Positions 1-64,000 of a DNA stretch of 64,000 bases are shown here, piece by piece. The notes under the pieces are model-generated. The model worked only from the letters and a program-made list of their open reading frames with translations. It did no database searches and was not told where the DNA came from. Source of the stretch: Desulfovibrio sp. JC010 (lineage in GTDB: Bacteria > Desulfobacterota > Desulfovibrionia > Desulfovibrionales > Desulfovibrionaceae); NCBI RefSeq assembly GCF_010470675.1, contig NZ_VOIQ01000002.1, positions 186,001 to 250,000 of the forward strand. The letters are read 5' to 3'. The first letter of the stretch is position 1; each line of letters starts with the position of its first letter. The translations under genes and the position numbers were made by a program.

Positions 1-438
1 TACAACGCCGTTACTCCTTCCTCCGGCAGGGTTCTTTCCGGGGGTCTGGATGCCAACGCCATGCAGCGTCCCAAAAGATTCTTCGGCGCAGCCCGTAACA
101 TTGAAGAAGGCGGCAGCCTGACCATCATCGCCACCGCTCTCATTGATACCGGCTCCCGCATGGACGAAGTCATCTTTGAAGAATTCAAGGGTACCGGCAA
201 CATGGACCTCTATCTGGACCGCAAGCTTGCTGAAAAACGTGTATTCCCGGCTATCGACATCAACCGTTCCGGCACACGCAAGGAAGAACTCCTCCTTGAT
301 GACGGAGTACTCAACAAGGTCTGGATCCTGCGCAAACTGCTTGCCCCCATGAACTCCATCGATTCCATGGAATTCCTGCTCGACAAGATGAAGGGCACCA
401 AAAACAATGAAGAATTCTTCGATATGATGGGCAAATAG
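1..438 (+). CDS. rho: Transcription termination factor Rho, C-terminal part (5' end outside window)
   Basis: The reading frame is open from the first base and ends at TAG 436-438, giving the last 145 residues. It matches the C-terminal ATPase core of Rho, the hexameric RNA helicase that ends transcription of untranslated RNA. Visible marks are the segment [14 protein letters not shown] (the Q-loop region), then [19 protein letters not shown] and the R-loop region [11 protein letters not shown], followed by the family ending with [19 protein letters not shown]. An intrinsic hairpin terminator follows the stop codon. Walker A and B lie outside the window, so intactness of the whole gene cannot be judged. 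Confidence 0.97.
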
Positions 439-463
439 CCAATCCGCTATCCAAAGAAATATC

Positions 464-498
464 GCCCCCGTGAGTTCTGCTCACGGGGGCTTCTTTTT
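464..498 (+). terminator. Intrinsic terminator after rho
   Basis: An 11-bp perfect stem (GCCCCCGTGAG at 464-474 pairing with 480-490), a five-base loop and a T-rich tract at 491-498. Confidence 0.9.
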
Positions 499-591
499 AT
501 ATACTTTCTTTACAAGCTGCGGTTCAAAACTTACTCTCTTCCATATGAATTTGAATCATCAACACCGCCGCTAAATCCGGCAAATTTTAAT

Positions 592-2067
592 ATGAATTTC
601 AGAAACAAAATTTTCCTCCAGAGCACCACACTGATCCTGATCTTTTTTTTCAGTTTCTGTATAACCCCGCAGGCCACAGCAAACTCACTTTTCGGCGATT
701 TCACAGTCAGTGATGAAATCAAACTCGGTAAAGAATTCGACAAAATGGTCCGCAGCAGGCTGCCCATCATCCTCGACCCCCAGATTGACGGATATGTTAA
801 AAGACTTGTTGCACGGGTAGCCAAGCATATACCGCCCCAGCCTTTCCCCATCAAAGCCACGGTAATTCGCAACAATGCCATGAATGCCTTCGCTGTTCCG
901 GGGGGCTATGTTTATGTCTTCACCGGACTTATTCTGAATATGAAGCACGAAAGCGAGCTTGCCGCTGTTATCGGGCACGAACTCGCACACGTAACTCTGC
1001 GTCATGCCGCCCGGCGTATTGAAAAAATGAAAATGGTAAATATGGCCAGCATGCTCGGCACTCTGGCCGGAATGCTGATTGGCATAGCCGGCGGCGGGGC
1101 TAGTATGGGCAATCTGGGACAGGCCATTGCAATGGGATCCCTGGGCGGGGCGCAAGGAGCATACCTGAGCTACACTCAGGAGAACGAGCGTGAAGCCGAC
1201 CATCTGGGCATGAACTACCTTGTTGCCTCAGGTTACAACCCGCAAAGCATGGTTGACGGTTTCAAGGTCATGAAACAACGCCAGTGGCACATGAGCAACA
1301 CCAATATTCCCACATACCTGTCCACCCACCCCGGCCTTGATACCCGTATCGCTTATCTGGAGAACAGGTTCACGCGCATGCCTCCTGAATATTTCAAGCG
1401 AAAAAATGACGATGCGGAATTCCATAAGGTCCAAACCCTTATCCGCGCCAGACTGACTTCAACAGACGTGGCCCTGGCCTACTATCTGGCTATTCCGGAA
1501 AAAGAACGGACCTGCCTCGACCATCTGGGGCTGGGCATTGTCTACTCGCGCATGAAGAAGAACAAAAAGGCGGAGCAGGAATTCAAAAAAGCCAACGAAC
1601 TCTGTCCCGGAGACCCCCTCATTTTGCGTGAAGAAGGACGCTTTTATTTTAATATAGGAGACATGGATAAAGCTTCACCGCTGCTGCACCAGGCCTACCT
1701 GCGCGCCCCCACTGATGCCATGACTCTTTTTTTTATCGCCCGAATCGAAGGAGTGCGCAAAAATTACAAGCAGGCCATCCTGACCATGCGCAGGGTAGCG
1801 GAAATGGTTCCCCATGATCAGGAAATCCATTACCACCTTGGCCGCATGCTCGGAGAATCCGGCCACTATTTTCAGGCCCACGCCCAGCTTGCATATGCTG
1901 CTTTTTACGGACGCAATATGAAACAGGCTCAGTTCCATCTGCGCAAAGCCGAAGGACTGGCCAAAACTAAAAAACAACGCGAAGAGCTTAAAAAGCTGCA
2001 GGAAACCATCAATCCCAAGCCGCCGGAAGAACAGAAAGAGAAAAACGAGAAAAAAAAGGAGGAGTAA
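592..2067 (+). CDS. BepA-like periplasmic M48 metalloprotease with TPR repeats
   Basis: A 491-residue exported zinc metalloprotease with a C-terminal TPR region, the layout of BepA (YfgC), which maintains outer-membrane proteins and LPS assembly in the periplasm of enteric bacteria. An N-terminal hydrophobic signal segment covers about residues 8-30 with a plausible cleavage site after ATA. The zinc motif HELAH is at 129-133 and the third ligand Glu at about 201 (NEREADHLG). Residues from about 290 to 460 read as TPR helices, and the last 30 residues are a Lys/Glu-rich tail. Length is typical. The gene stands alone between the rho terminator and ribF. Substrate is unknown; the enteric role is only an analogy. 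Confidence 0.88.
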   Translation: MNFRNKIFLQSTTLILIFFFSFCITPQATANSLFGDFTVSDEIKLGKEFDKMVRSRLPIILDPQIDGYVKRLVARVAKHIPPQPFPIKATVIRNNAMNAFAVPGGYVYVFTGLILNMKHESELAAVIGHELAHVTLRHAARRIEKMKMVNMASMLGTLAGMLIGIAGGGASMGNLGQAIAMGSLGGAQGAYLSYTQENEREADHLGMNYLVASGYNPQSMVDGFKVMKQRQWHMSNTNIPTYLSTHPGLDTRIAYLENRFTRMPPEYFKRKNDDAEFHKVQTLIRARLTSTDVALAYYLAIPEKERTCLDHLGLGIVYSRMKKNKKAEQEFKKANELCPGDPLILREEGRFYFNIGDMDKASPLLHQAYLRAPTDAMTLFFIARIEGVRKNYKQAILTMRRVAEMVPHDQEIHYHLGRMLGESGHYFQAHAQLAYAAFYGRNMKQAQFHLRKAEGLAKTKKQREELKKLQETINPKPPEEQKEKNEKKKEE

Positions 2068-2226
2068 TTACACCCTCAAAACACAAACACCACAAGGTCT
2101 TGTTTTAGATGGATTTATTTAGCAACTCATTTTTACCGGACCACCCCGGACATCTTGAATGATATATGGTTTTAATGTACAGGTTTTCGTTTCTACAATC
2201 TTTCGCCAATAAAAAGTGAAGCGAAC

Positions 2227-3204
2227 ATGATCATCGCAAAATCAATAAATGAAATAGTAAAGCCTGAACAAGGCACATGTGTAACAATCGGAAACTTTGA
2301 CGGTGTCCATAAAGGGCACCAGAAGCTGATCAGCTCCACCTGCAAAAAAGCAAAGGCCAACGGGCTTGCCAGCGTGGTGGTAACTTTCGATCCCCACCCG
2401 CTGCGGGTGCTGGTCAACAGCAAAACCCCGCCGTTCATCACCCTGACTTCCCAGAAGCTGGAACTCATTGCCCTGCATAAGCCGGATATTGTTCTGGCCC
2501 TGAATTTCACCAAAGAAATGGCCGCCCTTTCCCCGGAAGAATTCATCAAGCAGTACCTCATCGATCCGCTGAATATGAAAGAGATGGTTGTGGGCTATGA
2601 TTACGCTCTGGGCAAAGGCCGCAGCGGCAACTACGAAACCCTTGTCGAACTGGGCATCAAACATAAATACGATATTGAGAGACTCGATCCGGTGATCATC
2701 AACGATGCCGTGGTCAGCTCTTCACGCATCCGCGATATGGTCAGCGAAGGCAATGTCTGGGACGTACGCCCCCTGCTGGGACGTTTCTATCAGGTTCGCG
2801 GCGAAGTGGTTCACGGCATGAACAGAGGCGGACGTCTGCTCGGCTTCCCCACTGCCAACATCAAGCTCGAAGACGAACTTTTCCCCAAAAAAGGGGTCTA
2901 TGCCATCCGCGTGGAAGTTGAAGGCAAGGTCCTGCCCGGTGTCGCCAACATCGGCAAGAACCCCACTTTCGGCAACGAAGCCCTTTCCGTGGAAGCGCAT
3001 ATTCTCGACTTTTCCGAAGATATTTACGGCAAGGATATCCGGGTCCATTTCATTCAGCGCATCCGTTCCGAAAAGAAATTCAACGGACTGGATGAACTTA
3101 AGGAACGTATCGGAATTGACATCGGTCTGGCCCGTGAAATCCTCTCATACCCTGAATCACAGGTCCGTCCCGGACTGCACCTGTCAGAATCAGGAGCAGA
3201 ATAA
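2227..3204 (+). CDS. ribF: Bifunctional riboflavin kinase / FAD synthetase RibF
   Basis: A 325-residue protein that phosphorylates riboflavin to FMN and adenylylates FMN to FAD. The N-terminal nucleotidyltransferase domain carries GNFDGVHKGHQ (about 22-32, the HxGH-type ATP site). The C-terminal flavokinase domain carries GRLLGFPTANI (about 200-210), the PTAN signature, and a conserved KNPTFG segment. Length agrees with bacterial RibF. The stop codon shares one base with the start codon of the downstream ClC gene (TAATG), so the two are very probably translated from one transcript. Only a weak Shine-Dalgarno sequence is seen before the ATG. Confidence 0.96.
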   Translation: MIIAKSINEIVKPEQGTCVTIGNFDGVHKGHQKLISSTCKKAKANGLASVVVTFDPHPLRVLVNSKTPPFITLTSQKLELIALHKPDIVLALNFTKEMAALSPEEFIKQYLIDPLNMKEMVVGYDYALGKGRSGNYETLVELGIKHKYDIERLDPVIINDAVVSSSRIRDMVSEGNVWDVRPLLGRFYQVRGEVVHGMNRGGRLLGFPTANIKLEDELFPKKGVYAIRVEVEGKVLPGVANIGKNPTFGNEALSVEAHILDFSEDIYGKDIRVHFIQRIRSEKKFNGLDELKERIGIDIGLAREILSYPESQVRPGLHLSESGAE

Positions 3205-5021
3205 TGAGTCCTTTCCTCAGTGTAAGTACATGGAAAGATCTCGCCCGCTCCTACCGTAATGTCAGCCACTTCCGCTGGCTGGTGCTCGGTATTGTGGTCG
3301 GTGTCCTTTCCGGCATCGTGGCCGTGCTTTTCTTCGGCGCGGTGGAACTGGGCAAATACTTTTTCATGAGCCAGCTGGCCGGACTTTCCCTGCCTGCTCC
3401 GGAAGGTGAAGAACTTTTCCATGGTCACGCCGGGGAACAGCTGCGCACCTGGACCATCCCTATCTGCCTGACCATTGTCGGCCTGATTACCGGGTGGCTG
3501 GTCAACAAATACATCCCCGAAACAATTTCCGGCGGCACTGACGGTACCGACGCCACCATCAAATGCTTCCATCAGGGCGGCGGCCTCATGAAGCCCATAG
3601 TGCCCGTAATCAAAGGAATCAGCTCTGTTTTCACCATTTCCTGCGGTGGTAGTGCAGGCCGCGAAGGCCCCATCACCCAGATGGGAGCCGGGGTCGGCTC
3701 ATGGCTGGCCCAGAAGCTGAAACTTTCCACCAAGGAACGCCGTATCCTGCTTCTTGCCGGTGCAGCGGGCGGACTGGGTGCAATCTTCCGCGCCCCGCTG
3801 GGCGGCGCGCTCACCGCCATTGAGGTCATCTACCGCGAGGACTTTGAATCCGAGGCCATCCTGCCTTCGGTCATCTCCTCGGTAGTCTCCTATTCCCTGT
3901 TCACACTTTTCTACGGCACAGAACCCATCTTCGGCATACCGCGCTTTGTTTTCCACGACCCGCGGGAACTTATCTTCTACGTGGCTCTGGCCTTTGCCTG
4001 CACCTTTGCAGGCTGGATGTACATCCGCACCTTCCGTTTCATCAAATATTCCGTCTTCTACCAGATCAAAGACCGGGTCGGCCTCATGTGGGCCACCGGA
4101 CTCGGCGGTCTGATGATGGGACTCATGGGTATGTTCTTTCCGCAGGTGCTCACCGGGGGCTACGGCTGGCTGGAGATGGCCATCATGGGTGAAATCCCGC
4201 TCATGATGATGATCGCCATCGTCATCGGCAAGACCGTTGCCACCTCCATGACCATCGGTTCCGGAATGTCCGGCGGTATGTTCGCGCCCGCTCTTTTCGT
4301 GGGCGGCATGTCCGGCGGTATCGTGGGCCAGATTGCCGGAAAATATTACCCGGACATCGTCACCCAGCCCGGCGGATACGTACTGGTCGGCATGGCCGCA
4401 TTCTTCGCCGGGGTGGCAAAAGCCCCCATCGGCCCGCTGATCATGGTCTGCGAGCTCACACAGGGTTACGGTCTGCTGGCTCCGCTCATGCTCGCCTCCG
4501 CACTGTGCATCGTGCTCGGCCGCAGCTTCTCCCTCTACGAACATCAGGTGGAAAGTAAATTCGATTCCCCGGCCCATATCGAGGACAAGACCATCAACAT
4601 CCTTGAGGGCTTACACGTGGAAACCCACTACAAACCGGGCCGCGTAACCACCCTTGAAGAAGGAACCACGCTCAAGGCGTTGACCGATATCATCGCCAAC
4701 ACCAACGAGCTCTACTTCCCGGTCAAAAACGACGACGGAGTGATCACCGGAATCCTGACTATTCAGAACGTCAGGAACCATCTCTTCAACCCGGATCTCT
4801 TCGACCTCATCCTCGCCAAGGACCTCGCCACCAAACCGGCGACCCTCAAGGCCGATGACGACCTCTACACCGCCCTGCTCCAATTCGTGGACAGCGACTA
4901 CGGGCAGATTCCGGTTGTAAGTGAGGACGATCCCAACAAAATCATCGGGATCATCAACAGGGAGAACGTTTTCCGGGCTTATGCAAAGGCTGTCCGGGAG
5001 TTACGGGAGGCTGCGGAGTAA
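3204..5021 (+). CDS. ClC-type chloride channel/antiporter with C-terminal CBS pair
   Basis: A 605-residue integral membrane protein of the ClC family followed by two CBS domains (about residues 475-600), which usually bind adenine nucleotides. The anion-pathway motif GREGP is at 152-156 with the gating glutamate at 154, and the second filter motif reads GGMFAPALFVGG. The first filter motif, normally GSGIPE, is replaced around 107-115 by a GGTDGTDAT sequence, so the serine that coordinates the central anion is not obvious. The gene overlaps ribF by one base. Whether it is a channel or an H+-coupled exchanger, and for which anion, cannot be told from the sequence. Repeat R1 begins nine bases after the stop. 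Confidence 0.92.
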   Translation: MSPFLSVSTWKDLARSYRNVSHFRWLVLGIVVGVLSGIVAVLFFGAVELGKYFFMSQLAGLSLPAPEGEELFHGHAGEQLRTWTIPICLTIVGLITGWLVNKYIPETISGGTDGTDATIKCFHQGGGLMKPIVPVIKGISSVFTISCGGSAGREGPITQMGAGVGSWLAQKLKLSTKERRILLLAGAAGGLGAIFRAPLGGALTAIEVIYREDFESEAILPSVISSVVSYSLFTLFYGTEPIFGIPRFVFHDPRELIFYVALAFACTFAGWMYIRTFRFIKYSVFYQIKDRVGLMWATGLGGLMMGLMGMFFPQVLTGGYGWLEMAIMGEIPLMMMIAIVIGKTVATSMTIGSGMSGGMFAPALFVGGMSGGIVGQIAGKYYPDIVTQPGGYVLVGMAAFFAGVAKAPIGPLIMVCELTQGYGLLAPLMLASALCIVLGRSFSLYEHQVESKFDSPAHIEDKTINILEGLHVETHYKPGRVTTLEEGTTLKALTDIIANTNELYFPVKNDDGVITGILTIQNVRNHLFNPDLFDLILAKDLATKPATLKADDDLYTALLQFVDSDYGQIPVVSEDDPNKIIGIINRENVFRAYAKAVRELREAAE

Positions 5022-5030
5022 GACTGAGTT

Positions 5031-5106
5031 GATGCGCTTCGCGCTTTTGTTGGACGGATTTCGCCTCCGGCGGCCAAAGGGACTAAGCCCCTTTGGAATC
5101 CCTATT
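5031..5106 (+). repeat. Interspersed repeat copy R1 (long form)
   Basis: Head module GATGCGCTTCGCGCTTTT, then TTTCGCCTCCGGCGGC, then a hairpin with arms CCAAAGGG / CCCTTTGG, then GAATCCCTATT. It lies nine bases after the ClC stop codon in the sense orientation. The hairpin arms differ from those of most other copies but still pair. Confidence 0.85.
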
Positions 5107-5115
5107 AGGTAAGAA

Positions 5116-5155
5116 AAAAGCTCCCTCTTGCGATTGCAGGAGGGAGCTTTCGAAT
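5116..5155. terminator. Bidirectional intrinsic terminator between clc and the minus-strand hypothetical
   Basis: Perfect stem GCTCCCTC (5120-5127) with 5140-5147, extended by A/T pairs so that a T tract is present on both strands. It serves converging genes. Confidence 0.8.
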
Positions 5156-5171
5156 TTTCTACGGAAAAAAT

Positions 5172-5957
5172 TTAAACAACTTCATCAACATAGGTCCCCG
5201 GAGGAGGCACTGCACCTACAGCAGAACTCCCCCCTTCTACTGTCTGAGTAGAATCCCCGGTCAACTCCACCTTCTTTTCACTATCAGGCTCAACAGCACC
5301 GGCTGCCGCCAACGTACTAACCTGCTCCGCAGCCTGAACATTCCCGGTCACAGTCTGTCCCTCTTCCGGTTCGTTGCCTTTAAGCACCTTCTCACTTTGG
5401 GATTCAGTTGCTTCTTCAGCTTTCTCGGCAATCTCTTCAGTCATTTTTGCGGGATCAGGGTCAGTATCAACGATTTTCTTACTGCCCTCGGGAGTAAGTT
5501 TTTCTTCGATCTTTTCTTCGGTCTTCTTCTCCTGTTCCTCTTCCCGCTCCTTGCGATCTTCTTCGATCTTCTCTTCCATCTTTTCGCCGGTGTAATCTTC
5601 GGCTTCATCCTTTGCAGCCCTTTCCGCTTTCATGCCCACAAGCATTAACGCAGCATTATTACCCGGAAATTTAGCTCTCACCAGGTCAGCTTCGGCTTTA
5701 TACACATCAACCACATTCTGCATGCGGTTGCGGAAATCATTATCTATATCAAAGGCGGTCATCATCCCTGTAATATACCGGGACTCTTCGCGGTCATGCT
5801 TGAAAAAGCTGTCCGCCATCATATTGCGCTGGGAAAAAGAATGGCCCTGCGGTTCCCGTTCGACCACTTGCTGATGAGTTGAATTTTCCTCTTCAGCAAC
5901 TTCCTGTTTCATATTGAAAATATTAAATTTAAAGCCCGAAGATTCACCGATTCTCAT
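5172..5957 (-). CDS. Hypothetical acidic, coiled-coil-rich protein
   Basis: I do not recognise this 261-residue protein. There is no signal peptide or membrane segment. The N-terminal half (to about residue 110) has ordinary composition and may fold. Residues about 112-165 are a run of Glu/Lys/Arg typical of a charged helix or coiled coil. The remaining part is rich in Glu, Thr, Ser and Gly and ends in a proline/glycine segment, which suggests disorder. A good ribosome-binding site (GGAGG) lies just upstream of the ATG at 5957, and a bidirectional terminator lies after the stop, so it is a real transcription unit. Function unknown. Confidence 0.75.
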   Translation of the reverse strand: MRIGESSGFKFNIFNMKQEVAEEENSTHQQVVEREPQGHSFSQRNMMADSFFKHDREESRYITGMMTAFDIDNDFRNRMQNVVDVYKAEADLVRAKFPGNNAALMLVGMKAERAAKDEAEDYTGEKMEEKIEEDRKEREEEQEKKTEEKIEEKLTPEGSKKIVDTDPDPAKMTEEIAEKAEEATESQSEKVLKGNEPEEGQTVTGNVQAAEQVSTLAAAGAVEPDSEKKVELTGDSTQTVEGGSSAVGAVPPPGTYVDEVV

Positions 5958-6146
5958 GGCTGGCCTCCGTATATTTTTTTAGACCGCGGATCGTGTATTA
6001 ATATTATTTTCGGCATAAATTGATATTTCTTTAGGTTGAGGACCAAATTTCCCCTCCCCCCTTGCCATCCCCCCCAAAGGCATTATCTTCTGGTAACTCA
6101 AAATTTCACCCCTCTATCAAGACCTAACCTCCCGCCAATACTGGCA

Positions 6147-6248
6147 GCGAAGCTTATTAAAAGGTTTTGGGATTCTTAAACCCTTTTGCAAAAGGGTTTA
6201 AGCCGCCGGAGGCGAAATCAGTTCGACAAAAAGCGCGCAGCGCAACAC
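6147..6248 (-). repeat. Interspersed repeat copy R2 (long form), upstream of hslV
   Basis: Read on the minus strand: head with GCGCGCTTTTT, the box TTTCGCCTCCGGCGGC, a 13-bp hairpin (CTTAAACCCTTTT / AAAAGGGTTTAAG, loop GC), the link GAATCCCAAAACC, then TTTTAATAAGCTTCGCTGCC. It fills the hslV leader in reverse orientation. The rest of the 5958-6146 gap is A/T-rich with C-rich runs and holds no gene I can see. Confidence 0.9.
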
Positions 6249-6271
6249 ATACGAGAATTCAGGAGCTAAAT

Positions 6272-6811
6272 ATGGAAATGAGAGGAACAACCATTCTGGC
6301 CGTTAAGGACGATAAAGGCACTGCCATGATCGGTGACGGTCAGGTCACTATGGGACAGGCTGTGGTCATGAAACATTCCGCAGTCAAGGTCCGTACCCTT
6401 TACAATGATCAGGTTATCGCCGGATTCGCAGGGGCGACCGCAGATGCCTTCACCCTTTTTGAACGCTTTGAAAAGAAACTCAAAACCTACTCCGGCAACC
6501 TTGTGCGCTCCGCCGTTGAGATGGCTACCGACTGGCGCACTGATAAATTCCTGCGCAAGCTGGAAGCCATGATTATGGTTGCCGATGCCGAGCACATTCT
6601 CATCATCAGCGGTAACGGCGATGTTATCGAACCTGATGACGGTGTTGCGGCCATCGGTTCCGGCGGGTCTTATGCCCTTTCCGCTGCCCGTGCGCTCATG
6701 CGCAACACTGAGATGCCCGCAGCGGACATTGCCCGGAAATCCATGGAAATCGCCAGTGAAATCTGCGTTTACACCAACGACAATTTCGTTCTCAAAACCC
6801 TCGAAAAATAA
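6272..6811 (+). CDS. hslV: ATP-dependent protease peptidase subunit HslV
   Basis: A 179-residue N-terminal-nucleophile (threonine) peptidase, the proteolytic double ring of the HslUV cytoplasmic protease. I place the start at ATG 6272, six bases after the ribosome-binding site AGGAG (6261-6265). A longer in-frame start at 6167 would translate repeat R2 and is rejected. The protein begins [12 protein letters not shown], so a five-residue propeptide would be removed to expose the catalytic Thr6. Conserved segments include [36 protein letters not shown] and the IGSGG motif. Length is normal. hslU follows after 18 bases. Confidence 0.96.
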
Positions 6812-6829
6812 AGACGCGAGTTACAAAAA

Positions 6830-8206
6830 ATGAGCAATCTTACACCTAGAGAAATCGTTTCTGAACTGGATAAATTCATCATCGGCCAGTCCGATGCAAA
6901 ACGGATGGTCGCCATTGCCATGCGTAACCGCTGGCGTCGTCAGCAGCTTCCGCCGGAACTGCGTGACGAAATCGCACCCAAAAACATCATCATGATGGGC
7001 CCCACCGGGGTCGGTAAAACAGAAATCGCCCGCCGTCTGGCAAAGCTGGCCGGATGCCCGTTCTTCAAGGTCGAAGCCACCAAATTTACTGAAGTTGGAT
7101 ATGTGGGCCGCGATGTGGAATCCATGGTCCGCGACCTTATGGAAATCGGCATCAACCTTGTGCGCAAGGAAGAAATGGAGAAGGTCAAAGTAAAGGCGGA
7201 AAAGCATGCTGAAGATGCCCTGCTCGACATTCTGCTGCCCTCCTCCAAGCCCAAACAGCCGGGCATGGGATTCTTCAACCCCGCAGCACCGGAAGAACAG
7301 CAGCAGGAACAGCCCACAGCGGACCAGTCCTCCACCCGTGAGAAATTCCGCAAAATGTGGCGCGAAGGCAAGCTGGACGAGCGTGAAGTTGAAATCGAAG
7401 TTTCCGTTCAGGGCGGAGGCGTGGAAATCATGTCCATGCCCGGTATGGAAGACATGGGCATGCAGGTCAATGACATGATCGGCAAGATGTTTCCCAATAA
7501 AAAGAAGATGCGTAAGGTCAAGATTCGCGAAGCTTACGATATCCTCATCCAGCAGGAATCCGACAAGCTCATCGACATGGACAATGTGGCCGAACTGGCC
7601 CGTGAACGTGTTGAACAGGGCGGCATTCTCTTCCTCGATGAAATCGACAAGATCGCCGGTAATCAGGAAGGCGGCGGCTCCGCAAATGTCTCCCGCGAAG
7701 GCGTGCAGCGCGACCTGCTGCCCGTGGTTGAAGGCTGCGTGGTCAACACCAAATACGGCATGGTCAAGACCGACCACATCCTGTTCATCTCTGCGGGAGC
7801 GTTCAGCTACGCCAAGCCCTCGGACCTGATCCCAGAGCTTCAGGGCCGTTTCCCCCTACGCGTGGAACTGACCTCTCTTGATAAGGACGACTTCTACCGC
7901 ATCCTCACCGAGCCGCAGAACGCCCTGACCGTTCAATACAAAGCCCTGCTGGAAACAGAAAACCTGACCATTGATTTCAGTAAGGAAGCACTGGAAGAAG
8001 TGGCCCTCAACGCCCAGAAATTCAATGAGGAAACTGAGAACATCGGAGCAAGAAGACTTTACACCATCATGGAAAAAATCCTCTCCGACCTCTCCTTTGA
8101 AGCCCCGGACCGTTCCGGTGATTCCATTGTTATTGATAAGGATTACGTGCAGGAAAAACTGCAGGATGTAACCGAAGACAGAGATCTTTCACGTTATATT
8201 CTGTAG
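6830..8206 (+). CDS. hslU: HslU, AAA+ unfoldase of the HslUV protease
   Basis: A 458-residue AAA+ ATPase that unfolds substrates and feeds them to HslV. Walker A is GPTGVGKT (about 58-65), Walker B with LFLDEIDKI lies near residue 265, and the sensor-2 motif [12 protein letters not shown] is in the C-terminal domain. The family-specific I domain, between the two Walker motifs, is of normal size. The C-terminal tail DLSRYIL is the conserved end that docks into HslV. It is co-transcribed with hslV, and an intrinsic terminator follows the stop. Confidence 0.97.
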
Positions 8207-8237
8207 CAGACAATATTATACGCATTTTATTAACAAT

Positions 8238-8273
8238 AAAGCGGGACAGTTGTAATTCTGTTCCGCTTTTTTA
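8238..8273 (+). terminator. Intrinsic terminator after hslVU
   Basis: A 12-bp stem (AAAGCGGGACAG at 8238-8249 with 8258-8269, one G-U pair), then a T run to 8272. Confidence 0.85.
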
Positions 8274-8369
8274 CCGTTTTTAGAAATTGAGCCCCATGCG
8301 GATATGTGCTATATGCTCAGTTTATTCAAGACGACACAATTTAAATAATATATTCCGGCAGATAACAAC

Positions 8370-9107
8370 ATGACAGCAAGCGCAGCAGCCCAGCCTAAAA
8401 TTAAAGGTACTTTTTCCACCAAATTAGTACAGGAAGTCGGGACCGGGACAACCAAAAGAAAGATTATCCAGTCCTTTCTGTACTATGCAGAAGAAAAAGA
8501 TAACGGCGAGATAGGCTTGCGCGTGCTCAATGAAAACAGCGTACCTTCCGGAGAAGAACAGACAATCAGCAAAGAAGAGTTGCTGGAATCGTTCACCCCT
8601 GAAGTGGAGCTGTATACCTCCACGGTCTACCCGGCCATGCAGCAACTCAACAAAGCTCTTGCCAAAGCCGACCGCCAGCGCAGACAGGGCAACACCTTCA
8701 CCGCCGAAGTCGAATACGGCAAAGCCCTGAACATCGACGAAGAAAACATCCGGGCCAATTTCGGTATCGGCCTCTGCTACCTTGACCGCAATGAAGCGGA
8801 AAAAGCCACAGACATCTTCAACACTCTCATTGAACTTGATGCCGCATTTGAAAATGACCATAAGCACCTGTTCAATGATTTCGGCATATCCCTGCGTAAA
8901 AACAAAATGCTTGATGAAGCCGTGCAATTTTATTCCAGAGCACTGGGCCTGACCGATAATGATGAGAACCTGTATTTCAACATGGCCCGCTGCATGTATG
9001 AAGGCGGCAAGAAAAAAGAAGCTCTGGATTATGCAGAAAAATGTCTGGCCATCAATCCGGAATCAAAACCCGCCCTGAAGCTTAAAAAACATCTGAGCAA
9101 AAAATAA
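8370..9107 (+). CDS. TPR-repeat protein, probably cytoplasmic
   Basis: A 245-residue protein with three or four TPR units from about residue 95 to the end; helices such as AEVEYGKALNIDEENIRANF and ENLYFNMARCMYEGG fit the repeat pattern. There is no signal peptide or membrane segment. The first 90 residues do not match a family I know. TPR domains mediate protein-protein contacts, so a scaffolding role is the most that can be said. It sits alone between two terminators, with a weak ribosome-binding site. Confidence 0.8.
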   Translation: MTASAAAQPKIKGTFSTKLVQEVGTGTTKRKIIQSFLYYAEEKDNGEIGLRVLNENSVPSGEEQTISKEELLESFTPEVELYTSTVYPAMQQLNKALAKADRQRRQGNTFTAEVEYGKALNIDEENIRANFGIGLCYLDRNEAEKATDIFNTLIELDAAFENDHKHLFNDFGISLRKNKMLDEAVQFYSRALGLTDNDENLYFNMARCMYEGGKKKEALDYAEKCLAINPESKPALKLKKHLSKK

Positions 9108-9144
9108 ATCGGCTTATCCGGCCCTTTTCATATTAATTTTCCTG

Positions 9145-9182
9145 AAGTCCTTCTTAATCACACATTAAGAAGGACTTTTTTT
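9145..9182 (+). terminator. Intrinsic terminator after the TPR gene
   Basis: A 14-bp stem (AAGTCCTTCTTAAT at 9145-9158 with 9164-9177) and a run of T residues. Confidence 0.88.
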
Positions 9183-9238
9183 CCGCCTTCCTTCCAAACA
9201 GACATTACAAACCCTTGATATAGCTTAATGTAAACTTT

Positions 9239-9254
9239 AGGCACACCCTTTGCT
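9239..9254 (+). promoter_or_regulatory. Sigma-54 (RpoN) promoter upstream of flgE
   Basis: The sequence AGGCACACCCTTTGCT has GG at 9240-9241 and GC at 9252-9253, exactly ten bases apart, and matches the TGGCAC-N5-TTGC consensus at all but the first base. It lies about 95 bases before the flgE start. Hook genes are commonly RpoN-dependent, so the match fits the context. Confidence 0.78.
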
Positions 9255-9348
9255 TAAATACCGGTACCGGACTTTTATTCCGGGTTACAGGTTTAACAGG
9301 TGCAGGCGGAGTCAACATTATAGCCGGCACCGATCAAGGAGTTTACAC

Positions 9349-10935
9349 ATGGGTTTCAGCTCAATGTATACAGCCGCAACAGGCGTGAAGTCACACGGGG
9401 TACTTCTGCAGCAGATTGGCGCAAACCTCGCCAACGTGAATACCCTTGCATATAAGAGCGGTGACACATTTCTGGAAACACTCGGCAGCGCAACTTCAGC
9501 CAAGGCCAATTCCGGAATCGTCGCCAATCAGGGGCACACATCCGGACAGATCGGGCTTGGCTCCAGAGTTGCGGCCACCAGAATAAATTTCAAGGAAGGT
9601 GCTTTTCAGAACTCTTCCTCCAGTACCGATATCGCCATCGGCGGTCAGGGTTTTTTCCGGGTGGCAGATCCGGGCTCCGGCGGCAGTTATTATACCCGCG
9701 CAGGAAACTTCCATTTTGATAAAAACGGGCTGCTCGTAGACAGCCACAACAATATACTCCAAGGCTATTCAATAGATCAGGACGGCAACATAGGGACAAC
9801 CTCGCAAAATATAGCCCTGCCCATGAAGGAAGAAACCGATACCTACGGCAATAAGCAGATGGTTGTTAAGTCCGATCCTAAAGGCACGGATTACGTAAAT
9901 ATGCGTACCAACCTTGATTCAGGAGCCGTAGATAACAGTGAAACCGAAGGTTCTCCCTTCTTTTCCCTTCTTACCGAGTGGGACGGCACCAGCAACACAC
10001 CGCTTACTGCCGATGAATACGAGTACAACAGCTCAATACAAATTTACGATGACAACGGTAACAAGCATGACCTGATCGTCTATTTCGACAAGGTCGTGAA
10101 TGACGGAGACAGCTCGGACAAACGCCACTGGGAATACGTTGTAACCGTGCCTCCGGGAAGTGACGCCGGTTCGCTGACCGGAACATCCGGTGCAGGACTG
10201 GTCATGGCCGGAACCCTCACCTTTTCCGGCGACGGAACCCTGCTCAACCAGAGCGCGTTTACCCTCGCTGCCGGAGCAACCGACGGCAAGGACCTTGCAA
10301 ACTGGGAACAGGCAGCACTGAACAGTAACGGACAGCCGACCTTCAGCGTAACTCTTTCCGGGGCAACAGGAACCCCAACAGCTCAGACCGTAGCCTTTGA
10401 CATGGGCATCACTTCGGGCACAGATTCATGGGACACCAGCGGAGTAACCGCAGCTGATATAGGCAGCAACGCATCTTCCCTGCCGGGCATGGAAGACGGC
10501 AAATTAAATGCTCTTGCCACTACTGACTACTACGGTTCATCTTCAACCATCAGCCAGTCTCAGGACGGATATGGGGAAGGCTACCTCCAGAATGTGGCCT
10601 TTAATTCCGACGGCATCCTGAGCGCACTGTTCTCCAACGGAATGTCTCAGGACCTTTATCAGGTAAACCTGTACAATTTTAAAAATGAATACGGGCTGCG
10701 CAGGGAAGGTTCCAACTACTTCAGCGCGACCACTGACTCCGGCGCGGCAATTCAGGGTGTAGCCAGAAAGGACGGCCTCGGTTCGGTGGTCAGCAACACC
10801 CTTGAAACCTCAAACGTGGATCTGGCGGACGAATTTGCCTATATGATCCTGACCCAGCGCGGTTTTCAGGCCAACTCCAAAGGCATCACCACCACGGACT
10901 CACTGATCAACACCGCTCTTGGAATCAAGAAGTAA
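9349..10935 (+). CDS. flgE: Flagellar hook protein FlgE
   Basis: A 528-residue hook protein, the exported subunit of the curved joint between flagellar rod and filament. Start ATG 9349 follows AAGGAG (9336-9341); an in-frame TTG at 9250 lies inside the promoter and is rejected. The N-terminal axial motif (GFSSMYTAATGVKSHG and ANLANVNTLAYK) and the C-terminal partner (SNVDLADEFAYMILTQRGFQ) are both present, and the variable surface domains lie between them. The length fits FlgE rather than the shorter rod proteins FlgF and FlgG. No other flagellar gene is adjacent, so it is an orphan unit with its own sigma-54 promoter and terminator. Confidence 0.92.
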   Translation: MGFSSMYTAATGVKSHGVLLQQIGANLANVNTLAYKSGDTFLETLGSATSAKANSGIVANQGHTSGQIGLGSRVAATRINFKEGAFQNSSSSTDIAIGGQGFFRVADPGSGGSYYTRAGNFHFDKNGLLVDSHNNILQGYSIDQDGNIGTTSQNIALPMKEETDTYGNKQMVVKSDPKGTDYVNMRTNLDSGAVDNSETEGSPFFSLLTEWDGTSNTPLTADEYEYNSSIQIYDDNGNKHDLIVYFDKVVNDGDSSDKRHWEYVVTVPPGSDAGSLTGTSGAGLVMAGTLTFSGDGTLLNQSAFTLAAGATDGKDLANWEQAALNSNGQPTFSVTLSGATGTPTAQTVAFDMGITSGTDSWDTSGVTAADIGSNASSLPGMEDGKLNALATTDYYGSSSTISQSQDGYGEGYLQNVAFNSDGILSALFSNGMSQDLYQVNLYNFKNEYGLRREGSNYFSATTDSGAAIQGVARKDGLGSVVSNTLETSNVDLADEFAYMILTQRGFQANSKGITTTDSLINTALGIKK

Positions 10936-10960
10936 ACGTTAAGACTTACAGCCAAAAATA

Positions 10961-10996
10961 AAGCCCCCTGCGGTTAAACCGGAGGGGGCTTCTTTG
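10961..10996. terminator. Intrinsic terminator between flgE and the rubrerythrin-like gene
   Basis: Stem GCCCCCT (10963-10969) with AGGGGGC (10983-10989), extended inward by CGGTT/AACCG-type pairing, followed by TTCTTT. It lies between converging genes. Confidence 0.8.
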
Positions 10997-11014
10997 TGTC
11001 CGTTGTGCTGTATA

Positions 11015-11488
11015 CTAGCTCAGTTTTTCAGCCAGCATACGCAGGTGCTTGCGCTCTTCGTCAATACATTCCTCAACGAATTTACGCTCAGTATCGGGAA
11101 CCATTTTCTTCAGCTCGGTAAAAAGCAGGATGGTATCCTTTTCAAAACGCATGGCCGCACGCACAGCCTGTTCAAAATTGAACGCTTCATCCTTGAATGC
11201 CGCGGTGTAATCAAAATTGAAAACATCATGAGAATCCACAAGAGCCATTACATACTGGGTATATTCTTCGTAATCACTTCCCGGAGGCACCTCGATGGAA
11301 CCGATACGGTCACGCATGTCCCGGAAAAACAGCTCATGCCTTGATTCTTCCTCAGCAAAAAATTCGAAGAATTCCTTAGCTGCAGGATCTTTTGCCTCAT
11401 CAGCTGCCAGCAGGTAAAAAGCCTGTCCTTTCTGCTCAATGCGCATTGCAAGTTCAGCCACTTCATTGGCACTGAAAAAAGTAACCAT
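11015..11488 (-). CDS. Rubrerythrin-like ferritin-family diiron protein
   Basis: A 157-residue four-helix-bundle protein of the ferritin-like superfamily. Diiron ligand motifs are EEESRH (about 47-52) and EERKH near the C-terminus, with further glutamates in helices one and three (FEKDTILLF). It lacks the C-terminal rubredoxin domain of classical rubrerythrin. Relatives reduce hydrogen peroxide or store iron in anaerobes; which applies here is not visible. A GAGGTG ribosome-binding site precedes the ATG. The 317-base gap between this gene and the next (11489-11805) is A/T-rich and divergent, and must hold both promoters, but I see no clear operator. Confidence 0.88.
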   Translation of the reverse strand: MVTFFSANEVAELAMRIEQKGQAFYLLAADEAKDPAAKEFFEFFAEEESRHELFFRDMRDRIGSIEVPPGSDYEEYTQYVMALVDSHDVFNFDYTAAFKDEAFNFEQAVRAAMRFEKDTILLFTELKKMVPDTERKFVEECIDEERKHLRMLAEKLS

Positions 11489-11805
11489 TTGTACACCTCA
11501 TTAATTAAAAACGTCTTCTGGGAATCAATTTTTCTCAGATTTATCTTGGACAAATCAGTAGAATTTCTGCAAACAGATGGTCATTAATTTTTAATATTAA
11601 CCAGACTTGGCAAAAGCGCAACCGCAACAAGTTATATTTTTACTTCAAAACCTTTCCATTTTTACAATTCAATAATATAAACAGATAATAGCTTCGGCCT
11701 TAAAAAAATAGCAAAAATGGTTTGAAAACAACAAGCGGTATCCGTGCTGATCATGTTTTCTAAAAGCCGGACCGCATATTCATAAATTAATTAAAGGGGA
11801 GAAAT

Positions 11806-13425
11806 ATGACCGCTGATTTACAGGAAGATGTAGCTCTGCAACACTTTGTTGAACAGTCGCTGGAAAAACTGGACCAGATTGAAAATGTCCTCATAGAGAT
11901 GGAAAAAACCACTTCACCCTCGGCAGCATCAGTTGCGCAGGTGTACGGGATTCTCGTTTCCCTGAAAGAAAGTGCGTCACTGCTTGAGCTTACCAACATA
12001 AGCCTCGTAGCGGACAAAATCGGCAAGGTGCTGGATCAGGTATATAAAAAGGAAATTGAACTCAGTAACGACCTGCTGAACATCATTATCGATTCGTTTG
12101 ACAAGCTCAACGAGATGGTCAGTAACGCCACCCTGAGCAATGGCTATGACATCCGCATCATAACCCTGCCGCTTGAAATGTACTCCAAACCCACTGCCGC
12201 TCCTGCTGAGAAAAAAGCAGAACCGGAAAAAAGCACTCCGGCTCCCTCACCGGAACCGGCTCCTGCTCCGGCATCGACAGCTGAGCCCGACCCCGAACCT
12301 ACCCCGGAACCCGAAACAGCAGAAACCTTTGTCGAAGAACCTCAGGAGACTGAAGCTCCGGCCGCAGAAAGCAGTGCCGAAACAAAACTCAGCCCGGCTG
12401 CATTCCGTAAAAAATACAGCATCAAAAAAGACATAGACCTTGCCAGCAACTCTAATCCGCTGGGAGTCTCCAAGGCAGTGTCAAACGCCATCATCAACAT
12501 AGCCAACAACTGCAATATTTCCGAAAGCGACTCCACCGACAGCCTGAAGTTCGGCCTCGCCAAGCGGCATGACGTACCGGAAGAATGCGTCCTCACCGCG
12601 GGAGGTGCAGTGGAAATTCTCGACCTGACCCTGCGTCTTTCCGCGATTCCGGGAGTAGACCACGTGCTGAGCTATGAGCACGGCATGCCGGAATACAGCA
12701 GCGTTGCCGCTCTCTGCGGAGTGGAACTGCTGCGGCTGCCCAGAGGACGAAATTTCTCACCTCCGCTGGACCAGCTGGTGAAGACAGCAAACGAGACCAC
12801 TGCCGCAGTCATCATCACCAACCCGGACATTCCTTCCGGCTACGGTCTCCCCGCAGAAGAACTGGCCACCATGTCCAACCTCCTGCCTGAGCGGACCCTG
12901 CTCATTGTTGATGAAAGATCAGTGGAATTCTCATGGCCTGAAGACGACTACTCCATGGTCAACTTTCTGGATAAAGCACCTAATCTGGTCATCCTGCGCA
13001 GCTTCTCATGGTCCTTCGGCCTTAGGGGAGTGCGTCTCGGATATGCTCTGCTGAACAGTAAACGCGCCCGGGAATTCGAAGAATCAAGGCTTCCCCTGCC
13101 CATCAGCCCGCTGAATGTGGAAGCAGGACTGGCAGCCCTTAACCACAGTGAGTTCTACTACTCCACTATCGCCCTGATCATCAGGGGCAGGGAACGTGTA
13201 CAGAAGGGGTTGGAAGAACTGGGCTGCACCGTCTATCCCAGCCAGAGCAACTTCATTATGTTCAGTGCTCCCATAACGGCAAAAGAACTGCATAGTAAAA
13301 TGCTGGATCACGGCTTTAAACTGCGTAAGTTGGATGAATACGGTATTTCTGACCTGCTTACAGTTTCCATCGGAAACAACTCCCGGAACCGCATGTTTCT
13401 CGCAGCCATGAAAAACATTCTATAA
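11806..13425 (+). CDS. Hpt-like / HisC-like aminotransferase chimera lacking both catalytic residues
   Basis: A 539-residue protein in three parts. Residues about 10-105 form helices that align with a CheA-P1/Hpt domain, but the phospho-accepting His of the HTLKG motif is Val51 (LVSLKES). Residues about 127-195 are a Pro/Glu/Ala-rich linker. Residues about 200-539 align with fold-type I aminotransferases of the HisC/CobD group: NSNPLG start, ITNPDIPSG and the GLRGVRLGY segment are kept. The PLP lysine is Trp402 (SFSWSFG), the DEAY tyrosine is Ser, and the C-terminal substrate arginine (RITVG in HisC) is Thr (TVSIG). Catalysis by either domain is therefore unlikely; ligand sensing or scaffolding is an inference. 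A 13-base gap separates it from a lipoprotein gene. Confidence 0.8.
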   Translation: MTADLQEDVALQHFVEQSLEKLDQIENVLIEMEKTTSPSAASVAQVYGILVSLKESASLLELTNISLVADKIGKVLDQVYKKEIELSNDLLNIIIDSFDKLNEMVSNATLSNGYDIRIITLPLEMYSKPTAAPAEKKAEPEKSTPAPSPEPAPAPASTAEPDPEPTPEPETAETFVEEPQETEAPAAESSAETKLSPAAFRKKYSIKKDIDLASNSNPLGVSKAVSNAIINIANNCNISESDSTDSLKFGLAKRHDVPEECVLTAGGAVEILDLTLRLSAIPGVDHVLSYEHGMPEYSSVAALCGVELLRLPRGRNFSPPLDQLVKTANETTAAVIITNPDIPSGYGLPAEELATMSNLLPERTLLIVDERSVEFSWPEDDYSMVNFLDKAPNLVILRSFSWSFGLRGVRLGYALLNSKRAREFEESRLPLPISPLNVEAGLAALNHSEFYYSTIALIIRGRERVQKGLEELGCTVYPSQSNFIMFSAPITAKELHSKMLDHGFKLRKLDEYGISDLLTVSIGNNSRNRMFLAAMKNIL

Positions 13426-13438
13426 ATTGGAGGATTCG

Positions 13439-13759
13439 ATGTTCAAAAAAGTACTTCTCACCGGTTTTCTTCTGCTTTCAATTGCCGGGTGCTCAAGCCA
13501 TCCCACAACCACACAGGATGTCAGCGCGTTCTGCCGCTCACTTCCTACTGAAGAACTCTGCGCCACTCAGGATGCCGTTTGTGCCAAATATTCTGAAATA
13601 ACACTAGCTCCATACCAATCCGCCAAAGAATGCCGTATGGCCTGTGAATCCGTACACATGAAAATGGACCGTGACCTGATGCAGGCTGACTGCCTGCAGC
13701 TGATCCAGAATGTTGAGGAAAAGTGCAACGAATTCTGCAATTCCAACTACGCTGATTAG
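13439..13759 (+). CDS. Small cysteine-rich lipoprotein
   Basis: A 106-residue exported lipoprotein. The start ATG 13439 follows GGAGGA; an in-frame TTG 12 bases upstream would place the ribosome-binding site inside the gene. A signal peptide ends in the lipobox IAGC. The mature part has eight further cysteines in about 85 residues, enough for four disulfides, and otherwise no motif I know. It lies 13 bases after the chimeric gene and probably shares its transcript. It may sit in the periplasm as a partner or sensor, but this is speculation from position only. Confidence 0.8.
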   Translation: MFKKVLLTGFLLLSIAGCSSHPTTTQDVSAFCRSLPTEELCATQDAVCAKYSEITLAPYQSAKECRMACESVHMKMDRDLMQADCLQLIQNVEEKCNEFCNSNYAD

Positions 13760-13820
13760 AACGGATCAACACCCATACCTTGAAAGTTGATAATCTCTGG
13801 CGTAATAGCTGATTAAAAAC

Positions 13821-13851
13821 AGGCAGTGCTCCGGCAAGCGGGGCACTGCCT
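13821..13851 (+). terminator. Hairpin after the lipoprotein gene, weak T tract
   Basis: GGCAGTGC (13822-13829) pairs with GCACTGCC (13843-13850), with inner GC pairs. Only TCTGATT follows, so it may end transcription poorly and let reading continue into the chemoreceptor gene. Confidence 0.55.
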
Positions 13852-13887
13852 CTGATTAATATGAACAAACCAAAGGATTTTTGCGCC

Positions 13888-15954
13888 ATGCTGAAACGGT
13901 TTACTGTCGGACAAAAAATATTCTCCAGCTTTATTGTTGTATTTCTCCTTTTTGGAGTCGTCAGCATTGAATCATTGATGGCATTGCAAAAATCATCCTC
14001 AGGTTTTACGGACTACCGGGACTTCGCCAAGGACTCAAATCTGATCGGTGAAATTCAGGCCGGCATCCTGCAAGGGCGCACCCACGTTAAAGACTACATA
14101 ATCACCGGGGACAATAAATACAGCCGTAAATACTTCGACAATGCCAAAGAAGTCTTTCCACTGCTCGAACGGGCTGAAAAAGAACTGGCCTCGGAAAACC
14201 GGGCCAATCTCATCAAAAAAATCAGCTCCCTGCTGAAAGATTACGATGCAAGTTTCAGCGAAGTGGCGAAAGCCCAGCGAGAAAGGGACAATCAGGCATA
14301 CTCCGTACTGGTCCCGGCCGGGGATATCATGGAGCAGAATTTCAACCGTATAATCACCAATCTGGGCAAATCCAAGAATAATGCAGCCGCCCTTTATCAC
14401 TGTGCAAAAGGGGTAAGACATCTGGTTCTCGGCAGACTGTATACAACTAAATTTATTGAGAACAGCTTAGAATCACACCAGAAAAGAGCCATGGCTGAAA
14501 TGGCTGCAGTGAACAATGAACTGGTCCAGCTCAACACACTCCTAAATAAACAAAACCTGATCCTGCTTCAGGAAATAATTGATGCGCGTAAAAATTATCT
14601 TAATGGATTAGGAGAACTCTTTGCCCAGACAGCAACCCGTGACAAGCTGCTGAACACCGAACTTGACGTGATAGGTCCCCAGATGAGCGGACTGATCACT
14701 CAGGCCAAATCATCAATAGTCGCGGATCAGGACAAACTCGGCCCGACACTGCAGGCCCGTAATGACCGGGCAATCCAGAACACCTATATTTTCGGATTTT
14801 TTGCCTTTGCCATCGGCGTCATTGCTGTTGTCTTCGTCGGGCGGGACATCACCCTGCCCCTGCGTAAAGTAGTGGAAGCTGCCTACCGCATTGCCGAAGG
14901 TGACATGACTCAGGAAATCAAGGGCACTGACCGCAAGGACGAGCTCGGCTCCCTTGCCCGTGCCTTCAACAAAATGAACGGGTCGCTCAATCAAATGGCC
15001 GGAGCAATGAAACGGGTTGCCGATTCCGACCTGACTGTAAGTGTGGAAGCCCGCTCGGAAAACGATACTATCGGCAAGGCACTGGCAACCATGGTTGAAA
15101 CCCTGAAAGGTGACAACCAGCAAATCCACGAAACAGTACGCACCCTGTCCTCTTCCCTGAGCCAGATTTCCGCGGCTTCTGCAGAGCTGACTGCCAGTGC
15201 GGCGGAAACCGCCAGCGCAGTGGCCGAGACCAATGCCACAGTGGAAGAAGTCAAACAGACTGCCCACCTTTCCAATGAAAAATCACGGCAGGTGGCCGAT
15301 GTGGCCCGCAAGGCCGTCTCCACCTCCCAGCAGGGCAGAAAGGCTGCGGACGATGCGTCTTCCGGCATGAAAGACATCCGCACCCAGATGGACACCATTG
15401 CCCAGTCCATAGTGAAACTTTCCGAACAGTCCCAGCACATCGGAGACATTATATATGTAGTGAACGACCTTGCTGACCAGTCCAATATTCTGGCAGTAAA
15501 CGCCTCAATTGAGGCATCCAAAGCCGGAGAGGAAGGACGGGGATTCACCGTGGTTGCCCGTGAAATCAGAAATCTTTCGGACCAGTCCAAACAGTCCGTA
15601 GCCCAGATCCAGTCCATCCTCGCCGACATCCAGAAAGCCACCAGCTCTGCGGTAATGATCACCGAACAGGGCGGCAAGGCTGTTGAAACAGGGGCAACGC
15701 TCTCCTCCCAGACCGGGGAGGCCATTCTCAACCTGAGCACGGTCATCAACCAGTCCGCCCAGTCCTCAGCACAGATTGCGGCCTCCAGTCAGGAACAGCT
15801 GGCCGGACTTGATCAGGTGGCTGTGGCACTGGGGTCCATCAAACAGGCCGGGGAACAAAACCTCGAAAGCTCACGCCAGTTGGAAGAGGCAGTCAAGGAC
15901 CTCGACCAGCAGGCCCGCTCCCTGAAAGACATGATGGACAGGTTCAAACTATAG
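13888..15954 (+). CDS. Methyl-accepting chemotaxis protein with long periplasmic helical sensor
   Basis: A 688-residue transmembrane chemoreceptor. I choose ATG 13888 because AAAGGA (13872-13877) lies ten bases upstream; the in-frame ATG at 13861 has none. TM1 is about 10-30, a helical ligand-binding region of about 265 residues follows (size and helix content suggest an HBM-type four-helix bimodular sensor), TM2 is about 298-320, then HAMP to about 372. The cytoplasmic tip that binds CheA/CheW is near 531-570 (SNILAVNASIEASKAGEEGR). No C-terminal NWETF-type pentapeptide is present. Ligand unknown. A strong terminator follows. Confidence 0.92.
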   Translation: MLKRFTVGQKIFSSFIVVFLLFGVVSIESLMALQKSSSGFTDYRDFAKDSNLIGEIQAGILQGRTHVKDYIITGDNKYSRKYFDNAKEVFPLLERAEKELASENRANLIKKISSLLKDYDASFSEVAKAQRERDNQAYSVLVPAGDIMEQNFNRIITNLGKSKNNAAALYHCAKGVRHLVLGRLYTTKFIENSLESHQKRAMAEMAAVNNELVQLNTLLNKQNLILLQEIIDARKNYLNGLGELFAQTATRDKLLNTELDVIGPQMSGLITQAKSSIVADQDKLGPTLQARNDRAIQNTYIFGFFAFAIGVIAVVFVGRDITLPLRKVVEAAYRIAEGDMTQEIKGTDRKDELGSLARAFNKMNGSLNQMAGAMKRVADSDLTVSVEARSENDTIGKALATMVETLKGDNQQIHETVRTLSSSLSQISAASAELTASAAETASAVAETNATVEEVKQTAHLSNEKSRQVADVARKAVSTSQQGRKAADDASSGMKDIRTQMDTIAQSIVKLSEQSQHIGDIIYVVNDLADQSNILAVNASIEASKAGEEGRGFTVVAREIRNLSDQSKQSVAQIQSILADIQKATSSAVMITEQGGKAVETGATLSSQTGEAILNLSTVINQSAQSSAQIAASSQEQLAGLDQVAVALGSIKQAGEQNLESSRQLEEAVKDLDQQARSLKDMMDRFKL

Positions 15955-15981
15955 ACACAACCACCGGAATATAAAGGCCAT

Positions 15982-16018
15982 AAAGCTCCCGAAGGTTCAG
16001 CCTTCGGGAGCTTTTTGT
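15982..16018 (+). terminator. Intrinsic terminator after the chemoreceptor gene
   Basis: Perfect 14-bp stem (AAAGCTCCCGAAGG at 15982-15995 with 16001-16014), loop of five, then TTTGTTTT. Confidence 0.92.
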
Positions 16019-16576
16019 TTTGCGCAAAGCATTACCTGAACAATCATTCAAAAATAGTCAAACCAGCGAAACCAACATAAACCACTAGAAATAAAGCACT
16101 AAAAAACTCAAACAGTCACAGACACAGCACTCACACCCACTCGAAACAGTGCTGACTCCTCTACCTCCAGCTCAGAAACAGAACAAAATTTCCTTTTTCC
16201 AAAATATACCCCCACTAAATTTTTGAAATGACGATTACAAATTATATTTTTAATGTTTTTACAATTTTATACCGAACAACTACACAAGCTAAACATAAAA
16301 GATCAATCCAAATTCGAAACTCAACCAACCAAAAGCACTAAACCTTTAATTTAATTAAATATACTAAAAACAAGACTTATTTTATATTATTTAATACATA
16401 AATCTACAACAATAGCACACTTTCAAGCTCATGTACAATAATCTAAAATAAATAACTATTTTTAAAAAGTGACGCTTTTTTGCAAAAATGTCTTTTTAAA
16501 ACCACTCTTTTGCGATAATTTTTAGCATCCAATAACAATTCCAGAATTTCCCAATGAACATCTCAGGAGGTAAACA
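16019..16576. other. A/T-rich gap upstream of livJ
   Basis: About 560 bases of unusually A/T-rich sequence with no open frame I would call. It must hold the livJ promoter; many TATAAT-like boxes occur, so none can be singled out. I saw no riboswitch-like fold or repeat-family copy here. Confidence 0.5.
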
Positions 16577-17758
16577 ATGAAGAAATTGATTATCAGGTCG
16601 CTTCTGGCCCTCATGGTACTGGGGCTGGCTCTGATCGTTGTCAGCGGTTGCTCCAAAAAAGAAGAAAAAATCAAAATCGGCTTCAACATCCCGCTCACAG
16701 GAGACATCCCCAAAGTAGGTGAAGCCTCCAAGAATGCGGCAGAGATGCTCCTTGCAGACATTAACGCGCAGGGCGGACTTGAAGTGGGCGGCAAAAAAAT
16801 TCCTCTTGAATTCTTTTATGAAGATAACGAATCCAAGGCAGAATCAGCTGTCAACGTAGCCCTGAAACTCATTGAACAGGACGGCGTGGTAGCCATCATC
16901 GGTCCCAACTCCTCCAAACAGGCAGTTCCCGCAGGCGGAACCTGCAACGACAACCGCACCCCCATGGTTTCCCCGTGGTCCACCAACCCGGACACTACCA
17001 AAAACCGCCCCTGGGTTTTCCGTGCAGCCTTCCTCGATCCTTTTCAGGGTCCTGTTGCTGTAAACTTTGCCACCAAGCAGTTCAAAGCCAAGAGCGCGGC
17101 GGTTCTCTTTGATATTTCCAACGACTACTCCAAGGGTCTGGCCGAAATCTTCAAGGAAGTATTTGAAAAGAAAAACGGCGCAAGTTCCATCGTTGCTTTT
17201 GAATCCCACGGCACCAAGGATCAGGATTTTTCCGCACAGCTGACCAAAATCATCAACTCTAATCCTGACTTCATCTTCGTTCCCGACAACTACAATCAGG
17301 TTGCACTTATTGTTAAACAGGCCCGCGACCTCGGTTACAAAGGCCCCTTCATGGGTTCCGACGCATGGGGTTCCGCTGAGCTGATGAAACTTTGCGGCGA
17401 CGACTGCAAAGGCCAGTTCTTCTCCACTCACTACGCAGCAGCAGGAGCCAAAGGCGCAACCAAAAAATTCATTGACCGCTACGAAGCAAAATACGGCGAA
17501 ACTCCTGATGACGTAGCAGCCCTCACCTGGGACGCAACCCGTCTGGTGCTGCAGGCCATTCAGGACGCAGGCTCCTACAATTCCGACCTCAAGGCCGAAC
17601 GCAAAGCCATCCGCGATGCCCTGAGCAACATCAAGGAATTCGCAGGCATTACCGGCTCCATGAAATTTGACAGCCAGGGCGACCCCATCAAATGCGCTGT
17701 TGTTGTCCGCATCGACGAAAACGGCAATTTCGTATTCGCCGAATCCGTCTGCCCTTAA
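16577..17758 (+). CDS. livJ: Branched-chain amino acid ABC transporter, substrate-binding lipoprotein
   Basis: A 393-residue periplasmic binding protein (type I fold, Leu/Ile/Val-binding family). The N-terminal signal ends in the lipobox VSGC, so the protein should be anchored to a membrane. The mature start KIKIGFNIPLTGDIPKVG and the segment IGPNSSKQAVPAG, which contributes to binding of the ligand amino and carboxyl groups, are typical. A very strong ribosome-binding site (AGGAGGT) precedes the start. It heads the livJHMGF cluster and is separated from livH by a hairpin and repeat R3, as expected if the binding protein is made in excess over the permease. The exact ligand is not provable. 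Confidence 0.93.
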   Translation: MKKLIIRSLLALMVLGLALIVVSGCSKKEEKIKIGFNIPLTGDIPKVGEASKNAAEMLLADINAQGGLEVGGKKIPLEFFYEDNESKAESAVNVALKLIEQDGVVAIIGPNSSKQAVPAGGTCNDNRTPMVSPWSTNPDTTKNRPWVFRAAFLDPFQGPVAVNFATKQFKAKSAAVLFDISNDYSKGLAEIFKEVFEKKNGASSIVAFESHGTKDQDFSAQLTKIINSNPDFIFVPDNYNQVALIVKQARDLGYKGPFMGSDAWGSAELMKLCGDDCKGQFFSTHYAAAGAKGATKKFIDRYEAKYGETPDDVAALTWDATRLVLQAIQDAGSYNSDLKAERKAIRDALSNIKEFAGITGSMKFDSQGDPIKCAVVVRIDENGNFVFAESVCP

Positions 17759-17771
17759 TCCCATCAAAAAC

Positions 17772-17798
17772 AGATGGCGGGAGCATGCTCCCGCCATC
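17772..17798 (+). terminator. Intercistronic hairpin after livJ
   Basis: A nearly perfect palindrome (AGATGGCGGGAGC / GCTCCCGCCATCT) without a T tract. Such hairpins between a binding-protein gene and its permease often protect the upstream mRNA or cause partial termination. Confidence 0.6.
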
Positions 17799-17838
17799 TC
17801 TGAAAAGGCAACACAATATTCTGTTGACCTACTTTAAC

Positions 17839-17976
17839 CAATAGGGATTCCAAAGGGGCTTAGCTGCTCTGCTCTCAATATCCGTAAGACTCGAGCAGGA
17901 AGCTCTCGCCTAACGGCTATAGGCCTTTGGCCGCCGGAGGCGAAATCAATTCGTCAAAAAGCGCGAAGCGCATCAA
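17839..17976 (-). repeat. Interspersed repeat copy R3, hairpin interrupted by about 60 bases
   Basis: Read on the minus strand it matches R1 closely: head GATGCGCTTCGCGCTTTT, the box TTTCGCCTCCGGCGGC, the arms CCAAAGG(C) and CCCCTTTGG, then GAATCCCTATT. Between the two arms, where R1 has a six-base loop, there are about 60 unrelated bases (roughly 17864-17922). It lies between livJ and livH. Confidence 0.82.
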
Positions 17977-17992
17977 CTAAAAGAGATTAATA

Positions 17993-18901
17993 GTGGATAT
18001 TCTCATCCAGAATTTACTAAACGGCCTGCAGTGGGGCAGCTTCTACGCGCTCATCGCGCTGGGCTACACCCTTGTTTACGGGGTCCTGCTGCTGATCAAC
18101 TTCGCCCACGGCGATATTTTCATGGTCGGGGCCTATATCGCATTTTTCGTTGCCACGGCCTTTCTCGGCTTTATGGACTTTGCCCCGTGGATGGTGCTGG
18201 CCCTGACCGTGCCGCTGACCATGATCCTCACAGCCGGAGTCGGGGTAACCATTGAGCGCATCGCCTACCGCCCCCTGCGCAGAAAAGGGGCGCACAGGCT
18301 TTACGTGGTCATCACCGCTCTTATGTGCGGTCTGATCCTTGAGAACGGCAACCTCGCCCTGCTGGGTGCCAGCCGTAAAAAATTTCCCGAACTGCTTGAT
18401 AAGGTGGTCTACACCTTCGGCAATGTCTCAGTGACCAACCTGAAGATAATTGTCATCTTCGCGGCCATTGCCGTCTTTCTGCTTTTGCAGTTCATCGTCA
18501 CAAAGACCAAGATCGGTATGGCCATGCGCGGAATTTCCTATGACAAATTTGCCATCCCGCTCATGGGCATTCCCATTGATAACGTGATTGTGTTCACCTT
18601 TGTGCTCGGTTCCGGCATGGCCGGGCTGGCTGGACTGCTCTTTGCCATGTCCTATCCCATCCTTGAGCCGTACATGGGTGCGCTCATCGGCTGGAAAGCA
18701 TTCATCGCGGCAGTGGTCGGCGGTATCGGAGACATTCGCGGAGCCTTTATCGGCGGATTCCTGCTCGGTTTTATCGAAGTCGGCGTGGTCGCCCTCTTCC
18801 CCTCCACCTTCAGGGACCTGTTCGCCTTTTCCATCCTGCTGGTCATCCTCTGGATAAAACCAACGGGAATATTCGGCGTTGCCAAGACAACCAAGATCTA
18901 A
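17993..18901 (+). CDS. livH: Branched-chain amino acid ABC transporter permease LivH
   Basis: A 302-residue membrane permease with about eight hydrophobic segments. The family motif NGLQWGSFYALIALGYTLVYG opens the protein, and the EAA-like cytoplasmic loop GMAMRGISYDKFAIPLMGI is near residue 175. GTG at 17993 is the only start that preserves the conserved N-terminus, with a modest AAGAG upstream. livM follows after 12 bases. Together with LivM it forms the translocation pore of the importer. Confidence 0.94.
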   Translation: MDILIQNLLNGLQWGSFYALIALGYTLVYGVLLLINFAHGDIFMVGAYIAFFVATAFLGFMDFAPWMVLALTVPLTMILTAGVGVTIERIAYRPLRRKGAHRLYVVITALMCGLILENGNLALLGASRKKFPELLDKVVYTFGNVSVTNLKIIVIFAAIAVFLLLQFIVTKTKIGMAMRGISYDKFAIPLMGIPIDNVIVFTFVLGSGMAGLAGLLFAMSYPILEPYMGALIGWKAFIAAVVGGIGDIRGAFIGGFLLGFIEVGVVALFPSTFRDLFAFSILLVILWIKPTGIFGVAKTTKI

Positions 18902-18913
18902 GGCGGACTCAGA

Positions 18914-19990
18914 ATGCAGAAATACAGTTTCAATATCGGAATCTGGGCCATGGCCGCCATTGTGGTTGCCCTTTCCCAGTTCGGCGCGCTGGATCTCTAT
19001 ATCCAGTCGGTAATCATGTTTATCGGCATCAACATAATCCTCTCCTCCAGCCTGAACGTTGTTAACGGCTACATGGGCGAATTTTCCTGCGGACATGCAG
19101 GATTCATGTGCATCGGGGCTTACGTATCTTCAGTCCTGAGCGTGATGTTCTTTGCGCAGGACAAGATATTCGGTGCTCCCATCCTGCCTCCGGATCTGGC
19201 TCCGCTGGGATTCCCCATCATTGTAATTATAGCCGGACTCGTCTCCGCCGTAGCCGGGCTGATCGTGGCCATCCCCTCTTTCAAAACAAGGGGCGACTAT
19301 CTGGCAATCATCACCATCGCCGCCAACTATATGGTAATTTCAGCCATTGAGAACATGGATGTCATCGGCGGGCCGCGCGGCTTCATGGGCATGAAACGCG
19401 TACTGAACGCCATGGAAGACGTGGTCGACATCCCATGGATGATGATCTGGGTTATCCTCGGCACCCTTGGCAGTGTCTGGATGATCCGCCGCTTTGTATC
19501 CTCCACCTACGGCAAGGGCATCATGTCCATCTGTCAGGATGAGGTTGCTGCCGAAATCATGAGTGTAAACACCAACAAGATGAAGATGGCCGCTTTCATG
19601 CTTTCCTCCGGTCTCGCCGGGGTCGCGGGTGCCCTCTTCGCCCACGTACTTGGTTACGTAAACCCGCAATCCTTCAACATCATGAAATCCACCGAGTGCA
19701 TGGTCATGGTCTACCTCGGCGGCATGGGATCGCTGGGGGGATCAATTATCTCAGCCATATTCTTCACCCTCATGCTTGAGATGCTGCGCTTCATCATCCC
19801 GGCCATTGATACGGGACTGCATTTCCTGCATCTGCTTCCGGACAGCTACCATCTCAGTCAGGTCTGGAAATGGGTTATTATCCCGCTGACCCTGATCCTG
19901 CTCATGCAGTTCAGGCCCGAAGGAATCATGGGCAACAAGGAACTGCCCGACCTGTTCCCGCGGCTTAAAAAATTCTACAAATTCAAGTAG
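18914..19990 (+). CDS. livM: Branched-chain amino acid ABC transporter permease LivM
   Basis: A 358-residue membrane permease, partner of LivH. Typical segments are SSSLNVVNGYMGEFSCGHAGFMCIGAY in pieces near residues 45-70, GDYLAIITIAANY near 130, and the coupling loop with ICQDEVAAEIMSVNTNKMK near 205. The C-terminus ends FRPEGIMGNKEL, the usual end of the family. Spacing to livH and livG is short (12 and 27 bases), consistent with one operon. Confidence 0.94.
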   Translation: MQKYSFNIGIWAMAAIVVALSQFGALDLYIQSVIMFIGINIILSSSLNVVNGYMGEFSCGHAGFMCIGAYVSSVLSVMFFAQDKIFGAPILPPDLAPLGFPIIVIIAGLVSAVAGLIVAIPSFKTRGDYLAIITIAANYMVISAIENMDVIGGPRGFMGMKRVLNAMEDVVDIPWMMIWVILGTLGSVWMIRRFVSSTYGKGIMSICQDEVAAEIMSVNTNKMKMAAFMLSSGLAGVAGALFAHVLGYVNPQSFNIMKSTECMVMVYLGGMGSLGGSIISAIFFTLMLEMLRFIIPAIDTGLHFLHLLPDSYHLSQVWKWVIIPLTLILLMQFRPEGIMGNKELPDLFPRLKKFYKFK

Positions 19991-20017
19991 CCCGGTACCG
20001 CGAGAAAAGGAGATAAA

Positions 20018-20785
20018 ATGTCACTCTTAAGTATAGACGGACTCACACAAAGATTCGGAGGACTTCAAGCCGTATCCGATTTCAATATCGAGCTTGAAGA
20101 AGGCTCCCTCACCGGACTGATCGGCCCAAACGGTGCGGGCAAGACCACTATCTTCAACCTCATATCCGGCTTTTACCAGCCCACCGAAGGAACAATCACC
20201 CTTAGCGACAAGCCCACCCGCGGACTCAAACCGCATCAGGTTACCGCGCTGGGCGTGGCCCGTACCTTCCAGAACATCCGCCTCTGGCACGACATGACGG
20301 TCATGGACAACATCCGCATCGCCCAGCATTACCGCATGGGCTACGGATTTTTCGATGCCATTATGCGCAGCAAAAACTACTACCTGCGGGAAAAGGAAAT
20401 CGAACGCATCTCCACCGAGCTGCTCGAATTCATGGACCTCAAGCAATACGCTGAAGAGCTGCCCACCAACCTGCCCTACGGACTTCAACGCCGCGTTGAA
20501 ATAGCCCGGGCCATGTCCATTCAGCCCAAACTGCTACTCCTTGACGAACCTGCAGCAGGACTGAACTCCTCGGATGTTGAAGGACTGATCAAGCTCATCA
20601 AATGGATTCATGATGAATTCGACATCACCATCCTCATGATCGAGCATCAGATGAAGGTGGTCATGTCTCTCTGCAAGTGGATTAAATGTATTGATTTCGG
20701 CGCAACCATCGCCGAAGGAACACCTGAAGATATCCAGTCCAGCGAGACTGTTATCAAAGCTTATCTGGGAGATGATTCAATCTGA
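20018..20785 (+). CDS. livG: Branched-chain amino acid ABC transporter ATPase LivG
   Basis: A 255-residue ABC ATPase. Walker A is GPNGAGKTT near residue 36, Walker B is LLLLDEPAAGLN near 170 and the switch histidine is in MIEHQMKVVM. The signature region reads LPYGLQRRVEIARAM, where the usual LSGGQ is LPYGLQ, a common form in LivG. AAGGAG lies just upstream of the start. It ends in TGATG, sharing one base with livF. It powers the LivHM pore in the cytoplasm. Confidence 0.95.
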   Translation: MSLLSIDGLTQRFGGLQAVSDFNIELEEGSLTGLIGPNGAGKTTIFNLISGFYQPTEGTITLSDKPTRGLKPHQVTALGVARTFQNIRLWHDMTVMDNIRIAQHYRMGYGFFDAIMRSKNYYLREKEIERISTELLEFMDLKQYAEELPTNLPYGLQRRVEIARAMSIQPKLLLLDEPAAGLNSSDVEGLIKLIKWIHDEFDITILMIEHQMKVVMSLCKWIKCIDFGATIAEGTPEDIQSSETVIKAYLGDDSI

Positions 20786-21519
20786 TGACTACTCTACTTG
20801 AAATCAAAGATCTCCGCGTTAAATACGGCAATATCGAAGCGTTGCACGGTATATCCTTCAACGTGAACGAAGGGGAAATCGTCACCCTCATCGGCGCAAA
20901 CGGAGCAGGCAAGACCACCACCCTGTTCTCCATCAGCCGACTGCCCCCGCCGGAAGCACCCAAGGTGATTTCCGGGGACATCTTATGGGAAGGCAATTCC
21001 ATCCTCGACATGCCGCCGCACAAGATCATTTCCGACCTGCATCTGGCACTGGTCCCGGAAGGACGCCATATATTCGGCAACCTGACAGTGGAAGAAAATC
21101 TCAAGCTGGCCACCTATGCCCGCAAGGATTCCATCAAGGATATTCACGGGGATTACGACCGCGTATTCGGACTCTTCCCGCGCCTTGCCGAACGCCGCAA
21201 GCAGCGCAGTGAGTCCCTTTCCGGCGGTGAACAGCAGATGCTGGCCGTGGGCCGCGCGCTCATGTCCAAGTGCAATTTCATCATGCTCGACGAACCTTCC
21301 ATGGGCCTCGCCCCGCTGCTCATGTACGATATGTTCCGCACCCTCAAGGAGCTGAACGAACAGGGATTAACCATTCTGCTTATCGAACAGAACGCTAATC
21401 TGGCACTCAAGTTCGCACATCGCGGATACGTGCTTGATACCGGGGAAATAGTAGCCCAAGGTTCATCCGCACAGCTTATGGAAGACCCGGAAGTTAAAAA
21501 GGCATATCTGGGCGGGTAA
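20785..21519 (+). CDS. livF: Branched-chain amino acid ABC transporter ATPase LivF
   Basis: A 244-residue ABC ATPase, the second nucleotide-binding subunit. Walker A is GANGAGKTT near residue 37, the signature is SLSGGEQQML near 145, Walker B is IMLDEPSMGLAP, and the switch region reads LLIEQNANLAL. The start overlaps the livG stop by one base, indicating coupled translation. Repeat R4 begins one base after the stop codon and a two-way terminator follows at 21640. Confidence 0.95.
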   Translation: MTTLLEIKDLRVKYGNIEALHGISFNVNEGEIVTLIGANGAGKTTTLFSISRLPPPEAPKVISGDILWEGNSILDMPPHKIISDLHLALVPEGRHIFGNLTVEENLKLATYARKDSIKDIHGDYDRVFGLFPRLAERRKQRSESLSGGEQQMLAVGRALMSKCNFIMLDEPSMGLAPLLMYDMFRTLKELNEQGLTILLIEQNANLALKFAHRGYVLDTGEIVAQGSSAQLMEDPEVKKAYLGG

Positions 21520-21520
21520 A

Positions 21521-21618
21521 GATGCCTCCGGCGGCCCCTTCGGGGGGACCAAAGAAACTTTTTGAAAAAAGTTTCTCTGGACTCTTCAAAAACTTTTATT
21601 AGGGCTTCGCCGCTTAGC
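21521..21618 (+). repeat. Interspersed repeat copy R4 (short form, subtype II)
   Basis: Starts GATGCCTCCGGCGGC one base after the livF stop, followed by a small CCCTTCGGGG hairpin, the main hairpin AGAAACTTTTT / AAAAAGTTTCT, the link CTCTGGACTCTTC, then AAAAACTTTTATT and the tail GGGCTTCGCCGC. Confidence 0.88.
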
Positions 21619-21639
21619 TTATTTGAACGTGCTTATAAG

Positions 21640-21678
21640 AAACGGCTGGTTTGACTTTTCGTCAAAGCAGCCGTTTTG
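21640..21678. terminator. Terminator between livF and the flavin protein gene
   Basis: A 16-bp stem with one mismatch (AAACGGCTGGTTTGAC at 21640-21655 with 21661-21676), five-base loop; T residues on both strands. It suits both converging genes. Confidence 0.8.
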
Positions 21679-21701
21679 GATGTTCATGTTTGAAGCTAAA
21701 C

Positions 21702-22169
21702 CTACTTCACGCACCCCTTTGCAGTTGCGTGTTCGATATTAATTTTGATGACTCTGGTCTTGTCCATATCATTATGGATGTACTTCTCACCCGCCGGAAT
21801 ATGATCCGGGGAAAGCCTGTGTACGAGGGCCAACAGGGCTTCCTTCTTTTCATCACCGGAGACCTCTTCGGCTTGTCCGAAAGCTACCACCGAGCGGAAT
21901 TTAATACTGAACTTGGACGGCAGCAGTTCGGTGTCAACATAGACACAAAAGGAAACCTTGGAATTATACGCAATGTTATCCAGCTTGTGACCGGTGCGCG
22001 CACAGTGAAAATAGATGGCCCCGTTGTGGTAAACATAATTGAGCGGGGTAGCGTAAGGATAACCGTCCTCACCCACTGTCGCCAGCACGCCCTCTTCTCC
22101 GGCGTTTAAAATTTCCTCAACCGAACCTTCCGGCAAGATCTTCTTGGAATTCTGAATTTCTCTGAACAT
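21702..22169 (-). CDS. Pyridoxamine 5'-phosphate oxidase-family flavin protein (NimA-like)
   Basis: A 155-residue split-barrel FMN-binding protein. The start at 22169 (MFREIQNSKK) is preceded by GGAGAG; longer in-frame starts lack a ribosome-binding site. The motif GVLATVGEDGYPYATPLNYV is the hallmark of the NimA/PNPOx-like group, followed by IYFHCARTGHKLDNI and VSFCVY. Members bind FMN or heme and some reduce nitroimidazoles; the family name does not prove PNP oxidase activity. It stands alone between the liv terminator and repeat R5. Confidence 0.85.
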   Translation of the reverse strand: MFREIQNSKKILPEGSVEEILNAGEEGVLATVGEDGYPYATPLNYVYHNGAIYFHCARTGHKLDNIAYNSKVSFCVYVDTELLPSKFSIKFRSVVAFGQAEEVSGDEKKEALLALVHRLSPDHIPAGEKYIHNDMDKTRVIKINIEHATAKGCVK

Positions 22170-22276
22170 GATAAATCTCTCCGCTTGAAATGTATGGTTA
22201 AACAAATACTTCAAAACACCCCCGACATAAAGATACAATTTTCATCATACTAACGAGCACAGCCCATAACCCAACC

Positions 22277-22362
22277 CGGCGAAGCCGTAATAAAAGGTTT
22301 TGGGATTCTTAAACCCTTTTGCAAAAGGGTTTAAGGCCCCCGGCAGGGTCGCCGAAGGCATA
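22277..22362 (-). repeat. Interspersed repeat copy R5
   Basis: Read on the minus strand: ATGCCTTCGGCGACCC, a GC-rich stretch, the hairpin CTTAAACCCTTTT / AAAAGGGTTTAAG, the link GAATCCCAAAACC, TTTTATTA and the tail CGGCTTCGCCGGG. It shares the GCCTTCGGCGACCCT head variant only with R10. It lies upstream of the DUF1844 gene in reverse orientation. Confidence 0.87.
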
Positions 22363-22425
22363 AAAACACTTGAATCTTGCGGATAATATTTTTAGAATCC
22401 GGCAGATTACTTAAGGAGTTTAATT

Positions 22426-22725
22426 ATGTCTGACGATAAAAAGTGCGGTTGCGGCAGTGAATACGCCAAGGATATGCCTATCCCTGAGGTAAATTTCTCT
22501 ACATTTGTCATGTCCATGAGCTCGTCTGCCATGGTCCATCTTGGCGAAGTCGCAGATCCTAATACCGGAAACATTGAATTTTCCCCGATACTTGCAAAGC
22601 AGTCTATTGACGTTCTGGCTGTGATCGAAGATAAAATCAAAAACGGCATGACTGAAGATGAAGAACGACTCCTCTGCGAACTGCTCTACAATCTACGCAT
22701 GAAATACGTGCAGAAGACCAAGTAG
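22426..22725 (+). CDS. DUF1844 family protein
   Basis: A 99-residue soluble protein of the DUF1844 family, recognisable from VNFSTFVMSMSSSAMVHLGE and the central ILAKQSIDVLAVIEDKIKNG helix. The N-terminal KKCGCGSE contains two cysteines that could bind metal, a lineage feature rather than a family rule. A clear AAGGAG precedes the ATG. Function is unknown in the family. It is followed after 110 bases by argC. Confidence 0.85.
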   Translation: MSDDKKCGCGSEYAKDMPIPEVNFSTFVMSMSSSAMVHLGEVADPNTGNIEFSPILAKQSIDVLAVIEDKIKNGMTEDEERLLCELLYNLRMKYVQKTK

Positions 22726-22835
22726 CCCTGTCTCTTTTCTGCTTTTCTTTTCCCGGTCGGGATTTATCACAGATTTTTCCGGGCGTGGTTTGCTGCGCCC
22801 TTTTACCAATATTTATTTTGTAAGGATGGATAATT

Positions 22836-23888
22836 ATGAGTGCTGTACCTGTCGGACTTGTGGGCGTAACCGGATACACCGGAATGGAACTTACCCGTAT
22901 CCTTAGTAACCATGACGGCATGAAGCTGGTCCGGGTGACCTCCCGTGCCGAGGCCGGTAAAAAACTGGCTGATATTTATCCTTTCCTGAACGGCATGGAA
23001 CTGGGCGGACTGGAAATCACCGCTCCTGATGTGGATGATCTGGCAGAAAACTGTGATCTGGTATTTCTGGCCGTGCCGCACAAAACAGCCATGAATATCG
23101 GCGGCCAGCTTTATGATAAAAATATCAAGGTGGTGGATCTCAGTGCCGATTTCAGAATCCGTGACCGCGAAACCTACGAAGAATGGTACAAAGTTGATCA
23201 CACCCGCGAAGACCTGCTGCCCGAAGCAGTGTACGGCCTACCCGAATTTTACCGTGATAAGGTCAAAGGTGCAAAACTGGTTGCCAACCCCGGCTGCTAC
23301 CCCACTTCTGTTATTGTGGGGCTGACTCCGGCCTTGCGGGAAGGTCTGGTGGAAACTTCCGATATTGTCATTGATGCCAAATCGGGAACCAGCGGAGCCG
23401 GACGCAAGGCCAGTGTGGGCACTCTTTTCTGTGAAGTTGCTGACTCCTTCCGCGCATACGGTTTGACCACCCACCGCCACACCCCGGAGATTGAGCAGGA
23501 GCTTGCTATTGCTTGCGGCGAAGATATGACTGTATCCTTCAACACGCACCTGCTGCCCATTGACCGCGGCATTCTTTCCACCATCTACACCAAACTTAAA
23601 GCCGGTGTTACTGCTGAAAATGTGCGCGCCGCCTATGAAAAAGCTTACGGCGATGAAAAAATGATCCGTTTCCTGCCTGAGGGACAGCTGCCGGAAACCC
23701 GCTGGGTGCGCGGAACCATGTTCTGTGATGTGGCCGTTGTTCCTGATGAACGCACCGGACGGTTGATTGTTCTTGCGGCTATCGACAACCTCTGCCGTGG
23801 AGCTTCCGGGCAGGCTGTAGCCAATGCCAATCTCATGCTCGGCTTTGAGGAAACCAGAGGACTTTCACTTGCCCCGATGATGCCTTAG
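22836..23888 (+). CDS. argC: N-acetyl-gamma-glutamyl-phosphate reductase ArgC
   Basis: A 350-residue NADP-dependent enzyme that reduces N-acetylglutamyl phosphate to the semialdehyde in arginine synthesis. The nucleotide-binding motif GVTGYTGMEL is near residue 9, and the active-site cysteine is Cys154 in VANPGCYPTS. The sequence KSGTSGAGRKAS and the C-terminal NLCRGASGQAVANANLM match the family throughout. Length is normal for the long ArgC class. AAGGA lies upstream of the ATG. No other arg gene is nearby. Confidence 0.96.
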   Translation: MSAVPVGLVGVTGYTGMELTRILSNHDGMKLVRVTSRAEAGKKLADIYPFLNGMELGGLEITAPDVDDLAENCDLVFLAVPHKTAMNIGGQLYDKNIKVVDLSADFRIRDRETYEEWYKVDHTREDLLPEAVYGLPEFYRDKVKGAKLVANPGCYPTSVIVGLTPALREGLVETSDIVIDAKSGTSGAGRKASVGTLFCEVADSFRAYGLTTHRHTPEIEQELAIACGEDMTVSFNTHLLPIDRGILSTIYTKLKAGVTAENVRAAYEKAYGDEKMIRFLPEGQLPETRWVRGTMFCDVAVVPDERTGRLIVLAAIDNLCRGASGQAVANANLMLGFEETRGLSLAPMMP

Positions 23889-23990
23889 ACGAGTCCTCCC
23901 CACGTTGTTGATTGATATTAACTTCTCGCTGGGGTATTCTTTATATTGATGTAACTGAAATTTAAATATTCATTCGGGGTGCGGGAATTT

Positions 23991-25265
23991 ATGGGCGAAA
24001 GTAATGATTTGTTTCTGGATTCTTTTTATGTAGCCAGACAACCAGTCTTTGACACTGAAAAAAAAATCTGGGGCTATGAACTGCTTTTCCGTAATTCGGG
24101 CAGCAGCAACGTTGCCGATGTCGGAAATGAAGACGCGGCGACCTCGCAGGTTATTGCCGACGGATTCGGGCTGATTCAGGAAGACATTGAAGAAGACCAG
24201 CGTCTGCTGGTCAATTTCCCGCGAAACATGCTTCTGGAAGGTGCGGCAGACTTTCTCCCGCCTGAAATCTGTGTGGTTGAAATACTTGAACATGTCCAGC
24301 CGGAACAGGATGTCATCGAAGCCCTGCAGAGTCTTAAAGAAAAGGGTTTCACCATCGCTCTAGACGATTACATCGGGCAGGATGGATTCGAGCCTTTTGT
24401 CGAACTGGCGGACATAGTAAAAGTCGACTGTCTTGATCTTGAGCGATCGGAACTGGCTAATATTGCCGGCAATCTGAAACAGCTGGGCGTACAGATGCTG
24501 GCGGAAAAAGTTGAAGACAACGAGATGTTCGAGCTTTGCAGTGAGCTGGGCTTTGAACTGTTTCAGGGCTTCTTTTTCAGCCGCCCGGAAATTATCCCCG
24601 GCAAAAAAATTTCCACCAGCAATATCAATCGCATGCGTCTGCTGGGATCAATCAGCGGAGATAACTTTGATGTTGAAGACCTGACTCGGGCCATCAACTC
24701 AGATGTCTCTGTCAGCTACCGGTTGCTCAAGTTTATGAACTCTCCCACCTTTGGCTTGCCCAATAAAATCAATTCCATCCAGCAGGCCATTGCCCTGATC
24801 GGATACAGGAAGCTTGCCGGATGGCTGCGCATGATCCTGCTCTCGGATATAAGTTCAGGTCCGGCCGGGGATGAACTCGCCTTTCTGTCCATCAAACGGG
24901 CAAAATTTCTGGAACTTGTTGCACGTGAACTGAAGACTTGTCCACTTTCATCAGAATCAATGTTCATGCTTGGCCTTTTTTCTCTGCTTGATGTTTTCCT
25001 GAACAGGCCCATGGAAGAACTCATGGCTGAGCTTCCGGTAGAAAAAGAGCTTATACAAGCCCTTACCAACAAAAACAGCAATGCCGCTATTTTTCTTGAT
25101 ATTGTTAAATCTCTGGAAAAGGCAGACTGGGACGGACTGACCGATTCAATCATGAATAACGGACTGTCTCCTCTTTCTGTAGCCCGGAACCATCTGGCTG
25201 CCATGCAGTGGGCTAATGAGATCGTCTTGATGAGCAAAGCAAAAGAAAGCCCCGCCAACGGATAA
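23991..25265 (+). CDS. EAL-HDOD signalling protein (YuxH/CdgJ-like)
   Basis: A 424-residue protein with an EAL-type domain (about 10-195) and an HDOD domain (about 200-390). In the EAL part the usual acidic residues are largely kept: ELLFR for EAL, NF in LLVNFPRN, EILE, DD in ALDDYIG, K in VKVDCLD, EKVED and QGFFFSRP. It may therefore still bind or cleave cyclic di-GMP, although relatives in this architecture are often inactive. Start ATG 23991 follows CGGGA; a GTG 12 bases earlier is also possible. It is nine bases upstream of cheR, so a link to motility control is likely. Confidence 0.87.
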   Translation: MGESNDLFLDSFYVARQPVFDTEKKIWGYELLFRNSGSSNVADVGNEDAATSQVIADGFGLIQEDIEEDQRLLVNFPRNMLLEGAADFLPPEICVVEILEHVQPEQDVIEALQSLKEKGFTIALDDYIGQDGFEPFVELADIVKVDCLDLERSELANIAGNLKQLGVQMLAEKVEDNEMFELCSELGFELFQGFFFSRPEIIPGKKISTSNINRMRLLGSISGDNFDVEDLTRAINSDVSVSYRLLKFMNSPTFGLPNKINSIQQAIALIGYRKLAGWLRMILLSDISSGPAGDELAFLSIKRAKFLELVARELKTCPLSSESMFMLGLFSLLDVFLNRPMEELMAELPVEKELIQALTNKNSNAAIFLDIVKSLEKADWDGLTDSIMNNGLSPLSVARNHLAAMQWANEIVLMSKAKESPANG

Positions 25266-25274
25266 GGAAACATT

Positions 25275-26129
25275 GTGAGCAGAGAATCCGCAAAGCTGGA
25301 CAAAAATGATTTTGAGCTGCTGCGCAAACAGATTTATCGATTGTGCGGATTAACCATATCCGAAGGCAAGGAATATCTGATCCAGCATCGCTTCAAAGCC
25401 CTCTACAATTCCCGGAACTGCCGCTCATGGCACGATTTTTACAAACTTCTCATTTCCGGTGATACGCAATTCAAGGAAGAAGCTGTCTCGGCCATCAGTA
25501 CCCATGAAACCAGTTTTTTTCGGGACACCCATCCCTTTACGTCCATCAGGAACAAGGTTCTGCCGGAAATCCTGAAAAACCGGAAATTCGGCAGCAAAAT
25601 AAAAATCTGGTGCGCGGCTTCCTCTACGGGACAGGAGCCATACTCCCTCTCCATGCTCATTCATGAATGGACAAAGACCGTTCCGGGAAACAAGATCAGC
25701 CCGGCTGACTTTTCCATTCTGGCCACCGATATTTCCGGTGCGGTTATTGAGCGGGCCAAGGAAGGTGTTTTCAGCAATCTGGAAAAATCAAGGGGACTGC
25801 TGCCCGGGTACGACAAGTATTTTGAAAAAAAGGGCAGCAGGTGGGAAGTTGATCCTTCGGTTAAATCCATGGTCTCCTTTAAAAAATTCAACCTGCTCGA
25901 TTCCTTCCGCCCATTGGGGCAGTTTGACTTTGTCATGTGCCGCAATGTTCTAATTTATTTTGACGATGCCACAAAGGTGGATATTGTCCACCGCATCCAT
26001 GACATGCTGCCCGACAAGGGCTATCTCATGCTCGGCTCCACGGAAACACTGGCCGGGCACACAGACCGCTTTGTGACCGAGCACATGGGAGCGGTCATCC
26101 TTTACCGCAAAATGCGCGGGGCAAAATAA
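25275..26129 (+). CDS. cheR: Chemotaxis methyltransferase CheR
   Basis: A 284-residue S-adenosylmethionine-dependent enzyme that methylates glutamates of chemoreceptors. The N-terminal helical domain contains STHETSFFRD near residue 75, the SAM-binding motif WCAASSTGQEPYSLSM near 115, and the FDFVMCRNVLIYFD motif near 215. Length is normal. GTG at 25275 is preceded by AAGGAAA. It follows the EAL-HDOD gene closely. Obvious substrates are the three chemoreceptors in this window, but this is inference. Confidence 0.95.
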   Translation: MSRESAKLDKNDFELLRKQIYRLCGLTISEGKEYLIQHRFKALYNSRNCRSWHDFYKLLISGDTQFKEEAVSAISTHETSFFRDTHPFTSIRNKVLPEILKNRKFGSKIKIWCAASSTGQEPYSLSMLIHEWTKTVPGNKISPADFSILATDISGAVIERAKEGVFSNLEKSRGLLPGYDKYFEKKGSRWEVDPSVKSMVSFKKFNLLDSFRPLGQFDFVMCRNVLIYFDDATKVDIVHRIHDMLPDKGYLMLGSTETLAGHTDRFVTEHMGAVILYRKMRGAK

Positions 26130-26168
26130 AAAACCGCCGAATCCCTGCAGGGTTCCGGCGGTTTTATA
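26129..26168. terminator. Terminator between cheR and the receiver-domain gene
   Basis: Palindromic stem AAACCGCCG ... CGGCGGTTT with an inner CCCTGCAGGG, and A/T runs on both sides, between converging genes. Confidence 0.8.
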
Positions 26169-26190
26169 TTTCTGTCAGTAAATCAAACGG

Positions 26191-26568
26191 TTAAATATCG
26201 TACTTTGTACCGAACAGAATCCTGATTTTCTGGATAAACATATCCATATCCGCGACAGGCTTGAGCAGTACATTGTCCGATGAAATGCCGTAAGCACGAA
26301 CATCCGGCGGCACAGCGTAATCCACAGACCCGGTATGGATGATGAAATCCATGTCCGGATGCAGCTCCTTGAGATGAATGATGAGGTCGTTGCCGTGCAT
26401 GACCGGAAGACGCATATCCACAATGGCGATATCGGCATTTTCGGTTTTCATCAGGGTCAGGGCCTCTTCCGCGCTTCCTACCGAAATAACATCCAGACCT
26501 TCGTCTTCAAGGTAGTCAACAAGGTTTTCCCTGACCATCTGCTCATCATCTACAACCAGAATTCGCAT
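26191..26568 (-). CDS. Single-domain response regulator (CheY-like receiver)
   Basis: A 125-residue receiver domain with no output domain. The acidic pocket is Asp7-Asp8 (LVVDDE), the phospho-acceptor is Asp51 (AIVDMRLP), the Thr of the switch is in HTGS and the conserved Lys is in LLKP. It is not preceded by a kinase gene. It lies tail to tail with cheR, so it may serve chemotaxis, but other phosphorelays are equally possible. The 200-base gap to nrdD holds the nrdD terminator. Confidence 0.92.
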   Translation of the reverse strand: MRILVVDDEQMVRENLVDYLEDEGLDVISVGSAEEALTLMKTENADIAIVDMRLPVMHGNDLIIHLKELHPDMDFIIHTGSVDYAVPPDVRAYGISSDNVLLKPVADMDMFIQKIRILFGTKYDI

Positions 26569-26712
26569 ATACTCTCCATCTCATCGTGCTTTGTTTGAGC
26601 ATGAAATCTAATGAAATCAATCTCAGACTTATTTCATTTTCACTATTAACCATAATGCAATGTATTTTTATTGGCAACGAAAATGAGTTTAAAATTGCGT
26701 TAATGTTGAAAT

Positions 26713-26752
26713 AAAAAAAGGAAGCCCGGTTAAGGACTTCCCTTTCTTTTTT
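26713..26752 (-). terminator. Probable terminator after nrdD
   Basis: Short stem GGAAG / CTTCC with flanking A and T runs (AAAAAAAGG ... CCCTTTCTTTTTT); T-rich when read on the minus strand. Confidence 0.6.
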
Positions 26753-26767
26753 CAATGAAACTGCTGC

Positions 26768-28819
26768 TTAACAACAGAAGGTATTGTATACCTGACGATC
26801 TTTGTATTCAGCTTTTTTCCCTTCATTCCATTGCTTGACCGGCCGGTAGTAACCCACGATGCGGGTATACACTTCCGACTCTGCACCGCAGTCCGGGCAG
26901 GTGTGGTGCTCACCCTGAATGTAGCCGTGCTCCTTGCAGATGGAAAAGGTCGGGGTGATGGAAAGATAAGGTATTTTGGTGTTGCGGAAAGCTTTAATGA
27001 TGAAGCTTTTCAGGGCATCAAGGTCGGCTGTGGATTCACCGAGGAAGGTATGAAAAACTGAACCGCCGGTGTACAGGGGCTGCAGCTTGTTCTGGTGTGA
27101 AAGGGCCAGAACCACATCTTCAGAAACACCCACCGGAAGGGTGGTGGAGTTGGTGTAATAAGGGATTCCGTTACCGGAGGTCTTGATGTCCGCATAAAGG
27201 GCTTTATCAATTTTTGCCAGACGGTAACTGGTACCTTCCGCCGGGGTGGCTTCAAGATTGTAGAGGCTGCCTGTTTCCTCCTGAAACTGGGAGGTCAGGT
27301 CGCGCAGATGGTTGAGCACCCGGGTCATGAGCCGCACACCGGAGGGGGTCTCAATGCCCTTACCCAGCAGGTTCAGACATGCTTCATGCCCGCCCAGCAG
27401 GCCGATGGTGGAAAAATGGCCTTTGTAACCGTTTTTCAGATACCGGCGGGACCACGGGAACATGCCGTTATCAAGGTTGGTCTGAATCAGCTTGCGCTTG
27501 AACTCAAGGGAGTTCTTGGCCTGAATGGCATATTCCTCGATAAGGTCAAGAAAATCCTCTTCACCCTGTGCCAGATAAGCCAGCTTGGGCAGGTTGAGGG
27601 TAACCACGCCGATGGACCCGGTCAGGTCCCCGGCTCCGAACAGTCCGCCGACCTTGTTGCGCAGTTCGCGCAGGTCCATCTGCAGACGGCAGCACATGGA
27701 GCGCACATCTTCGGGACTTAAGTCGGAATTAATAAAATTCTGGAAATAGGGCACGCCGTACTTGGCGGTAAGGTCAAGCAGGGTATGCCCGATCTTGGAA
27801 TCCCACGGAAAATCTTCAGTTACATTGTAGGTGGGGATGGGGAAGGAAAAAATGCGGTTATGCTGATCCCCGTTGACCATTACTTCAAGGAAGGAGCGGT
27901 TGATCATCTCCATTTCTTCGGCATATTCACCGTAGGTGGAATCCTGAAGCTCCCCGCCGATGATTACCGCTTCTTTAGCGATATGCTTGGGCGGAACAAG
28001 GTCGAATGAAAGGTTGGTGAACGGGCTCTGGCCGCCCCATCTGGAAGTGGTATTCAGGTTGAACACGAATTTCTGCATTGCCTGACGCACTTCTTCATAA
28101 GTAAGGCCGTCATGGCGGATAAAGGGGGCGAGGTAGGTATCAACATTGTTGAAAGCCTGTGCACCTGCCCATTCGTTCTGCAGCGTACCGAGAAAGTTGA
28201 CCATCTGACCGAGGACGGCGTCAAAATGCCTTGCCGGCCCGGCGCAGGAACGGCCTTCGAGGTTGAAGCCTTCCAGCAGCAGGTCACGCAGGGACCATCC
28301 GGCGCAGTAACCGGCCAGTCCGTAGGAAAGATCATGGATGTGAAAATAGCCGTGTTCGTGGGCCTGCCTGATTTCCTCAGGGTATTTTTCAAGGGCGTAA
28401 CGGGCCTGAATTGTTCCGGAGAGATGAAGCATGAGCCCCTGAAACGAGTGGGTCATGTTGGCATTTTCAGCCACACGCCAGTCACTTTTCTCAAGGTATT
28501 CATCAATGGTTTCCTTGATATCGAGGTAGGCGTCTTTCTGGTTTCTAAGTCTGCGGCGGCTGTCGCGGTAGAGAATAAATTTTTTGGCTACGGAATGCAG
28601 GCGGGAATCCATAAGTGCTTCTTCGACCATATTCTGAACATGTTCCTGTTCAGGAATATCGAATCCTTCAAGCTTATTTTCCACCTTTCTGGCCATGCGC
28701 TTGGCCATGAGCGGGTCTTTAATTCCACTGGCACTCAGTGCTTTGAAAATGGCCTGTGCAATTCGCTCAGTCGACCAGGTCTCCAACCGGCCGTCTCGCT
28801 TCATTATCTGCGTGGGCAT
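26768..28819 (-). CDS. nrdD: Anaerobic ribonucleoside-triphosphate reductase NrdD
   Basis: A 683-residue class III ribonucleotide reductase that makes dNTPs without oxygen through a glycyl radical. An N-terminal ATP cone covers about residues 1-95 (KRDGRLETWSTERIAQAI). The radical glycine is Gly656 in RIVGYYRP near the C-terminus, and the zinc site includes CPDCG shortly before it; the last two residues are Cys-Cys. AAGGAGAG lies just before the ATG at 28819, inside the 3' end of nrdG, so the two genes overlap by 53 bases. Length is typical. This enzyme marks an anaerobic life style. Confidence 0.96.
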   Translation of the reverse strand: MPTQIMKRDGRLETWSTERIAQAIFKALSASGIKDPLMAKRMARKVENKLEGFDIPEQEHVQNMVEEALMDSRLHSVAKKFILYRDSRRRLRNQKDAYLDIKETIDEYLEKSDWRVAENANMTHSFQGLMLHLSGTIQARYALEKYPEEIRQAHEHGYFHIHDLSYGLAGYCAGWSLRDLLLEGFNLEGRSCAGPARHFDAVLGQMVNFLGTLQNEWAGAQAFNNVDTYLAPFIRHDGLTYEEVRQAMQKFVFNLNTTSRWGGQSPFTNLSFDLVPPKHIAKEAVIIGGELQDSTYGEYAEEMEMINRSFLEVMVNGDQHNRIFSFPIPTYNVTEDFPWDSKIGHTLLDLTAKYGVPYFQNFINSDLSPEDVRSMCCRLQMDLRELRNKVGGLFGAGDLTGSIGVVTLNLPKLAYLAQGEEDFLDLIEEYAIQAKNSLEFKRKLIQTNLDNGMFPWSRRYLKNGYKGHFSTIGLLGGHEACLNLLGKGIETPSGVRLMTRVLNHLRDLTSQFQEETGSLYNLEATPAEGTSYRLAKIDKALYADIKTSGNGIPYYTNSTTLPVGVSEDVVLALSHQNKLQPLYTGGSVFHTFLGESTADLDALKSFIIKAFRNTKIPYLSITPTFSICKEHGYIQGEHHTCPDCGAESEVYTRIVGYYRPVKQWNEGKKAEYKDRQVYNTFCC

Positions 28820-29447
28820 GCTCTCTCCTTGGAGGAATGTAGTTCTGGATGGTCAGCTTAAAGCCATCCGGAAGATAACTCTTGGCAGTTTCGATATCTT
28901 CATCAGTCAGGATGGGCACCTGAGTCAGACGAAAATAAAAGGCTTTGGGGTTGGCTTCGGCAAGCTCGAAAATTCTTGTCAGATTTTTCTGAGCCGCTTC
29001 AGCGGTAACGGCCTGCCCGGTCAGGGCAGGATACTTCTCATACGGTCCTTTAACGTCAACGGCGAACATGTCCGCCAATCCCTGCTGGAGAATATCTTCC
29101 AAAACTTCGGGAAGCATTCCGTTACTGTCCATTTTGATGGGCAGCTTGGATACCTGCCGGATTTCGTAAAGGATTTCTCCGAGGTTAGGTACCGTTGTAG
29201 GCTCGCCACCAGTAATTGTGACCCCGTCAAGCCATTTTGCCCGGTTCCTTAGGAAAGATCTCATATCCTCTCTGGATATCAGGGGCAGCCGTTCCATATT
29301 CCACGCCATGTCGAAGTTGTGACAGGTGGGGCAGTTCAGGTTGCAGCCGCCGAGGAAGAACACACTGCAAGACCGGCCGGGCCAGTCGCACAGGCTGAGC
29401 GGTTCAATACCGCGAAGGTGATTCCATCCAGAAGAGAGTTCGTTCAT
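28767..29447 (-). CDS. nrdG: Anaerobic ribonucleotide reductase activase NrdG (radical SAM)
   Basis: A 226-residue radical SAM enzyme that installs the glycyl radical on NrdD. The [4Fe-4S] motif is Cys35-x3-Cys39-x2-Cys42 (GGCNLNCPTCHN), and TGGEPT near residue 77 is the SAM-binding GGE motif. It belongs to the form that starts with a GIEPLSLCDWPGR segment, as in the TIGR02495-type activases. It precedes nrdD in one transcript, and its last 17 codons overlap the nrdD start. The ribosome-binding site is weak. Confidence 0.93.
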   Translation of the reverse strand: MNELSSGWNHLRGIEPLSLCDWPGRSCSVFFLGGCNLNCPTCHNFDMAWNMERLPLISREDMRSFLRNRAKWLDGVTITGGEPTTVPNLGEILYEIRQVSKLPIKMDSNGMLPEVLEDILQQGLADMFAVDVKGPYEKYPALTGQAVTAEAAQKNLTRIFELAEANPKAFYFRLTQVPILTDEDIETAKSYLPDGFKLTIQNYIPPRREHAHADNEARRPVGDLVD

Positions 29448-29628
29448 GATATTTTTCTGCTGAATTATGTGTTTTATAGAGAGCTTTTTTTCTTAGATTG
29501 AGTCTCAAGCCCCGTGGTTAAGGGGCTGGCTCAAGTACGAAAAGGATACTAACTCAGGGGATGAGTTTTGTACAGGGGGGTGATTGAAAATTTGTTGTAA
29601 CACAGCCGTATTTGGCGATTATTAGCAT

Positions 29629-29667
29629 TTATTCACAAATACACAAAAACACAAAAAGTTTTCCACA
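29629..29667 (+). promoter_or_regulatory. Pair of DnaA-box-like sequences
   Basis: TTATTCACA (29629-29637) and TTTTCCACA (29659-29667) both fit the DnaA consensus TTWTNCACA, in the same orientation and 30 bases apart, about 180-220 bases upstream of nrdG. DnaA is known to regulate nrd genes in E. coli; here the role is inferred. Confidence 0.5.
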
Positions 29668-29702
29668 AGTTCATAACCTTAAAAGAGGTCGAAAAAACAG
29701 GA

Positions 29703-29729
29703 TTTTTTCTAAACAAAGTTTAGAAAAAA
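29703..29729. promoter_or_regulatory. Perfect palindrome with an extra half-site
   Basis: Arms TTTTTTCTAAAC (29703-29714) and GTTTAGAAAAAA (29718-29729) are perfect with a three-base spacer. GTTTAGA recurs at 29734-29740. It is far from any stop codon, so an operator is more likely than a terminator. Confidence 0.5.
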
Positions 29730-29968
29730 AAATGTTTAGACTCACTATAGTCAGTTTTTGACAAGTTTTGGGAAAATAGTAAGGAAGGTTGTGCGGTTGC
29801 ACAAAACGGTCAGTTCTTTTAGCATAGCACTGTCTGTTTTGGGAAGCTGTTTCTGGCTGAAAATAAATATTATTCCATCGGGCGACAGATGATCTCATGA
29901 GCTAAAGCTGATCTGTCTTCCGTCCGAAAAAATCTATATCCGAGAATGTTACCTTTCAGTGAGGTTAT

Positions 29969-30502
29969 ATGCGAAACTTTTTGCTTATCATTATATTGTT
30001 AGTGCTCTGTCAGATTCCTGCTCCGGCCCACGCGCGAAGCATGGAACAGGAACGCGCCCTCTGCCTGACCCGAAACGCCCTTGCCCGGGCCCAGTGCAAA
30101 GCCCCCCATGAATTCAGTTATGTGGGGACAAAACATGGCAATGTCCATATTTTTACCGGATTTTACGGGGCCAAATACACGGATTTCTTCTGCAAGATCG
30201 AGAATGGCGAGATAACCATTCTTTCCCGCAAAAAGAGATACAGACGCAGTGTTAAATACTACATAGATGAAAACGAGTGCGGAATCATCGAATATTTCCC
30301 GGCTTCCTGCACCAAACGTTCGATTATCAAGTGCTGTTTTCCGAAATCTGAAAAAGAACTCAAGGCAGACAAGGAAGCTGAATTCTGGCAGCGGTCCGTA
30401 CCGGACCTGCTGAAAGAAGATCAGGAAAACGCATTAAAGGAACTGCAGGACAAGACGGCTAAATCTTCCGAAACCAAGCAAGAAGAGCAACAGCCGGAGT
30501 AA
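29969..30502 (+). CDS. Hypothetical secreted protein
   Basis: I do not recognise this 177-residue protein. A signal peptide covers about residues 1-22 (hydrophobic core, then AHA before ARS). The mature part holds six or seven cysteines, including CC in IKCCFPK, and basic residues (RKKRYRRS). It reads like a compact periplasmic domain up to residue 125, followed by a charged helical tail rich in Lys, Glu and Gln. The last 44 bases overlap the end of the gene on the other strand. Confidence 0.72.
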   Translation: MRNFLLIIILLVLCQIPAPAHARSMEQERALCLTRNALARAQCKAPHEFSYVGTKHGNVHIFTGFYGAKYTDFFCKIENGEITILSRKKRYRRSVKYYIDENECGIIEYFPASCTKRSIIKCCFPKSEKELKADKEAEFWQRSVPDLLKEDQENALKELQDKTAKSSETKQEEQQPE

Positions 30503-30761
30503 GACCGTAAAGAGGCCAGTAAACTTTGTTGTAGGTAAAGAAAATTACGGCTCCAAGCAGAAACAGGGCATAAATCCACGCTTCACCGTGTTTGGCAAAA
30601 CGCTGTTCTTTTTCGAGCTTCAAGCGGAACATATCGCGACGATCCTGTGCGGCTACATTGCTTTCCAGTCTTTTGCGACCGGATTGCAGTTTGTATCCGC
30701 ACTTGGAGCAGGCTTTTGCCGCATCGTCATTCTTTTTACCACATTTTGTACAAGTTATCAT
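30459..30761 (-). CDS. Small membrane protein with N-terminal zinc ribbon
   Basis: A 100-residue protein. The first 25 residues form a zinc ribbon with two CxxC knuckles (CTKCGKK and CSKCGYK). A charged helical stretch follows, and two hydrophobic segments (about 63-80 and 83-96) form a probable membrane hairpin. The layout occurs in many small proteins of unknown role. It converges on and overlaps the preceding secreted-protein gene by 44 bases. Confidence 0.75.
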   Translation of the reverse strand: MITCTKCGKKNDDAAKACSKCGYKLQSGRKRLESNVAAQDRRDMFRLKLEKEQRFAKHGEAWIYALFLLGAVIFFTYNKVYWPLYGLTPAVALLAWFRKI

Positions 30762-31050
30762 ATGCTGCTAGGTTCCTTGTTATCTGTGCCGGGCTCAAAT
30801 CGGTTACTGTTAAAAAACCTAAAGCCGGCCGCTGTCAATATCTTATTGTTTTAACGGATATTAGCAAGAAAAGTACCATTATTTTCAAATGGTTCTTTTT
30901 TACCCGGCAAGACCGTTCCGGGAAGCGGCAGCCGCTCTTCCTGATTTTTACCGGACTTATTATTATTTATAATTACATAACTTCTTGACTATTGTGGCGG
31001 AATTGAGACATTTTCATGCAAATAATTAAGAAATTATGGATGGAGAATTC

Positions 31051-32628
31051 ATGAGTGAAGTGTCCCAGGACGGCGCACAGATTCCTGACAAAGAAAAACG
31101 GATTGATTTTTACTTGAATGTTCTGGCTCGCCTCAAGGAGCGCAGTACCTTGCGCGAGGTGCTCGAACGCGAGGTCTTTCTTGAATTTATCAAGTATAAC
31201 AACAACCGTATTAATGAATTCCCCCTGCTGGAAAAACAGCAGAGCGGGATTATCGCCCTGTTATGCCATCGCTCTACAGATCTGCCTGCTCATGAGTATA
31301 TCAAAAAGACATTAAGTGAATTCATACTGATGATCGGCCGTTACAGCCGGCTCAAAGACGGTAAGGACAAGGAGGCTCTGGAAAGTATCCGTTCCCGGCT
31401 GATCAATGCGGAAACCCTGCTGATCAAGACCGTTCAGGGCGTTGTATACGCTTCCTGTCTCATTTCCGACAATTTTGAGGAAGTCACCCTGCGTCATCTG
31501 GGTGAGCCTGCCCTCAAAAAATATAACGGGCTGCTGGAACAACATGAACTGGATAAGGATTTCTGGCAGGCCCTTATCGACCAGTTCATTACGCAGGAAG
31601 TTGAATCATCGCTTACAGATATTGTTGCCAATGAGCGTTATTCCCTGACCCGGGATAAAAGCTATTTAATCCTCCGTTTCCCCTTTGATGATGTCAGCAA
31701 ACGTTTTGCAGCCGAAGTTCCGGCTATCGACAAAACACGCATCCAGACTGCTTTTGAACAGGTCGCCTCAGATGAAGACTCTGCTGAAGTTTTAAAAATG
31801 ACTTACAACTCCCTGCAGGAAAGCAAAGTGCTGGTGCAGGGAGACGAACCTGTAAGTAATGATGTGGTTGAACGCATTGCGCGGATAGTCTGTATCGACC
31901 CGGCCACGACCAAATTCAAGCAGGATTACGACAACGCCATGGAAGCCATGCGCGAATCTGCCTATTCCGCCGACAGCGCAGAGCAGGAAGCGGAAATGGC
32001 CCGTAATCTCCAGTTCGCACAGGACCAGATCGGAGCCTGTGCTGTCGGAGTAAGCATCACCCTTGATATTGTGGTCCGGGAATTTCTGCTCGGGTTGAAG
32101 ACATTTACCCAGCGCGATGAAAAAATACTGACTGTATACCTGCGCAGGTTCGGAGTAGAATCTCTTGATAAGCTGTTTATCTATCTTACCGAGGTAAAAT
32201 TCTCCTCTCTGTTGAAAAGCAAAATGCAGGGTGAAGAAAGCAAAATGCAGCTACGGGTGCTCAAACGCAGAAGAGCTTCCACAAAAGCAGTACAGGCACT
32301 TCATGAAATCGGAATGACCCGCATCCGCATGGCCCGGCTCTGGCTCAAGGATTCTACAAACGAGAACTGGCTCATCTTCAAGCAGAGCACAGCCAAAGAG
32401 CTGGTTGCCGAGATGCAACTGCTGGCCCTTGAAAAGGAACTGGCCACCGCCATCCTGCGTCTTTTTGAAAAAGGTGATTACAAGGTTGAATTTCTGGTCT
32501 TCATCAGCCTGCAGGCCGTTGCCAAGGCCACCAAGGACATTCGCGGCAAGCTCAACGACCTGTTCATACGTTTCGGAATAGGCGAGCAGAGTGATGAGCA
32601 GATTGCCAAGAAATTGTCAGCTAAGTAA
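31051..32628 (+). CDS. Unrecognised 525-residue helical protein
   Basis: I do not recognise this protein. It has no signal peptide or membrane segment and looks almost wholly alpha-helical, with long amphipathic stretches. There is no nucleotide-binding or metal motif. Start ATG 31051 follows GGAG (31042-31045); an ATG 15 bases upstream would include the ribosome-binding site. A TTGACT -35-like box is at 30985-30990. Codon use and frame integrity are normal, so it is a real single-gene unit. Repeat R6 begins two bases after the stop codon. A scaffold or regulator is conceivable, but nothing in the sequence proves it. Confidence 0.75.
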   Translation: MSEVSQDGAQIPDKEKRIDFYLNVLARLKERSTLREVLEREVFLEFIKYNNNRINEFPLLEKQQSGIIALLCHRSTDLPAHEYIKKTLSEFILMIGRYSRLKDGKDKEALESIRSRLINAETLLIKTVQGVVYASCLISDNFEEVTLRHLGEPALKKYNGLLEQHELDKDFWQALIDQFITQEVESSLTDIVANERYSLTRDKSYLILRFPFDDVSKRFAAEVPAIDKTRIQTAFEQVASDEDSAEVLKMTYNSLQESKVLVQGDEPVSNDVVERIARIVCIDPATTKFKQDYDNAMEAMRESAYSADSAEQEAEMARNLQFAQDQIGACAVGVSITLDIVVREFLLGLKTFTQRDEKILTVYLRRFGVESLDKLFIYLTEVKFSSLLKSKMQGEESKMQLRVLKRRRASTKAVQALHEIGMTRIRMARLWLKDSTNENWLIFKQSTAKELVAEMQLLALEKELATAILRLFEKGDYKVEFLVFISLQAVAKATKDIRGKLNDLFIRFGIGEQSDEQIAKKLSAK

Positions 32629-32629
32629 G

Positions 32630-32716
32630 AATGCCTCCGGCGGCCAAAGAACCCTTTTGCAAAAGGGTTCTCTGGACTCTCCCAAAACCTTTTATTTGGG
32701 CTTCGCCGCTTCGCAT
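32630..32716 (+). repeat. Interspersed repeat copy R6 (short form, subtype II)
   Basis: Starts GAATGCCTCCGGCGGCC just after a stop codon, then the hairpin AGAACCCTTTT / AAAAGGGTTCT (loop GC), the link CTCTGGACTCTCC, then CAAAACCTTTTATT and the tail GGGCTTCGCCGCTTCGCAT. Its arms differ from the CTTAAACCCTTTT form in matched positions on both sides. Confidence 0.9.
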
Positions 32717-32724
32717 ATGAAAAT

Positions 32725-32772
32725 ACTAAAAAAGACCGTAATATCTTTCGAGATATTACGGTCTTTTTTAGT
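32725..32772. terminator. Perfect 22-bp hairpin with TTCG loop, two-way terminator
   Basis: Bases 32725-32746 pair without mismatch with 32751-32772 around the loop TTCG. The inner stem contains GACCGTAATATCT and each side ends in an A or T run, so it works on both strands, between converging genes. Repeats R6 and R7 flank it in inverted orientation. Confidence 0.9.
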
Positions 32773-32792
32773 AGATTTGTTTAAATAAGCTA

Positions 32793-32862
32793 CATGCGAA
32801 GCTTAATAAAAAGTTTTGGGATTCTTAAACCCTTTTTCCAAAAGGGTTTAAGCCGCCGGAGC
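32793..32862 (-). repeat. Interspersed repeat copy R7
   Basis: Read on the minus strand it starts GCTCCGGCGGC four bases after the purU stop, then the hairpin CTTAAACCCTTTT / AAAAGGGTTTAAG (with one bulge in the loop), the link GAATCCCAAAAC, TTTTTATTAAGCTTCGCAT. Confidence 0.88.
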
Positions 32863-32866
32863 AATC

Positions 32867-33736
32867 TTAAATAAATACCACCGTCTTATTCCCGTCCACC
32901 AGCACTCTCTCGGTGAGGTGCCATTTAACGGCCCGGCTGAGCACCTGCCGTTCGATATCGCGGCCCAGAATCTTGAGTTCTTCGTAATCATGGCGGTGGG
33001 AAACGCGGATGACGTCCTGCTCGATGATCGGCCCCTGATCCAGTTCCTCGGTCACGTAATGGGCGGTGGCCCCGATGAGCTTAACGCCGCGCTCCCCGGC
33101 CCTGCGGTAAGGGTCGGCACCCACAAATGCGGGCAGGAATGAATGGTGGATGTTGATGATCCGGTTGGGATAGGCATCAATAAGCTTGGGGGTCAGAATC
33201 TGCATGTAGCGGGCAAGGATGACCAGATCGGCCTTGCCTTCCATGAGTTCAAGGATTTTATCCTCGGATTCCTCTTTTTTGCCTTTTTCCACCGGAACGT
33301 GATGAAAAGGTACATCGAATGATTCTACTGCCTTACGCAGATCCTCGTGGTTACTGATGACCATGGTGATCTCGGTGTGCAGTTCATCACGCTTGGCCCG
33401 CCAGAGCAGATCCATGAGGGCATGGTCGAACTTTGAAACGAGGATGGCTGTTTTCTTCCTGATCCATGCCGGATTGATATTCCAGTCCATATCAAATTCG
33501 GCAGCAACTTTTTCAGCAAATTCCTGCCTGAATTCTTCCAGACTACCCTCAATCCCTTTCATGTGGAATTTCATTCTCAGAAAAAAACGACCGCCCACAG
33601 GATCACTGGAATGCTGGTCGGAATGGATGATGTTGGCGTTTTTGGAGAACAGAAAGCCGGAAACCGCAGAAACGATGCCGGGTCTGTCCTTACAGGATAC
33701 AGTCAAATATGCTGTGGATTCTCTTGATGATGTCAT
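32867..33736 (-). CDS. purU: Formyltetrahydrofolate deformylase PurU
   Basis: A 289-residue enzyme that hydrolyses 10-formyltetrahydrofolate to formate and tetrahydrofolate. An N-terminal ACT domain (about 1-85, VSCKDRPGIVSAVSGFLF) precedes a formyltransferase-like catalytic domain with ILARYMQILTPKLI, the NIHHSFLPAF motif and the late D of EELDQGPI. I choose ATG 33736, which gives the usual length; in-frame extension to 33811 adds 25 residues unlike the family. The ribosome-binding site is weak. Stands alone, with R7 after its stop. Confidence 0.93.
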   Translation of the reverse strand: MTSSRESTAYLTVSCKDRPGIVSAVSGFLFSKNANIIHSDQHSSDPVGGRFFLRMKFHMKGIEGSLEEFRQEFAEKVAAEFDMDWNINPAWIRKKTAILVSKFDHALMDLLWRAKRDELHTEITMVISNHEDLRKAVESFDVPFHHVPVEKGKKEESEDKILELMEGKADLVILARYMQILTPKLIDAYPNRIINIHHSFLPAFVGADPYRRAGERGVKLIGATAHYVTEELDQGPIIEQDVIRVSHRHDYEELKILGRDIERQVLSRAVKWHLTERVLVDGNKTVVFI

Positions 33737-33999
33737 TGTTTGTCTCGATAAAAAAATAAAATTTGTTCCAAAAAAGGGAGTTCTTGTAACAACTCCATCC
33801 GCAGCAGGCAAGCCGCAGGACCGTTTCCTGAAAAAATATTACGGATAGCAAAACCAAAAAACTTTGATAAAAATTCGAAACACCAAAAATATCACTTTAC
33901 AACTATCTATTCTGAATTTATTTCAGGCTCGTTTTTCGCATTACTAAAAATGCAAATATTTTTTAAATTAATTGAATTCGTCTTTCGCAGAGGTGGATT

Positions 34000-34710
34000 A
34001 TGAGTGTTTTAAATGGTGAGATGGTCCAGTCCGCCATCCATGGATTCATGTATTTCGGGGATATTGTTTTTGCGGTCAGTGGTGCTTTGGCAGCCGGTAG
34101 ACGCAGGATGGATATTGTCGGTTATGTGCTGATCGGAACCATCACCGGGCTTGGGGGCGGATCACTCCGTGACGTGCTGCTGGACCGCCCGGTCTGGTGG
34201 ACCCGTGAGCCTGTGGAGCTTTACCTGTGCATCATGGCGACCTTGCTCACCTATTTCTGCCGCCTTGAAATCAAGGACCGCTACAAGGCCACCTCATGGT
34301 TCGATGCCCTCGGGCTGAGTGCTTTTGCCGTTACGGGGAGCACCGTGGCTTTGCAGGTCGGTGTACCGTGGACCATCGCCGTATTCATGGGCGTAATGAC
34401 CGCCACCGGGGGCGGGGTAATCCGTGATGTGCTGACCGGGAATCCGCCCATGATTCTATGTGCAGGGGAATTTTACGCCGTAGCCGCGCTGGCCGGGTCA
34501 TTTGTAAACGTGGGCATGCTGCAACTACAAATACAGCCCGAAGTCGCCATGGCGGCAGGATTCATGGCCACGCTGATAATGCGTGGGGCATCCATGATCT
34601 TCAACATCCGCCTAGGCCCCCCCGGAGAATTCGTTCGAGTAGGCGGACGAAACAACAAACGCACCTACCCAAACCACAAACAGACTCCCATACGGAGCGG
34701 CGAAGCATAA
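34000..34710 (+). CDS. TRIC-like / UPF0126 membrane protein
   Basis: A 236-residue membrane protein with seven hydrophobic segments and an internal duplication of the UPF0126 (YicG/YadS) unit: GDIVFAVSGALAAGRRRMD with GTITGLGGGSLRDVLL, and again DALGLSAFAVTGSTVA with GVMTATGGGVIRDVLTG. Prokaryotic TRIC channels of this family conduct monovalent cations. A good GAGGTGG lies before the ATG. The final residues (SGEA) and the stop codon are encoded by repeat R8. A GG-N10-GC pair at 33926-33939 resembles a weak sigma-54 promoter. Confidence 0.88.
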   Translation: MSVLNGEMVQSAIHGFMYFGDIVFAVSGALAAGRRRMDIVGYVLIGTITGLGGGSLRDVLLDRPVWWTREPVELYLCIMATLLTYFCRLEIKDRYKATSWFDALGLSAFAVTGSTVALQVGVPWTIAVFMGVMTATGGGVIRDVLTGNPPMILCAGEFYAVAALAGSFVNVGMLQLQIQPEVAMAAGFMATLIMRGASMIFNIRLGPPGEFVRVGGRNNKRTYPNHKQTPIRSGEA

Positions 34711-34792
34711 TAAAAAGTTTTTTTGGAGAGTCCAGAGAACCTTTTTTCCCAAAAAAAGGTTCTTTGGTCCCCGAAGGGCCGTCGGAGACTTC
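34693..34792 (-). repeat. Interspersed repeat copy R8 (subtype II), overlapping a gene end
   Basis: Read on the minus strand it starts right after the polA stop: TCTCCGACGGC, a CCTTCGGGG mini-hairpin, the main hairpin AGAACCTTTTTT / AAAAAAGGTTCT, the link CTCTGGACTCTCC, AAAAAAACTTTTTATTA and the tail TGCTTCGCCGCTCCG. It fills the whole gap between converging genes and encodes the last codons of the TRIC-like gene. Confidence 0.87.
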
Positions 34793-37447
34793 TTAATGCG
34801 CCTGTGCCCAGTTGCGGCCCAGGCCCAGATCGACCTTGAGCGGCACGGCGAGTGTTGCCACGGTCTGCATATCCTGCTGCAGCAGCTTACCGATTTCCTC
34901 GATATTTTCTTCAGGACCTTCCACTAAAAGTTCATCATGAATCTGCAGGATAAGCCTACCGCCGAGATGCTTGATTTCGGGATTCTCAGCCACCTTGATC
35001 ATGGCCATTTTGATGATGTCGGCGGCACTGCCCTGAATGACAGTATTGATGGCCTGCCTGCGGGCCTGCGAAAGCACCTGCTGGCTGGTGGAATGAAGTT
35101 CCGGCAACAGACGGCGACGCCCGGAAAGAGTGGTCACGTATCCCTTCTCCTTGCCCTGCTCCACCACGGAATCATAAAACCCCTTGAGCACATCCAGCTT
35201 TTCAAAATACTTGGCGATAAATTCCTTGGCTTCGTTGATCTTGATGCCAAGCTCACGGGAAAGCTTCTGCGGCCCCATGCCGTAGATCAGACCGAAGTTG
35301 ATGGTCTTGGCATTACGACGCTCGTCAGAGGTAACATCAGCCGGATCACGGTCAAAAAGTAGCGCGGCTGTACGGGAGTGGATATCCTCGTCCTGCTCAA
35401 AGGCGGACACAAGGGCCGGGTCCCCGGAAAAATGGGCAAGTACGCGCAGTTCAACCTGCGAATAGTCGGCAGCGGCTAATCGCAACCCTTCCCCGGCAGT
35501 GAAACAGGCCCGCATACGCTTGCCCTGATCCCCGCGAATGGGGATGTTCTGCAGGTTGGGACCGGAACTGGAAAGGCGTCCGGTAGCGGTGGCAAGCTGG
35601 TTGAAATTTGTATGAATGCGCCCGTCGGAATTGACCAGCTTGGGCAGCGGTTCGAGATAGGTGGAACGCAGCTTCTCCATCTTCCGGTATTCAAGGATAT
35701 CACTGATGATTTCATGCTGCCCGGTCAGCTTTTCCAATACGGAGTTGGCTGTGGAAAGTGCACCCTTGGGGGTCTTGCCGCCGGGCTTGAGACCGAGGGT
35801 ATCAAAAAGCACTGTGGCCATCTGCTGACTGGAGCGGATGTTAAAAGGCTCCCCGGCCCGCTCGTGGATGATCCGGGTAAGTTCGTTAATGCGCTCGTTA
35901 ACCTCGGCAAGGAAATCGGCAAAAGCGGCCAGATCAATGCTGATCCCGGCCTCTTCCATATCGGCCAGCACGGGAATAAGCGGTGTCTCCAGATTGCCGA
36001 TAAGTTCATCAAGCCCTGCGGATTTCACACGCGGTGCCAGCACATGCATGAGGGCAAGCGCGGCCAGCCCCTGCGCATCGGGGTGGACTTCATCCACGGC
36101 ATCGGGAAGTTCATCGGCAGTAAAAAGCATCCCCCGCAGACGATCCCATGCGTAATTGCGTTCTTCGGGATTGAGCAGATAGGCGGCAAGACTGAGATCA
36201 AACCAGCGGGAAAGCGGAATCTCAGTCCAGACATGATCTGCCCGTAAAAAAGATTTCACATCCGCAACAACCACAGTCTTTGCAGACTGCATTGCTGCCA
36301 CCAGCTCAGCAGCACTGACTTTGCACATCCACTCATCACCATCAAAACCGATGAAAAAAACATTGCCCTCGCGGACCAGCCCCACTTCCCTGCCTGTAAA
36401 ATCAGGAAGTTCAGCTGCGGATGATACTTTTTTAAGCTCAAGACGATTCTCAGGCGCAGCCGGTGCCGGGTTTTCCTCGCCGAAAAGGGAGAGCTGGCCG
36501 GAAGCGGATTTTTTAGTCTTGGCCGCCGGAACAGGAACAGAAGAAGATGCTCCGCCCGCAGCAGGAAACAAAGCTTTTACGTCACGCTCAAGGGAACGAA
36601 ATTCGTAGGTGGTCATGAATTCAACGGCCCGGTCCCCGTCAACAGAACGAAGCTCGCACTGCTTAAGGTCACATTCGGGACAGCTGTCCAAGCGCATGCG
36701 GGTCAGTTCGCGGTAGACAAAAATATTTTCCAGCTCATCCTTCATCTTTTTCTGGATGGCAGGCTTGAGCTTGTCGTAATTGTCGCGAATCTCTTCAAGG
36801 GTGGGAAACTCGGCCATAATCTTGGTGGCGGTAACCTTACCCACTCCGGGAACACCGGGAATATTATCAGCGGAATCGCCCACAAGAGCCTGAAAATCGG
36901 CCCACTGCTCCGGCTCCAGCTTGGTGTCTTCGCGGAAATCAGTCAGCGAGGTGAGCTTTTCCTTCTTCCCTGCCGGGTCCCACATGTAGACATTCTCATC
37001 AAGACACTGCTTGAGGTCCTTATCCGCACCGAGGATGACCACCGGACGTTCGGACTTGTAGCGGGCAGCCAACGAGGCAATGCAGTCGTCAGCCTCGTCG
37101 CCATTGGAAACAATTAGCGGCACGCCGAGAACGTTCAGCCCTTCCTTAAGCGGTTCAATCTGGGAACGCAGGTCTTCGGGCATGGGCGGACGCTGGGCTT
37201 TGTATTGATCGTAAAGCTCGTGGCGAAAGTTCTTACCTTTCCCATCAAGCATGAAAACCAAATACCTGGGCTTTTCTTCCTTAATGATCTTGAGCAGGGT
37301 CCGCAGCACAAAAAACAGGGCGTTGGTGGGCGTACCGTCAGAACGTTTGAGGTCCGGGTAGGCGTGGAAGCCGCGGTAAAAAAAGGCTGAACCGTCAATA
37401 AGGTACAGGGGATCGCCGTCAAAATTCAATCTATCTCTGAGTGCCAT
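34793..37447 (-). CDS. polA: DNA polymerase I PolA with degenerate proofreading domain
   Basis: An 884-residue family A polymerase for Okazaki-fragment processing and repair. The 5' nuclease domain (1 to about 300) is intact: YLIDGSAFFYRGFHA, NGDEADDCIAS, GDSADNIPGVPGVG. In the middle domain (about 345-480) the acidic residues of the 3'-5' exonuclease are not found: the DTE position reads GLVREG, and the second and third motifs are also unlike the active form (VADVKSFLRADH). The polymerase domain is complete: motif A DYSQVELR near 660, motif B RRNAKTINFGLIYG, motif C QIHDELL near 832. It follows nrnA-like and cobU genes by 48 bases. Confidence 0.95.
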   Translation of the reverse strand: MALRDRLNFDGDPLYLIDGSAFFYRGFHAYPDLKRSDGTPTNALFFVLRTLLKIIKEEKPRYLVFMLDGKGKNFRHELYDQYKAQRPPMPEDLRSQIEPLKEGLNVLGVPLIVSNGDEADDCIASLAARYKSERPVVILGADKDLKQCLDENVYMWDPAGKKEKLTSLTDFREDTKLEPEQWADFQALVGDSADNIPGVPGVGKVTATKIMAEFPTLEEIRDNYDKLKPAIQKKMKDELENIFVYRELTRMRLDSCPECDLKQCELRSVDGDRAVEFMTTYEFRSLERDVKALFPAAGGASSSVPVPAAKTKKSASGQLSLFGEENPAPAAPENRLELKKVSSAAELPDFTGREVGLVREGNVFFIGFDGDEWMCKVSAAELVAAMQSAKTVVVADVKSFLRADHVWTEIPLSRWFDLSLAAYLLNPEERNYAWDRLRGMLFTADELPDAVDEVHPDAQGLAALALMHVLAPRVKSAGLDELIGNLETPLIPVLADMEEAGISIDLAAFADFLAEVNERINELTRIIHERAGEPFNIRSSQQMATVLFDTLGLKPGGKTPKGALSTANSVLEKLTGQHEIISDILEYRKMEKLRSTYLEPLPKLVNSDGRIHTNFNQLATATGRLSSSGPNLQNIPIRGDQGKRMRACFTAGEGLRLAAADYSQVELRVLAHFSGDPALVSAFEQDEDIHSRTAALLFDRDPADVTSDERRNAKTINFGLIYGMGPQKLSRELGIKINEAKEFIAKYFEKLDVLKGFYDSVVEQGKEKGYVTTLSGRRRLLPELHSTSQQVLSQARRQAINTVIQGSAADIIKMAMIKVAENPEIKHLGGRLILQIHDELLVEGPEENIEEIGKLLQQDMQTVATLAVPLKVDLGLGRNWAQAH

Positions 37448-37495
37448 GCTATGCCTTCGGGTTCAAACCCTGCAATTGTATGATTGGGAAAGGGA

Positions 37496-38488
37496 TCAGA
37501 TGCGCTTGACCGTCTTTTTACCCTTGGTCAATTTCTTGAGCACAAAGGATTCAGGATCGGCGTCTTCAAGTGCTTCCAGCTTGACCTCAGCCCGTGCAGC
37601 AGCCTTGTGCCCGCCTGCGGAACCGATGTCATTAAAAAGCTTGGACGCGTATTTGCCCATATCCTTGCGCATGCCGTCACCCCGGAAGATAACCACAAGG
37701 GTATCTTCATAAATACCGGAAACAACGTCCCATGAAACACCATGGACGCGCATGAGGAAGTCGGCGAGGATAACCAGTGTATCCGGATTTTCCACCTTGC
37801 CGATATGGGAAAAAAGACCGGGCCCGATACGCCGCAGATTGTAAAAAGCGCGGGAAAAATAACGCAGCCAGTCGGGATGTATTTCGCTACGGGTAATACG
37901 CTTAATGAGGTCCATGTCCGCATATTTTGTCAAGTATCTGAAAGCCTTGACATCATCGTCAATAAAGGGACGCTCAAAACTCTGGGTATCGGTTTTAATA
38001 CCGTAAAGCAGCGCGGTGGCCAGCAGTTTGGCCGGGCGGATTTTCAGGTTGTAAAGATACTCGGTCATCATGGTGCAGTTGGCTGCATACTTGGGACGGA
38101 TATCCACGTACTCCGCATGGGGGTACGGCTCAGCCGGCAAGGGATGATGGTCGATTATCACGGAAAATTTAAGGCCCTCGAAATCCGGATGATGGTGCGG
38201 CTGGGAATCGAGGATAGCAAACCTGTCATACTGAGCCACAAGAGTGGGAATCATCCGCTGGGCCGGAATGCGCAGGTAGTGCATCATGGCGAGGTTATCA
38301 AGGCGTTTAACCTCATTGATATGGGCAATGCCCACCTCGGCAACCCTGCGGCCGATAATGCGTTTAAAAGCCATTGCCGAAGCAAGGGAATCCGGGTCGG
38401 CATTAACCACTACCAGCCAGCGTTCGTCCTTTTTGCAAAGGGCAAGCAAATCCTGAAGCTGATCTTCAAGCTGTTTAAAATAAGCCAT
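37496..38488 (-). CDS. DHH/DHHA1 phosphoesterase (NrnA-like)
   Basis: A 330-residue DHH-superfamily phosphoesterase; relatives degrade nanoRNA, pAp or cyclic dinucleotide products. Motif I is NADPDSLASA near residue 29, lacking the leading His of many members. Motif III is IIDHHP near 113, and the C-terminal DHHA1 glycine motif reads GSAGGHKAAA near 290. Manganese binding is expected. It begins two bases after the cobU stop, so the genes are translationally linked, and polA follows. NrnA-type nanoRNase is the likeliest role, but an oligonucleotide or other phosphoester substrate is not proven. Confidence 0.85.
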   Translation of the reverse strand: MAYFKQLEDQLQDLLALCKKDERWLVVVNADPDSLASAMAFKRIIGRRVAEVGIAHINEVKRLDNLAMMHYLRIPAQRMIPTLVAQYDRFAILDSQPHHHPDFEGLKFSVIIDHHPLPAEPYPHAEYVDIRPKYAANCTMMTEYLYNLKIRPAKLLATALLYGIKTDTQSFERPFIDDDVKAFRYLTKYADMDLIKRITRSEIHPDWLRYFSRAFYNLRRIGPGLFSHIGKVENPDTLVILADFLMRVHGVSWDVVSGIYEDTLVVIFRGDGMRKDMGKYASKLFNDIGSAGGHKAAARAEVKLEALEDADPESFVLKKLTKGKKTVKRI

Positions 38489-38490
38489 AG

Positions 38491-38997
38491 TTACTTCTTC
38501 AGGGTAAGGGGCAACCCTGCGGCCACAAGATATACTTCATCTGCGATTGCGGCCATTGTACGGTTGAGTGATCCGAGCCTGCGAACAAAACTGCGGACTT
38601 CACGTGTCATTGCCAGCGGACCCAAGCCCACCTCACAAGACACCAAAACAACATCCGGCCCTTTCCATTCAGATAAAAGCCGGACAACCTCCCCGATCTG
38701 CTGCTCTCCGTCCGAAGATTCGGAACAGGAAAACAACCAGAAATCCAGACTGTCCACCAGCAGGTGGTCGTACCCTTCTCTAGCCTTAAGCAGCACCTGT
38801 TGCAAGTCCGGACCGGCTTCTAAAACCGGAATGGACGGATCGCGTTCTTTCCGGTGGGTCATGATCTGCTCCCGAAAAGCCATATCACGGGCCTTCCCGG
38901 TGGCGATAAAACATTTCCGGCCGGAATATTCTGCAAACAGGTCGAGGGCGTAGTCTGATTTTCCCGACTTATTGCCCCCCAGCACAAATGTAATCAA
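38491..38997 (-). CDS. cobU: Adenosylcobinamide kinase / adenosylcobinamide-phosphate guanylyltransferase CobU
   Basis: A 168-residue enzyme that phosphorylates adenosylcobinamide and attaches GMP during cobalamin nucleotide-loop assembly. The P-loop is GGNKSGKS at the N-terminus; the guanylylated His is expected in THRKERD, and LVDSLDFWL and SCEVGLG match the family. I choose TTG 38997, since AGGAG lies just upstream and family members begin directly with the strand before the P-loop. An ATG at 39015 would add six residues. The preceding gene is a candidate CbiR, which strengthens a cobamide-salvage role. Confidence 0.9.
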   Translation of the reverse strand: MITFVLGGNKSGKSDYALDLFAEYSGRKCFIATGKARDMAFREQIMTHRKERDPSIPVLEAGPDLQQVLLKAREGYDHLLVDSLDFWLFSCSESSDGEQQIGEVVRLLSEWKGPDVVLVSCEVGLGPLAMTREVRSFVRRLGSLNRTMAAIADEVYLVAAGLPLTLKK

Positions 38998-39097
38998 GGT
39001 TTCTCCTAAGTACATGAATACACAAGAACGGGAAAACTATCTTTACGTACTCTATTTTCAACAAGTACTGCAACCACAAGAAAAATTTCACAAGGTA

Positions 39098-39859
39098 TTA
39101 CTTTACATTTCTTGAAGTACAATAATCACTCAATAATTGCAGTGAGTTAAAAAAGGATTCTTCTTCAAAGACCTCTACAGTCACCGTTCCGCCTGCACTA
39201 AGTAAATCAAGCAGAATACCTAAGCTTTCCAGACCGTTGCTATCAAGATGTTCAAGCCCCAGATGTTTTCCGTTTTTACCGGGCGCATTGAGATGCAGCA
39301 TGGAAACAAGACCGGACATTTCCGGTTCACGCAGAAGGTCATCCTGTGCGTAAGCCAGTATGTGCCCCAGATCAAGGCATATTTTCATGCCGTTATCAGC
39401 AATCAGCCCGGTCAGGCCGATCAGCGAGTTCTCTTTGATATTCTCAAAAAGCACACTCCCGGGCTTTATGCCGCCTTCGGAAATACCTGCTGCAAACTCC
39501 CTGATCCTGCGCGCAGCCTGCGGTCCGGCCTGCGGCGGATGCACAACGTGGGCAAGCGGATTCAAATGCGCCGCCTTTTCACTCAAGCCCAGCACAATTT
39601 CCGCCACCCGCGCGCCCCCTTCATCCCACGGCAGATCAAGGGGATGGTGGATGTGGAAAGAAAGTCCGCTCTCCGCCAACTCATGAGGCAGATCAGCATC
39701 GGTATATCCAAGACAGGGCTCGGTCTCAAAGAACAGTAACGCGATCTCGTCAACTTTGCCCGCAAGAAAACGGCAGTTCTCAGCCACGGTTCCGGGTATG
39801 ACCCATGAAGGTGCTGCCAATTGAAAAGGGAATTCAATATTATTCAAAAAAATGGACAT
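39098..39859 (-). CDS. TIM-barrel protein of the AP-endonuclease-2 superfamily, candidate CbiR
   Basis: A 253-residue xylose-isomerase-like/AP endonuclease 2 barrel. Metal-ligand segments typical of the fold are visible: FHIHHPLDLPW, HVVHPP, LFENIKENS, CLDLGHILAY, LHLNAPGK and VTVEVFEEE. Described CbiR proteins have this fold and cut the nucleotide loop of cobamides so that the corrinoid can be rebuilt with another lower ligand. The next gene, cobU, acts on exactly that product, which makes CbiR the favoured call. A sugar-phosphate isomerase cannot be excluded by sequence alone. The start is ATG 39859; cobU follows after about 100 bases. Confidence 0.68.
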   Translation of the reverse strand: MSIFLNNIEFPFQLAAPSWVIPGTVAENCRFLAGKVDEIALLFFETEPCLGYTDADLPHELAESGLSFHIHHPLDLPWDEGGARVAEIVLGLSEKAAHLNPLAHVVHPPQAGPQAARRIREFAAGISEGGIKPGSVLFENIKENSLIGLTGLIADNGMKICLDLGHILAYAQDDLLREPEMSGLVSMLHLNAPGKNGKHLGLEHLDSNGLESLGILLDLLSAGGTVTVEVFEEESFFNSLQLLSDYCTSRNVK

Positions 39860-39997
39860 TTTTGCCGCTCTGCATAAACTAAATCTATAATCTATACCTC
39901 ACTCATTCACTCAACATACCGAACCGCAAGCTCTTTTTATTCACGGCATAAGTATTGCTAAAAATAAAGCATATTCAATCAAGTCGGGAGAAAAAAA

Positions 39998-40144
39998 ATG
40001 AAACGGGTCAGGAATTTTTTCCAACACCACTTCAACCCGTTGCACATCTTCTGCAGACTCCGTGGGGCAGGAATAAGCGCCATGGCTGCAAGAAGAATGT
40101 CAATGGTTTATGAGAAGGTGGTTTACAAGGTTTTTCTGTTGTAA
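39998..40144 (+). CDS. 48-residue basic small protein
   Basis: ATG 39998 follows CGGGAG (39985-39990) by seven bases and the frame ends at TAA 40142-40144. The product is strongly basic and aromatic: MKRVRNFFQHHFNPLHIFCR opens the protein, and a second half with SAMAARRMSMVYEKVVYK follows. It could form two short amphipathic helices. It stands alone in a 340-base gap between genes transcribed away from it or toward it on the minus strand. The clean start signal and composition suggest a real gene, with a resemblance to small Desulfovibrio proteins I cannot name. Confidence 0.6.
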   Translation: MKRVRNFFQHHFNPLHIFCRLRGAGISAMAARRMSMVYEKVVYKVFLL

Positions 40145-40195
40145 TTAAAACCAAAACCCACTCTTGCTCAATCCGCACAGAACGAAAAGAAACAG

Positions 40196-43100
40196 CTACA
40201 TATCCAGCAGGCTGATTTTCTTCTCCTTCTGAACCTTTCGTGCAACCATCGCCGACTTCTTCACCACATCAGGCAGATTCTTCAAAAATCTGGAGACAGG
40301 CAGCATCAGCGTCCGCCCGTAAAGCGGCCTTTTGCCCGCGTGGGACATGTAAAGACTCCTGCGGGCGCGGGTCATGCCTACATAGAGCAGTCTGCGTTCT
40401 TCCTCGGTATCTTCCTGCACCAGCGGACCGTCCCCGGAAATCTTCCCGGTCAGAATATCCGGTCCGGCAAAAGGCACAATGCCGTCATCCAGCCCGGCCA
40501 GAAAAACAGCCTCGAACTCCAGCCCTTTAGCCGCATGCATGGACATGATACGCACTTTCTCAGCCTTGCTGCGTACCTGATCGAGATCATTCTGCATGTG
40601 AATCCAGTTCAGCAGGCCGGACCAGCCGCCGTGCTCCTTATATCCCTTGACCATATCCCGAAAAGGCTTGCTTTCCCAGAAAAGCTGGTCAAAAGGCGGC
40701 ATGTCGGTCAGGTAAGCGGAAAGCCCCAGCGGACCACGGGCAATGATTTTCTCCGGTACTTCCGGCACTTCCTCATCAGCTTTCTCGGCAAAACCCAGCA
40801 TACGCCGGGCAGCGGCCAGAAGCACCTCCACCCGCGGATCATGCCAGAAGCTCTCGGTCTCCGGCACGCTGCACGGAATGCCCTGCCGCTTGAGCATGGA
40901 TTCGATGGGGCCGATCAACGCTTTAAAACGGACCAGCACCGCGATATCTCCGGGACTGAGTGAACCGACCTCCCCTGCATCCACAAGAGAATGACTGGTG
41001 GCCCCGATGAGCTGCTTGATGCGCTCACCGATCCACGAAGCTTCACGAGTACTGTCAGGAGCGGAAAAAAGTTGAATCTCAGCATCAAAATTTCTATGGG
41101 CCTTCAGCTGCGGCGGATCTTCAAGCACTGATGCCGAAGCATCCAGAATACCCTGCGCCGAACGGTAGTTATCTTCAAGGGTAATCCGGATCAGATTTTC
41201 CCAGAAAGCGCGGAAACGGTTAGCCACATCCCCGGCAGCACCACGAAATCCGTAAATGGACTGGTCCGGGTCGCCGATGGCGAAAAGTCCCTCCCCGTCC
41301 TCGCCCGCAAGACGGTGTACAATTGCCAGCTGCAGAGGCGACAAGTCCTGCACCTCATCCACCAGCACGTGGGTAAAAGTCCGCACATACTTGTCGGATT
41401 TAAGCTCCGAAAGCCAGAATTCCAGCAGGTCGGTGTAATCCACAAGGTTGTACTGATCTTTCTGACGGGTGTAATTACCCAGAATTTCCGCCGGACCTTC
41501 GCTAAGCGGCTCCATGGTCTCGCGGCAGAGGTTGATGGATTCCCATGCGAACTTAAGCTTGGGACCGGTAAGTTCCGGATTGGCTCTGGCAAAGACGCGG
41601 CGCGCTGTTTCCTCATTCAAAATAATGGGATCGTGATCAAAGGCCGAAGCCCAGTACTCAAGGGCCAGAGCGTGCAAAGTGTCCGCACGGGGCAGCACTT
41701 CATCCTCGCCGAGCATGTTGCGCATGCGCTCGTTCATTTCCTCGGCGGCCTTGCGGGTAAAGGTCAGGGAAAGAATACGCCGGGCGCGGGTTCCACGCTC
41801 CAGCAGAAATTTAATGCGTCCCATAAGCGTCTGGGTCTTGCCCGTTCCCGGTCCGGCAATGACCAGCACCGGTTCCGGCCCCGCTTCGATGGCCTTTTTC
41901 TGGGCCTCGTTGAAACGGACCACAGCGGGCTCCTCTTCCTGCGGCTCGGCGGAAGCTTTAACCACTTCGGCTTCCGGCCTGGCATCATCAAGGTCGCCTT
42001 TGGGCTTGCGGACCACCATCAGCTTCACGCCGTTGACGATCTCATCGCGTTCCTGCGCACTGAAAACGGAAATGGTTCCGTACTGCCCGTCAAAACCGGG
42101 ATTACGGATAACCTGCCCCTCACGCATGCGCCGGATGCCTTCGGCAAGATGAACGTTGTGACGCTTCAAATCCTCAACCGGGACCTGCTGCAAAATGGTA
42201 AATTCCGAACCGAATTCCTTGATCAGCGGGGCATAGACGCCGAGCACCTTCTTGGTTTTGGGTCCGGTGCCCACCACCTCTGAAATAAGTTCCTTCAGCG
42301 GCACCAGTGAATCAAAACCGGGCTGCCCCTTGGGCTGCTGCGGCTCATCACGGTCCGCCAGTTCCATGACCCGCGAATAAACGCCCATGGTCAACGGCTT
42401 GCCGCAGACCGGACAGATTCCACCGCGCATCTTGGATTCATGGGGATCAAGCATGATGCCGCATTTGCGGTGCCCGTCCATATGGTACTTGCCCTCTTCC
42501 GGGAAGAACTCAATGGTACCCATGAATTTATGGCCCAGTCCTTCGCCCCTCAAGGCACGGTAAATACCTTCATAGGACATGGCCCCGCTGAAAACATTAG
42601 CCTCACGGCCCAGATTTTCACCGGAATGGGCATCGGAGTTGGAGACCATGCGGTATTTATCAAGAGCTGAAATATAGGAATTCATTTCCGGATCGGACGA
42701 AAGTCCGGTTTCCATGGCGAAAATTTCAGAAGCCAGATCGCCGTAACATTCTTCCACGGAATCAAAGCCGGACTTGGCTCCGAAGAGAGAGAACCACGGG
42801 GTCCAGATGTGTGCGGGAATGAGAAAGGCTTTGTCGTTGGTTTCAAGGACGATTTCCAGCAGGTCTTTGCTGTCCAGCCCCAGAATGGGACGGCCGTCTG
42901 AATTGAGGTTGCCAATGGTATCGAGCTTGGCGTTAAATTTCTTAACCGACTCAATATCGGGCATGTAGACGAGGTTGTGAACTTTGCGGGTTTTGCCGAA
43001 TTTCTTATAAATGGAGCTGATTTCGGTCTGGAGCATGAAGCGGGTCTGTCCGGCGAACGGTCCGTCCACCCAGTCGATGGATTCCTCCAGCCCCTGCGGC

Positions 43101-43306
43101 TCGCGCAGGTGAAGCAGGCCGGAGCCGTCCTCCACCAATTGATCTTCGATTTCGGCCAGCCATTCGGGATGGGTAAAATCCCCCGTACCGATAACATCAA
43201 TGCCCTTAACCCTCGCCCAGGCGGCCAAAAGTCGCGGGTCCAAGGCTTTGCTGGTGGCACGTGAAAATCTGGAGTGGATATGCAGGTCGGCTATAAATCT
43301 TTCCAT
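40196..43306 (-). CDS. Endonuclease Q-like PHP domain fused to a UvrD/Rep superfamily 1 helicase
   Basis: A 1036-residue fusion. Residues 1 to about 430 match the PHP-domain endonuclease Q group: DLHIHSRFSRATSKALD at the N-terminus, GTGDFTHPEWL, IPAHIWTPWFSLFG, NSDAHSGENLGREAN, and a zinc-binding KCGIML...CPVCGK segment. Archaeal EndoQ cuts DNA 5' of uracil, hypoxanthine and similar lesions. Residues about 465-1036 are a UvrD-type helicase: Walker A AGPGTGKT near 485, VDEVQDLSP, GDPDQSIYGFRGA, NYRSA, MSMHAAKGLEF, and LLYVGMTRARRSLYM. The parts together suggest nicking at a deaminated base followed by unwinding. The start ATG has a weak ribosome-binding site. Confidence 0.85.
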   Translation of the reverse strand: MERFIADLHIHSRFSRATSKALDPRLLAAWARVKGIDVIGTGDFTHPEWLAEIEDQLVEDGSGLLHLREPQGLEESIDWVDGPFAGQTRFMLQTEISSIYKKFGKTRKVHNLVYMPDIESVKKFNAKLDTIGNLNSDGRPILGLDSKDLLEIVLETNDKAFLIPAHIWTPWFSLFGAKSGFDSVEECYGDLASEIFAMETGLSSDPEMNSYISALDKYRMVSNSDAHSGENLGREANVFSGAMSYEGIYRALRGEGLGHKFMGTIEFFPEEGKYHMDGHRKCGIMLDPHESKMRGGICPVCGKPLTMGVYSRVMELADRDEPQQPKGQPGFDSLVPLKELISEVVGTGPKTKKVLGVYAPLIKEFGSEFTILQQVPVEDLKRHNVHLAEGIRRMREGQVIRNPGFDGQYGTISVFSAQERDEIVNGVKLMVVRKPKGDLDDARPEAEVVKASAEPQEEEPAVVRFNEAQKKAIEAGPEPVLVIAGPGTGKTQTLMGRIKFLLERGTRARRILSLTFTRKAAEEMNERMRNMLGEDEVLPRADTLHALALEYWASAFDHDPIILNEETARRVFARANPELTGPKLKFAWESINLCRETMEPLSEGPAEILGNYTRQKDQYNLVDYTDLLEFWLSELKSDKYVRTFTHVLVDEVQDLSPLQLAIVHRLAGEDGEGLFAIGDPDQSIYGFRGAAGDVANRFRAFWENLIRITLEDNYRSAQGILDASASVLEDPPQLKAHRNFDAEIQLFSAPDSTREASWIGERIKQLIGATSHSLVDAGEVGSLSPGDIAVLVRFKALIGPIESMLKRQGIPCSVPETESFWHDPRVEVLLAAARRMLGFAEKADEEVPEVPEKIIARGPLGLSAYLTDMPPFDQLFWESKPFRDMVKGYKEHGGWSGLLNWIHMQNDLDQVRSKAEKVRIMSMHAAKGLEFEAVFLAGLDDGIVPFAGPDILTGKISGDGPLVQEDTEEERRLLYVGMTRARRSLYMSHAGKRPLYGRTLMLPVSRFLKNLPDVVKKSAMVARKVQKEKKISLLDM

Positions 43307-43327
43307 GGTCTACCGTTCTTCCCCGTC

Positions 43328-43362
43328 TTGATCATTTATTGATCAACTTATCTATCTGATCA
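43328..43362. promoter_or_regulatory. Three TGATCA palindromes upstream of the EndoQ-helicase gene
   Basis: TTGATCA (43328-43334), TTGATCAA (43339-43346) and TGATCA (43357-43362) lie within 60 bases upstream of the minus-strand gene. They might be an operator; no known regulator is matched. The rest of 43307-43504 shows no gene. Confidence 0.3.
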
Positions 43363-43504
43363 CCACAACTATCTGGCATAGCTGCACTTTATCATATCAT
43401 CATCGAATCATCACAACCCTTTCAAGGCTTAAAAGGGACACTACATGCAGGGCGAATGGATTGCAAGGCACGCCTCACTTTGATAGGGAATTTTAACTTG
43501 AATT

Positions 43505-43614
43505 TGATGCGCTACGCGCTTTTGATACAAAGATTTCGCCTCCGGCGGCTTAAACCCTTTTGCAAAAGGGTTTAAGAATCCCAAAACCTTTTATTTCGGC
43601 TTCGCCGCCTAGCA
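43505..43614 (+). repeat. Interspersed repeat copy R9 (long form)
   Basis: Head GATGCGCTACGCGCTTTT, the box TTTCGCCTCCGGCGGC, the hairpin CTTAAACCCTTTT / AAAAGGGTTTAAG, the link GAATCCCAAAACC, TTTTATTTCGGCTTCGCCGC. It ends about 20 bases before the start of the unrecognised 603-residue gene. It is one of the best-preserved copies. Confidence 0.92.
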
Positions 43615-43633
43615 GAATTAAACTGGAGTTCAA

Positions 43634-45445
43634 TTGAGAAACGCTACAATTTATGACATTTGTGATACCCCGATTTTAGAATGCAGAAATCCCACTGTTC
43701 CGGGTGAAAACCTGCGCAAACTTTACAAAAAACTTTTCGGCAATCCTCTATTCAAACATTTCATCCTGCGCTGGTGCTCGCACCCGGCAATTTTTCAAAG
43801 CCAGATCGGCCCTTACCAGCAGATGATGGAAGCGGCCATGCAGGCCACTTACGAAAACTGGCAGGATAAGGAATGGATTGAAACCACCTTTGCTCCGCTG
43901 GCCGGACTTCTGGACCGGGTTCAGGATCCGCAGTGGCGTATCCGCGAAAAAGCGGACACCAAGCCTCCGCAGATTCGGGAAAAAGAAGTAAACGAAGTGC
44001 TGGATGCTGTGCTTTCCGACATCATCCGGATCTGGGACAAGAAGCCCAAGGACCCGTTTTTTCCAGTATCCGCACAGGTGCTCATGCCCGGCGATTCCAT
44101 CTGCGACGGTGAGAATTTCATGAACATCATGACCGGGCTGGGTTCCTACGAATTCCAGAACATCAACCTGCTTTTCGGACTGATGCGCTGTTTCCTGCAC
44201 GCCAACCCGCTGGCCCTGAAAATTTTCCGCCGCCCGTGGAAAGGCATTGCCGAACCGCTTTCCATGCGTGTGTCTTGGATCACCCACCGCACCGGATTTT
44301 ATGACGATATTTTCTGGGAGCAGATTTACAACCTCTATATTCTGGAAGAGCTGCCCCATGCCGAGCAGGAAAAGCTGCGCGAAATGCTGGAATCCATCCT
44401 TCATTTCCTCATAGTGACCAGCATGGAATGGCTGGAAGCACCCTCTTCCGGCATCAGGCACCCGGCCATCACCTGCCTGCCCAAGGACGGCAACGGTAAT
44501 CCGCTCTGCAATCTCAAGCCCCGCGACTGGAAAGCCAAAAAGGAACTCGGTTTCGACGATTACGTTCCCGATGTGGACACCACCTTCCTCGCGCTGGCAA
44601 TGTCCCGCAAATGGCTGGACCTTGTGGCCGAAAAAGACCTCAAGGCCAATCAGGAACTGCTCCGCGCTGCCGAAGTATTCCTCGATTTCCCGTGGGTGGA
44701 GATCATCAACGAGTACCAGATCGGCGGGGGTAACAAGACAAATCCGCCGACCATCACCATGACCCGTCCGCTGGACTATTTCGGCTCCGTGCCGCTCTGG
44801 TTCGACAAGCCCTTCAAAAAAGACAAGGAAGACGGACGCATCGTACGCGAAACCCTCGGCAATGAAATCTGCCCCGGTCACAACATGGACATTTTCGAAG
44901 CAATCCTCGCCAACCGCTACCAGTGGAAGGCCCTTGAGGGCGAGAATCTCGCCACCCTGCAGCGGTTCCTGACTTTCCATCACAACGCATTCAGAAGCGG
45001 CAACTTCAAAGAGGACAGCGCGGTTCGCTTCTACCTGCCGGAAATTTACGTCAGTTACGCCGGGCGTCTTTACGAAACATGGCTGACCATCACCGAAAAT
45101 GAACGGCAACTTATCGACCCGGAGGGCAAAGTGGAACAGATCCGGGCCGCAGCCATGGATTACTGCAAGTATGACATGCTCGGAGCGACCCTTAATCCCT
45201 TTGACGCATCGCTGGCCGTGGCAACCCTCTGCCAGCTGCGCTACCCCCATCGCGGAGACGGGCTCATCGAACGGGGCATAAAAGTTTTACACGATCATCT
45301 CGGCGAAGGATTCCTCAGGCATCCCTACAAAGCCTATGAATGGACCATGGTTCGCCATCCAACAAGGATTATCGTCGGTAGCGAGGTCACAACATCGCTC
45401 TTCGCCATGAATGCCATCGCCTGCTACAAGCATTATATGAAGTAA
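43634..45445 (+). CDS. Unrecognised 603-residue protein
   Basis: I do not recognise a family. The start is TTG 43634, with TGGAG seven bases upstream; no ATG precedes the conserved-looking N-terminus. The protein is soluble, without signal peptide, and mainly helical. Segments such as YVPDVDTTFLALAM, GHNMDIFEAILANRY and NPFDASLAVATLCQL, spaced through the second half, look like the repeating helices of alpha/alpha toroids (prenyltransferase/terpene-cyclase or glycosidase-like), which is only a guess from pattern. It is bracketed by repeats R9 and R10 in the same orientation. Confidence 0.75.
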   Translation: MRNATIYDICDTPILECRNPTVPGENLRKLYKKLFGNPLFKHFILRWCSHPAIFQSQIGPYQQMMEAAMQATYENWQDKEWIETTFAPLAGLLDRVQDPQWRIREKADTKPPQIREKEVNEVLDAVLSDIIRIWDKKPKDPFFPVSAQVLMPGDSICDGENFMNIMTGLGSYEFQNINLLFGLMRCFLHANPLALKIFRRPWKGIAEPLSMRVSWITHRTGFYDDIFWEQIYNLYILEELPHAEQEKLREMLESILHFLIVTSMEWLEAPSSGIRHPAITCLPKDGNGNPLCNLKPRDWKAKKELGFDDYVPDVDTTFLALAMSRKWLDLVAEKDLKANQELLRAAEVFLDFPWVEIINEYQIGGGNKTNPPTITMTRPLDYFGSVPLWFDKPFKKDKEDGRIVRETLGNEICPGHNMDIFEAILANRYQWKALEGENLATLQRFLTFHHNAFRSGNFKEDSAVRFYLPEIYVSYAGRLYETWLTITENERQLIDPEGKVEQIRAAAMDYCKYDMLGATLNPFDASLAVATLCQLRYPHRGDGLIERGIKVLHDHLGEGFLRHPYKAYEWTMVRHPTRIIVGSEVTTSLFAMNAIACYKHYMK

Positions 45446-45518
45446 GATTGCCTTCGGCGACCCTCCGGGGGCTTAAACCCTTTTCCAAAAGGGTTTAAGA
45501 ATCCCAAAACGTTTTAAT
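45446..45518 (+). repeat. Interspersed repeat copy R10
   Basis: Begins directly after the stop codon: GATTGCCTTCGGCGACCC, a GC stretch, the hairpin CTTAAACCCTTTT / AAAAGGGTTTAAG with loop CC, the link GAATCCCAAAAC and GTTTTAATA. The tail module is missing or lost. Confidence 0.87.
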
Positions 45519-45520
45519 AG

Positions 45521-45558
45521 AAAGGCTCGCAATGCTGATAACATTGCGAGCCTTTTTT
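45521..45558. terminator. Terminator between the 603-residue gene and flavoredoxin
   Basis: Stem AAAGGCTCGCAATG (45521-45534) with CATTGCGAGCCTTT (45542-45555), then a T run on the plus strand. It sits between converging genes. Confidence 0.88.
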
Positions 45559-45579
45559 GCTTAAATATTTGAAGTAAAT

Positions 45580-46140
45580 TTACTTCAACTTTTTCCCGTC
45601 GTGCCAAGCGCGCCCAACACACTCACCCACTCCCCAATACCTGTTATCAGGCATGGTCAAGGTGATGGGATTTACCTTCTTGATGTCCGGTGCGTCATCG
45701 GTAAGCACTTCTTCATCGCACCATGTGGCGACAACTTCGCCGACAAACAGAGTATCGTTGGGCAATTCCATGGAATCGAAGATTTTGCACTGAATGGCAA
45801 CCGGGCATTTGCTGATTATGGGCGCATTGGGCAACAGGCCGGATTCCACTTCGAAGAGTTCTGATTTATCCAGCTTATTGCCGGAAACAAGACCCACAAA
45901 ATCGGTAACTTCAACCATATCCACAGAAGGAACATTCACGCTGAATTCACCGCTGGCCTTAATAGCCATGTTTGAAAAATGCCGCTTACCCACGGAAATC
46001 ATCATCAGGGAAGGATTGTAGTTGACCCGCGAAACCCACGCCAGGGCCATAAAATTATTACGCCCCTCAAATCTCGACCCCAGAATAGTCTGGGGCATGG
46101 GCAGGGTAAACCCCTGTATACCTATATTTTTCTTTGCCAT
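45580..46140 (-). CDS. Flavoredoxin-like FMN-binding protein (flavin reductase-like domain)
   Basis: A 186-residue protein of the flavin reductase-like (split-barrel) family. FMN-contact segments NNFMALAWVSRVNYNPSLMMISVG, seen in pieces from residue 28, and FSVNVPSVDMVEVTDFVG are typical of flavoredoxins, which pass electrons in Desulfovibrio sulfur metabolism. CAGGAG lies upstream of the ATG. It is the last gene of the five-gene minus-strand cluster, 20 bases after the ZIP gene. Exact partner is unknown. Confidence 0.88.
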   Translation of the reverse strand: MAKKNIGIQGFTLPMPQTILGSRFEGRNNFMALAWVSRVNYNPSLMMISVGKRHFSNMAIKASGEFSVNVPSVDMVEVTDFVGLVSGNKLDKSELFEVESGLLPNAPIISKCPVAIQCKIFDSMELPNDTLFVGEVVATWCDEEVLTDDAPDIKKVNPITLTMPDNRYWGVGECVGRAWHDGKKLK

Positions 46141-46160
46141 TTGAAACTCCTGTATAAAAA

Positions 46161-47015
46161 TTACAAAAACAACAGCAGCGACAAAGCCATCACAGCCATG
46201 CCACTTACTAAGCCGTAAATGGACAAGTGATGCTCGCCGTATTCTTCAGCAGCGGGCAGTAATTCGTCGAGAGAGATGAAAACCATGATCCCGGCCACCC
46301 CGGCGAAAATGATACCGAATACGGTTTCGGACATGAACGGCATGAGCAGCAGATAGCCCACCATGGCCCCTACAGGTTCGGCCAGACCGGACAGGAAGGA
46401 GTAGATAAAAGCTTTTTTCTTGTCCCCGGTGGCGTAGTAAATGGGTACTGATACAGCGATACCTTCAGGAATGTTGTGAATAGCGATAGCCACCGCAATG
46501 GCGATACCGAGACTGGGATCACTAAGCGCGGCAGTGAAAGTGGCCAGACCTTCGGGAAAGTTATGGATACCAATTGCCAGCGCGGCCATGGTGCCCATGC
46601 GAAAAAGTTTGCGTTTGCCTTCCGCGCTTTCAAGGCCGACCGTTTTTTTAAATTCACCGGCCTGCTCAAGACTTTCGGGACTCATCTCCTCAATACGATG
46701 CATCTCGTGCGGGTTCTCATAGGAAGGCACCAGCTTATCGATCAGTGCGATAAGGGCAATACCGCCGAAAAAGGCGAGCACAGACACCCATGTCCCGGTA
46801 ACTTCGCCCATGTCAGCCTGCAACGCTTCACGGGCTTTGACCATGATTTCCATGAACGAGACGTAAATCATCACCCCGGCGGAAAAGCCGAGCGAGATGG
46901 ACAAAAATTTAGGATTAGTGCGCTTGGCAAAAAAAGCCAGTGCAGAACCGATCCCGGTGGAAAGCCCGGCAAAAGCGGTCAACCCGAAGGCGAACATGAC
47001 GTTCTCGGCAAACAT
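46161..47015 (-). CDS. ZIP-family metal transporter (ZupT-like)
   Basis: A 284-residue membrane protein with eight predicted membrane segments, importing zinc or other divalent cations into the cytoplasm. The metal-binding helices carry HNFPEG near residue 150 and HNIPEG near 178. The loop between segments three and four (about 105-140) is acidic and holds a few His residues, shorter than in eukaryotic ZIPs. It follows the NlpC/P60-like gene by seven bases. Zinc is likeliest, but ZupT relatives also carry iron, manganese or cobalt. Confidence 0.92.
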
Positions 47016-47022
47016 AATTACC

Positions 47023-47826
47023 CTACCTGTTGAAGTTGCAGCGGCAAAGCAGCGGTGCTTCGATAATCAGTATTTTACGCACCCCCAGATCGGAATCGGG
47101 GTTGGCTTTGATAATCTGTTCGATATTGGCGGTATTGGTGATATCCACCTTGTTGACCCCGCTGTTTCTTGTAGCATGGCAAAGCCAGACATGCCCGTTG
47201 TCATCAGGCACGATCAGCCCGACATGGTAATGGAGCATGCGATAATTCTTGAACTTTATAGGCTTGCTCATGGAGAAAAGATAAACATGTCCGGGCGTCA
47301 TCTGCTTGATGACATCAGCCCACGCAGCATGGTCGCTGAGTTCGAAACCGCGCAGGGTCATGCCGTTGTTATCTTCGATGACCGCAGTTTCTCCGAAAGG
47401 AAGCATCGGCCTGCGCTTCATACCCTCGGTAACATTAAGAATAAGATCGTAACCGAAATCCCAGTCTTCGCCGTAGGGGGAGTCCGGCCCGCTGTCCGCC
47501 AGACGGTCAAGGGTGGTGTCGGAAAGATTGTAATTACGGCCGAAATAGTAACGGGACGCGGCCACGGTAAATCCGCTGCAATTCAGCCCCGGTTTCTTAA
47601 GCAGAATTTCCGGCTGGGCAAAAAGAGTAAACTCCCCGTTGCGGTTAACGGCTGCGTCCCCGCGGTAAGGAATACCTTCAAAATAGCCGAGCACCTCCAC
47701 GGGGTCCGCACAATAACGCGGCGCAGGCCCAAGGCCGCTCGGATCGGGAATATGCGTTTTGGCACACCCGGCAAGGCTGGATATGAGCAGCATCAGAAAC
47801 GCTATATAAATCTTACGTCTAAACAT
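47023..47826 (-). CDS. Lipoprotein with NlpC/P60-like cysteine peptidase domain
   Basis: A 267-residue lipoprotein; the lipobox is LAGC with Cys21. The mature part keeps the order of a papain-like peptidoglycan hydrolase: catalytic Cys83 in [11 protein letters not shown], His201 in LHYHVGLIV, and a further polar position near WLCHATRNS. Similarity is limited to these motifs, so it may be a divergent NlpC/P60 or CHAP member and the substrate is not known. It starts one base after the antiporter stop codon, which implies a shared transcript. Confidence 0.68.
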
Positions 47827-47827
47827 T

Positions 47828-49813
47828 TTAAACCTCTTTCAATTCACATTTCGGCGGCGCAGCAAGGCACCTGAATCTTTCTATATTTTCACGCCCGCCA
47901 AGAACACCTACAATATCCCCGGCCATGAAACGGAAGGAGCCGTCCGGGTTCTGGATAAAATGGTCATTGCGGAGCACTCCGGCAACGGAAACCCCGGTTA
48001 CAGTACGAATTTTACTTCCGGCGAGGGTCCGGTCCACAATCTCGGCAGCTTCATCCACTTCAACCCAGTTCAGGTTGAGCGACTCCGCAGCCCTGCTCAG
48101 CCGGGCCAACTGGGCGGTCTTGGAATAGTTCTGTTCCACATCAGTGGTATACCTTTCCCGGCGCATGGAATCCATTACATTCTGAATATCCACCGGAGGC
48201 AGGCAGAAATTAAACAGGGTCTGGCGGACCATCTCCAGCCCGGTCTCGAATTCGGGCAGGATTATATGATGCACGCCCAGCCCGTTGAGAACTTCCAGAT
48301 GTTCCGGATTACGCGAAAGAGCCACTACCGGACATTGCGGAGCCAGATGATGTACCTTCTCCAGTACGGAAGTTGAACCGCGCAGGGAGGGAACGGTCAT
48401 AAGAACCATCCGTGCATGGGAAACCCGCGCCGCCTCAAGAACAACTTCCTGCCCGGCATCACCGTAAATGACCGCCCGCCCGGCATCGGCAGCTTCCTCC
48501 ACTTTGTTGGCATTGAGCTCCACCACCACATGGGAGATATCAATCTCACGCAGGGATTCGGCCACATAAGAACCGAAACGCCCGTAGCCGAGGATAACCA
48601 CATGTCCGTCCAGCTCGCTCTCGGGCAGGTTGACGGTCTGAAAGGGATCGCCCTTGAACCTGCTTTTCAGCATGGAATAAAGCGGCCCGGTACAGGAGGC
48701 CATAATCGGGGTCAGAAGCATGGTTACAATACCGACACCCATGAAAAGCGGAAAATACTCCTTGGGAAAAGAACCGGACTCAGCGCCCTGCTGCAAAAGC
48801 AGAAAAGAAAGCTCACCCACCTGAAACATGCCCAGCCCCAAAGCCAGCGGGATGATATTCCGGTAACGGAAAATCCAGCCCATGGCACCGAAGATAAAAC
48901 CTTTACCCAGCAAAATCGCCACGGCAAGAATCAGGATGGTCCCGATATGTTCCCAGACGTAAAAAGGATCAATGAGCATGCCCACGGAAGCGAAAAAGAT
49001 AAGGCTGAAAATATCGCGCAGGGGAAGGATGTCACTGAGGGCCTGATAGGCGTAGCGCGATTCACTGAGCACCATCCCGGCCACAAAGGCCCCGAAGGCA
49101 AAGGAAAGCCCGAGGGAATGGGTGGCATAGCCGATGCCGAGCCCGATGGCACTGCAGGAAAGCATGAACATTTCCCGCGAATTCCATCCGGCCACGACCT
49201 TCATAAACCGGGGGATGATCCGCGAGCCGAGCACGAACATGGAAATAAGAAAAAGAACAGTCTTGACCCCGGCCATGCCCAGTTCCTGCAGGCCGAAAGA
49301 TTCCGAGCCGAGCTGGGGCATGATGATCAGCATAGGTACGATGACAATATCCTGCACCACCAGCATACCGAGCATGACCCGGCTGGAAAGGGTGCCGACC
49401 AGCCCTTTGCTTTCAAGGGTTTTCAAGACAACCATGGTACTGGAAAGGGCGATAAAAGCCCCGAACCAGATGGAAAGATGCGTATCCCAGCCCATAAGCC
49501 GCCCGGTCCCCCAACCGAAAACCATGGTCAGAATAATCTGCAGCGGTGTGCCGATGAGAGCCACATGACGCACCGGCTTGAGCTCTTTGATGGAAAATTC
49601 AATACCCAATGTGAACAGCAGCAGGGCCACCCCGATCTCGGCCAGCAGTTCAATCTCATGTACGCCGGATACAGTTATCCCCCCGGTGTACGGACCGACC
49701 AGCACCCCGGCGATGATATAGCCCAGCAAAAGGGGCTGGCGCATCATGCGGGCCGCAAAACCGCCCAGCATTCCCGCCACAATGAGGATAACCAGATCAG
49801 AAGCAATTCCCAC
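47828..49813 (-). CDS. Cation:proton antiporter, KefB/CPA2 type with RCK domain
   Basis: A 661-residue protein. The first 390 residues form about twelve membrane segments of the CPA2 exchanger family ([37 protein letters not shown], the helix [18 protein letters not shown]). A TrkA-N/RCK nucleotide-binding domain starts near residue 403 ([16 protein letters not shown]) and a TrkA-C domain occupies about 560-650. Such proteins exchange K+ or Na+ for protons under control of NAD(H) or other ligands. The start is GTG 49813 behind AGGGAGA. The ion cannot be fixed from sequence. Confidence 0.92.
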
Positions 49814-49828
49814 GGCTATATCTCCCTC

Positions 49829-50176
49829 TTATTCACCCAGATGCTCGGCACAGTGCACACAGTAGCGGCTCTCCGGCAGGGCCAGCAGCCGGGCAAGGGG
49901 TATATCCTCGCCGCACTCCTCGCATTCTCCGAAAAACGGGTCATTTCCCACACGGTTCAGCGCGTCTTCAAGGTTCAGGATGCGCTGCCGGGACTGGGCG
50001 ATTGAGCTTTTATTGATGCCCTGATTGAGCATGGTATCCAGCCGCGAAAGCCTGCCGATAGCCGCATCAGGCTTGACCGGATCAACGGTCTCTTCCAGCT
50101 CTTTTACCTGTTTGGTCAGGTTTTTAATTTCAGTTCTAATTTTATTTTTAAGTTCTTCTTTTTGTTTATCATTCAT
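49829..50176 (-). CDS. DksA/TraR-type zinc-finger protein
   Basis: A 115-residue protein with a coiled-coil N-terminal half (about 1-70) and a four-cysteine zinc finger (CEECG near 83 and YCVHC near 104). This is the DksA/TraR layout; such proteins enter the RNA polymerase secondary channel. The coiled-coil tip does not show the DxxDxA motif of true DksA, so a DksA-like effect on transcription is uncertain. Start ATG 50176 follows GGAGA; upstream extension to 50239 is rejected. It heads the five-gene minus-strand cluster. Confidence 0.83.
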   Translation of the reverse strand: MNDKQKEELKNKIRTEIKNLTKQVKELEETVDPVKPDAAIGRLSRLDTMLNQGINKSSIAQSRQRILNLEDALNRVGNDPFFGECEECGEDIPLARLLALPESRYCVHCAEHLGE

Positions 50177-50237
50177 ACTTATCTCCATTAAGTTCCCAAT
50201 GTTAACCCCGCCCTGTCCCGCTGGCAAGATGTAAACC

Positions 50238-50276
50238 AAAAAAGAAGCCCCCTCCGGCAGGAAACCAAAGGGGGCG
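50238..50276 (-). terminator. Intrinsic terminator after the Cache-PAS chemoreceptor gene
   Basis: On the minus strand, GCCCCCTTT pairs with AGGGGGC around a loop, followed by TTCTTTTTT. It separates the receptor gene from the downstream DksA-like gene. Confidence 0.8.
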
Positions 50277-50296
50277 GGAAGTTTGCTTATGCAGAA

Positions 50297-52618
50297 TTAC
50301 TTATCGGGCTGAATATCCTCAATAACACTGTTCAGGTTTGAGGCCATTCCGGATACTTCCTGAACAGCCTTTGCTGATTCACTCATGACCTGCGAGGTTT
50401 CAAGGGAAATCCTGCTGATGTCCTCGGTTGCCCTGTTGATTTCCTCACTGGTGGCGGACTGCTGTTCCGCGGCTGTGGCAATGGAGCGGACCTGATCCGA
50501 AGCATTGATCACCAGCTTGACGATTTCAGAAAGAGTCTGACCGGATTCATCAGCCAGTTCGCTGCTGCGCTGCGCAGATTCAGCGGCGTCTTCCGTGGCG
50601 GAGACGTTCTGTTTGGTCATGGTCTGGATCTTAGTGATGGCATTGCCCACCTCACTGGTAGCGGACATGGTGCTCTCAGCCAGCTTGCGGACTTCATCGG
50701 CAACAACCGCGAAGCCTCTTCCGGCCTCACCGGCCCTTGCGGCCTCAATGGCGGCATTCAGTGCCAGCAGGTTGGTCTGGTCTGCAATATCTGTGATCAC
50801 GCCGAGTACATTGCCGATCTCCTTGGCTTCCACACCGAGCTGCTCCATGGATTCTTTCAGGGAATCCGCCTGTGAACGTACGCCGTTGGCGGATTCAATC
50901 ATCTGCTGCACCAGCTGTTCGCCGCTCTGAGCCTTATCGCGCGCGGAATCAGCATCCTCTGCTGCAAGGCTGGCATTCTGGGCAACCTCAAGCACGGTGG
51001 CGTTCATTTCTTCCATAGCGGTAGAAGTTTCAGCCACGCGGTCACGCTGCTCCTGTGCGCCGCGGTTGGATTGCTCGATCTGGGCGGAGAGTTCTTCAGC
51101 TGCACTGGAAAGGGACTGCGAAATCTGCTCCGCGTCAGCGGCGGCAACGGTTATGCGTTCATTTTGCTTTTCGATCTCAAGTCCCTGCTGCCTGATCTCG
51201 GTCATATCAACAATAACGGTCAATGCACCGAGCATATTCCCGTCCATATCATGAAAAGGAGTGGCAGAAGCAAGCAGATGTCTGCCGTTCCCCTTGTGGG
51301 TAGTGAATTCAAATTCCTTTTCAAGCTTGCTGTCTGTCTGGATAGCTTCATAAGACATCGTCTTGCGGGAAGAATCTCTGAAAAAGAATTCACCGGCAGC
51401 AAGACCTTCTACAGTATCAGGAGTACCATCAGTTTCAATAAGATCACATATTTCCTTATTAGCCCACAGCACCTTATTCTCAGGATCTACAATGAGACAG
51501 GGGACAGTCAGTCCGTTAAGCACACCTTCGGAAAAGCCGAGCTTGTTTTTAAGCTCCGCAACCATGGTATTAATCTTGTCCGCAAGATTATCGAATTCAT
51601 AGCGATATTTACCCTGCAATTCAGCCTTCAGGTTGCCTTCGGCAATTTCAGTGGAAAATTCCAGAATGCTTTCAATCGGACTCATGACAAGCTTCCTGAT
51701 TACAAAAACCATCACCCCGTTAAGCAACAACACAACCAGAACTCCGCCCGCAAGCAGCATATTGCGCTGATGGGTGGCCGCAGCAGTCAGGTCATCTTCA
51801 TAAGCACTGACGGCAATAGCCCAACCTGTCCCGGGCATGGTTTTAAAAACCATATATTTCTGGCGGCCTTCCCATTCATAGGAGGCTCCGCCTTCTTTTC
51901 TTGTAAGAACGGTCTGGGTAAAATCAAATTTTGAAATGTCTTTAAGGTAGAGCTTCTTGTTCACTGCGTGGGCGATAATCCTGCCCTTGTTGTCCAGCAT
52001 AAAGCTGTACCCGTCTTTACCAATCCTAAAAGGATCAATAAACTGCTTGGTGTAGCTTTCCCATTTGGGAAAAACACCTATCCCGCCCACAACATTGCCA
52101 GAGTAATCGCGAACAGCATGGGCAATGGCGTAAATCATTATCCCGCCGCCGCTTTTAGAAATAAGGATATTGTCCTGAATATAAAACTCAGTACCGGAAA
52201 GGACTTTCTTTACATATCCACGGGAAGAACGGTCCGCACCGGCCATATTCTTGCCTTTGGCATTGTAACCGGCAACAACTTTACCGTTCTTATCAAAAAG
52301 GAATGCTGCCCAGTAATCACTGGATGAATCAATCAGAGATTTAAGCAACCCGTCGATGGGACCGATATTACCCAGCTCAAGGGCTTCCTTTGCAGGCTGG
52401 CCTTTAGCCATGATCCTGACCACATCAGAAGTCTGCCCCATATAAAGTTCAAGAGCTTTTTCAGATTGATCCACCATGGTCTGCATAGCGTTCTTCTGCT
52501 CTTTAAAAACAGCCTGATAGGTACTGTCCGCAACCCACCAGACTGCGACAGACACAGTCAGAGTGATCAGCACAAAAATAATAACGGCAACAACAGAGTT
52601 GATACTTTTAACCCGCAT
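50297..52618 (-). CDS. Methyl-accepting chemotaxis protein with Cache sensor and PAS domain
   Basis: A 773-residue chemoreceptor. TM1 is about 8-30, a double Cache-type periplasmic domain follows ([40 protein letters not shown]), TM2 is about 284-306, then HAMP, a cytoplasmic PAS domain (about 362-480, [20 protein letters not shown]) and the signalling coiled coil. The tip [22 protein letters not shown] is near 610-630. ATG 52618 has GGAAGAA upstream; the earlier TTG at 52624 is less likely. Ligands of Cache domains include amino and organic acids, but none is provable here. Confidence 0.93.
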
Positions 52619-52858
52619 AAACAATTCTTCCCAGCTAAAAGGTTAGTGAATCCACCTCGCGCCTTTATAGAACCTGTATAAAACCTAACATAAACGCCAC
52701 ACAACAAACAATCTAGAATTGATTAAAATTCATTATAAATATGCTATCGGCTGCTATTGCAAAAAAGTTAACAGCAGCACTCAACCATTGCCTGAGGACG
52801 TTTTTTCTGCCACAAGGGGAAAACGCAAAAACGAATACCAACCAAAGAGGTAATAAAT

Positions 52859-54541
<1,683 letters not shown>

Positions 54542-54544
54542 AAT

Positions 54545-54582
54545 AAAAGCGGGGAAGAAAGTCGACTTTCTTCCCCGCTTTT
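54545..54582. terminator. Perfect 19-bp palindromic terminator between ettA and the diguanylate cyclase gene
   Basis: Bases 54545-54563 are perfectly complementary to 54564-54582 (AAAAGCGGGGAAGAAAGTC and its reverse). With A and T runs at the ends it can end transcription from both directions; the genes converge and the cyclase stop codon lies at its edge. Confidence 0.88.
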
Positions 54583-55734
54583 CTATTCAGCACAAATTTC
54601 CAAGGGCTTGATCGGCTTCACCACCCGCAGCATGGCCGGGCAGACCTGATTTCGTCCGCAATTCTTGGCCCGGTACAACTGCTCGTCGGCATCCTGAAGC
54701 AATGCAGTAAATTCTTCATGATCACGCAGCTCCGCCACTCCGATACTGACCGAAGACGGCAGGTAAGCCTCGTCAACTTTAAACATCCGCTCCCGCACGC
54801 AGCTGCGCAGACGTTCTGCAACCTTGATCCCGTCATAAAGACTTGAATGAGGCAGGATGACCACAAATTCCTCTCCGCCCAGACGACCGAAATAATCAAC
54901 TTCCCGCAAAACCCCGGCACAGCGTCTGGCGGTTTCTTTGAGCACCTCATCGCCTACATGGTGCCCGTAGTCATCGTTTACCTTTTTGAAATGGTCGATA
55001 TCCATAACCAGCACCGCCAGACTGTTATCAAAACGACGGGCCGACTTGAACAGGTTGCACCCGGCTTCAAGCACCTTGCGCCTGCTGCAGACCCCGGTAA
55101 GCTCGTCAAATTCAACCAGACGTTTCAAATCCTGAATGGCCGCATACTCCCTGCGCAGGGACCTGCCGAAAGTGTAAAGGAAAAAGACTCCAAATATATT
55201 GGCAATGGAAAAGTAGATTGCTGAATTAACAAAAGTACCTGAATTAACGGGAACAATTATCGCAAGAGAGACAAGATAAATAATGGACCCGCTGACCGCA
55301 GCAAGAAAAGGAGGTAAAATCCGGGGAGACAAAAGAATATAATAGGCCAGAACAATAAAAACAGCGGCAGGCACACTTAATGTCCCGATATCAGCAGCCT
55401 TAATGAACAACTCCACAGATTCCGAAACCAGACCGGAAAACATGCAAAGCCCCATGACAATGTATTGCAGATTCAAACTGATTTTATCGGACAAAAGCAT
55501 AATGAATGCCGACACACCGAGCAGGCAGGCCACACACCGTCCAACAAGAACAGTATGAAACTCCGCTCCAGGACCGAACACAGTGAAATCGCTATAAACA
55601 CCTGCAAGCACGGCAAGTATGGTCACGAAATATAAAAAAAGGAGTCTGAAACGAACAGAAGGCCACTTGTCCTTCTGAAACGATTCCTCAAGTCTGGAAT
55701 CGCTGAACTCTCCCCGAAAATTTAGTTTAATCAT
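54583..55734 (-). CDS. Membrane diguanylate cyclase (GGDEF)
   Basis: A 383-residue enzyme making cyclic di-GMP from two GTP. The first 190 residues form about six membrane segments without a recognised sensor motif. The GGDEF domain (about 205-370) is intact: DELTGVCSRR, MDIDHFKKVNDDYGHHVGDEVL, and the active site GGEEF near residue 285. The product-inhibition site RxxD is present as REVD five residues before it. The last 20 residues extend past the domain. It converges on ettA. Confidence 0.94.
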   Translation of the reverse strand: MIKLNFRGEFSDSRLEESFQKDKWPSVRFRLLFLYFVTILAVLAGVYSDFTVFGPGAEFHTVLVGRCVACLLGVSAFIMLLSDKISLNLQYIVMGLCMFSGLVSESVELFIKAADIGTLSVPAAVFIVLAYYILLSPRILPPFLAAVSGSIIYLVSLAIIVPVNSGTFVNSAIYFSIANIFGVFFLYTFGRSLRREYAAIQDLKRLVEFDELTGVCSRRKVLEAGCNLFKSARRFDNSLAVLVMDIDHFKKVNDDYGHHVGDEVLKETARRCAGVLREVDYFGRLGGEEFVVILPHSSLYDGIKVAERLRSCVRERMFKVDEAYLPSSVSIGVAELRDHEEFTALLQDADEQLYRAKNCGRNQVCPAMLRVVKPIKPLEICAE

Positions 55735-55849
55735 AGCCCCCCCGAGCTGAAAAACGAGGGACAGACGTACCTAGAGTGAAGCGTTAAGTCAAGCCCTACA
55801 GTATTTCACACAAAAAAAGTATACTTTTCAACATAAGCAAAAAAACAAC

Positions 55850-56470
55850 TCAACTTGAAACGCCGGAGATCAATCCATTAACAAAAAGCACTGAAATCTT
55901 AACATCACCAATGTCGTCACAAGCAATGCATGTGGACCATGTCTCCAAAATATCATCGCCCTGCCGCTCATAACTATCATTGATCCATTGGTAACGTGAT
56001 ACGGATTTCATTTTGGAAAAATATTTCCCGAGAGACTCCTCACAAGCTCCGGGAAGCCCGACACAGGCCCGCCATAAAGAAATACTTCCGGCCAGAATAC
56101 TCCAGTCCAGTCCTTGCGGAAGGGCTGAGACCGGACGGGCGGTTTGCATGGGAATAAGCACATCTGCACCTTTGGAAAAAACATACCTTTCCACATTCCC
56201 GCCAAGTGCAAGTTCCGCAAAATGCAACTTAAAAGGTGAAACATGGCCGAAATAAGTCGCGAGAAATGAACCGTCCCCGTGCGTGAAATCAAGGGCCAGT
56301 TGCGGAATGCGCCCCCGCTCCTGCAGGAGATCCATTTTATCAAAACGAAGCGGTCCGAAATCTGAAGGTATAAGATTCCCGGAAGAAAAACCCTGCGGAT
56401 CAAGCAGCAGGGAAAGCAGGTAGAGGGATGGTTTTTCAAAACAGGACGGGGAGAAATCACTGGCGAACAT
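55850..56470 (-). CDS. Hypothetical protein next to a binding protein
   Basis: I do not recognise this 206-residue protein. It has no signal peptide or membrane segment, is mildly acidic, and contains five cysteines (including CIAC near residue 185). AGAGG precedes the ATG. It lies 17 bases after the periplasmic binding-protein gene in the same direction, so the two are probably one operon. Pattern alone suggests mixed alpha/beta structure; function is unknown. Confidence 0.68.
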   Translation of the reverse strand: MFASDFSPSCFEKPSLYLLSLLLDPQGFSSGNLIPSDFGPLRFDKMDLLQERGRIPQLALDFTHGDGSFLATYFGHVSPFKLHFAELALGGNVERYVFSKGADVLIPMQTARPVSALPQGLDWSILAGSISLWRACVGLPGACEESLGKYFSKMKSVSRYQWINDSYERQGDDILETWSTCIACDDIGDVKISVLFVNGLISGVSS

Positions 56471-56487
56471 TTAATTACCTCTGCATA

Positions 56488-57240
56488 TCAATCAGTGGGC
56501 TCACATGAATTACCGATTCCGATCTTCTTTAAGCCATCATTCAAGATACGGGCGTAAAAGCGTCCCTTTTCATCCCGCCTGAAAGCAACAAAAAGCTCAT
56601 TGACCCCAAAAGCCCGCGGTTCAATCTGGACTGTCTCACTGTACTTTCCGACTTCAGGATCAGTAACAGCCAGATAGCTGTAAACCATGGAATCGACCAC
56701 AGCACAATCAACGCGACCCTTAATAACTTTCATGATGTTGCTCTTGTCTGAAGGAGCAAAGTCGGCATTGATTGTTCCATTGGCAACAGCAGCATCAAGC
56801 TCCGGTGTATTTACGTATCCGGCAACAAAACCGACCTGCAACCCGGCCAGATCGTCCACACTCCCCCAAAGCACCGGATTTGCCCTGCGTTCCAGCAGAC
56901 TCACCGGACTGCAACCGTAACTCTTGGAAAAAATATACTTTTCCGCCCGCTCTTTTGAATAATATTCCGGAAAATAGCCGATGACTTTCGCGTCCTTATC
57001 CACCATATGCATGGACCTTTTCCATGGCAGGAACAGAATTTTCAGGTCATACCCCATGGCGGCAAAGGCTTTGCGGACAGTTATGGCACTGGTTCCCTCT
57101 CCGGAAAGGTGCTTTCCTACATAAGGCGGCCATTCAAGGGAACTGAGGTAAACAACATTATCGGCATGGACGCTTCGGGCTTTCAGTCCCAGCAATAAAA
57201 ATAAAATTGCCATATATATTTTGAAGCGCCCGATATTCAT
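56488..57240 (-). CDS. Periplasmic solute-binding protein, SBP_bac_3-like
   Basis: A 250-residue exported protein of the type II periplasmic binding fold (family 3 extracellular solute-binding). The signal peptide ends near SVHA. The pattern SLEWPPYVGKHLSGEGTSAI at the mature start, GYFPEYYSKERAEKYIFSKS, DLAGLQVGFVAGYVNTPEL and DCAVVDSMVY are typical of the orphan binding proteins found in signalling contexts. No permease or ATPase is nearby, so it may be a sensor or a periplasmic ligand carrier for a receptor. Ligand unknown. Confidence 0.82.
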   Translation of the reverse strand: MNIGRFKIYMAILFLLLGLKARSVHADNVVYLSSLEWPPYVGKHLSGEGTSAITVRKAFAAMGYDLKILFLPWKRSMHMVDKDAKVIGYFPEYYSKERAEKYIFSKSYGCSPVSLLERRANPVLWGSVDDLAGLQVGFVAGYVNTPELDAAVANGTINADFAPSDKSNIMKVIKGRVDCAVVDSMVYSYLAVTDPEVGKYSETVQIEPRAFGVNELFVAFRRDEKGRFYARILNDGLKKIGIGNSCEPTD

Positions 57241-57308
57241 ACATTAACTCCAAATCAAATTTTCATTTAATATGTACCTTTTCGAAATGCCAGGCAAGGG
57301 CAAATACT

Positions 57309-57343
57309 AAAAAAGAAATGCGGCACAACTGCTTGTGCCGCAC
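57309..57343 (-). terminator. Intrinsic terminator for a minus-strand transcript
   Basis: Stem AAGTGCGGCACAAG with TTGTGCCGCATTT on the minus strand, then TCTTTTTTAGT. It is the first terminator after the second Cache chemoreceptor gene. Confidence 0.82.
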
Positions 57344-57688
57344 TTCAATCTAACCACAACCGTAATTTATGTGAACAGGAGGAGATTTCACGCCGCTATT
57401 GCGCTCCACGAAAGAACTCCAGAACCGACCATTGTTCCTGCCGGATGTTTTACCGGCTTTCAACAGCTGTCCCAGTTTTCCAATGCATCTCATACTGATT
57501 GGACACCTGATAAAGACATTGCCTTCCTGCCCGGACAGGCAACCATCCTGCTGCAATCAGGAATACAGAACTGCGGCTTTGCGGACAATTCAAACCATGT
57601 CCTCGACATCTCCTCCCGGTTAACTCATCGAAAACGATGCCTTAACTATAAAATAAGTCTCTTTTCCAAATTGTCAGCACAGGCATGA
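57344..57688. other. Gap downstream of the chemoreceptor gene
   Basis: A 345-base stretch between the receptor stop codon and the terminator. Open frames exist on both strands (57335-57688 plus, 57350-57556 minus) but start at GTG and TTG without a ribosome-binding site and have no recognisable product. It may be a long 3' untranslated region or a decayed gene. Confidence 0.4.
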
Positions 57689-59560
57689 CTAAAAGTCATC
57701 ATCCCCCTGCATCAAAGCAGCAACAGCGTGAGAATTACTGCCGACACCGGACATTATCCCCGGCCTGTCTTCAGGAACGGTGAAGAACTGCATTGTATCC
57801 TGCAGCTTTACAGCCTGAGCAGAAAGCTCCTCCGAAGTTGAAGACAATTCTTCCGCAAAAGCGGCATTGCGTTGCACAACTTCATCAAGCTGGGTGACAG
57901 CCTTTGAAATCTGTTTCCCGCCTTCATACTGTTCACGGCTGGCCGCCGCCACTTCGGCAACAAGCTCTTCATTGCGGTTAATATCCTTAATCATGGAATC
58001 AAGCACCTGCTTGGCCCTTTCTGCTACCTGCAGACTTGAGCCGGTCAGTTCCCGGATTTCCCCTGCGGCAACCCCGCTTCTTTCCGCAAGCTTACGCACC
58101 TCAGAAGCTACAACGGCAAAACCTTTACCGTGCTCCCCGGCCCTTGCCGCCTCAATAGCTGCGTTCAAGGCCAGCAGATTGGTCTGGCGGGCAATTTCTT
58201 CAATTATGGACGTCTTCTCGGCAATATCCTGCATGGCATCTACAGTCTGAGCCACGGCCTGTCCGCCGTTCTCAGCTTCACGGGCGGTCTTGACCGCTAT
58301 TTCACGTGTTTCTTCGGCAAGCTCGGTGTTATTGGAAATATTTCCGGTTATCTCGGCAATGGAGGCGGAAACCTCCTCAACCGAAGCTGCCTGCTCAGTC
58401 GCCCCGGCTGAGAGATGCTGGGCAGAGGCGGAAACTTCCTCACTTCCTGCAGCCACCTGCTCCGCCGCGGATTTCACACCGACCACCACCCCGCGCAGGG
58501 AAGATATCATGCTTCCCAGCGAACGCATAAGATTCCCGATTTCATTGGGAGAGTTGCTGCTGACAGACTCAGTAAGGTCCCCCGCAGCCATTTTCCCGGC
58601 CACCTGCATCCCGTCACTCACGGGAACAATAACCAGCTTACGCACTGAAAAATAAACAATACCGCAAACCACCAGCACTATCAGCCCGCCCACAACGATA
58701 AGCACATTGCGCTGCATCACAGCGGCAGAAGCAAGATCGCTTTCATAGGCTGTAAGCATAACCAGCCAGCCGGTTTTGGGATCAGTTTTGTAAATCATGG
58801 CCTTGCTGCGCCCCTGCCAGTCGTAAAATTCCTGACCGTTTCCGGCGGCAAGGGCCCGTTGCATGAAATCATACTTGCTTAAATCTTTTAAAATCAATTT
58901 ATCAGCAGGATGATAGAGCACCAGCCCCTTGGCATCGGTCACAACCCCGTACCCTTCGGTGCCTACAACTACAGGCCGCACAAAACGGTCGGCAAAAGCC
59001 TTCCAGTCACCGAAGAGTGCAATTCCGCCGAGCAATTTGCCATTGGCATCCCTGACCGGGACACTGGCTCCGAAAAGCAGGCTTTTATCCGTCTTGGACC
59101 GGAAAACAGATTCGGTAATATAGCTGCTTTTACCATTCAAAATGGCTTTTACATAGTCACGTGAACTGATATCCAAACCATCCAGCACCCCGCCTTTACT
59201 GGTCTGCCCGCTGACCACCTTCCCATCACGGTCAAAGGTCAGTACGGCCCAGATGACTTCATTGTTGCGCATGGTCTCTTTAAATAATTCTCCGGCGGCA
59301 GAAGCATTGTCCTTAAAAATATCCTTCACCGCCTCCTGAGCGGAAAGACTTTTTACTACCGCCACGGTGTCGGTAATAAAAAGCTCAAGAGAGGAAGCAA
59401 TGATCGAAGCCTGACTTGTGGCTGACTCCATTGAATTATTGAGAACCATTTTATAGGAGGAATTCTGGACGTAAAAAACAAGACTTCCAATACCCACCAG
59501 TATTGATATGATTATCGGCAGCAGAATCACTCTCAGTAAACTACGGGACACCCAGCTCAT
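57689..59560 (-). CDS. Methyl-accepting chemotaxis protein with Cache sensor
   Basis: A 623-residue chemoreceptor. TM1 about 8-30; a double Cache periplasmic domain ([38 protein letters not shown]); TM2 about 283-305; HAMP; and the signalling domain with the tip [20 protein letters not shown] near 455-475. Unlike the receptor at 50297 it has no PAS domain. The final residues MQGDDDF are acidic and do not match the CheR-tethering pentapeptide. The start ATG follows GGAGAGG. The two Cache receptors share about the same sensor type, a likely result of old duplication. Confidence 0.94.
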
Positions 59561-59713
59561 ACAATCCTCTCCATTTTAAATCACAAAAAGACATGACTAC
59601 TCACCGTGAGCCGCAAAATAATCAGCAACAACACTAACCCAACTGAAAGTTTCAGTCCAACACAAATACAAACAAGGACGAATATATTATCATTATTCTA
59701 CTCACAGGATAGG

Positions 59714-59749
59714 ACAAAAAAAAGTCCGCAAGGTTGAATACTTGCGGAC
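59714..59749 (-). terminator. Intrinsic terminator after pdxA
   Basis: On the minus strand GTCCGCAAG (59749-59741) pairs with CTTGCGGAC (59732-59724), followed by eight T residues. Confidence 0.88.
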
Positions 59750-59774
59750 GAAAAAGTCATTATTTTAAAATCAA

Positions 59775-60755
59775 CTATGCATCTACCATCATTTCAGCAC
59801 AATCCATGGCAGCCTTGAAACTATCCAGAGAAGCTTTGCCGGTTCCGGTGATATCATATCCCGTTCCGTGATCAGGGGAGGTGCGCGGGAACGGCAGACC
59901 GAGGGTGATATTCACCGCCTCACTGAAATGAAGCAGCTTCAGCGGGGCCAACCCCTGATCATGGTACATGGCCAGCACCGCGCTGTAATCGCCCTGCGCC
60001 GCAAAATAAAAAACCGTGTCTCCGGGAAAAGGCCCCTCCACATCAAATCCCTTGGCCTTTGCTTCTTCAAGGGCTGGTTCAATAACCTTGATCTCCTCAT
60101 CCCCTATGCGCCCGGACTCCCCGGCATGAGGGTTCAGTCCGCAGACAGCAATAGGCTTATCAAGCCCCAAAGATTTAACAAGACCGTCAGTAAGCTCAAT
60201 GCAGCGCAGAATCCGTTCCTTGGTAATCAAAGCGGGAATATCCACAAATCTAGGATGAGTGGTCACCAGACTGACTTTAAGCTTCGGTCCCCCCAGATGC
60301 ATGCACACATTTTCGCGCCCAACCCCTGACCGGGTAGCCAGAAATTCAGTATGGCCCGGAAAATCAAATCCGGCCAGTTGCAGCATGGCCTTATTCAAGG
60401 GACAGGTCACCAGCCCGGCAAGAACCTTACGGTTCAACAAATCCATGGCCGTTTCCATGGCCTCCCCGGCGCAGCGTCCGCCCTCCGGGTCCGCAACCCC
60501 GACCTGAAGCTTAAAATCCTGCAACGCTTCCGGACAATAAAGATAATAGCCCGGCCCGGCATCAACAATCTTTTCCGGGTCATCCAGCACAGTATAAAAT
60601 TTCTCCAGCCCTAATTTCTCCAGATGATAAAGCAGACCATTTTCCGGTCCGATCATAAGAAACGCACGGTCAGCCTTGCGCTTTGCCAGCAGCCTGCAAG
60701 CCAATTCAGGACCAAGCCCATTAGGATCACCAAGAGTGATACATATATTTTTCAT
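59775..60755 (-). CDS. pdxA: 4-hydroxythreonine-4-phosphate dehydrogenase PdxA
   Basis: A 326-residue NAD-dependent enzyme that oxidises 4-hydroxythreonine 4-phosphate in pyridoxal phosphate synthesis. Markers are ITLGDPNGLGPE at the N-terminus, FPGHTEFLA, CGLNPHAGESGRIGDEE, MYHDQGLAPLKLL (metal ligands) and PRTSPDHGTGYDITG near the C-terminus. Length is normal. AGGAT lies before the ATG, and repeat R11 begins 18 bases upstream of the start, so it may lie in the leader. A good terminator follows. No other pdx gene is in the window. Confidence 0.96.
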   Translation of the reverse strand: MKNICITLGDPNGLGPELACRLLAKRKADRAFLMIGPENGLLYHLEKLGLEKFYTVLDDPEKIVDAGPGYYLYCPEALQDFKLQVGVADPEGGRCAGEAMETAMDLLNRKVLAGLVTCPLNKAMLQLAGFDFPGHTEFLATRSGVGRENVCMHLGGPKLKVSLVTTHPRFVDIPALITKERILRCIELTDGLVKSLGLDKPIAVCGLNPHAGESGRIGDEEIKVIEPALEEAKAKGFDVEGPFPGDTVFYFAAQGDYSAVLAMYHDQGLAPLKLLHFSEAVNITLGLPFPRTSPDHGTGYDITGTGKASLDSFKAAMDCAEMMVDA

Positions 60756-60772
60756 GGTATTAAAATCCTATT

Positions 60773-60871
60773 TGATGCGCTACGCGCTTTTAATAAAAGA
60801 TTTCGCCTCCGGCGGCTTAAACCCTTTTGCAAAAGGGTTTAAGAATCCCAAAACCTTTTATTAAACTTCGC
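60773..60871 (+). repeat. Interspersed repeat copy R11 (long form)
   Basis: Head GATGCGCTACGCGCTTTT, the box TTTCGCCTCCGGCGGC, the hairpin CTTAAACCCTTTT / AAAAGGGTTTAAG, the link GAATCCCAAAACC, TTTTATTAAACTTCGCTG. It is almost identical to R9 through the head, hairpin and link. Confidence 0.92.
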
Positions 60872-60949
60872 TGATTCAGATTTCGAAGACCGTCATAGGA
60901 TGTTATCTGCGAAGCATACTAAAAATCGTCTTTGGGAAAGAGGGGATGG

Positions 60950-61024
60950 GGTCTGGGGAAGGGGAGAAAACCCTTTGGGCGACAGCAAAGGGTTTTCTCC
61001 CCTTCCCCAGCCGCCGGAGGCATC
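60950..61024 (-). repeat. Interspersed repeat copy R12 with a divergent 25-bp hairpin
   Basis: Read on the minus strand: GATGCCTCCGGCGGC two bases after the glgB stop, followed by a perfect 25-bp stem (61010-60986 with 60977-60953) around an eight-base loop. The stem sequence is unlike other copies except for the inner AACCCTTTG. The usual link and tail are replaced. It probably also ends glgB transcription. Confidence 0.8.
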
Positions 61025-61025
61025 A

Positions 61026-62930
61026 CTACGCCTGTTCAGGGCGAAGTGCAATAGCTCCGAGGGGTGGCAGGGTAAGTTCGAGATAATATGGAAACGCGCC
61101 GAGGTCCCCAGCCTTATGGGCCTTGACCTTGCCTACATTACCTGCGTTTGACCCGCCGTAGATTTCAGCATCGGAATTGAAAATTTCCTCCCAGTTGCCA
61201 TCCTGCGGACAACCGAGGCAGTAGCCGGTGCGCACCACCGGAGTAAAGTTGAACACCCAGAGTACGGGAGCTTCGCCTTCGCTCTTGCGCAGAAAACTTA
61301 TGGTCGAAGACTTGTAGTCGTTAAAATCCACCCACTCAAACCCGGACCAGTCGGTATCATGCCTGTACATGGCCGGGTTCTCGTGCATGACCCGGTTAAG
61401 GTCGATTACCGTGTTACGCAAACCCTGATGGGAAGGGAAACCGAGCAGGGTCCAGTCAAGCTCCTGACGGCAATTCCACTCATTCCACTGCCCGAACTCG
61501 CAGCCCATGAAAAGCAGATTTTTGCCCGGATGCGCCCACTGATAGCAGAAGAGAAGACGCAGGTTGGCCATCTGCTGCCACATGTCACCGGGCATTTTTG
61601 AGAGCAGCGCACCTTTGCCGTGCACCACTTCATCATGAGAAAGAGGCAGGAAAAAATTCTCGCTGAAGGCGTAAATCATGGAAAAGGTCAGGCTGTTGTG
61701 ATGATAAGAGCGGTGAATGGGACTCTTTTCCATGTAATCAAGGGTGTCGTTCATCCAGCCCATGTTCCACTTGAAGGTGAAACCGAGTCCTCCGGTGTAG
61801 ACCGGGCGGGACACACCGGGCCATGAGGTGGACTCCTCGGCAATCATCATTGCGCCGGGAAACTGCTGGTGAACAACCATGTTCAATTTTTTTAACAGCT
61901 CAATTGCCTCGATATTCTCGTTGCCGCCATGCTCATTGGGAATCCACTCCCCTTCGCGGCGGGAATAGTCCAGATAAAGCATGGAAGCCACGGCATCAAT
62001 GCGCAAGCCGTCAATGTGAAATTCCTTGAGCCAGTAGAGAGCGTTGGCGAGCAGAAAGTTGCAGACCTCATGACGGCCGAAATTGAATATGTAAGTTCCC
62101 CAGTCGGGATGCTCACCCTTGCGGGCATCGGCATGCTCGTAGAGGGCGGTGCCGTCAAAGCGGCCCATCCCCCAATCGTCCTTGGGAAAATGTCCCGGAA
62201 CCCAGTCAAGGATAACACCCAGTCCGGCCTGATGGCACTGATCAATGAAGTAACGCAGATCGTCAGGATTGCCGTGGCGGGAGGTGGGTGAATAGTAGTG
62301 GGTGGTCTGGTAGCCCCATGACTCATCAAGGGGATGCTCGGCAATAGGCATCAACTCAATGTGGGTGAACCCCATGTCTTTGGCGTAGGGGATGAGTTCC
62401 TCGGTCAGTTGGCGGTATGTCCGGTAATCCCAGCCTTCACGACGCCATGAGCCGAGATGCACTTCATAAACGGAAACAGGTTTATCCAGAGGAAGCCCTG
62501 TTTTACGCCGCTCAGCCATCCAGCTTTCATCCTGCCATTCATAATTATTCAAGCCCCAGGTAACAGCAGCATGTCCGGGACGCATTTCAGTGCGGAAGGC
62601 AAACGGATCAGTCTTGGTTACCTCGTGTCCGTCACTCTGGACCACGTGGTATTTATACATCTGGCCGGGCTTCACACCGGGGATGAATCCGGCCCAGATG
62701 CCCGATACGCCCACAGGCATAAGCTTGTTGGCCCGGTTGTCCCAGCCGTTGAAATCGCCGGTGACGAAAATTTCACGGGCATTAGGGGCCCAGACCGCAA
62801 AACGGTAGCCCTCCTGCCCTTCATTCAGGTCAAAATGGGCACCGAGTATGCGGTATAAATCCCAGTGTTCCCCTTTGCCGAAGAGGAAAAGATCAAACGG
62901 AGCGATGTAAACTGGTAAAGTTTCTGACAT
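61026..62930 (-). CDS. glgB: 1,4-alpha-glucan branching enzyme GlgB
   Basis: A 634-residue GH13 enzyme that introduces alpha-1,6 branches into glycogen. A CBM48 domain lies at the N-terminus (about 25-110, [21 protein letters not shown]). The catalytic barrel contains the nucleophile Asp near residue 312 ([17 protein letters not shown]) and the acid/base Glu near 363 ([14 protein letters not shown]), then [12 protein letters not shown]. The N-terminal N1 domain of longer enzymes is missing, as in many short GlgBs. It follows glgA by about 90 bases in one direction, forming a glycogen cluster; R12 follows the stop. Confidence 0.96.
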
Positions 62931-63016
62931 CAGGGCTAAGTCCTCTGGATTGCTGGAATTTACATATATTCAACAGCTGGTAAAATTTTTTAAACTGCTC
63001 TAAATCGCGATCAATA

Positions 63017-64000
63017 TTAAATTCTGGAACCGAGCCCGCGATACAATTTGATGTACTCGGCAGCCGAACGATCCCATGTGAATTGCTTGCGCATGGCCCG
63101 CTTGACCATTTTTTTCCACTCACTGCGGTTATGCCATGCATGCACGGCCTGCATCACCGCCTCGTAAAACAACTCAGCATCCGGTTTTTCAAAAGTGAAT
63201 CCGGTAGCATCATCTGTCGGATAGGGGGTGATGGTATCCCGCAGTCCGCCCACGGCAGTTGCAACCGGGGGTGTACCGAAACGCAGGGCGTAAATCTGGG
63301 TCAGACCGCATGGTTCATAGCGTGAAGGCATGAGAAAAATATCCGCTCCGGCCTGAATTCCGTGGGCCAGATCTTCAGTATAACCGACCTGCACGCAGAA
63401 CTGCCCGGGGTATTCCTCCATGAATTCCTGCAAACGGGCTTCGTAACCGAGATCACCCTCACCGAGTACGATGACGCCTACATCTTTCTCCATCAGCCTC
63501 GGCAGGATGTCAATGAGCAGGTCGATACCCTTCTGGTCCCGCAGACGGCCGATAAAACCGAGCACGGGTTTATCATCCAGCTGATCAGACATATAAAAAT
63601 CACGCAGCATGCTCCGCTTGCAGACCTGTTTGCCGCTGATATCCTCAGCACTGTAGCAGCAGGGCAAGAATTTATCTTCGCAGGGGTCCCAGACCGAGTA
63701 ATCGGCACCATTGAGGATACCGTGCAGTTTATGGGTCTGGCTGCCCAGAAAACCTTCCAGACCGCAGCCGAACTCAGGACCCAGAATTTCCTCCGCATAA
63801 GAAGGGCTGACCGTGGTCACGGCATCGCTGTAGGCAATGCTGGCCTTGAGCATGTTCAGATCACCGTAAAACTCGGCCCCGTGTATGGACCACGCCTCAG
63901 CAGGCAGACCGGATTCGTGGAAAAGCCTCTCGGAAAAACGGCCCTGAAAAGCAAGGTTGTGGATGGTGGTTACGGTCCTGATATTTTTCCAGAAAGAATC
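63017..64000 (-). CDS. glgA: Glycogen synthase GlgA, C-terminal part (5' end outside window)
   Basis: The minus-strand frame is open to the window edge and ends at 63017, giving the last 327 residues. GlgA elongates alpha-1,4-glucan from ADP-glucose. Visible marks are [10 protein letters not shown] and the start of the C-terminal GT-B domain, [44 protein letters not shown] and the sugar-nucleotide motif [20 protein letters not shown] with the catalytic Glu. It is upstream of glgB. The N-terminal KTGGL motif is beyond the edge, so full length is not checked. Confidence 0.94.

Follow-up and report, generated by a model that had tools for sequence, protein, structure and literature searches.

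A CheA-P1/Hpt-like domain without its phospho-acceptor histidine fused to a HisC-type fold without its cofactor lysine, conserved across a genus of Desulfovibrionaceae

Known pseudoenzymes usually have one dead domain. Pseudo-Hpt domains and lysine-less PLP folds are both already known, each separately from the other. A close comparison for the former is AHP6, an Hpt-type protein whose phospho-His is mutated, which is kept by selection and inhibits a phosphorelay (PMC3572949). Bacterial P1/Hpt domains without the His, and without an established function, occur in ChpA, a multi-Hpt CheA (PMC10542144). Among PLP folds, LCB1/SPTLC1 of serine palmitoyltransferase lacks the cofactor Lys and is kept for regulation or structure (PMC3794620). 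A further precedent is deoxyhypusine synthase, which is reported to be activated by a dead paralogue (PMC3663545). We found no report of an Hpt-aminotransferase fusion of this kind among open-licence PMC papers.

Here we describe a gene within a 64,000-nucleotide stretch of the genome of Desulfovibrio sp. JC010 (the window) that encodes a CheA-P1/Hpt-like domain which lacks the phospho-acceptor His and is connected through a variable linker to a HisC-type fold, which in turn has lost the PLP Lys and most pocket residues (Table 1). The initial annotation had the frame and length right; the gene is a single open frame on the forward strand with 539 uninterrupted codons. A Pfam scan of the protein found neither a kinase (HATPase) nor a CheW-like domain, and the protein does not classify as a CheA kinase. 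In this it differs from ChpA, whose His-less Hpts sit within a working CheA kinase (PMC10542144). AHP6, unlike the fusion, is a plant stand-alone Hpt without an aminotransferase fold, and its inhibitory action has been shown (PMC3572949), whereas we infer that of the fusion. LCB1 belongs to another PLP-enzyme subfamily, pairs with active LCB2 and is without an Hpt domain (PMC3794620).

Table 1. Coordinates of the fusion gene, its domains, its altered sites and its surroundings in the window
Feature	Position	Strand	Basis or observation
Fusion gene: His-less P1/Hpt-like domain, linker and Lys-less HisC-like domain, 539 aa	11806..13425	+	ORF, Pfam/NCBIfam, phmmer, orthologues
P1/Hpt-like helical bundle, residues ~9-128	11830..12189	+	phmmer to CheA P1; model helices, pLDDT 71-87 by blocks of ten
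Pro/Glu-rich linker, residues ~129-191	12190..12378	+	pLDDT ~28-45; fast dN/dS
HisC-like pseudo-aminotransferase domain, residues ~192-539	12379..13422	+	Pfam, NCBIfam, phmmer, model pLDDT 92.5, Foldseek
Val51 codon, phospho-His position	11956..11958	+	His in 0/17 orthologues, 14/14 relatives
Met294, aromatic stacking on PLP	12685..12687	+	L11 M5 R1 in orthologues; Phe in 25/25 HisC rows
Ile342, conserved PLP-site Asn	12829..12831	+	I11 V3 M2 E1 in orthologues; Asn in 25/25 HisC rows
Ser372, Tyr of DEAY	12919..12921	+	S11 Y3 A2 C1 in orthologues; Tyr in 25/25 HisC rows
Trp402 codon, PLP Lys position	13009..13011	+	Trp in 17/17 orthologues; Lys in 16/16 own-genus HisCs
Thr519, substrate Arg	13360..13362	+	T15 K2 in orthologues; Arg in 25/25 HisC rows
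Small Cys-rich lipoprotein	13439..13759	+	Starts 13 bases after fusion stop, own GGAGG; downstream in 17/17 genomes
Chemoreceptor (4HB_MCP_1, HAMP, MCPsignal)	13861..15954	+	Pfam; downstream of fusion in 17/17 genomes
Sigma-70-like site TTTACA-17-GATAAT upstream of fusion	11661..11689	+	Consensus match only; 9 in region vs 4.2 expected
Terminator-like hairpin, 15 pairs, after chemoreceptor	15982..16014	+	Consensus match only; 15 in region vs 6.0 expected

Searches covered 58 relatives and then 288 genomes of the family, 17 from the genus of the window and 271 from other genera. A profile of the orthologues recovered the full-length fusion in every one of the 17 (862-1026 bits); the best other match scored 339.5 bits, and the other matches listed from the 288 genomes align with the aminotransferase part only. 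A match in a genome of another genus (G070) is a fusion in spite of its aminotransferase-only alignment, so this search can miss divergent fusions. Searches scoring only a few candidates per genome returned the 17, G070 and one HisC-only match (G220) at 1e-118 from 348 genomes of the order, with a profile that included G070, and the window's genome (fusion and own HisC) with three aminotransferase-only matches at 1e-100 from 395 genomes spread evenly over the phylum. None of the 458 matching plasmid records covers 80% of the protein, the best five matching the aminotransferase part only (28-30%), and none of six viral-contig stretches that matched a pattern was confirmed.

Both dead domains are under purifying selection about as strong as that on working HisC. 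Nei-Gojobori dN/dS over 11 species pairs, in several of which dS is high or saturated, is 0.018-0.116 for the N-domain (10 finite pairs), 0.033-0.121 for the aminotransferase domain (11 pairs) and 0.045-0.098 for true HisC of the same genomes (11 pairs). The linker ranges from 0.167 to 2.236 (8 finite of 11 pairs), with the highest value coming from 45 codons at a dS of 0.07. A decaying or dead gene might be suspected from the loss of both active sites and from substitutions, in at least one orthologue, at 110 of the 163 positions that do not vary in own-genus HisC. This explanation is scarcely credible and is for practical purposes ruled out by orthologues intact in 17/17 genomes, none with internal stops, and by the HisC-like dN/dS.

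The N-terminal 128 residues alone, searched against the PDB with phmmer, align over residues 11-114 with CheA P1 structures (2ld6, 7.6e-6; 1tqg, 1.8e-5) and place Val51 opposite the phospho-His, in agreement with the initial annotation; the top row of the same search is 6ff6, "BRIC1" (2.2e-7). The Pfam Hpt model reaches 14.8 bits over residues 11-101, below its cut-off of 24.6. The AlphaFold model has helices at 9-34, 40-59, 63-80 and 88-106. P1 homology and a helical bundle are thus present, and the Hpt acceptor His and a passing Pfam score are absent. Lone Hpt or CheA-type P1 proteins of the same family (L118-L129) are the nearest His-bearing relatives found, scoring 57.9-73.5 bits with an N-domain profile of the 17 orthologues; conversely, a profile of 14 His-bearing relatives, chosen by similarity to the N-domain, gives 71-84 bits on the orthologues listed. 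Phospho-His, network His and network Glu are all retained in each of these 14, and position 55 is Gly in nine and Ala in five. The fusion keeps none of this. Position 51 is V7 L7 F1 I1 T1 across the orthologues, the network His has given way to D6 G6 S5 at position 70 and the network Glu to G16 A1 at position 73. Lys54 is retained in 17/17 and Glu55 is invariant. Of the residues initially noted in place of the phospho-His and the PLP Lys, Trp402 proved conserved throughout the genus, while Val51 is not itself fixed and only the absence of His is constant.

A small residue at the position equivalent to 55 lets the receiver dock on Hpt/P1 domains. Loss of the P1 phospho-network together with retained Lys54 and a new, invariant Glu55 is what would be expected of a surface kept without phosphotransfer, and the invariant N-domain residues (Lys54, Glu55, Glu83, Asp96 and Asp99) could be involved in partner docking. 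As in AHP6, an Hpt-type domain is conserved here without its His (0/17, low dN/dS). Among the matches listed, an N-domain-only search gave 30 loci, namely the 17 orthologues, G070 and 12 His-bearing proteins, the last without an aminotransferase part in the ORFs read. The best His-bearing matches are lone Hpts of another genus (L125, L127). The window's own genome also holds a lone 145-aa Hpt-like ORF with its His intact (L051, G000:C1:332626-332985). In other genera of the family, a His-bearing P1/Hpt is followed by a region that looks P2- and STAS-like by eye (L118, L121-L124, L126, L128, L129), and in L121, L122, L124 and L126 a second P1-like domain lies on the directly following ORF.

The C-terminal domain matches Pfam Aminotran_1_2 over residues 208-531 (108.5 bits) and, by phmmer, PDB structures of HisC over residues 200-537 (best 3get, 4.9e-26). 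Its best NCBIfam model is hisC TIGR01141, at 193 bits against a cut-off of 276.55, a score too low for a HisC equivalog. HisC has the same fold and is the closest family by sequence, but it keeps the Lys and the whole pocket, which the fusion does not. Eleven pocket positions were mapped onto the fusion by alignment and spacing: nine listed as conserved in I-beta aminotransferases in PMC4703992, together with the stacking aromatic and position 86 of that paper. The 17 orthologues keep 4-6 of these, compared with 11/11 in all 25 other-genus HisC rows (24 distinct genes, one present twice, picked among the top matches). The same 25 rows all have Lys at the cofactor position.

Comparison with 16 own-genus and 25 other-genus HisC rows bears out what the initial annotation said of Trp402, Ser372 (Tyr of DEAY) and Thr519 (substrate Arg). 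If anything it understated the losses, which extend to Ile342, Met294, residues 268 and 269 of the GxGSDE loop and the FRYP motif (237-240), and in the N-domain to positions 70, 73 and 55, the last now Glu. Neither His nor Lys is restored in any of the 17 orthologues. A migrated PLP lysine was sought and rejected: Lys is kept in at least 15 of 17 at 202, 208, 223, 248, 390 and 505, only K390 is invariant, and G070 has none of them; by sequence order K390 precedes the strand leading to the pocket.

Within the pseudo-domains, pocket residues are neither specially retained nor specially lost (3/11 pocket positions kept in all, versus 50/152 other HisC-invariant positions; Fisher p = 1.0), and the argument is carried by the difference from true HisC. 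Overall conservation of the pseudo-domain is slightly below that of own-genus HisC (mean column entropy 0.61 versus 0.50 bits; 17 and 16 rows). Two stretches, ~350-360 and ~444-460, nevertheless surpass own-genus HisC in conservation. In the second, a fixed His, Leu and Ile have taken the place of the HisC-invariant Asp447, Val457 and Val458, and fixed residues also stand at positions variable in HisC (Glu449, Tyr452, Ser453, Ile455 and Ile459). Judged from conservation, these stretches are a possible new contact face.

The main rival to the scaffold reading developed below is a metabolite sensor, in which a small molecule such as an amino acid, a phosphorylated metabolite or PLP that forms no Schiff base would bind to the fold, whose state the P1-like domain would relay to signalling partners. 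Pro343, Asp369 and Gly412 are kept in 17/17 and the phosphate-site Arg410 in 15/17, new invariant residues lie in and near the fold, and a chemoreceptor gene is nearby, all of which would suit a sensor. Against it, positions 294, 342 and 372 vary freely among the orthologues, which argues against a conserved cofactor, the 265-269 loop varies too, and Trp402 may fill the cofactor site. We consider such a sensor unlikely. The ligand-binding role entertained by the initial annotation fares accordingly; because several pocket positions vary freely, the case for binding in the old PLP pocket is weak. The same variation counts against new chemistry, that is, an enzyme still active through another reaction in the old pocket or, as in ColD, which uses PMP without a Lys, through PMP. 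Strong selection on the fold and retention of Asp369 and some phosphate-site residues would be in keeping with an enzyme, but where the Lys stood there is no new invariant residue of a catalytic type (Trp in 17/17, Arg in G070), and we regard this explanation as very improbable.

Structure models are consistent with a retained type I PLP fold. An AlphaFold model of the aminotransferase domain, predicted from an alignment that contained 28 HisC rows and the G070 domain, reached pLDDT 92.5 and pTM 0.90; in Foldseek its best 50 rows were HisC and related proteins (TM 0.75-0.86), HisC first, with the first five at 0.84-0.86. A full-length model built from the orthologues alone gave pLDDT 71-87 in the N-domain helices and a poor aminotransferase domain (mean 55.7, pTM 0.32), and its best 50 Foldseek rows were aminotransferases and related decarboxylases with no P1 among them. 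The proposal that the fold is kept without chemistry is well supported by the presence of the gene in 17/17 genomes of the genus, low dN/dS, the absence of restored His or Lys and this confident HisC-fold model, whose alignment included HisC rows.

A fold so preserved might instead serve as a regulatory pseudo-subunit, controlling the true HisC of the genome or some other aminotransferase by pairing with it, in the manner of LCB1/LCB2. Such pairs exist, and every one of the 17 genomes has a HisC paralogue with the Lys (FSK motif in 17/17, one cut by a contig end). However, the aminotransferase domain of the fusion is only ~35% identical to true HisC. In HisC the Tyr of the FRYP motif reaches the active site of the partner subunit; the corresponding position is F13 S2 M1 L1 in the orthologues. 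In addition, this explanation leaves the P1 domain unaccounted for, and the nine window genes tested in the neighbourhood include no his gene. It is less likely than the metabolite sensor, and indeed improbable.

The genes that follow the fusion are those initially annotated, a Cys-rich lipoprotein and then a chemoreceptor, on the same strand in all 17 genomes. The spacing of the lipoprotein start behind the fusion stop, with a GGAGG of its own (Table 1), suggests that these two genes probably form one operon. The lipoprotein has no Pfam match; it has relatives, divergent and often multi-copy, in 44 of 288 genomes, counting the 17, and in 9 of 44 genera. As markers of further fusions they led nowhere, since the other window genes, the fusion included, were unmatched beside the copies examined in G220 (two places) and G301. 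Upstream, on the opposite strand, lies a ferritin/rubrerythrin-like gene in 17/17 genomes. The wider region is syntenic as well, with hslU, a TPR gene and flgE in 16/17 (missing from the G015 stretch) and livJ in 16/17 (missing from the G002 stretch), so the proximity of the chemoreceptor is no more than suggestive and may simply reflect a stable region. No che gene turned up next to the fusion. Thus the tie to signalling made initially is plausible: domain type and chemoreceptor synteny in 17/17 genomes speak for it and make it a good hypothesis, while the synteny of the surroundings tempers it.

A pattern scan of 330 bases before and 480 after the fusion in the 17 genomes found no sigma-54 or sigma-28 promoter. 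Between the divergent ferritin-like gene and the fusion, a block at 11610-11623, GCAAAAGCGCAACC, is largely conserved upstream of the orthologues and may serve as a regulator site or belong to the ferritin-like gene's promoter. An inverted repeat seen by eye at 13822-13850 (GGCAGTGC...GCACTGCC, no T run), in the gap separating the lipoprotein gene from the chemoreceptor gene, could weaken read-through.

The divergent fusion in G070 carries, in one frame, a P1-like domain in which Asp stands in for the His and a HisC-like domain in which Arg stands in for the Lys and 5 of 11 pocket positions are retained; this genome also has a normal HisC (L083). Pfam Hpt gives its P1-like domain 19.9 bits, below cut-off, and Glu at position 55 is the only P1-motif change seen in common with the 17. 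In the full tree a single split (95/71) sets all 18 pseudo-domains apart, but long branches come together at that point. When the 17 orthologues are left out, the G070 pseudo-domain stands beside G070's own HisC (92/64), and the AU test does not reject a tree constrained to that pair (p = 0.297). An N-domain profile made without G070 scores its domain at 36.4 bits, with 13 of 14 His-bearing relatives higher and one lower, a result that counts against a shared fusion event or, at the least, lends it no support. Both a single origin and two parallel ones would suggest that pairing two dead domains has some use. Within 16 kb of the G070 fusion, no match to any neighbour gene of the window was found.

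Our preferred reading, held tentatively at a probability of roughly 0.42, is that the fusion is a non-catalytic signalling adaptor or scaffold, a decoy or tether for CheA or receiver proteins that possibly tunes the neighbouring chemoreceptor. The aminotransferase fold is a dimer in relatives. In the fusion it would form a rigid platform, probably also a dimer, whose vacant cofactor site would be occupied by Trp402, and would carry the His-less P1 bundles on tethers. These bundles may dock on a partner of P1 domains, for example the kinase domain of a CheA or a receiver of the CheY type, and, as they could neither accept nor pass phosphate, would act as a decoy or tether tuning signalling, possibly that of the adjacent chemoreceptor. 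Several observations point towards a scaffold: presence in 17/17 genomes with low dN/dS, loss of the P1 network alongside Lys54 and Glu55, invariant Trp402, the newly conserved stretches of the fold, lipoprotein and chemoreceptor genes that follow in every genome, and the precedents of AHP6 and ChpA. Regional synteny, the lack of a che gene beside the fusion, the unmatched neighbours in G070 and the absence of P1 from the Foldseek rows weaken it. A fuller account, more doubtful as a whole, would have an enzyme fold recruited as a Trp-plugged dimeric platform that presents dead phosphotransfer domains to chemosensory kinases or receivers, a phosphorelay competitor that arose once or twice (in the genus and in G070) with different dead-site replacements.

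What sets this locus apart is that a catalytic domain from signalling is fused to an unrelated one from amino-acid biosynthesis, that both are dead, and that strong selection maintains them throughout a genus. The locus offers a natural test of what the Hpt and PLP folds can do without their chemistry, and of whether bacteria, like plants, use pseudo-Hpt proteins as phosphorelay competitors.
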